The position numbers were made by a program, and so were the translations under genes. Of a DNA stretch of 41,136 nucleotides, positions 1 to 41,136 are shown in pieces. The first letter of the stretch is position 1. Each line of letters begins with the position of its first letter. The notes below the pieces were generated by a model that had not been told where the DNA came from, did no database searches, and saw nothing but the letters and a program-made list of their open reading frames with translations. Source of the DNA: Myxococcaceae bacterium. GTDB lineage: Bacteria > Myxococcota > Myxococcia > Myxococcales > Myxococcaceae. The DNA lies in NCBI GenBank assembly GCA_016793725.1, contig JAEUJP010000504.1:1-41136 (forward strand), read 5' to 3'.

Positions 1-557
1 CGGTCGGCGCCCTCGGCGACGTAGCGCTCTTCGAACAGTGTCCACGAGGCCGGCACCCGAACGCGGTTCGGCGTGTTCTCGCCCACCGTCACCCCGCCGT
101 CGATGATGCGCTCACGCAGGTACAGCCCCACCAGAAACCCCGCGTCGGTGCTCGACCGCACCCACGCCCGCGCGCACCAGACCTGCCCGAAGACCGTCGG
201 CCGCACCTCGTTCGCGGCCGTCACCATCACGCCCGCCTGGTCGCCTCCATCGAGCGAGTACAGCCGCACGCTGCGCCTGCCCTCGTGCACGTACGTCGTG
301 TCGGTGATGATTTCACCGCCCGACGCCGCCGGCATCGACCGCCAGAACAGCGGGTTGCCCGCGTCGTTCACCTGCTCGAAGCTCGGGTTCAAGAGCCAGT
401 TGTCGGGCCCCGCATCGACCGCCTCGGGCAGCGTGCAGAACCCCTCGAAGCACACCCAGCCCGCCCCGCACGCGCGCTCGGCGTCGCAGCGCCGCCCGCT
501 CTCGTCGAGCGGCGGGGGGAAACACGCCGCCAGCAGCAGCACCGGCGCCGCCCTCAC
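1..557 (-). CDS. Lipoprotein with carbohydrate-binding-like domain (3' end cut by window)
   Basis: The reading frame runs from a GTG at 557 off the left edge, so only the N-terminal 185 residues are visible. The start overlaps the stop of the upstream gene by 4 nt (GTGA), which implies translational coupling. The N-terminus is a lipoprotein signal (hydrophobic stretch ending LLAAC, cysteine at residue 12). It is followed by a short Cys-rich segment (four cysteines within about 20 residues), then a domain starting WLLNPSFEQ with alternating beta-strand pattern. That opening resembles CBM4/9-type carbohydrate-binding domains (N-P-S-F-E, then a conserved W). The likely location is the outer membrane, exposed to periplasm or surface. 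The carbohydrate-binding assignment is inference from the opening motif only. Confidence 0.7.
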   Translation of the reverse strand, partial: MRAAPVLLLAACFPPPLDESGRRCDAERACGAGWVCFEGFCTLPEAVDAGPDNWLLNPSFEQVNDAGNPLFWRSMPAASGGEIITDTTYVHEGRRSVRLYSLDGGDQAGVMVTAANEVRPTVFGQVWCARAWVRSSTDAGFLVGLYLRERIIDGGVTVGENTPNRVRVPASWTLFEERYVAEGAD

Positions 558-1447
558 CACGCGAACACCGCAGCGCCCACGCCCGACGCGATGGCCGCCA
601 CCACGAACAGCGACGTGCCGAGGGTCGCGTCGCGCGCGCTCAGCGCGTGCGCCTCACGCGCCGTATCGGCCCAGTCACCCGGAGGCATCGACCGGTCGTC
701 GAGCAGCCTCGCCCGCGACATCGCGTTCACCTGAAACACCGCACCCACGATGACCGCCGCGACCCCGAGGCCGACCGCCACCCATGCCGGCCACCGCTGA
801 ATGCGCGGCGTCTCGCGCACGGTCATCGTGCCCACCGCCACCATCGGCACCGTGTGGCGCTGCGGCGCCTCTGCCGTGCCGTAGCCGGCCACCGGCTCGC
901 CTCGCGCATCGAACGCCGTCACGAACCACTCGAGCGTGCGCAGCGGCGCGCCGGCGAGCTCGACCGTGAGCAGGCCCTGCTCGGGCGTGAGCGGAGTCAC
1001 CGACCACACCTCATCGGTGTCGACGCGCAACCTCAACGCGTAGCTGCTCGCGCGCTGCCACGGGTCGACCACGCGCAGCCGCGCCAGCCCCGGCGGAGCC
1101 GCGAGCGGCACCAGCTTCAAATATTCTTTCGGAAACACCTTCTCTTTCGCCGAGTCGAACGCCTCGAGAATTTTCGGTGAGAGCGAGCGATCAGGTGCGA
1201 ACGACGGCTCGACCACGAGCAGCGCTTCGTAGGTCGCCTGCGCTTCGCCGCGCCGGCCCTCGGCCGCGTAGCAGCGCGCGAGCAGGTCGAGCACCTCGGC
1301 CTGCTCGGCCTCGCGCTGGCCCGGCACCTGCCGCGCCACCTTCAGCTGCTCGATGGCCTCGGCGAACTTCAGCTCGGTCGCGAGGCGGCGGCCCTCTTCG
1401 AGGTACGGGTTCGCGACCGCGAGAATGATCAACACCGGCGTGAGCAT
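554..1447 (-). CDS. Membrane protein with TPR-like N-terminal half and two C-terminal TM helices
   Basis: 297 residues from the ATG at 1447; the open frame extends further upstream, but that part is in the divergent promoter region. The N-terminus is a short hydrophobic stretch (MLTPVLIILAVA), probably a signal peptide or anchor. Residues about 15-95 are helical and look like tetratricopeptide repeats (LLARCYAAEGRRGEAQATYEALL). A beta-rich middle follows. Two hydrophobic helices lie near the C-terminus (around WVAVGLGVAAVIVGAVF and the last 20 residues). This architecture is common among uncharacterised myxobacterial envelope proteins. It shares a 4-nt overlap with the lipoprotein gene downstream, so the two are probably one operon, divergent from the CxxCH/DUF1501 module. 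Function is not recognised. Confidence 0.75.
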   Translation of the reverse strand: MLTPVLIILAVANPYLEEGRRLATELKFAEAIEQLKVARQVPGQREAEQAEVLDLLARCYAAEGRRGEAQATYEALLVVEPSFAPDRSLSPKILEAFDSAKEKVFPKEYLKLVPLAAPPGLARLRVVDPWQRASSYALRLRVDTDEVWSVTPLTPEQGLLTVELAGAPLRTLEWFVTAFDARGEPVAGYGTAEAPQRHTVPMVAVGTMTVRETPRIQRWPAWVAVGLGVAAVIVGAVFQVNAMSRARLLDDRSMPPGDWADTAREAHALSARDATLGTSLFVVAAIASGVGAAVFAW

Positions 1448-1493
1448 TCGACAGCCCAAACATGACTGAACCCTCGAAGATTGCGAAGGTTTC

Positions 1494-1516
1494 GCTGTCC
1501 TCCCGGGGAGGACAGC
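1494..1516. promoter_or_regulatory. 10-bp perfect inverted repeat in a divergent promoter region
   Basis: GCTGTCCTCC at 1494-1503 is followed by a 3-nt loop and its exact complement at 1507-1516. It sits in the 171-bp gap between divergent genes starting at 1447 (-) and 1619 (+). It therefore cannot end transcription of either gene. It could be an operator or a 5'-UTR hairpin of the + strand transcript, about 100 nt before the start at 1619. No T-tract follows. Confidence 0.55.
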
Positions 1517-1618
1517 CCTCAGCGCTTCGACACACCAGACGCACCTTTGGGCTGCCTCCAACCGCCCGACTTCCCCCGCGCTTCACCCTGGCCTCGCCCT
1601 TGAAGAGCACGCCCTCTC

Positions 1619-2863
1619 ATGCGCCCGCTCGCTGCTCTCGTATTGCTCTGCGCCGCCTGCGACGGCCGCATCGACGACATGGTCGTACCCGCCGAGCCGC
1701 CCCCCGCGCCCACCCGCATCGACGGCGCTTTGACCACCGGCTCGACGCCCGCACGCAGCGAGCTCGCCCCGCTCGAGCCCGGCCTGCTGCTCGGCCTCGC
1801 CTCGGGCGCGCTGCACGTCGCCGGCGCCGAGACGCTGTACCGCTTCGACCGCGAGACGAGCACCTTCACCGCGGTGCCCGTCGGCGAGGTCGGCGAGTCG
1901 ATGCGCACCGGCCCCGTTCGCCACCTCGCCCGCCGCAGCGCCGGCCTCTTCGTCGTCGCCGAGGGCGGCATCTTTCACGACGCGATGGGCCGCCTCTTGC
2001 GCTCGCCGCTCTCGCAGAACATCTCTGCCGTCGACGTTCGTGCGCTCGATGACCTCGGCGAAGGCGCCGACGAAGAGCTCTGGCTCACCACCACCGACGG
2101 CGTCGACCGCGTTCGCGCCGGCGTGAAGACCCGCGTCGACCTCTCGATGAGCGGCGCGCTGCTCGCCCCCGACCTCGCCGCCGCCGTCGAGAGCGGCAAG
2201 GGCCTCGTGCTCTCGAACGGCAACCTCTTCTCAGTCGACCTCGGCGCCCGCACGGCGAAGTGGGAAGCGCAAGGTGTGCCCGCCGTGAACGCCGTCGCGC
2301 GCGGCGACGACGGCACCCTCTACCTCGCCACCACGAAGGGCCTGTGGTCGCGCACCCGCACCGGCGTGGTGAACGTGTACTCGTTCGCCGCCGCCGGTGA
2401 AGAGCCGAAGGCCGTCGCCGACGTCACCACCGCGTTCGGCGAGGTGCTCGTCGCGGTCGACGGCCAGGTCGCCGAGCTGACGCATGCGGGCGCGGCGGGG
2501 TTCGGCGCCCTCGCCTCACCGAAGGCGAAGGGCATCGCGCGCGACGCGAACGGCGACACGTTCGTGCTCGACGGGCCGAAGCTGGTGAAGCTCGCGACCG
2601 GCCGCGCAGTCTCGTTCGAGGCCGACGTGAAGCCGTTCATGGTGCAGCACTGCACGCGCTGCCACACCACCGGCGCCGAATATTCGCCGGTGTTCGACCT
2701 CGCCTCGTACGCCGTGGTCAGCGAGCCGGCGTTCAACGCGAAGGTGATTCAGCGCCTCACCGCGAACGGCCGCGGGCCGATGCCGCCGCCAGACGTCGAG
2801 GTGCTGACGAGCAGTGACTACGCCGTGGTCTTGCGCTGGGTCGCAGGAGGTATGCAGCCGTGA
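1619..2863 (+). CDS. Beta-propeller lipoprotein with C-terminal CxxCH heme motif
   Basis: 414 residues. The N-terminus is a lipoprotein signal (LVLLCAAC, lipid cysteine at residue 14), followed by a Pro/Ala-rich linker. Residues about 50-330 read as repeated beta-strands with recurring DDGTLYLATTKGLWS-type blades, as in Ig-like or YVTN-type propellers that track values. The C-terminal 90 residues carry a single C345-T-R-C348-H349 motif with a later MPPP segment, resembling the planctomycete-type cytochrome c (PSCyt) domain, where a Met serves as second ligand. It is the first gene of a four-gene run; its stop overlaps the next start (GTGA), and an AGGAGG at 2845-2850 serves that start. The product is likely a membrane-anchored extracytoplasmic electron carrier or sensor. 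Heme attachment is inferred from the motif. Confidence 0.85.
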   Translation: MRPLAALVLLCAACDGRIDDMVVPAEPPPAPTRIDGALTTGSTPARSELAPLEPGLLLGLASGALHVAGAETLYRFDRETSTFTAVPVGEVGESMRTGPVRHLARRSAGLFVVAEGGIFHDAMGRLLRSPLSQNISAVDVRALDDLGEGADEELWLTTTDGVDRVRAGVKTRVDLSMSGALLAPDLAAAVESGKGLVLSNGNLFSVDLGARTAKWEAQGVPAVNAVARGDDGTLYLATTKGLWSRTRTGVVNVYSFAAAGEEPKAVADVTTAFGEVLVAVDGQVAELTHAGAAGFGALASPKAKGIARDANGDTFVLDGPKLVKLATGRAVSFEADVKPFMVQHCTRCHTTGAEYSPVFDLASYAVVSEPAFNAKVIQRLTANGRGPMPPPDVEVLTSSDYAVVLRWVAGGMQP

Positions 2864-4509
2864 ACCGACTTCTCTCTCTCTTCGTGCTGTGTGCCGCCGC
2901 GGCTGCTTCGGCGCAGGTTCCCGCCACGTGTGATCAGCCGCGTGAAGTCGACCGGTACCAGCTCCTGCGCCGGCTCTCGCTCGACCTGCGCGGCAAGGTG
3001 CCTTCGCTCGCCGAGTACGAGGCGCTCGATGCCCAGTCGTCGGTGCCGCAGAGCACCATCACCTCGATGGTCGCGAGCGACGACTTTCGCCGCGCGATGC
3101 GCGCGTACCACGAAGACCTGTTCTGGCCGAACGTCACCAACGTTCAGCTCAACAACACGAACTCGATTCTCGTGATGCGCGCGAACGAGCCCGCGTGGAG
3201 CATCGCCAGCACCGGCCGCCGCCGCACCCTGCGCGGCGACGCCGACGTCAGCACCACGCAGCACGGCCTCACCTGCGGCGACTACGAGCAGACCCACTTC
3301 CTGCCCGGTGGCGGCTTTCGCCCCGACCCCGCGTTCGTCTTCACGCAGACGCAAGGCGGCGTGACGGTGCGCCAAGAGGGCTGGCGCATGGTGGCCCCGT
3401 ATTGGGACCCGGCGAACCCCATCAAGGTCTGCGCCTACGACGCGCAAGAGACCGCCACCGTGATGGTCGGCGGAGCGGCCACTCCCTGCTACGACGCCAC
3501 CGCGTTCAACAACGCGTCGTGTGGCTGCGGCGCTGGCCTCGTGAACTGCTTCGGCCCCGCCGCGAACGTCAGCCGCGTCGTGCAGACGTCGCTGCGCGAG
3601 CAGCTCGGCCGCTCGGTCGACAAGGTGACGACCGGCGGCCGCCCGTACACCGACCTCGTGCTCGCCACGCGCGCCGACGTGAACGGCCCCATCAACCAGT
3701 GGAAGAAGACGTTCGCGAGCAACTACTCGCTCACCCGCGTGTACTCGCTGCCCGACGACGGCGAGCAGCTGTCGAGCACGCTGCAGTTCACCGACACCGA
3801 CACGTGGCAGAGCGTCGACCGCGGCCCGATGCACGCAGGCGTCACCACGCTGCCCGGCTACCTCTTGCGCTTTCAGACGAACCGCGGCCGCGCGAACCGC
3901 TTTCGCATCGACTTCGAGTGCCAGAGCTTCGTGCCTCCGTCTGACGTCGAGGCGCCGGGCACGCAGGGCTGCACGAGCGAAGGGTCTGACCTGACGAAGC
4001 GGTGCACGTGCCGCTACTGCCACCAGATGCTCGAGCCGATGGCGTCGCACTGGGGCCAGTTCAGCGAGGCCGGCAACACGTTTCTCGCCGTGCAGGCGGG
4101 CGCGGGCAACGCGTCGCCGGGCAACTTCTTTCGCAAGGCGAACAACTGCGTCGGCTCGAACAGCGCGTTCTGCAACCGGTTCTACATCACGGCGACCGAC
4201 GCCGATAACCCGGGCGCGCTGATTCCCTACCAGTACGCAGACGCTCAGCACGCCGACATCACGGCGGCGCTCGCGGGTGGGCCGCGCAAGCGTGCTCAAG
4301 AGATCGTCGACAGCGGCGTGTTCGGCCGGTGCGCCGTGAAGCGCGTCTTTCGCAACTTCGTGAAGCGCGACATGCGCGTCGAGGGGGCGACCACCGACGA
4401 GCTCGCGCTGCTGACCTCGCTGGCCGATGGCTTCAAGACGAACGGCTACAGCTTCCCCTGGCTCGTCGAGCAGGTCGTCTCGCTGCCCCAGTATCGGAGC
4501 GTTCGATGA
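2860..4509 (+). CDS. Exported DUF1549/DUF1585-like protein with CxxCH motif
   Basis: 549 residues from a GTG preceded by AGGAGG. The first 18 residues form a cleavable signal peptide (ending ASA). The next segment (RRLSLDLRGKVPSLAEYEAL, then a DDFRRAM block) matches the N-terminal pattern of the DUF1549 (PSD1) family known mainly from Planctomycetes. A Cys-rich middle contains C384-R-Y-C387-H388 followed by a Met-rich stretch (QMLEPM), suggesting one c-type heme. The C-terminal 80 residues (VFRNFVKRDM...VVSLPQYR) resemble the helical DUF1585-type end. It overlaps both neighbours by 4 nt. The function of these families is unknown; the co-occurrence with a DUF1501 gene downstream is the classical pairing. 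An oxidoreductase or hydrolytic surface complex is inference. Confidence 0.85.
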   Translation: MNRLLSLFVLCAAAAASAQVPATCDQPREVDRYQLLRRLSLDLRGKVPSLAEYEALDAQSSVPQSTITSMVASDDFRRAMRAYHEDLFWPNVTNVQLNNTNSILVMRANEPAWSIASTGRRRTLRGDADVSTTQHGLTCGDYEQTHFLPGGGFRPDPAFVFTQTQGGVTVRQEGWRMVAPYWDPANPIKVCAYDAQETATVMVGGAATPCYDATAFNNASCGCGAGLVNCFGPAANVSRVVQTSLREQLGRSVDKVTTGGRPYTDLVLATRADVNGPINQWKKTFASNYSLTRVYSLPDDGEQLSSTLQFTDTDTWQSVDRGPMHAGVTTLPGYLLRFQTNRGRANRFRIDFECQSFVPPSDVEAPGTQGCTSEGSDLTKRCTCRYCHQMLEPMASHWGQFSEAGNTFLAVQAGAGNASPGNFFRKANNCVGSNSAFCNRFYITATDADNPGALIPYQYADAQHADITAALAGGPRKRAQEIVDSGVFGRCAVKRVFRNFVKRDMRVEGATTDELALLTSLADGFKTNGYSFPWLVEQVVSLPQYRSVR

Positions 4510-5276
4510 AGCCCCTCCACCTGGCGCTGCTCTTCGTCACCGCCTGCACCGTCGACCCCATCGGCGGCGGCAAGGGCGGCCCCTCGGTCAGCACCACCGA
4601 CACCGACGTGCTGCCGTTCGACCACGCGGGCATCGGCGGCACGGGCGGCGGCGCTTCCGCCACGGGCGGCGGCTCTTCGGGCACGGGTGGCGGCTCTTCC
4701 GGCACCGGCGGCGGCTCAGCGGCCGGCGTCGTCAGCGGCGGCTCGCAGCGGCTGTCGGTCGCGCAGCTCCGCAGCTCGCTGCCCGTCATTCTCGGCAGCG
4801 ACAGCGCGGGCAACCCGGTCACCTGGCGCATCGGCACCGCCGTCGGCTTCGACACGCGCAGCGCGACGCTCGGTGAGGCCGACTACCTGAACCGCGTCGA
4901 CGACGACCTCGAGCCTTCGCCGCTGTACCTGAAGTTCATGTTCGACATGGCGAAAGACAGCTGCAACCGCGTCATCACCGCCGACGCGGCGCGCGCCGCG
5001 GGCGCGAAGGTGCTCACGCGGTTCGTCGGGCCGACCGACACCGTCACGAGCGCGCGCGCCAACGTCGACCGCAACCTGAGGTCACTGCGGCTGCAGTTTC
5101 ACGGCATCAAGGTCGAAGGCGGCGACGACGCCGGCATCGCGGCGTACCGCAAGCTGTTCGACGACGCGGTGAAGGGGGCGGCCGGCGCCGGCAGCCCGAC
5201 CGCGGCTCACGTCACCGAGGGCTGGCGCGCGGTCTGCGTCGCGCTGCTGACTGCGCCCGAGTACCACCTGTACTGA
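4506..5276 (+). CDS. Gly/Ser/Thr-linker lipoprotein of the CxxCH/DUF1501 module
   Basis: 256 residues from the ATG at 4506, chosen because it overlaps the preceding stop by 4 nt (ATGA) and opens with a lipoprotein signal (LLFVTAC, cysteine 13). An upstream extension of the frame lies inside the previous gene. Residues 45-72 are four copies of a 7-residue Gly-rich unit, followed by a helical domain of about 180 residues starting around RLSVAQLRSSLPVILG and ending AALLTAPEYHLY-like. No CxxCH is present. The C-terminal end resembles the closing segment of DUF1585/1595-type domains. It probably anchors or scaffolds the module at the outer membrane. No specific family is recognised. Confidence 0.8.
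   Translation: MKPLHLALLFVTACTVDPIGGGKGGPSVSTTDTDVLPFDHAGIGGTGGGASATGGGSSGTGGGSSGTGGGSAAGVVSGGSQRLSVAQLRSSLPVILGSDSAGNPVTWRIGTAVGFDTRSATLGEADYLNRVDDDLEPSPLYLKFMFDMAKDSCNRVITADAARAAGAKVLTRFVGPTDTVTSARANVDRNLRSLRLQFHGIKVEGGDDAGIAAYRKLFDDAVKGAAGAGSPTAAHVTEGWRAVCVALLTAPEYHLY
4638..4721 (+). repeat. Four tandem 21-bp units coding a Gly-rich linker
   Basis: Units at 4638-4658, 4659-4679, 4680-4700 and 4701-4721 differ by only a few bases and each encodes a Gly-Thr-Gly-Gly-Gly-Ser/Ala-Ser-type heptad in the lipoprotein gene. Because the unit length is a multiple of three, copy-number change would lengthen or shorten the linker without a frameshift. Confidence 0.85.
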
Positions 5277-5293
5277 CGAACGAGGAACCCGCC

Positions 5294-6712
5294 ATGAACC
5301 GCTCACGACGCAGCTTCCTCGAGATCGCCGCCATGCTCGGCGGAGGCGTCTTCTTCAAACAGACCTTCCTCGGCAACGCCGCCCGCGCCCAGGCGACCGA
5401 GCCGCGCTTCCTCGTCATGGCCTACTTCGGAGGCGGGTGGGACCAGCTGCTCGCCCTCGACCCGCGCGACGCCACCGCCGCCGCCTACCAGTACGCCGCC
5501 GCGCGCGCCGCCGGCGGCTCGGGCATCTTCCCCGCGTACGCCGACATGGCCGCGGGCGACCCGCTGATGAACCCGGTGATGACCGCGACCGGCGGCACCG
5601 GAGTTCAGAGCCGCGGCGCGCTGACGTTCGGCCCGGCGATGCCGGCGTCGCTGATGGACCACTACCAGGACCTCGCCATCATTCGCGGCATGACGATGGA
5701 CACGCTGACCCACGAGGTCGGCCGCCGCTACAACCTGACCGGCAAGTTTCCCCGCGGGCTCGCGCCGAACGGCTCGTCGCTCAACACGGTCGTCTCGGCG
5801 CAGACGGCGGCGATGGGCGGCGACCTGCCGAACCTCGCCATCGGCTCGGAGTCGTTCAACGAGACGTACCCGGCGGCGGCCACGGCGGTGCGCGTGAACA
5901 ACGCGGCCGACGTGCGCACGGTGCTGCAGCCTCAGGCGGTGAACCCGCAGCTGCTCGCGGGCAGCGACGGCGCGCTGCAGGCGTTCGAGGCGAACAGCGA
6001 CACGTGTGAGGCGCACGGCTACGACGCGACCGGCCTCGTCGCCGCGTTTCGCGCGAGCAAGGTGCAGGCGCGGCAGATGACGAACTCGGGCGCGGCGGCG
6101 ATGTTCAACTTCGTGGTGCCGCCGCCCGCGTCGCTGACGTCGCTGTACTCGGCGTTCGGGCTGAACGTGGCGGCCGACCTCACCGGGCCGCGCGGGCGTG
6201 CGGCGCTCGCCGCGCAGGCGATGACGCAGGGCGTGTCGAACGTGGTGTCGGTGCAGCTCGCGAGCGACCTCGACGACCACTTCGACGAGGCGGGCTCGCA
6301 GTCGGTTCAGCTGCGCGACGGGTTCGACGCGCTCGGGCGGTTGATTGCGTGGCTGAAGGGCACGAACGTACCGGGCACGTCGAAGTCGTACTGGCAGTGC
6401 ACGACCATCATGGCGTTCAGCGAGTTCGCGCGTACGCCCATGATCAACTCGCGCGACGGCCGCGACCACCACCTCGCGTCGAGCATGTTGATCGGCGGCG
6501 CCGGCCTGAAGGGCAACCAGGTGTTCGGCGCCACGTCGAACAAGGGCATGGGCGCCCAGAAGTTCAACTTCGCGACCGGCGCGCTCGACGCCACGAACGG
6601 CTACCCCATTCGGCCCGCCGACGTTCACGCAACCTTGCTCACCGCGATGGAGCTCGACGCCTCGCACCTGTCGAATCAGTCGCCGAGGGTGATTGGCAAG
6701 CTGATCGCCTGA
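5294..6712 (+). CDS. Tat-exported DUF1501 family protein
   Basis: 472 residues; a GAGGA ribosome site lies at the right distance from the ATG. The N-terminus has a twin-arginine signal (S-R-R-S-F-L-E, then a hydrophobic stretch ending ARAQA), so the folded protein is exported, probably with bound metal. The mature start (LVMAYFGGGWDQL) and the C-terminal motifs E377-F-A-R-T-P and G389-R-D-H-H are those of DUF1501, a member of the alkaline phosphatase/sulfatase superfamily. The usual FDPKP after the first motif is replaced by LDPRD, marking a divergent subgroup. Length is normal. It is the fourth gene of the module, 17 nt after the lipoprotein. Substrate is unknown; hydrolysis of a phosphate or sulfate ester is a family-level guess. 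Confidence 0.88.
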   Translation: MNRSRRSFLEIAAMLGGGVFFKQTFLGNAARAQATEPRFLVMAYFGGGWDQLLALDPRDATAAAYQYAAARAAGGSGIFPAYADMAAGDPLMNPVMTATGGTGVQSRGALTFGPAMPASLMDHYQDLAIIRGMTMDTLTHEVGRRYNLTGKFPRGLAPNGSSLNTVVSAQTAAMGGDLPNLAIGSESFNETYPAAATAVRVNNAADVRTVLQPQAVNPQLLAGSDGALQAFEANSDTCEAHGYDATGLVAAFRASKVQARQMTNSGAAAMFNFVVPPPASLTSLYSAFGLNVAADLTGPRGRAALAAQAMTQGVSNVVSVQLASDLDDHFDEAGSQSVQLRDGFDALGRLIAWLKGTNVPGTSKSYWQCTTIMAFSEFARTPMINSRDGRDHHLASSMLIGGAGLKGNQVFGATSNKGMGAQKFNFATGALDATNGYPIRPADVHATLLTAMELDASHLSNQSPRVIGKLIA

Positions 6713-6775
6713 CCGCTGCCAGTGGGCCTGCCGCGACGACCGCCGAGACCGCCGCGCTGATCGACTGCGGGTGAG

Positions 6776-6818
6776 AGACAGCAGCTGTCTACGAAGGCGC
6801 GTTCTCGCGTTTCGAGAA
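6776..6818. promoter_or_regulatory. Two adjacent dyads upstream of the AbiEi-like gene
   Basis: AGACAGC-A-GCTGTCT at 6776-6790 is a perfect 7-bp dyad. TTCTCG/CGAGAA at 6802-6807 and 6813-6818 is a second, 6-bp dyad. Both lie within 95 bp upstream of the start at 6871. AbiEi antitoxins are known to autoregulate by binding inverted repeats in their own promoter, so these are candidate operators. The first could also be a weak terminator for the DUF1501 gene, but no T-tract follows it. Confidence 0.4.
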
Positions 6819-6870
6819 TGGTCTTCTTCTCGTGCGTTGGGTTGGCCGGCCGCTTGCCGTGCGTCGTGCC

Positions 6871-7806
6871 ATGCACGACTTCGTCAAGGTGTCTCAGCTC
6901 GCTGCGAAGCAGGCGGGCGTCGTCTCCCGTGCCCAGCTCGTCGCGCGTGGCGTCACGCCTTCCGCGCTCTTCCGCGCACACGAGCAGGGCTTGCTCGTGC
7001 CTCACCAGCACCCGGGCGTCTATCGGCTGGCGAGCGCCGTCGTCGGTCGAGCGACACATCTTCACGCGGCACTGCTTTGGGCGGGCGATGGTGCCGTACT
7101 CTCTCACGTCACGGCCGGCTGGCATTGGAAGCTCGAAGGGCTCGGAAAGAAGCCGCCCGATGTCATCGACGTCTCGGTGCTCAACACGACGCGCCTGGTG
7201 CCGAAGAAGAACGTTCACGTCTGGCGAACGCGCACGCTCGTCGCCATCAAAGACTACGCGCCGCTGAGCGGCATTCCCTGCACCAGCCTCGCGCGCACGC
7301 TCATCGACCTGGCCGCGGTGCTCGACAAGCGCGCACTCGAGCACGCCTACGACTCGGCGGTGCGGCGCTCGGCCGAGAACCGTACGGCGCTGTTCGATGC
7401 GATCAGACGGCTCGGCACGCGCGGCCGTCGCGGCATTCAAGCGCTCATCGACATCGCGACGCGCGAAGAGCTGGGCCCGACGCACAGCTGGCTCGAGAAC
7501 GAGACGCGGCAGGTGATGCGCGAGGCGAAGATTCGGCTGCCGCTCCCGCAGCTCGAGGTTCGCGACCGCAACGACAAGTTCATCTGCCGCCCCGACTTCG
7601 TGTGGCCGGGGCAGATGGTCGCGCTCTTCTGCGACAGCTGGGAACATCACGGCGACAAGCGCGCTCGCTTCGAGCTCGACCCGGTTCAACGCAATCAGCT
7701 CGGTCTCGCCGGCTGGCTGACACTCGCGGTCACGCACCGAAGACTGCTGAGGGACCCGAACGGGTTCATCGGTGAGCTCAAGCAGGCGCTGGGCCATTCT
7801 GAGTGA
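6871..7806 (+). CDS. AbiEi-type antitoxin-domain protein fused to DUF559 (endonuclease-fold) domain
   Basis: 311 residues from the ATG at 6871; an upstream in-frame start at 6832 adds 13 residues that do not fit the family. The N-terminal 55 residues (VSQLAAKQAGVVSRAQLVARGV...HPGVYRLAS) are the winged helix typical of AbiEi antitoxins. The C-terminal 90 residues (ICRPDFVWPGQMVALFCDSWEHH, then RFELDPVQRNQLGLAGWLTL) follow the DUF559 pattern related to Vsr-type nucleases. The conserved acidic residue in the central strand appears replaced (ALFCDSW), so nuclease activity is doubtful. No AbiEii nucleotidyltransferase toxin lies beside it; it stands alone between two unrelated operons. It may be a DNA-binding regulator or remnant of a type IV toxin-antitoxin system. 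Confidence 0.8.
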   Translation: MHDFVKVSQLAAKQAGVVSRAQLVARGVTPSALFRAHEQGLLVPHQHPGVYRLASAVVGRATHLHAALLWAGDGAVLSHVTAGWHWKLEGLGKKPPDVIDVSVLNTTRLVPKKNVHVWRTRTLVAIKDYAPLSGIPCTSLARTLIDLAAVLDKRALEHAYDSAVRRSAENRTALFDAIRRLGTRGRRGIQALIDIATREELGPTHSWLENETRQVMREAKIRLPLPQLEVRDRNDKFICRPDFVWPGQMVALFCDSWEHHGDKRARFELDPVQRNQLGLAGWLTLAVTHRRLLRDPNGFIGELKQALGHSE

Positions 7807-7843
7807 GCTTCGGTTCGCGCCGCGAACCGAAAATGACTCAGAA
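7797..7843. terminator. Large stem-loop over the stop codon of the AbiEi-like gene
   Basis: Outer arms TTCTGAGT (7797-7804) and ACTCAGAA (7836-7843) enclose inner arms TTCGGTTCGC (7809-7818) and GCGAACCGAA (7822-7831) with a 3-nt loop. In total 18 bp pair, with a small internal loop. It overlaps the stop codon at 7804-7806 and separates the gene from the convergent kinase gene. There is no T-run, so factor-independent termination is only possible, not shown. Confidence 0.45.
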
Positions 7844-7904
7844 CCACCTTACGCCCCTGAGACGCAACGGCCGAAGCAGGTGCAGCCCACGAAGTCGCAG
7901 CCAG

Positions 7905-8240
7905 CGCGACGATGTGCCGCCGCTCGACGTGGCCGACGGTCGCGTCGGTCGGTCGGCGCACGAGCGAAGCGCGAACGCACGAGCACGACCACAAGCGACG
8001 CGAACGAACCGCCGCTTCGCCGTCGGCCGTCGCGTCGAACGGCATACGAATGATCGTCGACCCGAGAGCACGGGCCCACGCGCCACTTCGGTCGTGTCGC
8101 GTCGGACGGCAACAGACCTCGATCGCAAGCGCCACGCACGAACCGCCGCTTCCCCGCCGGCCGTCGGTCGGTCGGCGAATGACCGAAGCGCGATTGCACG
8201 AACACGACCACGAGCGCCACGATGAGCGGTCGGCCGTCGC
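7905..8240. repeat. Degenerate repeat array downstream of the kinase gene
   Basis: This is the gene-free stretch 7807-8255. A 58-bp block at 7943-8000 recurs at 8162-8219 (period 219) with about 80% identity. A second block at 8005-8032 recurs at 8139-8166 (period 134) with three or so changes. A partial third copy of the same series ends at 8240. All units contain GTCGGTCGGCG and CACGACCACnAGCG-like cores. Frames crossing it are open on both strands, but the repeats read in different frames and the composition is Arg/Thr-rich. I treat it as non-coding decayed repeat DNA. Confidence 0.6.
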
Positions 8241-8255
8241 CCGACGAAGCCTCGG

Positions 8256-10174
<1,919 letters not shown>

Positions 10175-10178
<4 letters not shown>

Positions 10179-10498
10179 GACGGTCTCGCCCCCTCTCTGG
10201 CCGCGCCGAACGTACGCGCGGCGCGCGGTTCGAACCGAGCCGGCGGCGAGCCCTCACCCGTCAGCCCGAACGTGTTCACGAGGTGACGCACGTCGTTTCG
10301 CGCCAGGCGGTGGCTGAGACGTCGGGCACGTTCGACACGTTTCGCTCGAGCGACGGCGACGGTGGAGCCGCGCGTGAGCGCGTCGACGAGGAGCACGGTG
10401 TGGCCGGTCTGGGGCCCCGAGGCGACGGTGAGCTGGCGGCGGCGCGGGCCGGCGGCACCGGGAGCTGAAGAAACGAGAGGCTTCGTCGCGCCGGTCAT
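10175..10498 (-). CDS. Small protein between two kinase genes, possible FHA-related remnant
   Basis: 107 residues from an ATG at 10498 (GAGGG about 10 nt upstream); an ATG at 10516 is an alternative. Its stop overlaps the TTG start of the kinase gene by 4 nt, the best argument that it is real. Residues about 21-60 (LTVASGPQTGHTVLL, then GSTVAVARAKRVERARRLSHRLAR) faintly resemble the opening of FHA domains, which bind phosphothreonine and often accompany kinases, but the conserved GR and SxxH positions are not clear. The rest is Arg-rich. Function is unknown; the possibility of a spurious frame remains. Confidence 0.4.
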
Positions 10499-10517
10499 GA
10501 AGCAGGCCCTCAGCATC

Positions 10518-10562
10518 GCTGCTCGTTCAGCTTCAGTCGAGTCGAGGCGAGGCACGAGCAGC
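10518..10562 (-). promoter_or_regulatory. 9-bp inverted repeat inside the kinase operon
   Basis: GCTGCTCGT (10518-10526) and ACGAGCAGC (10554-10562) are perfect complements around a 27-nt loop. They lie in the 139-bp gap between the membrane kinase gene and the small gene, ending 19 nt before the latter's start. Possible attenuator or operator; no T-tract. Confidence 0.35.
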
Positions 10563-10637
10563 TGTTCAGGGGTTCGGGCCCGGAGCGCTCGCGTGCCGCC
10601 GACGGCTCGATTCGTGGCTCGCGGCAGCAACCGCCCG

Positions 10638-11873
<1,236 letters not shown>

Positions 11874-11881
11874 CGTTCGAA

Positions 11882-13405
11882 TCAGCCTCGCCCGCCGGCC
11901 ATCGTAAGCCGGGCGAGGAGCTGCGCGCCTGCCACCGTCTCGTCGTGAGTCATCAGCGACTCGACGTTCTGGCGCATGCGGTACGACCAGTTGTGCGGGC
12001 CGATGGAGCCGGGCAGGTTCACGCGCGTCGTCTCGCCGTACAGGTCACCCCAGGGAATGACGCACAGGTTCGACGACGCGTTTTCGGCGGCGGCGATCAT
12101 GGCCTCGAGCAGCTCGGGGCTCCAGCCGGCGCCGGGCGGGAAGAACTTGTGCAGCTCGGGGAAGGTGCGGCAGCAGGCCTCACGCTCCCACTGCGGCGCG
12201 CTCTGCCACCACTCGCGCAACGTCTCGGTGTCGTGGGTGCCCGTCGTCGCGAGCGAGATGGCCGGGTACTGGCGCGGGTTCGCGTAGACGCCGTCTTCAC
12301 GCGCCCACCGCATCACGCGGTAGCCGGGCAGCTCGAGCATGTCGAGCGTCTTGCGCACGAAGGGCGTCATCACGCCGAGGTCTTCGGCGACGATGCCGGC
12401 GCCTTCGCTGAGCAGCCGAAAGTGTTTTTCGCCGAGCGCCTGCTGCTGCGGCTCGTGAGAGGGTATGAAGCGGCCGCGCGGCGTCTGCGCATCGCGAATG
12501 TACTGGCGGAAGTAGCCGATGGCGTGGTCGACGCGGCGCACGTCGAACGCCGCGGCGGCGGCGCGCGCGCGGCGGCGGAGCCACTGGTAGCCCTCGCGCT
12601 CCATCGCGTCGAAGTCGAACCAGGGCAGGCCCCAGTCTTGGCCGTCGGCAGCGAAGTCGTCGGGCGGCACGCCGAGCCTGCCCTCGATGCGAAGCAGGTG
12701 AGGAAACGCCCAGGCGTCGGCGCTGTCTTTGCCGATGATGAACGGCTCGTCGCCGCACAGCAGCATGCCGTGCGCCTTGGCCTCGTCGCGAACCCTCTTC
12801 CATTGCGCGTCGGCGACCCACTGCAGCCACGCCTGATAACGAATCGCGCGCTCGTGCTGGTGCTTCACCTCGTCGAGCGCGGCGGGGTGGCGCTTCGCGA
12901 GGGGCTCGGGCCACTCCCACCAGGCCTTGTGCTGCTGCAGGTCAGAGATGACGGCGAAGAGCGCGAACGTCTCGAGCCAGTCGCTCTGCTCGATGCGGAA
13001 CCTGTCGAGCGCCGCGTGGTCACCCTTCTTCTCGAAGCGGGCGAACGCGCGCGCGAGGGCGGCCTCTTTCAGCGGGAAGACGCGGTCGTACTGCACCGTC
13101 GGAGCAGCGCGAGCCAGCTCGAGCGAGGCGCGCTCGTCGGCGCTGAAGTCGGTGGCGCCTTCGAGCTGGCGCAGGTCGATGAAGAGCGGGTTGAAGCCGA
13201 ACGCGCTGCGCGTCGAGTACGGGCTCGGGTCGCCGGGCGCCGTGGGCAGCAGCGGCAGCACCATGAGCAGGCGCTGCTTGGCGGCCTGCATCCACTTGAA
13301 CAGGGGCCCGAAGCTGCCGAAGTCGCCGATGCCGGCGTCGGTGGAGCTGCGGAACGAGAACAGGGGCAACATGATGCCGCTCGTGCGGCCCTGAGGCAGA
13401 GACAT
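11882..13405 (-). CDS. malQ: 4-alpha-glucanotransferase (GH77, amylomaltase)
   Basis: 507 residues from the ATG at 13405; longer upstream frame positions overlap the divergent glycosylase gene and do not match the family. The start SGIMLPLFSFRSSTDAGIGDFG is the usual GH77 opening. Catalytic signatures are visible: V-R-R-V-D-H (nucleophile Asp), I-V-A-E-D-L-G (acid/base Glu) and T-G-T-H-D-T (transition-state Asp). Length is normal. The enzyme transfers alpha-1,4-glucan segments between maltooligosaccharides in maltodextrin and glycogen metabolism in the cytoplasm. It heads a run with two Ser/Thr kinase genes, the first only 8 nt downstream, and is divergent from the DNA glycosylase gene. Confidence 0.95.
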   Translation of the reverse strand: MSLPQGRTSGIMLPLFSFRSSTDAGIGDFGSFGPLFKWMQAAKQRLLMVLPLLPTAPGDPSPYSTRSAFGFNPLFIDLRQLEGATDFSADERASLELARAAPTVQYDRVFPLKEAALARAFARFEKKGDHAALDRFRIEQSDWLETFALFAVISDLQQHKAWWEWPEPLAKRHPAALDEVKHQHERAIRYQAWLQWVADAQWKRVRDEAKAHGMLLCGDEPFIIGKDSADAWAFPHLLRIEGRLGVPPDDFAADGQDWGLPWFDFDAMEREGYQWLRRRARAAAAAFDVRRVDHAIGYFRQYIRDAQTPRGRFIPSHEPQQQALGEKHFRLLSEGAGIVAEDLGVMTPFVRKTLDMLELPGYRVMRWAREDGVYANPRQYPAISLATTGTHDTETLREWWQSAPQWEREACCRTFPELHKFFPPGAGWSPELLEAMIAAAENASSNLCVIPWGDLYGETTRVNLPGSIGPHNWSYRMRQNVESLMTHDETVAGAQLLARLTMAGGRG

Positions 13406-13436
13406 TGAGAGGTGGAGATAGCAGAGTGCGGCCGCT

Positions 13437-13967
13437 TTGCAGCGCCTCGACGCTTCGTTCTTCTCGCGCCCCACCCTCACCGTCGCGCGGGCCCTCTTGG
13501 GCCAGCGGCTCGTGCTCGGGCGCCGCGTCGGGCGCATCGTCGAGACCGAGGCGTACCTCGGGCCGCACGACCTCGCGTGCCACACGGCGAAGGGCCGCAC
13601 CGCGCGCAACGAGGTGATGTTCGGGCCGCCCGGCCACGCGTACGTCTTCCTCGTCTACGGCATGCACTTCTGCTTCAACGTGACGACGGGGCGCGGCGCA
13701 GCCGTGCTGATTCGCGCGCTCGAGCCGGTCGAGGGCTACTCGGGCCGCTCCGACGGGCCCGGGCGGTTGACCGCCGCGCTCGGCATCACGCGGAAGCACA
13801 ACGGCATGCGACTCGATGCGCCGCCGCTGTGGCTCGCCGAGGGCGAGCGGGTGAGGCACATCGAGCGCGGGCCGCGAATCGGAGTCGACTACGCGCGCGA
13901 GTGGGCGAAGAAGCCATACCGCTTCTGGGTGCGCGACAACGTGCACGTGAGCCTCCGCTCGCCCTGA
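13437..13967 (+). CDS. DNA-3-methyladenine glycosylase (AAG/MPG family)
   Basis: 176 residues from a TTG, the only in-frame start near the family's N-terminus; a purine-rich GGTGGAGATAG precedes it. The signature G-R-I-V-E-T-E-A-Y is present, with E38-A-Y40 matching the catalytic Glu and intercalating Tyr of human AAG. Also present are the MFGPPGHAYVFLVYGMHFCFNV block and GPGRLTAALGI. The enzyme excises alkylated and deaminated purines from DNA. It is slightly short but has all conserved blocks. It is monocistronic, convergent with a membrane protein gene, and its stop lies within a REP-like repeat. Confidence 0.93.
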   Translation: MQRLDASFFSRPTLTVARALLGQRLVLGRRVGRIVETEAYLGPHDLACHTAKGRTARNEVMFGPPGHAYVFLVYGMHFCFNVTTGRGAAVLIRALEPVEGYSGRSDGPGRLTAALGITRKHNGMRLDAPPLWLAEGERVRHIERGPRIGVDYAREWAKKPYRFWVRDNVHVSLRSP

Positions 13968-14059
13968 GCCGAGCGGACGCGCAGTCGAAGGGGCCCGGGT
14001 GGCCAGCCACTGAGCCCGTTCGACTCCGGCCTTCGGCCTCCGCTCACGGCGAACGGAGG
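13952..14059. repeat. Inverted pair of REP-like repeats
   Basis: The first copy, 13952-13993, begins CCTCCGCTCGCCCTGAGC and ends AGTCGAAGGGG. The second, 14015-14059, is in opposite orientation (TTCGACT at its left, CGGAGG at its right). The same elements occur as an inverted pair at 28547-28647 and singly at 19003-19048. The first copy overlaps the stop codon of the glycosylase gene. Confidence 0.7.
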
Positions 14060-14064
14060 CTTTT
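14036..14064 (+). terminator. Intrinsic terminator after the DNA glycosylase gene
   Basis: GCCTCCG (14036-14042) pairs with CGGAGGC (14054-14060) and is followed directly by TTTT. It is formed by the second REP-like copy and would stop + strand transcription before the convergent membrane protein gene that ends at 14071. Confidence 0.6.
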
Positions 14065-14070
14065 CGAAAC

Positions 14071-14742
14071 TCACGCGTCGATCGGCGACGGCGTGACCAT
14101 GCCCGAGGCGCCGGCGACGAGCGCGCAGATGGCGGCGGGTATCGAGCACACGACCATGAGGTCGATGGGCGCGAACATCATGCCCACCATCCACATCACC
14201 AGGCAGACGATGCAGCCGATCATCGACGCCGACTGAAAGCCGTGGCGGGCGTGGCGGCGCATGACGGCGCCGGCCACCCCCACGACCATGGCGGCCGAAC
14301 AGAAGACGACGAGCAGCACCGCGCCGGTGAGCAGGTTCGGGGGGAACATGAGCAGCGACGCGCCGCCGAGCGCCATCACCAGCAGCGGCCCGAGGGCGAG
14401 AATGCCGTTCACCCACTTGAGCATCGACGCGCGGGCCGAATGCTGCTCGAGGCGCAACAGCTCGAGGTCTTCGGGCGCGACGCGCAGGGCCCACGGGTAG
14501 CCCATGCGCACGAGCGCCGCGACGGCGAGGGCGCGCATGTTGCGCCCATGCCGGTCTTTCAAGTCGATGAGGCGCGGGTCTGCGAGCAGCTCGAAGACGG
14601 CGTGCGCGCAGTGCTCACCGCTGCGCAGCGACTTCAAGTCGACCCGCAGGCCATCGAGCATCTCGTCGCGCTCGAGGTCGTCAGCCATCGCCCTGTCTAC
14701 CCACCGCTTCAACGTCCGCCCTTGTGGCGACTGAGTCACCAT
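14071..14742 (-). CDS. Integral membrane protein, four predicted TM helices
   Basis: 223 residues from the ATG at 14742 with an AGAGGTGGGG ribosome site. Residues 1-105 are soluble and charged, with a Leu-rich helical pattern (LLADPRLIDLKDRHGRNMRALAVAALVRMGYP) that reads like a single HEAT-type repeat unit. The remainder holds four hydrophobic helices, the last two Met-rich (MWMVGMMFAPIDLMVV). No family is recognised. It is divergent from the ECF sigma gene, with 51 bp between starts, so the promoters are close together or overlap. Whether it belongs to the sigma regulon is unknown. Confidence 0.8.
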   Translation of the reverse strand: MVTQSPQGRTLKRWVDRAMADDLERDEMLDGLRVDLKSLRSGEHCAHAVFELLADPRLIDLKDRHGRNMRALAVAALVRMGYPWALRVAPEDLELLRLEQHSARASMLKWVNGILALGPLLVMALGGASLLMFPPNLLTGAVLLVVFCSAAMVVGVAGAVMRRHARHGFQSASMIGCIVCLVMWMVGMMFAPIDLMVVCSIPAAICALVAGASGMVTPSPIDA

Positions 14743-14793
14743 GCCCCACCTCTCTTCTTCTCCGCTTTTTGTTAACGGGCTAAAGGCGAGCGT

Positions 14794-15390
14794 GTGAGTG
14801 ACGCTTCCGATGACGAGCTGTTGTTACGGGCTCGAAAACAAGACGTCACGGCGTTCGAAGAGCTCGTCGAGCGAACGCAAGACCGGGTGTACGGGGTGGC
14901 GTTACGAATTCTGCACAGCGACGCCGAGGCGGCCGAGGTCACGCAAGAGACGTTTCTTTCGGCGTGGCGATCGCTGCACCAGCTGAGCGGCGATTCGTTC
15001 GGGCACTGGGTGCACCGCATCGCGGCGAACCGGGCGCTGATGCGGCTGCGTCACCAGAAGGTGGCGAACCAGGTCGAAGAGAGCATGGAGTCGCCGCAGT
15101 TCAACGCGCGGGGCTCGCTCATCGAGACGGTGGCCGACTGGGCGCCGACGGCCGAGGGGGCGTCGCTCGACGCCGAGCTGCGGAGGGCGATTGAAGAGGC
15201 GTCGAAGGCGCTGCCCGAGGCGGCGCAGCGGGTGTTTCTGCTGCACGACATCGAGGGGCTCGACTACCAGCAGATCAGCGAGATCACGGGGGATTCCGTG
15301 CCGGCGCTGAAGACGCGGCTGCACCGGGCGCGGCTTTCGATGAGGGCGGCGATCGACCGGTTCTACGCCGAGAAGGGGGCGGGCCGGTGA
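14794..15390 (+). CDS. ECF (extracytoplasmic function) RNA polymerase sigma factor
   Basis: 198 residues from a GTG preceded by AAAGGCGAG. Region 2 (about 8-80) has FEELVERTQDRVYGVALRIL and AEEVTQETFLSAW-like sequence; region 4 (about 130-190) has LPEAAQRVFLLHDIEGLDYQQISEITGDSVPALKTRLHRAR, the usual helix-turn-helix. The linker contains the region that normally varies. It directs polymerase to stress-responsive promoters. A zinc-finger anti-sigma gene follows after 55 nt, the classical arrangement, and an RlmN-like gene after that. Confidence 0.95.
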   Translation: MSDASDDELLLRARKQDVTAFEELVERTQDRVYGVALRILHSDAEAAEVTQETFLSAWRSLHQLSGDSFGHWVHRIAANRALMRLRHQKVANQVEESMESPQFNARGSLIETVADWAPTAEGASLDAELRRAIEEASKALPEAAQRVFLLHDIEGLDYQQISEITGDSVPALKTRLHRARLSMRAAIDRFYAEKGAGR

Positions 15391-15400
15391 AACGCGTCTT

Positions 15401-15438
15401 GGCCCCGAGCATCTATCCCTCGTACCATTCACGGGGCC
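15401..15438 (+). promoter_or_regulatory. Hairpin between sigma and anti-sigma genes
   Basis: GGCCCCG (15401-15407) and CGGGGCC (15432-15438) are perfect complements around a 24-nt loop, ending 7 nt before the anti-sigma ATG at 15446. It could influence translation of the anti-sigma gene or the ratio of the two messages. No T-tract follows. Confidence 0.4.
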
Positions 15439-15445
15439 TTCGCTG

Positions 15446-15679
15446 ATGCACACCTGTAAGGACGCCATCGAGCTGCTGCGCGCGTACCTCGAGGGTGAGC
15501 TCGAGGTGAAAGACAAGACGGCGCTCGAAGAGCACCTGGGTGCGTGCGCGCCGTGTGTCGAGTTCGTCGAGACGTACCGGCGCACGCCGGACCTGTGCAA
15601 GAAGGCGCTCGAGGCGAAGATGCCGGCTGATTTGTCGGGCTCGCTGAAGGCCTTCTTGCGCAAGCACACCGTTTCCTGA
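15446..15679 (+). CDS. Small zinc-binding anti-sigma factor (ZAS domain)
   Basis: 77 residues. Cys4, His30, Cys34 and Cys37 form the H-x3-C-x2-C zinc-associated anti-sigma motif (LEEHLGACAPC). No membrane helix is present, so unlike most anti-sigma factors this one is soluble. That favours sensing of a cytoplasmic signal such as redox state, as in RsrA-type proteins; this is inference. It lies directly after the ECF sigma gene and 20 nt before the RlmN-like gene, consistent with one operon. Confidence 0.9.
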   Translation: MHTCKDAIELLRAYLEGELEVKDKTALEEHLGACAPCVEFVETYRRTPDLCKKALEAKMPADLSGSLKAFLRKHTVS

Positions 15680-15699
15680 GAAGCGGTCGTCTCAACGCA

Positions 15700-16764
15700 G
15701 TGATCAACCTCAAAGACCTCGACTTCGACGCGCTCTCGAAAGCGCTGGCTGCGGTGCCGGCGGCCTCGCGCACGGCGTGCCTCAAGCTGTTCGCGAGCGT
15801 GTTCGCGCACGGCGCCCAGTCGATGGAGCACGTGCGCGCGGCCCGCATGGTGCCCGCCTCGGTGCGCGACTGGGTGCAGGCGAACGGGTGCTTGCCGAGC
15901 CTCACGGTGGTCGAGCGGCGGCGCGCCGACGACGGCTTCGTGAAGTACCTGTTCGAGTCGCCTCAGGGCGGGCGGTTCGAGGCGGTGCGCATACCGCTGT
16001 TCGACGAGAAGTACGTGGTGTGCATCTCGTCGCAGGTGGGCTGCGCGCTGGCGTGCGACTTCTGCGCGACGGGGCGCATGGGGTTTCAGCGCAACCTCGA
16101 AGCGTGGGAGATGGTCGACCAGGTGCTCGCGATTCGCGCCGAGGCCGACCGCCCGGTGCGCGGCGCGGTGTTCATGGGCATGGGCGAGCCGCTGCTGAAC
16201 TTCGAGAACACGACGCGGGCGGCGCGCATCTTGTGTCACCCCGCGGGGCTCGCCATCTCGGGCAAGGCCATCACGTTCTCGACGGCGGGCTGGGTGCCGG
16301 GCATTCGGCGTTACCTGCGCGAGGGGCTGCCGTACCGGCTCGCGTTCAGCATCACGTCGGCGATACCCGAGAAGCGGGCGCAGGTGCTGCCGGTCGAGAA
16401 GACGTGGCCGCTGCCGGTGCTGGTCGACGAGATTCGGCACTACGCGACGACGCGGCGCGAGCGGGCGATGCTCGCGTACGTGGTCATCAAGGGCTTCAAC
16501 ACGGGGCGTGAAGACGCCGAGGCGCTGGCGCGCACGTTCGAGGGGGTGCCGGTGAAGATCGACCTCATCGACGTGACCGACGCGACGGGCAAGTACGAGC
16601 CTCCCGATGCGGAAGAGCTGTCGCGGTTTCGCGACTACCTGCAGGTGGTGAAGGCGCCGATCGCGCGGCGCTACTCGGGCGGCAAAGACATCGGCGCGGC
16701 GTGCGGCACGCTCGAGGCGAGCCAGCGCGGCGGTCAGCTGATTCTCGAGGGCGCTACTTCTTGA
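15700..16764 (+). CDS. rlmN: RlmN/Cfr-family radical SAM rRNA/tRNA methyltransferase
   Basis: 354 residues from a GTG. The radical SAM cluster motif is C115-x3-C119-x2-C122 (SSQVGCALACDFCATGRMGF), and the C-terminal methyl-carrying cysteine is C335 (DIGAACGTL, where RlmN usually has CGQL). The GEPLLN motif for SAM binding is present. RlmN methylates C2 of A2503 in 23S rRNA and A37 in some tRNAs. Because it is in an ECF sigma operon and departs from the standard CGQL, it may be a paralogue with a specialised target; the main rlmN could be elsewhere. Its last 11 bp overlap the convergent binding-protein gene. Confidence 0.88.
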   Translation: MINLKDLDFDALSKALAAVPAASRTACLKLFASVFAHGAQSMEHVRAARMVPASVRDWVQANGCLPSLTVVERRRADDGFVKYLFESPQGGRFEAVRIPLFDEKYVVCISSQVGCALACDFCATGRMGFQRNLEAWEMVDQVLAIRAEADRPVRGAVFMGMGEPLLNFENTTRAARILCHPAGLAISGKAITFSTAGWVPGIRRYLREGLPYRLAFSITSAIPEKRAQVLPVEKTWPLPVLVDEIRHYATTRRERAMLAYVVIKGFNTGREDAEALARTFEGVPVKIDLIDVTDATGKYEPPDAEELSRFRDYLQVVKAPIARRYSGGKDIGAACGTLEASQRGGQLILEGATS

Positions 16765-17581
16765 TGCTCGCCGCGACCCGCAGCAGCCACGCGTACTCTT
16801 TCACGTCGACCGGCACGAACGCCTTGCGGGCGATGGGGTCGAGCACCTTCTTGTCGGCGGCCTTTTCCCACGAGAGCTGGAGCAGCGCGGCGCCCAGCGC
16901 CTTCACGTCGGCGGGCGACACCTGGGCGCGGGCCGCGAAGACGTCGCCGGGCATGCGAGAGGTCTCGAGCAGAACGCGCAGGTCGCCGACCGACTTCGGG
17001 TGCTCGTCTTTCCACTGGTCGAAGGCGTGGCGGCTGACGGCGCCGGCGTCGAGCTCGCCCTGCAGCACGCTGCGCAGCACCGCGCCGTGGCTGCCGGCGA
17101 AGCGGTAGGTGAACAGCTCGGCGGGGTCGAAGCCCTTCGACTGGAGGTTCGCCCACGGGCCCAAGAAGCCGGTCGACGAGAAGCGGTCGACGAAGCCGAA
17201 CGTCTTGCCCTTGAGCAGCTCGAGCCTGGTGATGTCTGACTCGCTGCGCGTGATGATGATGCCGGTGCCGGGGCGGCCGACCATGGCGTCGGCGGCGAGC
17301 GGCTGAAGCTTGTTGCCCTGCATGCCGTTCACGAACGCATACGGGGTGAGCTCTGCGAGATCGCCGCGGCCGTCGAGCAGCATCTCGGCGGCGGCGCCGA
17401 AGTCGGGGGCGACCTTGAGCTCGATGGGGCGACCGACGGCGGCGCCGAGGCGGTCTGCGAGCGGGCGGTAGCGCGCGAGCAGCTCTTCGGGCGCGCGGTA
17501 CGGCGTGAGCACCAGCGTGAGCGGCTCGGGCGGCGGCTCGGCGGCGAGCAGGCTCACGGCGATGAGCGCGACGAGGCCCAT
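16754..17581 (-). CDS. Orphan PhnD-like periplasmic solute-binding protein
   Basis: 275 residues from the ATG at 17581. A signal peptide (MGLVALIAVSLLAAEP) is followed by LTLVLTPYRAPEELLARYRPLADRLGAAVGRPIEL, the opening of PhnD/PtxB-type phosphate or phosphonate binding proteins. Further on it has DLAELTPYAFV, TFGFVDRFSSTGFLGP and the Asp/Ala-rich hinge typical of the family. No ABC permease or ATPase gene is near. It begins 11 nt after an AraC-type regulator, suggesting one transcript. An accessory sensing role rather than transport is inference. Its 3' end overlaps the rlmN-like gene. Confidence 0.85.
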   Translation of the reverse strand: MGLVALIAVSLLAAEPPPEPLTLVLTPYRAPEELLARYRPLADRLGAAVGRPIELKVAPDFGAAAEMLLDGRGDLAELTPYAFVNGMQGNKLQPLAADAMVGRPGTGIIITRSESDITRLELLKGKTFGFVDRFSSTGFLGPWANLQSKGFDPAELFTYRFAGSHGAVLRSVLQGELDAGAVSRHAFDQWKDEHPKSVGDLRVLLETSRMPGDVFAARAQVSPADVKALGAALLQLSWEKAADKKVLDPIARKAFVPVDVKEYAWLLRVAASIKK

Positions 17582-17592
17582 GGGGCGGGGTT

Positions 17593-18459
17593 TTAGCCGT
17601 TTCGTTGCCGAAAGGTCAGAGGAGTGAGACCCGTGTGAGCCTTGAAAAACTTCACGAGGTTCGTGGGCTCGTCGAAGTGGAAGCGGGCCGAGAGCGCTTT
17701 CACCGAGAGCGTCGTGTACGCGAGCAGGCGCTTGAGCTCGAGCACGACGCGTGCGTCGATGGTGTGCTTGGCGCCGGCGCCGAACGCGGTGCGGGTGAGC
17801 TGGTTCAGGCGACGCGGGGTGACGCCGAGGGCGCGGGCGTAGTCGTCGACCGAGCGGGTCTCGGCGTGGCGGCGCTCGAGCAGCGCCTGAAAGGCCTCGA
17901 GCTCGGGGGGCGGGTCGGCCTTCGTGGTGGTCTTCGCGGCGAGCCGCTCGAGGTTGAGCAGCAGCGAGCGGAGCAGCGAAGACAGCAGCGCGAGCTGAAC
18001 GCCGTCGGCGGGCCGCGCGTATTCGTGCTGCAGGTGGTCGATGAGGGTGTCGAGGCGCGGGCGCTCGGAAGGCGGCACGCGCAGCACGGGCTTCTGCCAG
18101 AACGGCGAGAGCAGCTTCGCGCCGCGCAGGGGGTCGGCGTCGTTCGCCGAGAGCTGGAGGAACTCGGGGGTGAACAGCACCATCCACATGTCGAGGCCGG
18201 GCGTGGGGTCGAAGGCCTGCACGCGGCCGGGGGCGACGACGGCGACGTCGTGAGGGCCGATGAGGTGGCGCTCGAAGTCGATGGGGTGGCGGGCTCGGCC
18301 CTTCAGGCCGATGTAGACGAGGAAGAACGACGGCCGCGTGTACGCATCGAGCGGGTGCGGCAGGTCGCGGCGCGCCAGCTGAGAGAAGCGCATCAGCTCG
18401 AAGCCGAGCTCGGGGCGCACCGTGCTGCGGAAGCCGATGTCGAGAATGCCGCGCGCCAC
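17593..18459 (-). CDS. AraC-family transcriptional regulator
   Basis: 288 residues from a GTG at 18459. Residues 1-180 form a cupin-like sensing domain (AYTRPSFFLVYIGLKGRARHPIDFERHLIGPHDVAVVAPGRV). Residues about 195-285 hold the two helix-turn-helix segments of AraC proteins (SVDDYARALGVTPRRLNQLTRTAFG; LSVKALSARFHFDEPTNLVKFFKAHTGLTPLTFRQ). It controls, probably together with a small ligand, a neighbouring target; the PhnD-like gene 11 nt downstream is co-transcribed. A CATGTTGAACATG palindrome lies about 130 bp upstream of its start and might be an operator. Confidence 0.92.
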   Translation of the reverse strand: MARGILDIGFRSTVRPELGFELMRFSQLARRDLPHPLDAYTRPSFFLVYIGLKGRARHPIDFERHLIGPHDVAVVAPGRVQAFDPTPGLDMWMVLFTPEFLQLSANDADPLRGAKLLSPFWQKPVLRVPPSERPRLDTLIDHLQHEYARPADGVQLALLSSLLRSLLLNLERLAAKTTTKADPPPELEAFQALLERRHAETRSVDDYARALGVTPRRLNQLTRTAFGAGAKHTIDARVVLELKRLLAYTTLSVKALSARFHFDEPTNLVKFFKAHTGLTPLTFRQRNG

Positions 18460-18570
18460 GGGCGCCGCATATCACCGCGCACGAGAGGCTCGGCGTTCTG
18501 CGCGCTCGCCGCCGCTGCGTTCGACAGCGAACAGGCGACGGTCGGCCTTCCCGCGCTGAGCGCCGAGCTC

Positions 18571-18603
18571 GAGGGCGGCGGGGGCGCCGCCATGTTGAAC
18601 ATG
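18571..18603. promoter_or_regulatory. GC-rich element ending in a CATGTTnAACATG palindrome
   Basis: GAGGGCGGCGGGGG (18571-18584) is followed by CATGTTGAACATG (18591-18603), a 13-bp palindrome around one central base. The same G-rich block followed by the same palindrome core occurs at 34041-34070 and again inverted at 34084-34113. Located about 130 bp upstream of the AraC gene, it is a candidate protein-binding site. Confidence 0.5.
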
Positions 18604-18687
18604 CCTTCTCCCCTCGCCGGTTACGGCCCCCGTGCCAGTGGCCAGCTGGCAAGTGACGCCGATTCAGCTCGAGGACTCGCTACGCAG

Positions 18688-18936
18688 GACGAGACGTCTC
18701 GTCTCGTACGGGGCTGGGAGGGGTGATCCAATGTCTGACAAATGCCGGCCGTCGCGTCGTGCGCGGGCAGGTCAGCCCCCCCCCGCGTCGCGGGGCCCCG
18801 AATGTCGCTTCACTTCGTTGCGCGATCGGGCGCCGAAGGCGCGCCGCCAGGCGCTGACCGGAGCAAGCCCGCCGGTCGTGAAACTCGCATCAGTGAGTGA
18901 AGTTGTGCCGCCTGCAACCGGCTCGACTTCACTCAC
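18688..18936. other. Gene-free structured stretch
   Basis: The 640-bp gap 18460-19100 holds no convincing gene. Within it, GACGAGACGTCTCGTC at 18688-18703 is a perfect 16-bp palindrome. GTGAGTGAAGT (18893-18903) and ACTTCACTCAC (18926-18936) are perfect 11-bp complements around a loop that itself contains a GCCG/CGGC stem (18907-18910 with 18919-18922). These suggest a structured RNA or binding sites. Confidence 0.45.
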
Positions 18937-19002
18937 CTCGAGCCAGCACCCGATCAGCCGAGCAGGGCGCGGTGGATTGGCACCGGAGATTCCAGTCGAG
19001 AC

Positions 19003-19048
19003 CGGTTCGACTCCGGCGCTGCGCGCCTCCGCTCACCGCAGAGCGGAG
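19003..19048. repeat. Single REP-like repeat with stem-loop
   Basis: This is one copy of the element seen at 13952-14059 and 28547-28647, in the orientation with TTCGACT on the left. CTCCGCTC (19027-19034) and GAGCGGAG (19041-19048) form a perfect 8-bp stem with a 6-nt loop. Confidence 0.6.
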
Positions 19049-19107
19049 ACGCCTACCTCGCGGAGACGCCTACGCGAAGACGTGTACCTCGCGCAGCGGC
19101 CTACTTC
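19043..19107. repeat. Four imperfect 14-17-bp tandem units
   Basis: Units start at 19043, 19060, 19074 and 19091. The first two share GCGGAGACGCCTAC exactly; the third and fourth are diverged. The array abuts, and its last unit overlaps, the stop codon of the metallo-beta-lactamase gene at 19101. Confidence 0.6.
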
Positions 19108-19925
19108 GCGTACTGGGCGTCCGTGCCCAGCTTCGCGATGATGTCGAGCGCGGCGTTCGGGTACTTCGCCTTCACCTTCTCGAGCGCCTCGGCCGCCGTC
19201 TTCGACGAAGACACCGCCGCATCGAACGCCTTCAAGTACTCGCGCGTGAACGCGATCGCCGACACATCATCCTTCGCGTCGGGCGCCTTGTGCCCGGCCA
19301 CCACGACCTCGGGCTTCAGCTTCTCGAGCTTGTCGAGCGTGGCGAGCCACGCCTTGCGGTCTTTGGCCTTCGTCTCGGCCGTCCACACGTGCACGTTGTT
19401 GTACACGACGTCGCCGGCGACGACGGCCTTGGCCGACGGAATCCACACGAACGAGTTGTGCGAGTCGTCACCTTGCTGCGTGCCGGTAATCTGCAGCTTC
19501 TCGCCCTCGAGCGTCAGCACGTCGCCGCTCAAGGCCTCGGGCACCACGGGAGCGCTGGTCAGGTTCGCGCCGTACATCGGGCCCCACTGGTCGACCTTCG
19601 CCTTCCACGTCTTCGAAATCTCTGCGACCACGTCGGGCCGCGCCACCAGCTTGGCGTTGGGGAACGCCTCTTTCAGCGCGACCAGCCCGAAGTAGTGGTC
19701 GGGGTGACCGTGCGTCACGTACACGGTCGTCAGGGTCTTGCCCGAGTCGAGCACGGCCGCAACCACGCGGTGCGCGTCGGCGAGCGTGAACGCGTTGTCG
19801 ATGAGAACGGCCTCCTTCTCGCCGGTCACCAGCGTCGAGGTCACGAAGAAGCCCTGAGGCGACGCGGTCAGCGACGTCACCTTCAGCGGAGCAGCGCACA
19901 ACATCACGGCGAGCAGTGTGTTCAT
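19101..19925 (-). CDS. Exported metallo-beta-lactamase-fold hydrolase
   Basis: 274 residues from the ATG at 19925; a TTG four codons upstream is possible, but the ATG gives the cleaner signal peptide (MNTLLAVMLCAAP). The metal motif is T-H72-G-H74-P-D76-H77, with later GDDSHNS, VVAGDVVYNNVH and VVVAGHKAPD contributing the remaining ligands. The fold is certain; the substrate is not. The arrangement resembles subclass-independent environmental MBL-fold proteins (quinoprotein-relay or SoxH-like) more than true beta-lactamases. It follows the AlkZ-like gene by 72 bp on the same strand. Two 15-bp direct repeats lie in that gap. Confidence 0.88.
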   Translation of the reverse strand: MNTLLAVMLCAAPLKVTSLTASPQGFFVTSTLVTGEKEAVLIDNAFTLADAHRVVAAVLDSGKTLTTVYVTHGHPDHYFGLVALKEAFPNAKLVARPDVVAEISKTWKAKVDQWGPMYGANLTSAPVVPEALSGDVLTLEGEKLQITGTQQGDDSHNSFVWIPSAKAVVAGDVVYNNVHVWTAETKAKDRKAWLATLDKLEKLKPEVVVAGHKAPDAKDDVSAIAFTREYLKAFDAAVSSSKTAAEALEKVKAKYPNAALDIIAKLGTDAQYAK

Positions 19926-19961
19926 GGTGCCGCGCAAGGTAACGGCACGCGCGCAACGCGA

Positions 19962-19997
19962 CGATGGTGAAGACCGGCGTTTCGATGGTGAAAACCG
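19962..19997 (-). promoter_or_regulatory. Two 15-bp direct repeats 21 bp apart upstream of the MBL gene
   Basis: CGATGGTGAAGACCG (19962-19976) and CGATGGTGAAAACCG (19983-19997) differ at one base and repeat with a 21-bp period, i.e. two helical turns. They lie 37 bp upstream of the start at 19925 on the minus strand. The spacing suits two proteins bound on the same face of DNA. Confidence 0.5.
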
Positions 19998-21002
19998 TCA
20001 GCCCGCGTCGGCGAACTCGGCCCACCGCTGCGCCGCGGCCTCGACCACGGCCACGTCGGCCTTCGGCAGCTTGCGCCACGGCTCGAGCGTCACCTTCGTG
20101 CCCTTGCGCCACCACTGCCCGACGACCTCTCCATCGAGCACCAGGTTCGGGCCCAACATCGTCGTCGCCGCGAACTTCACCTTGCCTTCGGGAACCACAC
20201 CCACCGCCGACCGGTCTCGGTACGCCACGGTGTATTCGTCGTACGGAGGCAGCGCGAACGCGCGCGGCGCCCTGCCCTTCGCCTTCGGGCCGACGGCGTC
20301 GACGTCGACGCCGGCCAGCGCGATGGCCTCGCGCACATCGCCCATCGGCAGCTGCGACCACCACGCGAAGTCGTCGATCGTCGCCGGAGCCCGCGTCGCG
20401 AAGTAGCGCCGCGCCATCTCGGCGAGCGCCCACTCGCGCGTGCGCGCAGCAGACTTCGGCACACGCTCGTCGAACAGCGCGACGGTGACGTGTCTGCCCT
20501 GGCGCACGCCGCTGCACACCAGGCGCTGCAGCTCGGCGTGGTAGACGATGTGGGGCATGCGCTGGAAGCCGGGCTCGATGCCGTTGCGCAGCATCAGCGC
20601 GTTCACGTCGGCGCGGGTGAGGTGACGGCCGCCCTCGAGCGCCTTCTGCAGCAGCGTCATCGACTTCGACAGCGTCTTCGCGTCGAGGCCCAGCTCGCGA
20701 ATGCGCCTGCCGTGACGCTGGAGCATGAGGGGCCCCATGAGCTCCATCAGCCAGCGCAGGTCATCGCGCACGACGAAGTGGTGCGTGCCGCGCATCGGGT
20801 GCGAACGCAGAATGTCGCCGCGCGCGAGCGCCGCTTCGACCGAGGCCGCCGTGGCGCCGCGCGTGCGCAGACCGACGGCCCACAGCCCGCCCCAGTACTC
20901 TTGCGCCTGCACGGCGAGCAGCGAGCGCACGACCTCGACGGGCCCTTCGAGCGGGCGCGTGAGGTGCTGGTTCGACAGCCGCTGCGCGAGCGTCGCCTTC
21001 AC
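19998..21002 (-). CDS. AlkZ-like winged-helix protein (putative DNA glycosylase)
   Basis: 334 residues from a GTG at 21002 that overlaps the yebC stop by 4 nt (GTGA). The sequence fits the HTH_42/AlkZ family: Q32-A-Q34 in [19 protein letters not shown] corresponds to the Q-x-Q catalytic pair of AlkZ-type glycosylases. Also present are the [11 protein letters not shown] block and [10 protein letters not shown], and a C-terminal [19 protein letters not shown]. AlkZ and AlkX proteins excise alkylated or cross-linked bases; many members are uncharacterised. It is downstream of yebC and upstream of the MBL-fold gene on the same strand. Catalysis is inferred from the motif. Confidence 0.85.
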
Positions 21003-21721
21003 TTCAGGTTGTGAAACACCCGCTGAACGTCTTCGTCTTGCTCCAGGTCGTCGACGAGCTTCAGCACTTCGGTCGCCTTGTCTTCGGGGAGCTCGGTGAG
21101 GTTCTCGGCGACGTACTCGCTCTCGGCCGAGATGGGCGTGATGCCCTTGGCCTCGATGGCGTTCTGCAGCTTGCCGAAGTCGGCGAAGTCGCAGCGAATG
21201 ACGAGCTGCTTCTCGCCGTTCTCGCCGCTGCCTTCACCGAGCTCTTGCAGGCCGTGGTCGATCAGCTCGAGCTCGAGGGCGTCTTGGTCGAGCCCCTCGG
21301 GCGCGAGCCGAAACACGCCCATGTGCTTGAACATGAAGCCGACGCTGCCGGTCGAGCCCATGTTCCCGCCGTTGTTCTTGAAGTGCATGCGAATGTTGGC
21401 GACCGTGCGCACGATGTTGTCGGTCGCGGTCTCGACGAGCACCGCGATGCCGTGCGGCGCGTAGCCTTCGTACATCACCACCTCGTACGCCTTCTGGTCT
21501 TGCCCGGTCGCGCGCTTGATCGCGCCTTCGATCTTGTCTTTCGGCATGTTGCCCGCGCGCGCGTTCTGCAGCGCGCGCCGCAGCGCCGGGTTGTGGTTCG
21601 GGTCGGTGCCACCCGACTTCACCGCGATCGCGATGTCTTTCGCGACACGCGTGAACAGCTTCGCCATGCGGTTCCACCGCGCGAACATGGTGGCTTTTCG
21701 TTTTTCGAAGATGCGACCCAT
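20999..21721 (-). CDS. yebC: YebC/PmpR family DNA-binding or translation-associated protein
   Basis: 240 residues, the usual length. Family signatures are visible: [32 protein letters not shown] at the start, [36 protein letters not shown] and [20 protein letters not shown]. The family was described as transcription regulators (PmpR) and more recently as helping translation of proline-rich stretches. The first position reads [10 protein letters not shown] rather than the common MAGHSKW, marking the divergent subgroup. It is translationally coupled to the AlkZ-like gene, and divergent from the lipoprotein gene at 21798. Confidence 0.93.
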
Positions 21722-21762
21722 GAGCGCGGGTCTAGTACGGAAAGCGGCGTGGTAGCAGCGTG

Positions 21763-21776
21763 AACGGGAGCCCGTT
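21763..21776. promoter_or_regulatory. Dyad in the yebC/lipoprotein divergent region
   Basis: AACGGG (21763-21768), a 2-nt spacer and CCCGTT (21771-21776) form a perfect 6-bp dyad 22 bp before the start at 21798 and 42 bp before the yebC start. It is a possible operator, though chance occurrence in G+C-rich DNA is not excluded. Confidence 0.3.
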
Positions 21777-21797
21777 ACTCGTCATGCAGGTGTCGAG

Positions 21798-22520
21798 ATG
21801 AAGCTCCTGGCAACAGTCGTGGTCGTGGTGATGAGCAGCTGTCTGCTCGAGCCCGTGCTGGTGCCCGACGTCGGCGCGCAGAAGGTCGGCGAGAAGATCG
21901 CCTTCGGTGAAGCCGCCGCCGTGCGGGTCTGGGTGAACGGCGACGCGTGGAAGGCCGACCCCCTCGACCTCCGCCAGGTGCTCACGCCGGTGCACGTCAA
22001 CATCGAGAACGGCAGCACGCGGCCGCTGCGGCTCGCGTACGCCGACTTCACGCTCGTGGGCGACAGCGGCATGCGCTACGCGGCGATGTCGCCGCTGCGG
22101 GCCGACTCGATGTTGCCGCGCTCGTCGGCCGACGGCGCCGCACCCGAGCTTCAGCTCGTCGCCGCCCACCGCGCGTCACCGGTGCGTGTCGCGCCGCGGT
22201 TCAGGCACCGTCACTTCTACATCGCGCCGCAGTACGGCTACTACTACCCGGGCTACCCGCTGTGGGGCGCGCCCTTCCCGTACACGTACTTCGGTGGCGG
22301 GCCGTACAGCTGGCCGCGCACGCTGCCGAGCGACGACATGCTCGCCGAGGCGCTGCCCGAGGGCGTGCTCGAGCCGGGCGGTCAGGTCGACGGCTTCGTG
22401 TACTTTCAGGGCGTGACGCAGCGAGAGGCGCGGGTGCGGTTCGACTACCAGCTCCACGATGCGCGCGCAGACGCGAAGCTCGGTGAGGTAATCATCCCGA
22501 TGCGTGTGAAGGCTCCGTAA
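21798..22520 (+). CDS. Lipoprotein with Tyr/Pro-rich segment
   Basis: 240 residues. A lipoprotein signal (VVVVMSSC, lipid cysteine 15) is followed by a beta-rich domain (VHVNIENGSTRPLRLAYADFTLVGDSGMRY), a His/Arg stretch, an aromatic Tyr/Pro/Gly-rich segment (about 140-175) and a second beta-rich part (GVLEPGGQVDGFVYFQGVTQREARVRFDYQL). The pattern of an Ig-like domain reporting extra-cytoplasmic properties is common in myxobacterial lipoproteins; no named family is recognised. It is first in a run with a CheY-like gene (19 nt downstream) and fumarase. Confidence 0.8.
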   Translation: MKLLATVVVVVMSSCLLEPVLVPDVGAQKVGEKIAFGEAAAVRVWVNGDAWKADPLDLRQVLTPVHVNIENGSTRPLRLAYADFTLVGDSGMRYAAMSPLRADSMLPRSSADGAAPELQLVAAHRASPVRVAPRFRHRHFYIAPQYGYYYPGYPLWGAPFPYTYFGGGPYSWPRTLPSDDMLAEALPEGVLEPGGQVDGFVYFQGVTQREARVRFDYQLHDARADAKLGEVIIPMRVKAP

Positions 22521-22539
22521 AGTTGCTACGCCCAGGGGG

Positions 22540-22923
22540 GTGAGCGTGCTGCAGGTACTGGTGGTCGAAGACTCGGAAGACCTGCGCGAGCTGCTCGGCG
22601 ACATCGTTCAAGAGCTCGGCCATCACGTGCACTCGGCGAAAGACGGCGTCGAAGGGCTCGAGCGGCTGCTCGCGCTGAAGCCCGACGTGGCGTTCGTCGA
22701 CGTGGGGCTGCCGAAGCTCGACGGCTTCGAGCTGGCGCGACGGGCGCGCAGCTCCGCTGCGGGCAAGGGGCTGTACCTGGTGGCGCTGACCGGCCACGGC
22801 GGTGACGAGGCGAAGAAGAAGGCCCAGGGTGCGGGGTTCGACCTGCACCTGACGAAGCCGCTCGACCTCGAGGTGCTCGAGAAGCTGCTCACCGCGCGTG
22901 CCACCGGGGCGAAGCCGGCGTAG
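22540..22923 (+). CDS. Single-domain (CheY-like) response regulator
   Basis: 127 residues from a GTG at 22540; a second GTG at 22546 is equally likely, because the GGGGGG at 22535-22540 would then be well spaced. All receiver residues are present: acidic pair E10/D11, phosphoacceptor D54 ([13 protein letters not shown]), Thr in LVALTGHG and Lys in LTKPLD. There is no output domain, so it passes a phosphoryl signal to another protein or works in a relay. No histidine kinase is adjacent. It sits between the lipoprotein and fumarase genes with short gaps. Confidence 0.92.
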
Positions 22924-22936
22924 TAGAGGGGTCGCC

Positions 22937-24571
22937 ATGAGCGACTTTCCGTTCTCGCCGCTGCTGCCCGTTCATCATCACGACACGCCGTACCGCCTGC
23001 TCACGAAAGAGGGCGTCTCGACGTTCACGGCCGAAGGCCAGACGTTCTTGAAGGTCGACCCGGCGGCGCTGACGCTGCTGGCGCAAGAAGCGATGCGCGA
23101 CATCGCGCACCTCTTGCGGCCCGGGCACCTGCAGCAGCTGGCGAAAATCCTGGCTGACCCCGAGGCGACCAACAACGACAAGTTCGTGGCGTACGACCTG
23201 CTCAAGAACGCGACGGTGTCGGCGGGCGGCGTGCTGCCGATGTGCCAAGACACGGGCACGGCGCTGATCAAGGGCAAGAAGGGTCAGCTGGTGTTCACGG
23301 GCGGCGGCGACGAGCAGGCGCTCGCGCGCGGCGTGTTCAAGACGTACACAGGCACGAACCTGCGGTACTCGCAGCTGGCTCCGCTCACCACGTTCGAAGA
23401 GAAGAACACGGGCAACAACCTGCCGGCCGAGATCGAGCTGAACGCGGTCGACGGCGACGAGTACGAGTTTCTCTTCATGGCGAAGGGCGGCGGCTCGGCG
23501 AACAAGAGCTACCTGTTTCAAGAGACGAAGGCGCTGCTGAACGAGGCGAGCCTGATGAAGTGGCTCGACGAGAAGCTGCGCTCGCTCGGCACCGCGGCGT
23601 GCCCGCCGTATCACCTGGCGCTGGTGGTGGGGGGCACGAGCGCCGAGTTCGCGCTGAAGACGGCGAAGCTCGCGAGCGCGCGGTACCTCGACGACCTGCC
23701 GACGAAGGGTGACGCGAAGCTGGGCCACGGCATTCGTGACGTCGAGCTCGAGGCGAAGGTGCACCAGGTGACGCAGAAGCTCGGCATCGGCGCGCAGTTC
23801 GGCGGCAAGTACTTCTGCCACGACGTGCGGGTGATTCGGCTGCCGCGGCACGGGGCGTCGTGCCCGGTCGCGATCGCGGTGTCGTGCTCGGCCGACCGGC
23901 AGGCGCTGGGCAAAATCACGCGCGACGGCGTCTTCCTCGAGGCGCTCGAGAGAGACCCCGCGCGCTTCCTGCCCGACATCGACCTGAAGCAGCTGTCGGG
24001 CGACGTGGTGCAGGTGAACCTCGACCAGCCGATGAGCGACATTCGAGCGCAGCTCGCGCGGTACCCGGTGAAGACGCGGCTGTCGCTGACCGGCTCGCTC
24101 GTCGTCGCGCGCGACATCGCGCACGCGAAGCTGAAGGAGCTGCTCGACGCCGGCAAGCCGCTGCCCCAGTACATCAAAGACCACGCCGTCTACTACGCGG
24201 GCCCCGCGAAGACGCCGGCCGGCATGCCGTCGGGCTCGTTCGGGCCGACGACGGCGGGCAGAATGGACAGCTACGTCGACCTGCTGCAGGCGAACGGCGG
24301 CAGCCACGTGATGCTCGCGAAGGGCAACCGCAGCAAGGCGGTGACCGACGCGTGCAAGAAGCACGGCGGCTTCTACCTGGGCTCGATTGGTGGGCCGGCG
24401 GCGCGCCTCGCGCAAGACTGCATCACCAAGGTCGAGGTCATCGACTACCCCGAGCTCGGCATGGAGGCCGTGTGGAAGATTCAGGTCAGAGACTTCCCCG
24501 CGTTCATCGTGGTCGATGACAAGGGCAACGACTTCTTCGCCGAGCTGATGCCGCCGGGCGTGAAGGCCTGA
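22937..24571 (+). CDS. fumA: Class I fumarate hydratase ([4Fe-4S])
   Basis: 544 residues from the ATG at 22937 (AGAGGGG upstream); an earlier in-frame start at 22898 overlaps the response-regulator gene. The sequence follows class I fumarases throughout: MCQDTGTA (C103), ACPPYH (C222), [15 protein letters not shown] (C309, C317), [12 protein letters not shown] and the C-terminal [15 protein letters not shown]103, C222 and C317 are at the spacing of the three cluster ligands. The enzyme interconverts fumarate and malate in the TCA cycle, in the cytoplasm, and is oxygen sensitive. It is 13 nt after the response regulator gene and convergent with the Rieske oxygenase gene (28 bp between stops). 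Confidence 0.96.
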
Positions 24572-24599
24572 GCCCAGGCCTCGGGCGGTGCGCCGGCCG

Positions 24600-25709
24600 T
24601 CACCGCACGAGCTTCGCCAGCACCCACTCGTCGAACGCGACCAGCAGGTCTTCGCGGTTCGAGTACGGCCCCGGCCGGTACCCGCGGCTCGAGATGCCGG
24701 CCTGGGCGAGGTCCGACAGCTCCCAGTCTTGCAGGTTCGTCTGGTGCCAGAAGTCGATGGCGTCGCTCGCGTCGAAGCCCGGCCGCGCCACCTCGTCGCG
24801 GTGCATCAGCCACTCGCAGACGACCTCGGTTCGGTCGACCGCCGCCGCGTTCATGCGAAACGCCACCCCGTAGTCGGGGTGCAGGTTGAGCAGCAGGTTC
24901 GGCAGGAGCGCGTAGTAGTAGACGTGTCGGCGCTGCTCGTCGTTCAGCCCCGGCAGCGGCGAGCGCGGCGGCGACATCGAAGTGCTCAGCGTCGTGACGC
25001 CCGGCTTCAGCTCCATGCGCGCGCCCATGTACGTCGGCTGCATCGGCTCGTTGTCGCCCGACAGGTAGTGCGACAGCCGGTTCAGCTGCGGGTGCGCCAC
25101 CGGGCAGTGCAGGCACTCGTGGTAGTTCGCGACCACCAGCTTCCAGTTCGCCTTCAGCGTGTACGCGCGCCGCTCGACGGTCACGAGCTCGTCGAGCTGC
25201 CACGCCGCGAACTTCACGTCGAGCCCCGCGAGGTGCTCGGCGAACGGCGGCGGCGACGCGGAAAGACACACGAACACGAACCCACCCCACTCGGCGACGG
25301 CGACCGAAGCGAGCGGGAAGTCTTCGGCCCGAAAGCCCTCGACCTCTTCCATGTGAAACGCCTTCTCGAGCCGCCCGTCGAGCCGGTACGTCCACGCGTG
25401 GTACCGGCACTGAATCAGCCCGGCGACGCGCCCGGCCTCGTCGTGACACAGCCGCGTGCCGCGATGCCGGCACACGTTGTGAAACGCGCGCAGCACGCCC
25501 GCCTCGTCGCGCACCAGCAGCACCTCGGCGTCGGCGAACCGCCGCGTGACGAACGAGCCGACCGACGGCAGCTCGTCGGCGCGCGCCGCGTACAGCCACA
25601 TCGAGAAGTGAATCGCCTCGAGCTCGCGGCGAAACTGCGCCGGGTCGCAGAAGTGCTCGCGCGGCGGCGTGAGCGCGCTCACGTGGCTTCGGGGCCGCTC
25701 GACGAACAT
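24600..25709 (-). CDS. Rieske-type ring-hydroxylating / betaine-type oxygenase alpha subunit
   Basis: 369 residues from the ATG at 25709; further upstream extension overlaps the symporter gene. The Rieske [2Fe-2S] site is C80-x-H82 and C101-x2-H104 (CRHRG; QCRYHAW). The mononuclear iron region is NYHECLHCPVAH, with a C-terminal Asp (WELSDLAQAGISSRGYRPGPYS) as third ligand. This last motif and the length are closest to glycine-betaine/choline/carnitine-type monooxygenases (GbcA, CntA) rather than aromatic dioxygenases. No reductase gene is adjacent, so electrons must come from elsewhere. The start overlaps the BASS symporter stop by 1 nt (TGATG), so uptake of the substrate by that transporter is likely. 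Confidence 0.9.
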   Translation of the reverse strand: MFVERPRSHVSALTPPREHFCDPAQFRRELEAIHFSMWLYAARADELPSVGSFVTRRFADAEVLLVRDEAGVLRAFHNVCRHRGTRLCHDEAGRVAGLIQCRYHAWTYRLDGRLEKAFHMEEVEGFRAEDFPLASVAVAEWGGFVFVCLSASPPPFAEHLAGLDVKFAAWQLDELVTVERRAYTLKANWKLVVANYHECLHCPVAHPQLNRLSHYLSGDNEPMQPTYMGARMELKPGVTTLSTSMSPPRSPLPGLNDEQRRHVYYYALLPNLLLNLHPDYGVAFRMNAAAVDRTEVVCEWLMHRDEVARPGFDASDAIDFWHQTNLQDWELSDLAQAGISSRGYRPGPYSNREDLLVAFDEWVLAKLVR

Positions 25710-26635
25710 CAGCCCTCGGAGGCCCGAGGCTCGGCTGCGCCGTCGTCGGGCTCGGGCTCGCCCAGGTCGACGCGCGACATCGCCCAACCGAACGCCGACG
25801 CCGTGAAGAACATGATGACGCTGTAGATGGCCGCGGGCACCGCCATCTGCGCGTTGTTCAGCATCAGCGGGCTCGACGCGACGGCGATGGCGAGCATGCC
25901 GTTGTGAACGCCAATCTCCATGCCGATGGCCACCGACTGTCGCCGGTCGATGCGAAACAGCCGCGGCACGAAGTAGCCGACCGCGAGGCTCAGCAGGTTG
26001 AACGCGAGCGCCGCGCCGCCAATCTGCTCGAAGTAGCCCGGCAGCCGCGTTCGTTCTTTCACCACCGCGCCGATGATGCCCAGCACCAGAAAGCCGAACG
26101 AAAAGATGCGCACCGGCCGGTCGAGCTTCTTCGCGAACGCCTCGCGCTTCGACCGCACGAACATGCCGATGGCGACCGGCACCAGCACCGTCGCGAACAC
26201 CTGCACCACCTTCGTGAACCCGATGTCGACCGTGCGGTCTTCGGCCATGAACGCGCTCAGCGACAGCCCGACGATGATGGGCAGCGTGAAGAACGACAGC
26301 ACGCTGTTCACCGCCGTGAGCGTGATGTTGAGCGCCACGTCGCCGCCGGCGAGGTGGCTGAACAGGTTGGCGCTCGCGCCACCCGGCGACGCCGACAGCA
26401 GCATCAACCCCACCGCGAGCGCGCCCTGCAGGTGAAAGCCGTGCACGATGAGCCAGCAGCCGACCGGCAGCAGCACGCACTGGCACACCATCGCCACCAC
26501 GACCGCGCGCGGCACCTTCGCCACCCGACGAAAGTCGTCGAGGGTGAGGCTCAGGCCGAGGCCCAGCATGATGACCGCGAGCGCGCCCGGCAGCAGCAGC
26601 GTGACCAGCACGCTCTTTTCGAGAGGGGTCTCCAT
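25709..26635 (-). CDS. Bile acid:sodium symporter (BASS) family transporter
   Basis: 308 residues from the ATG at 26635, with AGAGGGG upstream. There are nine or ten hydrophobic helices, with the family's LMLLSASPGGASANLFSHLAGGDVALNITLTAVNSVLSFF and EIGVHNGMLAIAVA motifs, which hold the sodium-binding Asn/Glu/Gln sites. Members import bile acids or, in bacteria, pantoate, 2-oxo acids, pyruvate or other organic anions. It is translationally linked to the Rieske oxygenase gene. The actual substrate is not known; the pairing suggests the Rieske substrate. The C-terminal tail is short and acidic. Confidence 0.93.
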   Translation of the reverse strand: METPLEKSVLVTLLLPGALAVIMLGLGLSLTLDDFRRVAKVPRAVVVAMVCQCVLLPVGCWLIVHGFHLQGALAVGLMLLSASPGGASANLFSHLAGGDVALNITLTAVNSVLSFFTLPIIVGLSLSAFMAEDRTVDIGFTKVVQVFATVLVPVAIGMFVRSKREAFAKKLDRPVRIFSFGFLVLGIIGAVVKERTRLPGYFEQIGGAALAFNLLSLAVGYFVPRLFRIDRRQSVAIGMEIGVHNGMLAIAVASSPLMLNNAQMAVPAAIYSVIMFFTASAFGWAMSRVDLGEPEPDDGAAEPRASEG

Positions 26636-26689
26636 GCGGAGGCGAAACGCGGCATTGCATAGACGCACAGCCGCGCACAAGCTGGCCAC

Positions 26690-27457
26690 GTGCCACAGCT
26701 CATTCTGCTCGCCGCCCTGGCTTCGACCCCCGTGATGTTGCGCATCGACATGCAAGACGCCCTGCGCCTGCCGAGCGGCGTCGAGACCCCGCCCGGCAAA
26801 CCGCTCGTCATCTACCTGCGCGCGCCGCCCACGTGGGTGAAGGCGAACGGCCTCACCGACGCCGGCAAGACCGCGGTGCTCGCGCGCCTCTACGGCGGCC
26901 CCAACTGGATGAAGGGCAACAGCGACGGCTCGACCTACGTCGTGAAGTCGTTCGCGGCCTCCCTCATTCCCGCCGGGGCCCGCGTGCCCATCGCCGAGGG
27001 CGCCTTCTGGTACGAGGTGCTGCCCGACGGCTCGCTCGACAAGCGCGGCGTCGGCTTCACCGCTGCGCCGGCGCCCGCGCAGCCCCAGTCGCTCATCGGC
27101 AGCGCCGAGAAGGGCAGCATCTTCAAGCGGGGCCCGAAGCTCGACGAGGGCAAGAAGTTCTTCGCCACCCACAAGGGCACGGTGAAGCTCGCGGTCACGC
27201 TCAAGCGTGGCCAGGTCGGCTTCGACAAGAAGGGCGCGAAGGCCGGCCCGCTCGAGCTGAGCCTCGACGACGCGGCGCTGGGCGTGAGCCTCGACGACCG
27301 CGCGCGGCAGGCGTGCGCCGAAGCCGCGACCTGCGAGCTGTGGCTCGTCGGCGACTTCCAGAAGGCCACGTTCGCGGTGAAGCAGGTCGCCGGCACCCCG
27401 AGCGGCTTCGAGCGGCAAGAGGGCCACACGCAGGTCATCTGGCTGCAAGAGGGCTGA
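26690..27457 (+). CDS. Exported protein of unknown function
   Basis: 255 residues from a GTG at 26690. Signal peptide MPQLILLAALAS is followed by a mature protein rich in Gly, Lys and beta-strand pattern, with two similar halves (APPTWVKANGLTDAGKTAVLARLYGGPNWMKGNSDGSTYVVKSF; KRGPKLDEGKKFFATHKGTVKLAVTLKRGQVGF). One pair of cysteines (ACAEAATC) may form a disulfide. It is divergent from the BASS symporter (54 bp). The next gene on the same strand starts 54 bp downstream. No family is recognised. Confidence 0.75.
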   Translation: MPQLILLAALASTPVMLRIDMQDALRLPSGVETPPGKPLVIYLRAPPTWVKANGLTDAGKTAVLARLYGGPNWMKGNSDGSTYVVKSFAASLIPAGARVPIAEGAFWYEVLPDGSLDKRGVGFTAAPAPAQPQSLIGSAEKGSIFKRGPKLDEGKKFFATHKGTVKLAVTLKRGQVGFDKKGAKAGPLELSLDDAALGVSLDDRARQACAEAATCELWLVGDFQKATFAVKQVAGTPSGFERQEGHTQVIWLQEG

Positions 27458-27511
27458 AAAGGCCCGACCAGAAACCGGCGCTGCGCCCGGCCCCGCGCTA
27501 CCGTGGGCGCG

Positions 27512-28519
27512 ATGGCGCGCATTCTCATCGTCGCCGACGACGACCTCGAGTGGCAGGCGCTCGAGAACGAGCTGGCTCCGAAGCTCGAGCTCGTGCGCGC
27601 GAACGGGCGTGAGCAGGCGCTGTCGATGCTCGAGCGGCACTCCGACCTGCTCGCCGTCGTGGGCTACTGGGGCGCGTTGGGCAGCGGGCCCGAGCTCATG
27701 CGCCGGGTCGCGGCGAAGCGGCCGGCCATCGCGCGCGTGCTGATTTGCGGCAAGCCCGAGCCCGAAGCGCAGGCGCTGATTTCCTCGGGTGCCGTGAAGG
27801 CCGTCGTGTCGAGCCCGGCGCAGGTGCGCGCCGCGTTCGTCGCGAAGCCCGCCGCCGCTGCGCCTGCGCCGGGCCAGCACCCCCTGCGCGCCGAGCCGCG
27901 CACGGTGGTGAAGCTGCAGCTCCCCGTGTCGACGTCGGCGTGGGAGGGCTACCAGGCGCTGTGGACGAAGGACGTCAGCCGCGGCGGCGTCTTCTTCTTC
28001 TTCGCGCACCGCGTGGTGCCGACCTCGGGCTCGAAGTGCCGCGTGCAGCTCGGCGACGTGACGGCCGAGGGCGCCGTCGCGCACGTCATGACCGCCCGGC
28101 TCGCGACGGCGACGAACACCGAGGCCGGCTTCGGCGTCAGCTTCGTCGCGCCGCAGGCCGTCGACTGGTGGGTCTCGCTGCAGCGCGCCCAGCAGCCACA
28201 AGCCGCTCCGGCGCCGGGGGCGCGCACCAGCGAGCCGACGGCGAAAGAGGTCGAGGGCGCGAACAACTTCTTCAACCTGGCCGTCTCGCTCTACGAGCAG
28301 CGCAACTACGGAGCCGCGCGCCAGAAGCTCGAGCTGGCCGCGCGCATGGCGCCGAACCCGAAGTTCGAAGCGCTGCAGGCCGCGTGCAACGGGGCGCAGC
28401 ACCTGCGGCTGGGCACGTTGAAAGAGGCGCGCGAGGCGTTCGAGCGGGCGCTGTTGCTCGACCCGGCGTGTGAGCAGGCGAAGGTGGGGCTGAGCGAGGC
28501 GGCGAAGCAGAAGAAGTAG
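27512..28519 (+). CDS. Degenerate receiver-PilZ-TPR protein (probable c-di-GMP effector)
   Basis: 335 residues from the ATG at 27512; a GTG at 27503 adds only three residues. Residues 1-105 have the receiver fold (ILIVADDDLEWQALENELAPKLELV) with the acidic pocket, but the phospho-Asp position reads LLAVVGYWG, so it probably cannot be phosphorylated. Residues about 125-235 are a PilZ domain of the type abundant in Myxococcus (RTVVKLQLPV...KDVSRGGVFFF, with the D-x-S-x-x-G motif), though the N-terminal RxxxR motif is reduced to R-x3-K. Residues about 245-335 form TPR units (FNLAVSLYEQRNYGAARQKLELAARMAP; GTLKEAREAFERALLLDP). This fits an adaptor in motility or development control; partners unknown. 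Confidence 0.87.
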   Translation: MARILIVADDDLEWQALENELAPKLELVRANGREQALSMLERHSDLLAVVGYWGALGSGPELMRRVAAKRPAIARVLICGKPEPEAQALISSGAVKAVVSSPAQVRAAFVAKPAAAAPAPGQHPLRAEPRTVVKLQLPVSTSAWEGYQALWTKDVSRGGVFFFFAHRVVPTSGSKCRVQLGDVTAEGAVAHVMTARLATATNTEAGFGVSFVAPQAVDWWVSLQRAQQPQAAPAPGARTSEPTAKEVEGANNFFNLAVSLYEQRNYGAARQKLELAARMAPNPKFEALQAACNGAQHLRLGTLKEAREAFERALLLDPACEQAKVGLSEAAKQKK

Positions 28520-28546
28520 TGGGTCTCGACGATACGTTCGATAAAT

Positions 28547-28647
28547 CTCCGCTCGCCCTGAGCTTGTCGAAGGGGGCCTGCAGCAACAACGCGCGCCCTT
28601 CGACTGCGCGTCCATTTCGTGGCCGCTCCGCTCAGGGTGAGCGGAGG
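28547..28647. repeat. Inverted pair of REP-like repeats
   Basis: The left copy, 28547-28576, begins CTCCGCTCGCCCTGAGC and ends GTCGAAGGGGG. The right copy, 28596-28647, is inverted (CCCTTCGACT...GCTCAGGGTGAGCGGAGG). They fill the gap between convergent genes ending at 28519 and 28648, and would form a large cruciform. Same family as 13952-14059 and 19003-19048. Confidence 0.75.
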
Positions 28648-29682
28648 TTATTTGGGGCGCGGCAGATCTTCGTCGAGCAGCTTCGCGTAGAGGCGTGACG
28701 TGCTCGGCAGCAGCAGCGCCCCGGCGTGGCCGCTCTCGAGCCACACGGGCTCCTTCAGGCGCCACCGCTCGACGAGCCGCTCGAGCGGCGCCCGCCGCGC
28801 GATGAGGTCGTACCGCGCAGCCAGCACGCTCACGTGTGCCCGCTTCGGCGGCACGGTGGAAGAGCCGTCGAGCGCCGCGTACATCGCGCGCGCCTCTTCG
28901 TCGGGCACGCCGGCGTTGCGCAGCTGCGCGCGCACGGGCTCCATGCGCGCGATGCCGAAGACCATGTCTTCCCACGCGACGACGGGAATGAAGAGGGTCG
29001 CGAAGTCGAGCCCGCCATCGAAGCTCATCGCGCGCGTCAGCGCGGCCGCGCCCATCGAGCCGGCGAAGGCGCCCAACTTCGGCGGGTGCAGGTCGACGAG
29101 CCACGCGAGCACGCTGCGCAGCTCCTGCAGGCCCTGCGCGAGCGCGGTGAAGTGGTCGGTGGCGTCGGTCGCCATCAGCACGTCACCCGACCCGTGGCCG
29201 GGCGGCGTGCGCTCGAGGTGATACGGGGGCACGATGAAGACGACGTCGGCGCCGCGGTCGACGGCTTCGCTGATCAACCCACGAATGGCGGGAAACGCCG
29301 ACGCGTCGACCGCGAGCCCCGGCACCCAGAGCACGATGGGGCGCTCGCCCAGCTCGCCCGCGCGGTACACGTAGACGGCCGCGCGGTTCGAGCCCTCGAA
29401 GCGCACCTTCAGCTTCGAGTCGTACGACCAGCGCTCCTGCACGAGCCCCTCACGATGCAGCCGGTGCTGCTCGAGCGGCTCCGTCGTGAACACGAGAGGC
29501 TCGGGCCGCGTGACCTGCTCGAGCGAAGCGGCGTCTGACCACGGCAGCGGCCGCTTCGCCGGAGTGGGAGGCAGCGTCAGCACCAGCCGCACCTTGTCGT
29601 CGATGGCCGCCCCGTCGACCGCGCGGTGCAGGTGGGCGCACCCGGCGAGCAGCACCAACACCGACACGCCGAAGCGACACAT
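28648..29682 (-). CDS. Alpha/beta hydrolase lipoprotein
   Basis: 344 residues. The N-terminus is a lipoprotein signal (VLVLLAGC, cysteine 15). The core has IVLWVPGLAVDASAFP, the nucleophile elbow A-G-S209-M-G, and a C-terminal H in ESGHAGALL, consistent with a Ser-Asp-His triad. The middle has FATLFIPVVAWEDMVFG, typical of the larger alpha/beta hydrolases that act on esters or peptides. It is probably anchored in the outer membrane. Divergent from a small exported protein gene at 29740; convergent with the PilZ gene, separated by REP repeats. Substrate unknown. Confidence 0.87.
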   Translation of the reverse strand: MCRFGVSVLVLLAGCAHLHRAVDGAAIDDKVRLVLTLPPTPAKRPLPWSDAASLEQVTRPEPLVFTTEPLEQHRLHREGLVQERWSYDSKLKVRFEGSNRAAVYVYRAGELGERPIVLWVPGLAVDASAFPAIRGLISEAVDRGADVVFIVPPYHLERTPPGHGSGDVLMATDATDHFTALAQGLQELRSVLAWLVDLHPPKLGAFAGSMGAAALTRAMSFDGGLDFATLFIPVVAWEDMVFGIARMEPVRAQLRNAGVPDEEARAMYAALDGSSTVPPKRAHVSVLAARYDLIARRAPLERLVERWRLKEPVWLESGHAGALLLPSTSRLYAKLLDEDLPRPK

Positions 29683-29739
29683 GTTTCAGGCGGTATAGCC
29701 GCGAACGCGACGCGTGCGGCATGGCCTCGTCGGGTGACC

Positions 29740-30153
29740 ATGAACAAGCTCGCGCTCGCAACCCCGCTGATGGCCGCGCTCGCGGTGCTGTCGTACGACC
29801 CGGCGCCGCAGACCTCGGCGGGGGCAGGCCCCGGCCCGGCCGAGCGCGCGTGGTTTCACGTCGAGCGCAGCGGCTACCACCACCTCATCGTTCACGCGAA
29901 GGGCAAGAAGCGGTGCCACGAGACGCGGCTCGACGTCGACTACCGCTCGGTGGGCGCGCGCGCGTTCAACGACGCGCCGCTCGCCGAAGGGCGGCTCGAG
30001 GGCGTGCGGCTGTTGCCCGACGGCGAGACGCTCGCCGCGACGGTCTGGGTGCCGGCGGGTGACTCGGTGTTCGCGGTTGCCCCGGCCAGAGGTGGAGGCG
30101 AAGCCGGGTGCCATGGCCTCGAGCTCGAGTCGGTCGAGCTTCTCAGAATCTGA
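29740..30153 (+). CDS. Small exported protein of unknown function
   Basis: 137 residues from the ATG at 29740; a longer open frame from 29626 overlaps the divergent hydrolase gene, so I use the shorter start. The N-terminus is a signal peptide (MNKLALATPLMAALAVLS). The mature part (about 110 residues) is beta-rich with two cysteines (KRCHETRL, AGCHGLEL) that could form one disulfide. It begins 57 bp from the start of the divergent alpha/beta hydrolase gene, so the two may share a promoter region. No family is recognised. Confidence 0.7.
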   Translation: MNKLALATPLMAALAVLSYDPAPQTSAGAGPGPAERAWFHVERSGYHHLIVHAKGKKRCHETRLDVDYRSVGARAFNDAPLAEGRLEGVRLLPDGETLAATVWVPAGDSVFAVAPARGGGEAGCHGLELESVELLRI

Positions 30154-30172
30154 GAATGGGCCGCATCGGCCC
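30140..30172 (+). terminator. Two tandem stem-loops after the small exported protein gene
   Basis: TTCTCAG/CTGAGAA (30140-30146 and 30150-30156, 3-nt loop) overlaps the stop codon at 30151-30153. GGGCC/GGCCC (30158-30162 and 30168-30172) follows directly. Both could reduce read-through into the large gene at 30207, but there is no T-tract. Confidence 0.4.
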
Positions 30173-30206
30173 GGGACGGTGGCTGAGGTAGAGTGGCGAC
30201 TGTCCC

Positions 30207-33200
30207 TTGAAGCTCACGAAGACCGGCTCGCACGGCCCCCTCCCCGTCGCGAAGCCTGACCCGAAAGGGGTCGCGCCCGAGCGCGAGCGCACCAGCGGCT
30301 GGGCTCCGGGGGCGCGCAACGACGGGCGCAACACCGGCTCGCGCATGATGCCGGTCGACGTACCGGGGCTGTCGACGGCGGCGAGCGACGCGGTGAAGCA
30401 GCTCGCTCCGATGGGGGTGAGCAGCGTCGACCCGCTGCAGCTGCTCGACGGCGTCAAAGACGGCAGGGCGACGGTGACGATTCCGCTGCAGCCGGGGCGG
30501 TACCAGGTGCGAGGGCACAGCTTCGAGGTGAAGCCGGGCACGGTGGTGAAGGCGCAGGTCGACGTGAAAGACGGGCGGGTGGTGGCGGCGTTCGACGCCC
30601 ACGGCCGGCCGACGGGGCGCGGTACGAAGGTCGAGGTCGAGCCGCCGCTCGACCTGCCGCTGTGGGTGACGGGCAACGGCGCCTACGTTCAAGACAAGGG
30701 CGAGGCGCAGGCGGCGTTCAAGGCCGACCTCGGCGGCTTCTTCGACCTGAAGCTGAAGAAGCTCGAGAGCACGAAGCTGTCAGACGTGGTGCGCGCGTTC
30801 GAGGGCTCGGGCGGCGATTCCGCGCCCGGCTTCCCCCGCGGCATGATTCGCACCGACCAGGCGCGCTTCTCGGCGCAGGTGTCGATGCGCGACAACGTCA
30901 TCAGCGCCGGCGCCATGAAGGTCGACCTCGCGCCGGGCACACAGGTGAAGCTCGAGGGCACTTCGAAGCGCGCCGTGCTCGACGGCCAGGTGAACCTCGA
31001 CCGCGCGACCTTGAAGCAGGGCGGCACCGACGTGCTGCTCGGCGCCGGCAGCGCCCGCCTTCGCGCCGAGTACGCGACTCAAGCCGACGGCACGATGACG
31101 CTCACGACCGACGTCTCGCAGGTGAACGCGCGCATCGAGCGGGCTTCGGTCGAGCACGCCCGCAGAGGCGGCGGCGAGCCCGACCTGCTCTCGATCGGCA
31201 ACGCGACCCTGACCAACGGCCGCTTCACGATGGCTGCGACGCTCGAGCCCGTTCGGGGCAGCGCGCTGCCGCAGCTGCAGCGCTCGTCGGTGCGGCTGTC
31301 GGGTCAGACCGAAGGCTCGCTGATGGGGGCGAAGCTGACGGTGAGAGACTCGCAAGACGAGGCCGAGCTGAGGGTCGGGCCGGGCCGCTTCAAGGGCTCG
31401 CTCGACGTGACGCCCGAGGGCACGACGCTCGAGGGCTCCATCACGGGCACGACGCTCGACGTGAGAGACCTGCAGACGAAGAACGCGAACGCGCGGCTGG
31501 CCTTGAGCCACGCGCGGTTCGAGGGTGACGTGCGCGTCAAGGCGAACACGGCGGCCGGCGACTTCGACTTGAACGTCGACGCGAAGAAGGTCGACGTGCG
31601 CATCGACGGCTATCGGGGCCAGTCGGCGAACAACACCGTCGACTTCAGGCGCATCGACCTGAGCGGCGCCGGCAACGTCAACATCAACTCGAAGACCGGC
31701 ACCGAAATCACCGGCGACATGCGCGTGCGCGGCGAGGTCAACGACCTGAAGGTCGGCAGCGCCGTCGACGTGGCCGAGGGGGCGGTCATCGATGGCCGCG
31801 CGACCCACTTTCATGCGGGCGGAGCGCGCGGCTTCGAGCTGAAGGGCGAGGCGCAGGTCGACGCGGGGCTCGACGGCTTCGCGGTCGACGCGGGCCAGGT
31901 GAACCTCACGGGCACCGGGCGCCTGCGCGGCGACGCGCAGTTCGACATCAAGAACGGCGACCTCGCGCTGGTGGTGAAGAACGGCCGCGCCGACGTGACC
32001 CTGAACGACGGGCGCGTGGGCAACGCCGACACGGCGGTCGGGCTCGACGTGGCGGCAGGCAGCAGCGCGACGCTGCATCTCGACGAGGCGCACTTCGGCA
32101 AGACGGCGGCCGGCATCGAGACGCGCGTGAAGCTCGGCAGGGGCAGCGTCATCGAGGCGACGCTCGACGAGGGTCACGTGACGGCGGGCGGGCGTCGCAT
32201 CGAGCTCGACAAGGGCTCGACGGCGCGGTTCGAGCTCGAGTCGCTCGAGGCGAAGACGGGCAATGTGGTGCCGGGCATGAAGGGCGCGCTCACGGTGCAG
32301 GCGGGGGTGCAGACCGACGACCTCGCCGGCCTGAAGCTCGGCGGCATTCAGGTGAACGCGAACCCGGTGCGCGGCAAGGTGAACCTGACGGTGCCCGACG
32401 TGCGGCTGTCGACCGACGGCAGGGTGACCTACCAGAACGCGCACGTGGCGCTGAACGCGCGCGTCGGCGACGTGAAGCCGGGCACGAAGGCGGCGCCGCT
32501 GACGGGCGCGCGGCCCGACGGCGTCTTGAGCAGAGAGCAGGTCGAGGCGATGTCGGCGGCGCAGATCGCCGGCGCGAGCGGCGTGCGCGGCGCGGGCTTC
32601 GACCCGATGGAGGCGGCGAAGCGCGTGCAGAACGGCAAGCTCAAGCTCACGATTCCCGTCGAGGGGCGGCTCGGCGGCGGCTACCTGTCGAGCGCCGACT
32701 TCGCGAAGGGCACCACGATGGAGCTCACCCTCACCGTCAAAGACGGCAAGGTGGTGCCGGCCGAGACGCGGGCGACGTTCAGCAAGCCCGGTGATGCGGC
32801 GCTGTGGGTGACCGCGAAGGGCGCGTACCTCGACCAGAACAACACGCTGCGGCTCGACCTCGGAGGCATGAAAGACTTTTCGGTCTCGGGGCTCGAGAAC
32901 ATGCCGACCGACGTCGAGGGGTTCATGGGCCGGCTGCAGGCGATGAACAAGGGCAACGGCGGCAGCGGCGGCATGAGCGCGCTGAAGCTCGAGCGGGCGG
33001 CGATTCAGGTCGACGGCGCGACGTTCAAGCCCGGCAAGCTCGCGGTGCCGGGCGGCCACATCGACGTCGGCGCGAACACGAAGCTGTCGCTGAAGGGCAC
33101 GATGCAGAACGCGGTGCTGAGCGGCCACGTCGAGCTGAACGGCGTCGACATCGCGCAAGACGGCGTCGCGCTGAAGGGCAACCAGGGCACCGCCGACCTG

Positions 33201-33905
33201 AACATCACGTGGAAGAACGGCGTCGCGACGACGACGCTCGACGCGCTCAACCTCGACACCGAATACGCGGTGCAGAAGCGTGAGAACGGCGACTACCTGA
33301 AGCTCGCGAAGGGCCGCGTGCAGAACGGCCGGCTGTCGTTCGCGGTGCCGGTGAACGTGAGCGCCGGCACGGCGGGCATGCCGACGTCGGCGAAGCTCGA
33401 CCTCGAGAGGTTTTCGGGCACCGTCGAGGGCGCGCGGCTGACGACGGTGCGCGACGGCAAGCCGCTGCAGCTCGAGCTGGGGCGCGCGCAGGTCGACGGC
33501 TCGGTGCACATCGACGGCAATCGCATCGAGGTGAAGGGCGACGTGCGCAACGCCGACCTGAAGGCTTCGGGGCTGTCGACGACGACGCCTGCGGGTCGCG
33601 TGCAGGTCGACTCGGCGCGCCTGAAGGGCGATGGGCGCGTCGACTTCTCGACCGAGCGGGGCTTGAACGTGACCGCCGACGTGAAGGCGATGGACGTGAA
33701 GGCTCGCGGAGACGGCAACAACCGCGCGCGCATCACGGGGGCAGGTCAGGTCGAGTGGAGCTCGACGAAGGGCATGTCGCTGCAGGGCGACCTGCACGTC
33801 GAGGCCGACGTCTCGGGCGAGCTCGACGTGAAGGCGCGCGAGCGGGCTCGCGCCGCGCGGAGGCCGGTTCAGAGAATCACCGTCGAGCGCGCTGCGGTGC
33901 CTTGA
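30207..33905 (+). CDS. 1232-residue beta-rich protein with internal duplication
   Basis: The frame starts at a TTG with a weak ribosome site; no better start is seen. There is no signal peptide or TM segment. Residues 1-75 are low-complexity and probably disordered. The rest is almost continuous short beta-strands (e.g. GRLRGDAQFDIKNGDLALVVKNGRADVTL), the pattern of AsmA/TamB-like or repeating beta-groove proteins, but without their membrane anchor. Residues about 83-400 and 807-1120 align with each other: VKDGRATVTIPL vs VQNGKLKLTIPV, LPLWVTGNGAYV (W153) vs AALWVTAKGAYL (W867), GTQVKLEGTSKRAVLDGQVNL vs NTKLSLKGTMQNAVLSGHVEL. Function is unknown; the C-terminus is Arg-rich. Its last bases are followed by the long inverted repeat at 34041-34113. 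Confidence 0.85.
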   Translation: MKLTKTGSHGPLPVAKPDPKGVAPERERTSGWAPGARNDGRNTGSRMMPVDVPGLSTAASDAVKQLAPMGVSSVDPLQLLDGVKDGRATVTIPLQPGRYQVRGHSFEVKPGTVVKAQVDVKDGRVVAAFDAHGRPTGRGTKVEVEPPLDLPLWVTGNGAYVQDKGEAQAAFKADLGGFFDLKLKKLESTKLSDVVRAFEGSGGDSAPGFPRGMIRTDQARFSAQVSMRDNVISAGAMKVDLAPGTQVKLEGTSKRAVLDGQVNLDRATLKQGGTDVLLGAGSARLRAEYATQADGTMTLTTDVSQVNARIERASVEHARRGGGEPDLLSIGNATLTNGRFTMAATLEPVRGSALPQLQRSSVRLSGQTEGSLMGAKLTVRDSQDEAELRVGPGRFKGSLDVTPEGTTLEGSITGTTLDVRDLQTKNANARLALSHARFEGDVRVKANTAAGDFDLNVDAKKVDVRIDGYRGQSANNTVDFRRIDLSGAGNVNINSKTGTEITGDMRVRGEVNDLKVGSAVDVAEGAVIDGRATHFHAGGARGFELKGEAQVDAGLDGFAVDAGQVNLTGTGRLRGDAQFDIKNGDLALVVKNGRADVTLNDGRVGNADTAVGLDVAAGSSATLHLDEAHFGKTAAGIETRVKLGRGSVIEATLDEGHVTAGGRRIELDKGSTARFELESLEAKTGNVVPGMKGALTVQAGVQTDDLAGLKLGGIQVNANPVRGKVNLTVPDVRLSTDGRVTYQNAHVALNARVGDVKPGTKAAPLTGARPDGVLSREQVEAMSAAQIAGASGVRGAGFDPMEAAKRVQNGKLKLTIPVEGRLGGGYLSSADFAKGTTMELTLTVKDGKVVPAETRATFSKPGDAALWVTAKGAYLDQNNTLRLDLGGMKDFSVSGLENMPTDVEGFMGRLQAMNKGNGGSGGMSALKLERAAIQVDGATFKPGKLAVPGGHIDVGANTKLSLKGTMQNAVLSGHVELNGVDIAQDGVALKGNQGTADLNITWKNGVATTTLDALNLDTEYAVQKRENGDYLKLAKGRVQNGRLSFAVPVNVSAGTAGMPTSAKLDLERFSGTVEGARLTTVRDGKPLQLELGRAQVDGSVHIDGNRIEVKGDVRNADLKASGLSTTTPAGRVQVDSARLKGDGRVDFSTERGLNVTADVKAMDVKARGDGNNRARITGAGQVEWSSTKGMSLQGDLHVEADVSGELDVKARERARAARRPVQRITVERAAVP

Positions 33906-34040
33906 GCTGAGCGCTGCGTGGCGTTGGGCGCGTGGCCTCCGGCCTGAGGCGTCGTAGCTCAGCCGGCGCTCGCGACCCGGCACGCGCCGGCCAACGGGGA
34001 AGCGGCGGTTGTTTCGCTCGCTCGGTCGACGCCAGGCCGA

Positions 34041-34113
34041 GGGCGGCGGGGGTTTAGGCCATGTTTAACAATGACCGACCTGATGTTTAACATGGCTCAA
34101 ACCCCCGCGGCCC
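34041..34113. terminator. 30-bp-arm imperfect inverted repeat between convergent genes
   Basis: The arms 34041-34070 and 34084-34113 pair at 27 of 30 positions (one of them G-T) around a 13-nt loop. Each arm carries a G/C-rich block and a TGTTTAACA core. It lies between the convergent genes ending at 33905 and 34175 and could be a bidirectional terminator, a protein-binding element or the remnant of a miniature transposable element. No T-run follows either side. The remaining bases of the gap (33906-34040, 34114-34174) show nothing clear. Confidence 0.55.
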
Positions 34114-34174
34114 CCGCCCCGGGTTTCGGCAGACAGCGCGGAGCACGGCCACCGGTCGAGATGAGCTCCCCGCC

Positions 34175-35161
34175 TCAGCCCAACATCGTCTCGGCGCCGA
34201 GCTTCGGCGAGCCCTGCCCCGCTGTTTCCGCCGCTCGAATCAGCTCGACCAACCGCCGGTTCACCGGCGTCGGCACGCCGTGCTTCTCGCCGAGCCGAAT
34301 CAGCTCACCGTTCAGCCAGTCGACCTCCGTCGTGCGGCGCCGATGCAGGTCTTCCCACATGCTCGAGCGCGCCTCGGGGTCGACCTTCACCATCGCCGCC
34401 GCCACCCGCATGAACAGCCAGTTCGGCAGGCCCAGCACCAGCGGCGCCAGCGACGGCACCAGCTTCCCGATGCGCACCGGCCGAATGCCCGCGGCGGAAA
34501 GGCACGCGAGGCCCTCGCGCAGCACCGCCCGCATCACCCGTCGCAAGCCCGGGTCGCCCAGCTGCTGCCGCAGCGGTATGCCCGACAGCGCGTTGACCGC
34601 GTTGTTCGAGTTCACGAGCAGCTTCGACCACAGCACTCTCGTCAGGTCTTCGTGCACCACCACCCCAAAGCCCGCGCCCCGCAGCGCCTCGACCAGCGCG
34701 TCGCCGTTCGGCTTCTCGACCTCGAGCGGCCCGCTCGTGCCGTTGTGCAGGTGCGTCTCGCTGCGCCACAGCACGTTGAACGGCACCATGCCCGCGAGCA
34801 CCGGGTTCGACGGCAGCGCCGCGCGCAGCACCCCGGGGTTCGCCACGCCGTTCTGAAAGCTCACCACCGCCGCGCCCGGCTTGAGCACCCGCGCGAGCGT
34901 CGCGCCCGCCTCGGCCGTCGCCGCCGACTTCACCGTCACGAGCACCGCGTCACACTCCGCGAGCGCGCCCGCATCGGCGACGTAGCGAAGGCGCTCCTTG
35001 GGCACCTGCCACCTCGCGCCCGAGTAGTCGGTCAGCTCGAGGCCCTGCTCCGACAGCGCGCCGCCGCGCCGGCCGACGAGCACGACGTCGTGGCCCGCGT
35101 GAATCAGCCGGCCGCCGAGGAAGGTGCCGATCGCGCCCGCGCCGAACACGCCGAGCTTCAC
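34175..35161 (-). CDS. panE: 2-dehydropantoate 2-reductase family protein (PanE/ApbA)
   Basis: 328 residues from a GTG at 35161 that overlaps the SGNH hydrolase stop by 4 nt (GTGA). The N-terminal Rossmann motif G7-A-G9-A-I-G12 binds NADPH. VSFQNGVANPGVL, the catalytic-Lys region LTRVLWSKLLVNSNNAVNALSG and the C-terminal SSMWEDLHRRRTTEVDWLNGEL are conserved. The standard reaction reduces ketopantoate to pantoate in pantothenate synthesis, but the family has members acting on other 2-oxo acids. Being coupled to a secreted hydrolase rather than other pan genes makes the pathway uncertain. Confidence 0.88.
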   Translation of the reverse strand: MKLGVFGAGAIGTFLGGRLIHAGHDVVLVGRRGGALSEQGLELTDYSGARWQVPKERLRYVADAGALAECDAVLVTVKSAATAEAGATLARVLKPGAAVVSFQNGVANPGVLRAALPSNPVLAGMVPFNVLWRSETHLHNGTSGPLEVEKPNGDALVEALRGAGFGVVVHEDLTRVLWSKLLVNSNNAVNALSGIPLRQQLGDPGLRRVMRAVLREGLACLSAAGIRPVRIGKLVPSLAPLVLGLPNWLFMRVAAAMVKVDPEARSSMWEDLHRRRTTEVDWLNGELIRLGEKHGVPTPVNRRLVELIRAAETAGQGSPKLGAETMLG

Positions 35162-36546
35162 GGCTTCGTCACCAGCAGCAGGTACTCGCCCGCCCGCTCG
35201 ACGCCGCCGCTCACGTACGTGTCGAGCGCGAGGTAGTACGTGCCCGCCGCGAGCGCCGCCGTGATGCTCTTGTCGTTGCGCTGCAGGCAGCCGGCCGCCG
35301 TCTTCGTCGCGTCGAGCAGGTGCACGTCGATGTCGGCCCCGCCGAGAGAGATGACGTCGAAGCGCAGCGTCGCAGCCGCCGGCAGCGTCAGCGCGTAGTA
35401 CACCTCGGGCCCCGACTCGTCGGCGGCCGAGCTGCAGCCGCCGTATGCCGCGAGCCGCTTTTCGCCGGCCACTCGGGTGTCGCGAAGGTCGCCGAAGGGC
35501 AGGGCCGGCACCTCGAACGGCGCCGCCGCGCTGCCCTGCCCGGCGAGCCGCACGCCCGTCGCGTCGGAGGCCACCCCGTCGCGCACCGCCTTCACCGTAC
35601 GGTCGAGCGCCTCGAGCGTCACGAGGTTGCGCACGTTGTGCCCGAACGCGAGGCCGGCGGGAGTGAACACGCACGGCCGCCGCGCCCCGGGGAAGTAGAC
35701 GTCGAGGTGCACGCCGTCGGCGCCGAGCCCGTGCGATGCGAGCGGCGAGAGCGCGCGGTGCAGGTCGACGAACGGCAGCCCGCGCGCCTGCGCGACGCCA
35801 CGAATCACCGCGTTGTAGCGCGGCACCCAGGCGTCGACCGCCGCGCTGTCGTCGCGCGCGGGAATCGCCGAGAGCACCGGCACCACGCCCGCCATGGTCA
35901 GCCGGTCGGCGATGCCGAACAGGTTTCGCCCGAACGTGTCGAGGTTCATGCCGCCGACGTCGTTCGTGCCGAACATCACGGTCGCGTACCGCGGGTCGTG
36001 GGCGTTCACCTCGTTCTCGAGCGGCGAAGGTGTACCGGCGATGGCCGAGCCGGCGCTCCAGCCGACGGTCGCGGCGAGGCTCGTGCGCCCGTAGCTCATC
36101 GAGCCCCTGAAGTGGTTCACGGTCGCCTGAAGCGCCGTGCGGCCGTCGAGGTCGACGTTCGCTCCCTCGAAGCACTCGAGGTAGCTCGGGTTCACGGTGT
36201 TCGAGTCGCCGACCTTCGACAGCCGCGTCGCCGTGCGCGGCGCCCGCGCGGCGATGGTGCGCAGGTTCGTCACCACGTCGGGCGTCAGCGGCGAGTGCAG
36301 CGCGCCCGCGGGGTAGAGCAGTGTGCCGAGCGGCCCCGCATCGGGCACGCCGGCATCGACGGTGACTTCGCCCGCGTCGACGGTCACGCCCGCGTCGAAG
36401 ATGACTCCGGCATCGGGCACCTCACCTGCGTCTGCCGGCACGCTCGCGTCGAGCGACTCGCCCGCGTCTTCGACCGACGCATCGGGCCCTTCCGGCAGCG
36501 GCGTGCCACACGCACAGATGATCAGCCCCAGCAGCGCCCGCTTCAC
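35158..36546 (-). CDS. SGNH/GDSL hydrolase lipoprotein with C-terminal PPC domain
   Basis: 462 residues from a GTG at 36546, chosen because it gives a compact lipoprotein signal (KRALLGLIICAC, cysteine 13); an upstream ATG at 36621 would push the signal inside. Residues about 22-73 are an Asp-Ala-Gly-rich linker typical of myxobacterial lipoproteins. The hydrolase domain has G113-D-S115 (nucleophile), G193-T-N-D196 and D277-x-x-H280. The C-terminal 100 residues resemble a PPC (pre-peptidase C) beta-domain, which helps secretion or binding. Cys-rich spots suggest disulfides. Substrate may be an acylated polysaccharide or lipid (inference). Coupled to the PanE-like gene. Confidence 0.9.
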   Translation of the reverse strand: MKRALLGLIICACGTPLPEGPDASVEDAGESLDASVPADAGEVPDAGVIFDAGVTVDAGEVTVDAGVPDAGPLGTLLYPAGALHSPLTPDVVTNLRTIAARAPRTATRLSKVGDSNTVNPSYLECFEGANVDLDGRTALQATVNHFRGSMSYGRTSLAATVGWSAGSAIAGTPSPLENEVNAHDPRYATVMFGTNDVGGMNLDTFGRNLFGIADRLTMAGVVPVLSAIPARDDSAAVDAWVPRYNAVIRGVAQARGLPFVDLHRALSPLASHGLGADGVHLDVYFPGARRPCVFTPAGLAFGHNVRNLVTLEALDRTVKAVRDGVASDATGVRLAGQGSAAAPFEVPALPFGDLRDTRVAGEKRLAAYGGCSSAADESGPEVYYALTLPAAATLRFDVISLGGADIDVHLLDATKTAAGCLQRNDKSITAALAAGTYYLALDTYVSGGVERAGEYLLLVTKP

Positions 36547-36620
36547 TCCGCCGCCTATACCTCTTCCCACAGTTCGCCACATCGGAGCTGAAACATCGGA
36601 GTGACGCGCCAAAAGTCGCA

Positions 36621-38426
36621 TTGCGCGCGGCGGAGCCGAGCAGGAAGCTGCGCCGCATCGTGGGGCCGACCCTCAAAGCGCGCGGCCAGGCGCTCGTGCT
36701 GTTCTCGCTCGTGCTGCTCGTGCTCGTGCTCGCCACCATGGCGACGATGAGCCTCGCCCACCTCACGCACCAGAAGATGGAGCTGCAGGTCGCCAGCGAC
36801 GCCGCCGCCTACTCGCAGGCCGTCGCCACCTCGCGCGCCTTCAACTCGGTCGCCCTGCTCAACCGCGCGCAGGTCGCCACCATGGTCGCCATGGCCGGCG
36901 CCAACAGCGCGGTCAGCTTCGCCGGCACCTACCGCGCCGCGCTCAACGCGACGTACCAGGGCTACGTCGACGAGTGGAACGCCGAATACTGCGGCTGCGG
37001 CCGCCCGTTTCAGCCGAGCGTCCCCCGCATGCTCTGCGGCAACCAGGCGCAGGAGTCGTTCTCGGACTGCAAGTACGCCCAGCACGGCATGGACGCCATC
37101 GACCGGCAGTTCTGCTACGGCAACGGCAACGGCAACGGCGCGGGCGGCAACGGCAACGGCGGCGGCAGCTGCCAGGCCAACGCGAACACGTGCCTGGTGA
37201 GCTACCAGCTGTTCGGGTGGGGCGCGTTTCCCCCGAGCCCCGCGCCCCAGTTCAACTCGAACTCGCGCAGAGACTGCATCATTCGCGAGAGCGACCGCAT
37301 CAAGGGTGTGTGGCAGGGCCTCGACGACGCCGCCGGTCTGCAGAGCCGCATGATTCAGACCGAGGCCGGCGCCTACGCAGGGCTGCAGGCGACGGCGCTC
37401 GCCGAAGCGCGCGCGACGCTCGCTCCGTTCGCGCAGAACGCCATCAGCGTCGTCGGCCGGGCGCAGCCCAACGGCGCGGCGCTCAACGTGTCGCGGCGCG
37501 AGTTCGACAACGGCCACGGCGGCGGGTACCTGATGAACTCGGTCGAAGCCGCGATGGGCAGCCGCGCGCACCCGTTCATCACGCTGCGCAGCGACGGCCA
37601 GCGCGCGCTGCAAGAGGCGGTAGACCGAGCGTTCGCTCCGTGTGGCGCCGCCGGCGAGGTCACGATTCAGACGCTCGTGGGCAACAGCTACTTCGCGCAA
37701 GACAAGCAGCACGGGGCGGCGCCGGCGAGCGGCTACGGCGCGTGGTCTGACGAGCACTCGGTCGTCGTCGTCGACTACCTCGGGCCCGACGCGAACGCCG
37801 GCGACGGCGCCCCCGGCACGCCTGCGGGGCGCGTGCGCTTCGAGGGCTGGGTGCGCTCGACCGACGAGCAGCACACCGGTGACTCTCACGACTGGTGCCC
37901 CGACGACTTTCAGCCCGAGGCGACGCCGCCCGACGTACGCCACACGCTGCTGCCGCACTCGGTGCCGGCCTCGGGCCCCGACCCGTGCGCGGGCTCGTCG
38001 TGCATCTGGCCTTCGTTCGAAGACACGAACGCGGGCAACATCGCCGACCCGGGCGACGTGTTCGGCCAGCCGAAGCTGCTCGCGACCGCGACGAAAGACC
38101 TGAGCGGGCAGAGCGACCCGTGGAACCTGTTCTTCCGGTTTCGCTTCAGCAGCTCGGGGCCCGGCGAGCGCGTCGACTTCAGGGCCGAGCACGCTGTTCA
38201 GGGTGTCGTGCCTCGCCTCGAGACGCTCGCGGCGGGCATCTCGTACTACCACCGCCGGGGCCACTGGCAGGAGCCTCCGAACCTCTTCAACCCCTACTGG
38301 CGGGCGTCGCTGGTGAGGGCGAACATCGACGACACGGGCATCGCCGACGTCGGGCAGGCCATCTCGCCGCAGAACCGCGCGGCCCTCAACGCGCTGGTCA
38401 ACGCGGGCTATCGAGGCATTCCGTGA
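36621..38426 (+). CDS. Tad-type (TadE/G-like) pilus assembly protein, Cys-rich
   Basis: 601 residues from a TTG at 36621; a GTG at 36660 in frame is an alternative start, keeping the TM segment. The N-terminus has the Tad signature RGQALVLFSLVLLVLVLA and LQVASDAAAYSQAVATSRA, one TM helix followed by a helix, as in TadE/TadG minor pilins. The large exported part contains about a dozen cysteines (likely disulfides) and a Gly-Asn repeat (about 170-185). Such proteins join Flp/Tad pili or, in myxobacteria, remain of unknown role. It overlaps the next gene by 4 nt (GTGA). Divergent from the SGNH gene, with 74 bp between starts. Confidence 0.8.
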   Translation: MRAAEPSRKLRRIVGPTLKARGQALVLFSLVLLVLVLATMATMSLAHLTHQKMELQVASDAAAYSQAVATSRAFNSVALLNRAQVATMVAMAGANSAVSFAGTYRAALNATYQGYVDEWNAEYCGCGRPFQPSVPRMLCGNQAQESFSDCKYAQHGMDAIDRQFCYGNGNGNGAGGNGNGGGSCQANANTCLVSYQLFGWGAFPPSPAPQFNSNSRRDCIIRESDRIKGVWQGLDDAAGLQSRMIQTEAGAYAGLQATALAEARATLAPFAQNAISVVGRAQPNGAALNVSRREFDNGHGGGYLMNSVEAAMGSRAHPFITLRSDGQRALQEAVDRAFAPCGAAGEVTIQTLVGNSYFAQDKQHGAAPASGYGAWSDEHSVVVVDYLGPDANAGDGAPGTPAGRVRFEGWVRSTDEQHTGDSHDWCPDDFQPEATPPDVRHTLLPHSVPASGPDPCAGSSCIWPSFEDTNAGNIADPGDVFGQPKLLATATKDLSGQSDPWNLFFRFRFSSSGPGERVDFRAEHAVQGVVPRLETLAAGISYYHRRGHWQEPPNLFNPYWRASLVRANIDDTGIADVGQAISPQNRAALNALVNAGYRGIP

Positions 38427-39304
38427 CGAGAGCGAGCGCGAGAGGCCAGGCGATCACCGAGGTGGCGCTCGGGCTCCTGCTCGTGGTGCCGATTCTGCTC
38501 GGCAGCATCTACCTGGCCGAGGTGGCGATGTTTCGCCTCGAGGCGACCGAGGCGGCGACCGAGCCGTTGTGGGACGCGACGGCCTACCCGCACAACTCGT
38601 ACACCGGGGTGTTCAACCGCACGCCGGGCGCTGCGGCGACGGCGACGATGCGCGCGCAGGGCCGCCAGAGAGCGCGAGCGATTCTCTTCACGACGGCGGC
38701 GGCGGCGACCGTGGGGTGCACGGCGGGCACGGGCATGGGCATCACCATCTCGCCGACGAGCGGTGTGTACACCGACAACAACGGCATCTCGTGCACGTCG
38801 TCGCTCGACGTCGCGCCGAAGTGGCTGCCGCGCAGCTTCGCCGACCAGGGGCCGGGCGCGTTCTTCAAAGAGCCGATGCAGAGCTTCCAGCGCAACTTTC
38901 GCTTCGCGCAGAACGAGGTGAACCGGCCGTTCAGAATGGCGATCGGCGACTGGGGCCTCACGGTGCCGAACGGCGAAGACGAAGAGTGCCGCCTCACGAT
39001 GAGCGACTGCGCGAACGCCGGCTTCTTCTCGGCAGCGCAGACCACGTACAACTCGAACCGCACCGGCGGGGGCACGCAAGACCAGTCGTTCTTGCACCTC
39101 GTCGAGCAGGTCGTAATCTCGGTGCCCGCCGACCTGCCGACCGTCACCGAGTTTCAGATGAGCTTCCGCGGCGAAGACCACGGCTTCATCGAGCAGGTGC
39201 CCGTGTCGGAAGGTGACCGCCCATGGCGTACGTCGCCGTCGCTCGATGCGTGGGCCGCGTCGCACGCCGCCCGCGCGAACGGCTATCTCGGCCTCGCGCG
39301 CTGA
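38423..39304 (+). CDS. TadE-like pilus assembly protein
   Basis: 293 residues from a GTG at 38423, overlapping the previous stop by 4 nt; a longer upstream frame lies within that gene. The N-terminus RGQAITEVALGLLLVVPILLGSIYLAEVAMFRLEATEAA is the TadE-type single TM helix with the conserved Glu. The exported remainder has four cysteines and aromatic-rich strands. With the preceding gene it forms a pair of minor-pilin-like proteins, but no Flp pilin, TadA ATPase or CpaB/RcpA gene is in the window, so the secretion apparatus must be elsewhere. The transporter-like gene follows after 30 bp. Confidence 0.82.
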   Translation: MTRASARGQAITEVALGLLLVVPILLGSIYLAEVAMFRLEATEAATEPLWDATAYPHNSYTGVFNRTPGAAATATMRAQGRQRARAILFTTAAAATVGCTAGTGMGITISPTSGVYTDNNGISCTSSLDVAPKWLPRSFADQGPGAFFKEPMQSFQRNFRFAQNEVNRPFRMAIGDWGLTVPNGEDEECRLTMSDCANAGFFSAAQTTYNSNRTGGGTQDQSFLHLVEQVVISVPADLPTVTEFQMSFRGEDHGFIEQVPVSEGDRPWRTSPSLDAWAASHAARANGYLGLAR

Positions 39305-39317
39305 AGACCCGCGCTAT

Positions 39318-39334
39318 CGTGGCGGCGCGCCACG
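39318..39334 (+). promoter_or_regulatory. Hairpin abutting the start codon of the transporter-like gene
   Basis: CGTGGCG (39318-39324), a 3-nt loop and CGCCACG (39328-39334) form a perfect 7-bp stem ending at the base before the ATG at 39335. No Shine-Dalgarno sequence is seen. It could block ribosome access or act as weak terminator of the Tad-like genes. Confidence 0.4.
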
Positions 39335-41136
39335 ATGCACAGCCCAGCCACCGTCGAGCGCCGCGTGCGGCTGCTGCAGGCCCTCTTCTTCTTCCAGGGC
39401 TGGTTCATCGTGCAGGGCCGCGTCGCGTCGTACGCGTGGCTCGTCGAGTCGCAGGTCAGCGGCGTGCTGCCGTACCTCTACGTCGGGCAGGCCGTCGTGG
39501 CGTGCGCGACGACGCTGGCGTTGTTCGGCGCGGTCGACCGGGCCGGCCGCGCGACGGTGGTGCTGCGGTCGTTCGCGGTGTTCGCGCTCGGGTCGACTCT
39601 GGCGGCCGTCTCACCGCCGGGCACGCAGACGGTCGCCGCGCCGCTGCTGCTGTTGTTCATCGAGTGCGGCGTGGGCATCATCGGCGGCCAGTTCTGGCTG
39701 CTCGCGGGCGAGCTCTTGAGCCCCGAGCACGCGCGGCGCAACTTCCCCTCGGTGTCGCTGGCGGGCAGCGTCGGCGCGCTCGTCGGCGGAGCGACCGGCC
39801 ACCTCGCGGGCCTGCTCGGGCAGCGCGGGCTCGTCGCCCTCTTGGGCGTGCCGGCGGCGGCGTGCATCTCGCTGGCGCTCGTGGCGCGGCAGCGATACCC
39901 GCATCGGCTGGGGCCGAGGCCCTCGGGGGCTCCGCTGGCGTTTGCGCTCGAAGTGAAGACGGCGCTTTCGCTGTTCAAGGGCTCGCGGCTGCTCACGCAG
40001 GTGGCGGCGCTGACGGCGCTGGTGACGGCGAGCGGCATTCTCATCGACTTCGTGTTCACGCGGTCGGTGGCCGAGACGCACACGGGCTCGGCGGCGACGT
40101 TCTTGGGCAACGTGGCGATCATCGTGAACGTCGCGCACCTCGGCGTCGTGGTGCTCTTGGGGTCGAAGCTGCTGACGACGTTCGGGCTGATTCGAACGTT
40201 CTTCAGCTACCCGCTGGGTGGGCTGCTGGCGGTGCTGCTCGGGCTGCCGTTCGGTGCGCCCTTCCCCGCCGTCGCGCTGCGCGTCTTCGACCGGCTCGAG
40301 AACTTCGTGGTGCTGAACCCGGGGCTGAGCATCGCGCTGTCGGCGTTTTCACGAGAGCGGCGCGGCCGGGCGAGCCTGTGGTCGAGTGGGCTCATCAAGC
40401 CGCTCGCCATCGCGCTGACGGGTGCGAGCCTGCTGGCGCTGCGCGAGCGGCCGCAGCTCGTGTGGTGGGTGCTGACGGCGGGCTTCGTTCTGGCGGTGCC
40501 GCTCCTGGCGCGGCTGGCGACGGTGTACCGAGAGAGCCTGGTCGAGAACCTCCGCAGCGACGATCGGCTGCTGGTGGCGACGAGCATCGAGGCGCTCGCC
40601 GAGCCGGGCAACCGGGTGGTGGTGCCCATGCTGCTCGAGGTGCTGCAGCAGCGGGCCGACCCGGTGCTGGCCGAAAACGTGCTGCGGGCGGCGGGCAGCA
40701 TCGTCGACGAGCGCTTCGTGGCGGAGCTGCTCGAGGCGCTGAAGAGCAAGAACGCGTCGATGCGCATCGCGGCGGCGGGGTCGTTGAGGGCGTACGCGAG
40801 GCCTCAGGTGCTCGAGGCGCTGGGCAGCGCGCTGAAGCTCGAGGGCTCGGCGCGGGTGAAGGCGAGCTTGATTGCGGCGCTGGGGCCCGACCAGAAGGTG
40901 CTGCACCCGCTGTTGCGGGCGAGCCTGAACGACGCCGATGCGCGCGTGCGCGCGAACGCGGTCGAGGCGATCGGGCTGTCGGGCGACCCGGAGCTGATCG
41001 GCGAGCTGAGGCCGCTGCTCGACGCGGTGTCGCCGCGTGAGATCGCGAACGTCATCGTGGCGCTGGCGCGGGTGCCGGCGCACCGGGCGGCGGCGGTGGC
41101 GGCGCTGGAGCGGCTCTTTCAGTCGGAAGACCGCGG
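39335..41136 (+). CDS. ATP/ADP-carrier-like membrane protein with HEAT repeats (3' end cut by window)
   Basis: 600 residues are visible from the ATG at 39335; the frame is open to the right edge. Residues about 10-405 contain ten or more hydrophobic helices (e.g. LYVGQAVVACATTLALFGAV; GVGIIGGQFWLLAGELLSPEHARRNFPSVSLAGSVGALVGG; FFSYPLGGLLAVLLGLPFG) with the order seen in MFS/ADP,ATP carrier (NTT)-like proteins fused to HEAT repeats. Residues about 420-600 are regular HEAT-type units (VLAENVLRAAGSIVDERFVAELLEALK; VRANAVEAIGLSGDPELIGELRPLL). This fusion is known from several bacterial groups, with no settled function. It starts 30 bp after the TadE-like gene, so it may be in the same transcript. 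Confidence 0.82.
   Translation, partial: MHSPATVERRVRLLQALFFFQGWFIVQGRVASYAWLVESQVSGVLPYLYVGQAVVACATTLALFGAVDRAGRATVVLRSFAVFALGSTLAAVSPPGTQTVAAPLLLLFIECGVGIIGGQFWLLAGELLSPEHARRNFPSVSLAGSVGALVGGATGHLAGLLGQRGLVALLGVPAAACISLALVARQRYPHRLGPRPSGAPLAFALEVKTALSLFKGSRLLTQVAALTALVTASGILIDFVFTRSVAETHTGSAATFLGNVAIIVNVAHLGVVVLLGSKLLTTFGLIRTFFSYPLGGLLAVLLGLPFGAPFPAVALRVFDRLENFVVLNPGLSIALSAFSRERRGRASLWSSGLIKPLAIALTGASLLALRERPQLVWWVLTAGFVLAVPLLARLATVYRESLVENLRSDDRLLVATSIEALAEPGNRVVVPMLLEVLQQRADPVLAENVLRAAGSIVDERFVAELLEALKSKNASMRIAAAGSLRAYARPQVLEALGSALKLEGSARVKASLIAALGPDQKVLHPLLRASLNDADARVRANAVEAIGLSGDPELIGELRPLLDAVSPREIANVIVALARVPAHRAAAVAALERLFQSEDR

Follow-up and report, generated by a model that had tools for sequence, protein, structure and literature searches.

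The genomes of Planctomycetes and Verrucomicrobia each carry dozens of genes for PSCyt/PSD proteins and for DUF1501 and DUF1552 proteins. The canonical system, found in Planctomycetes, Verrucomicrobia, and Myxococcota, combines a "planctomycete-specific" PSD/PSCyt3 protein (DUF1587-1595-1592-1588-1585) with a DUF1552 partner (PF07586, currently named HXXSHH in Pfam). PSCyt genes have been termed redox-related (PMC2754498) and have been tied to carbohydrate use and oxygen (PMC5615132), and the latter study states that the function of PSCyt and DUF1501 proteins is unknown. The functional suggestions made for them are confined to redox, carbohydrate, and stress (PMC2754498, PMC5587647, PMC5122149). 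In Planctomycetes, WD40 genes neighbor DUF1501 (PMC5587647), and in other bacteria, DUF1501-DUF1800 pairs accompany chitin synthase genes (PMC5122149). TfcP, a noncanonical cytochrome c of Myxococcus xanthus, shows that a non-redox job is possible for a protein of that kind (PMC8833165).

We analyzed a DNA stretch of 41,136 nucleotides (the window), which forms contig C879 in a draft genome of 9.75 Mb; the GTDB family concerned also includes Myxococcus- and Archangium-type matches. The source genome makes at least one myxobacterium that also has dozens of PSCyt/PSD and DUF1501/DUF1552 gene copies. The genes P0001 to P0004 (Table 1) form a real, conserved operon of a kind that is known but functionally unexplained, to which we add here the split of a normally continuous protein, a partner rule, and a promoter. 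An initial annotation had placed four coupled genes at positions 1619 to 6712, with 4-nt overlaps and a 17-nt gap, and our re-reading of the open reading frames reproduced these coordinates exactly: P0001/P0002 and P0002/P0003 overlap by 4 nt each (GTGA and ATGA), and 17 nt separate P0003 from P0004. The regulatory region (1494 to 1603) is part of the operon unit and may be shared by the divergent gene P0005, which is kept as a neighbor in three genomes of a second genus. Relatives of the next gene, P0006, match a CBM_4_9-like domain slightly under the cut-off. Lipoprotein, Sec, and Tat signals had been assigned to the operon products, and we could read them from the sequence (Sec signal with an ASA-Q cleavage site in P0002, lipobox VTAC in P0003, twin-arginine motif SRRSFL in P0004), except that P0001 has a lipoprotein signal in place of the plain Sec signal. 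At least 90% of 15 relatives share its lipobox cysteine, C14, and at least 90% of 24 relatives of P0004, a protein with predicted Tat export, share R5 and R6.

Table 1. Coordinates of the operon, its control region, and its divergent neighbors in the window
Feature	Position	Strand	Description
P0006	1..560	-	Lipoprotein, truncated by contig end
P0005	554..1456	-	Divergent TPR protein
Palindrome	1494..1516	.	Perfect, GCTGTCCTCC-CGG-GGAGGACAGC; core TGTCCTC-N5-GAGGACA at 1496-1514; likely operator/upstream activator site
Promoter	1589..1603	+	Sigma-54-type -24/-12, TGGC-N7-TTGA; 16 nt 5' of ATG
P0001	1619..2863	+	ORF, 414 aa; lipoprotein, probable propeller-like N-terminal part and C-terminal class I cytochrome c domain
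P0001 CTRCH	2651-2665		CxxCH motif
P0001 Met388	2780-2782		Axial Met by alignment
P0002	2860..4509	+	ORF, GTG start, 549 aa; secreted, PSCyt2/PSD4-PSCyt3(DUF1588)-PSD2(DUF1585)-type
P0002 Cys-rich insert	3295..3555	+	Residues ~146-232, ~85 residues
P0002 CRYCH	4009-4023		CxxCH motif
P0003	4506..5276	+	ORF, 256 aa; lipoprotein with PSD5/DUF1595-equivalent domain
P0003 Gly-rich linker	~4632-4727		Long in Myxococcaceae
P0004	5294..6712	+	ORF, 472 aa; DUF1501, Tat signal; predicted alkaline-phosphatase-superfamily-like fold

We then looked into the domain content of P0002 and P0003. Although P0002 itself falls under every Pfam cut-off (24.8 of 29.8 bits for DUF1549 and 12.3 of 27 for DUF1588), the earlier guess of a DUF1549/DUF1585-type protein encoded with a DUF1501 protein was right: among 28 relatives of P0002, 22 match PSD2/DUF1585 (PF07624; best E value, 1.2e-6), 21 PSCyt2/DUF1549, 19 PSD1/DUF1553, 17 PSCyt3/DUF1588 (best, 4.9e-4), and 16 PSD4/DUF1592. 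P0003 relatives match PSD5/DUF1595 (PF07637) only (6/27). The source genome has 46 PSD5 and 49 PSCyt3 matches, mostly in one-piece proteins of 500 to 700 residues, with about 45 one-piece PSCyt3 genes. We aligned 19 of these one-piece proteins as a reference and compared profiles with hhalign. The P0003 family covers columns 48 to 237 of the one-piece profile, from the signal/lipobox region onward (probability, 97.9%; E = 2.6e-12), and the P0002 family covers columns 214 to 586 (probability, 99.8%; E = 1.4e-28), so that together they make up the canonical protein, divided close to where PSD5 meets PSD4. Since the PSD5/DUF1595 part is missing from the P0002 polypeptide and located in the separate P0003, the operon represents a split variant. 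Judged from this profile coverage, the gene order is swapped relative to the canonical protein, the gene for the C-terminal part (P0002) coming first. The "undescribed myxobacterial version" suggested at the outset can thus be put more sharply, as the canonical protein split in two, with the order of its parts swapped. A Gly-linker lipoprotein had been part of that suggestion; P0003 is indeed a lipoprotein, but its linker is absent from Polyangiaceae orthologues and is not a conserved part. P0002 also contains a Cys-rich insert, with invariant C191, C210, CGCG (221 to 224), and C230, that one-piece PSCyt3 proteins lack.

The split coincides with a different choice of partner. P0004 matches DUF1501 (PF07394) over residues 43 to 459 with 75 bits for a cut-off of 27 bits. 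In the source genome, 41 of the 43 DUF1552 genes adjoin a one-piece PSCyt3 gene, as at L151, where a Tat-type DUF1552 gene lies directly 3' of the one-piece gene, and each of the four split-type P0002 genes has a DUF1501 gene in its vicinity. Two of the remaining DUF1501 genes are near a PSCyt3 gene and ten are near neither. A plasmid tblastn search for DUF1501 neighbors returned two weak Vibrionaceae matches only.

Of 145 genomes of the order, 86 contain relatives of P0002; about 11 of these relatives are close (43 to 60% identity), and the others are at about 30%. The complete order P0001-P0002-P0003-P0004 occurs in G133, G050, G051, G052, G091, and G137 and in the Polyangiaceae-type loci L041 and L043; L060 has the gene set with an extra P0002 copy, and reading of the gene order in G131, G135, and G136 was limited by early contig ends. 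More distant Myxococcota show the order P0002-P0003-P0004 or P0003-P0004-P0002, and genus g6 (L072) has a P0001-type cytochrome gene 3' of the DUF1501 gene. A DUF1501 gene is nearby in all distant loci with enough sequence, and a P0003-type gene in nearly all of them (not found in L046 and L064). The source genome itself carries three more operons of this split type, on contigs C598, C219, and C773. The four genes are thus kept together in Myxococcaceae and Polyangiaceae and rearranged in other Myxococcota; separation in relatives, which had been named as evidence against a functional unit, is not what these genomes display. No signalling domain or transporter was seen among the members of the conserved gene set.

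Alignment of the upstream regions defined two elements, the palindrome TGTCCTS-N5-SAGGACA and a -24/-12 element, TGGC-N7-TTGC. In all 9.75 Mb of the source genome, the palindrome occurs without mismatch just once, in the window; with at most one mismatch, it is present in 8 of 9 orthologous Myxococcaceae loci with upstream sequence, counting the window (L055 is the exception). The distance from its start to TGGC is 101 to 103 bp, and in the window 93 bp, about one helical turn shorter. TGGC-N7-TTGC is perfect and in the corresponding position in all eight other Myxococcaceae loci, where the window has TTGA; in the Polyangiaceae orthologue L041, a perfect element lies 48 nt 5' of the start. The frequency of this element is 0.07 per kb on both strands of the loci searched. 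One RpoN is encoded in the source genome. From the promoter sequence, we infer that the operon would use sigma-54. The palindrome lies between divergent genes and is followed by no T-run, so an operator is a better reading than a terminator, even if a hairpin is possible.

A distant P0002 paralogue in three genomes of genus g26 (G131, G135, and G136) is likewise preceded by a perfect palindrome, and the presence of this site before both the paralogue and the operon suggests a common regulator. Perfect copies are rare elsewhere in the family, occurring in 21 of 96 genomes, mostly as a single copy. Beyond the operon and the g26 paralogue, sites in front of other genes were rare, weak, or scattered, and a one-mismatch site in the source genome (C397) showed no clear link. 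A regulator for the palindrome was not found. In genus g26, a PocR/sigma-54 activator is encoded divergently, and its gene is near the operon in four genomes. Its distribution across genomes led us to reject it as the palindrome binder: it is missing from the palindrome-bearing G000, G051, G052, and G091 but present in G130 and G132, two genomes that lack both the operon and a perfect palindrome. We consider its binding to the palindrome highly improbable.

We then analyzed the two CxxCH proteins, whose motifs lie exactly where they had been reported, at residues 345 to 349 of P0001 (CTRCH) and 384 to 388 of P0002 (CRYCH). The pattern is not due to chance, because it is invariant down to 22 to 27% identity (15 sequences for P0001 and 28 for P0002) and because the gene set recurs. 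Both products had been taken for heme proteins, and the case is clearest for P0001. The family profile has a match in cytochrome c6 (4gyd, E = 6.3e-6), in which the CxxCH motifs are aligned and Met388 falls in the MP column. In class I cytochromes, the Met of this conserved MP of cytochrome c6 serves as the axial ligand. CxxCH is kept in 15/15 relatives and the Met388 column in 14/15, and on these alignments the last 75 residues of P0001 form a class I cytochrome c domain with its axial Met. The proposed beta-propeller front of P0001 gave weak matches, to Reg_prop in 2/15 and to PQQ_2 in 1/15 relatives (E = 0.03 to 0.06).

For P0002, the indication of heme is the invariant motif itself, with C384, C387, and H388 conserved in 28/28 relatives. 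H388 is the only invariant His/Met column in these relatives, with no conserved distal Met or His. The AlphaFold model (pLDDT, 83.9) retrieved no match with an E value below 6 in a fold search of the PDB, and neither P0002 nor P0004, nor the profile of either, found relatives in PDB sequence searches. P0002 is therefore not a cytochrome by fold, as its model matches no solved structure and a conserved distal ligand is lacking. Nevertheless, the motif, its invariance, and the three c-heme assembly proteins encoded in the source genome suggest that P0002 carries a c-type heme, which, according to the model, would sit in a fold that no solved structure resembles and would have no evident distal ligand. 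By analogy with TfcP, we considered whether C430 and C438 might form a disulfide or whether a Cys might ligate the heme.

The model of P0004 (pLDDT, 85.4) has as its best Foldseek matches in the PDB carrageenan and other sulfatases and members of the alkaline-phosphatase superfamily (E = 6.6e-5; probability, 1.00), although at a low TM score of 0.36. Neither P0004 nor the conserved columns of its family contain the sulfatase nucleophile signature C/S-x-P-S-R. The description of P0004 as "hydrolase-like" therefore holds as a statement on the predicted fold, not on activity. Invariant residues include D50, D56, T137, H140, D327, H329, S376, R380, N385, R390, D391, and H392; a helix starting at residue 140 opens with H140, which in the model would occupy the place where the superfamily nucleophile is expected. 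Active-site mapping by hhalign of the DUF1501 family against the source genome's own sulfatases yielded no usable alignment, and no sequence-profile match linked P0004 to solved superfamily members. We know of no well-known oxidoreductase in the alkaline-phosphatase superfamily.

We tentatively propose, at somewhat less than even confidence, that the four genes are one regulated operon for an envelope redox module, a split and order-swapped PSD/PSCyt3 variant with a DUF1501 core. P0003 and P0002 would be the N- and C-terminal parts of what is elsewhere a single polypeptide, and the lipid of P0003 would anchor the assembly to the envelope. P0004 would fold in the cytoplasm, be exported by the Tat route, and act as the catalytic core, probably with a metal; its electrons would go to the c-type heme of P0002, and the terminal His/Met cytochrome c of P0001 would hand them on towards the respiratory chain. 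Expression would need sigma-54 and a putative regulator at the palindrome. The metal in P0004, complex formation, and the direction of electron flow are what we infer from these parts. A carbohydrate substrate is weakly favored because of the CBM-like neighbor and the planctomycete/verrucomicrobial context. Several observations speak against the proposal: P0002 lacks both a cytochrome fold and a conserved distal Met or His, well-known oxidoreductases are missing from the alkaline-phosphatase superfamily, the TM score of P0004 is low, and at the promoter the window has TTGA while our search yielded no regulator.

The main rival holds that P0004 is a metal-dependent hydrolase of the alkaline-phosphatase superfamily, acting on a phosphate, sulfate, or other ester, with P0002/P0003 as a chaperone or docking platform and with structural or sensory hemes. 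The sulfatase matches and the invariant Asp/His set of P0004 speak for such an enzyme, but the sulfatase nucleophile signature is lacking, with H140 apparently in its place, and the class I cytochrome c of P0001 with its intact axial Met is hard to explain without electron transfer; we regard this rival as somewhat unlikely. DUF1800 proteins are not known to carry heme. The pairing of DUF1501 with DUF1800 in other bacteria, next to chitin synthase genes (PMC5122149), is in line with a hydrolase and by analogy would point away from an obligatory redox role, and TfcP provides a myxobacterial example of a non-redox cytochrome c (PMC8833165). Quite improbable, in our view, is a surface sensor or an adhesion/assembly device; its split PSD proteins, together with the propeller-like lipoprotein, would bind a polymer at the surface, and heme c would signal oxygen or the redox state. 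Lipoproteins at two positions, the possible propeller with its few weak domain matches, the divergent CBM_4_9-like neighbor, and tight sigma-54-type control would fit this role, but the invariant polar residues of P0004 resemble an active site and the conserved gene set offers neither a signalling domain nor a transporter.

A broader version of the redox module would make DUF1501 and DUF1552 proteins unrecognized exported metallo-oxidoreductases on an alkaline-phosphatase-type scaffold, served by PSCyt3 as a c-heme relay with a fold unrelated to known cytochromes, of which myxobacteria have a split, sigma-54-controlled version; we hold this to be doubtful and clearly unlikely. The split operon presents the parts in four small genes, in a phylum, Myxococcota, with tractable laboratory species; it reveals which part pairs with which enzyme family, and its promoter can be switched. 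The role of heme-DUF1501 modules thereby becomes testable.

Compared with known systems, the C terminus of P0001 shares CxxCH, spacing, and the axial Met with class I cytochromes c (cytochrome c6 and cbb3 subunit P types), from which P0001 differs by the fusion of this domain to a possibly propeller-like lipoprotein N-terminal part of about 330 residues. P0004 resembles sulfatases and the alkaline-phosphatase superfamily in its predicted fold class, but it lacks C/S-x-P-S-R and has other invariant residues. TfcP of M. xanthus (PMC8833165) is likewise a myxobacterial envelope CxxCH protein, with unusual distal ligation; as its fold and context differ from those of the operon proteins, it serves as a precedent only. 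As for the canonical PSD/PSCyt3 systems, homologous domains extend along nearly the whole of P0003 and P0002, CxxCH lies in the DUF1588 part, and a Tat-type partner gene is adjacent. The operon departs from them in having two swapped genes instead of one, a Cys-rich insert in P0002, a DUF1501 instead of a DUF1552 partner, and a separate propeller-like cytochrome lipoprotein. With the PSCyt2-PSD1 (DUF1549/DUF1553)-DUF1501 pairs of Planctomycetes, as compared by published description (RB10051-type, PMC2754498; WD40, PMC5587647), it shares a DUF1549-like N-terminal part (2.4e-5), the DUF1501 partner, and probably propeller-like neighbors, whereas the C-terminal half of P0002 is DUF1588/DUF1585-like and the N-terminal part resides in a separate lipoprotein.

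Several genes surrounding the operon were also noted. The pair encoding a TPR protein and a lipoprotein is a conserved neighbor of the operon in two genera and may be co-regulated. A PocR-domain sigma-54 activator is the direct divergent neighbor of the operon in three of the four loci where the two are close together, and is likewise encoded in two operon-less genomes of the same genus. On the downstream side, the AbiEi-like gene was not kept at orthologous loci, and the kinase/glucanotransferase genes resembled the surroundings of orthologous operons only in the kinase domain, near some operons.

Genes neighboring the operon
Feature	Location	Position or strand
TPR protein and lipoprotein with CBM_4_9-like domain	window 1-1456; also upstream in L055, L056, L057	divergent to operon
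Sigma-54 activator, PocR domain and Fis-type HTH	L061:2879-4300; L053:10712-12373; L059:3271-4695; L039:40-1488	close to operon, one genus
AbiEi-like N-terminal domain; C terminus, weak MTES_1575/REase match	window 6832-7806	directly 3' of operon
Two serine/threonine protein kinases and GH77 4-alpha-glucanotransferase	window 8256-13609	(-)

The palindrome found upstream of the operon (TGTCCTC-N5-GAGGACA) also precedes a distant paralogue of P0002, the secreted PSCyt3-type CxxCH protein, in three genomes of one genus (L081 in G135, L082 in G136, and L085 in G131); two of these three promoters lack the -24/-12 element and contain an additional palindrome, TTGA...TCAA. Within the operon of genome G094 (L060:463-6255), P0002 is present twice, once on each side of P0003 and P0004.

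In the source genome, a single member of the Myxococcaceae, one-piece PSCyt3 genes number about 45. It also encodes 43 DUF1552 proteins, and the genes for 41 of them adjoin a one-piece PSCyt3 gene. Rhodopirellula baltica reportedly has 41 copies of the PSD1/PSC2 domains, a set equal in size to this PSCyt3/DUF1552 expansion.
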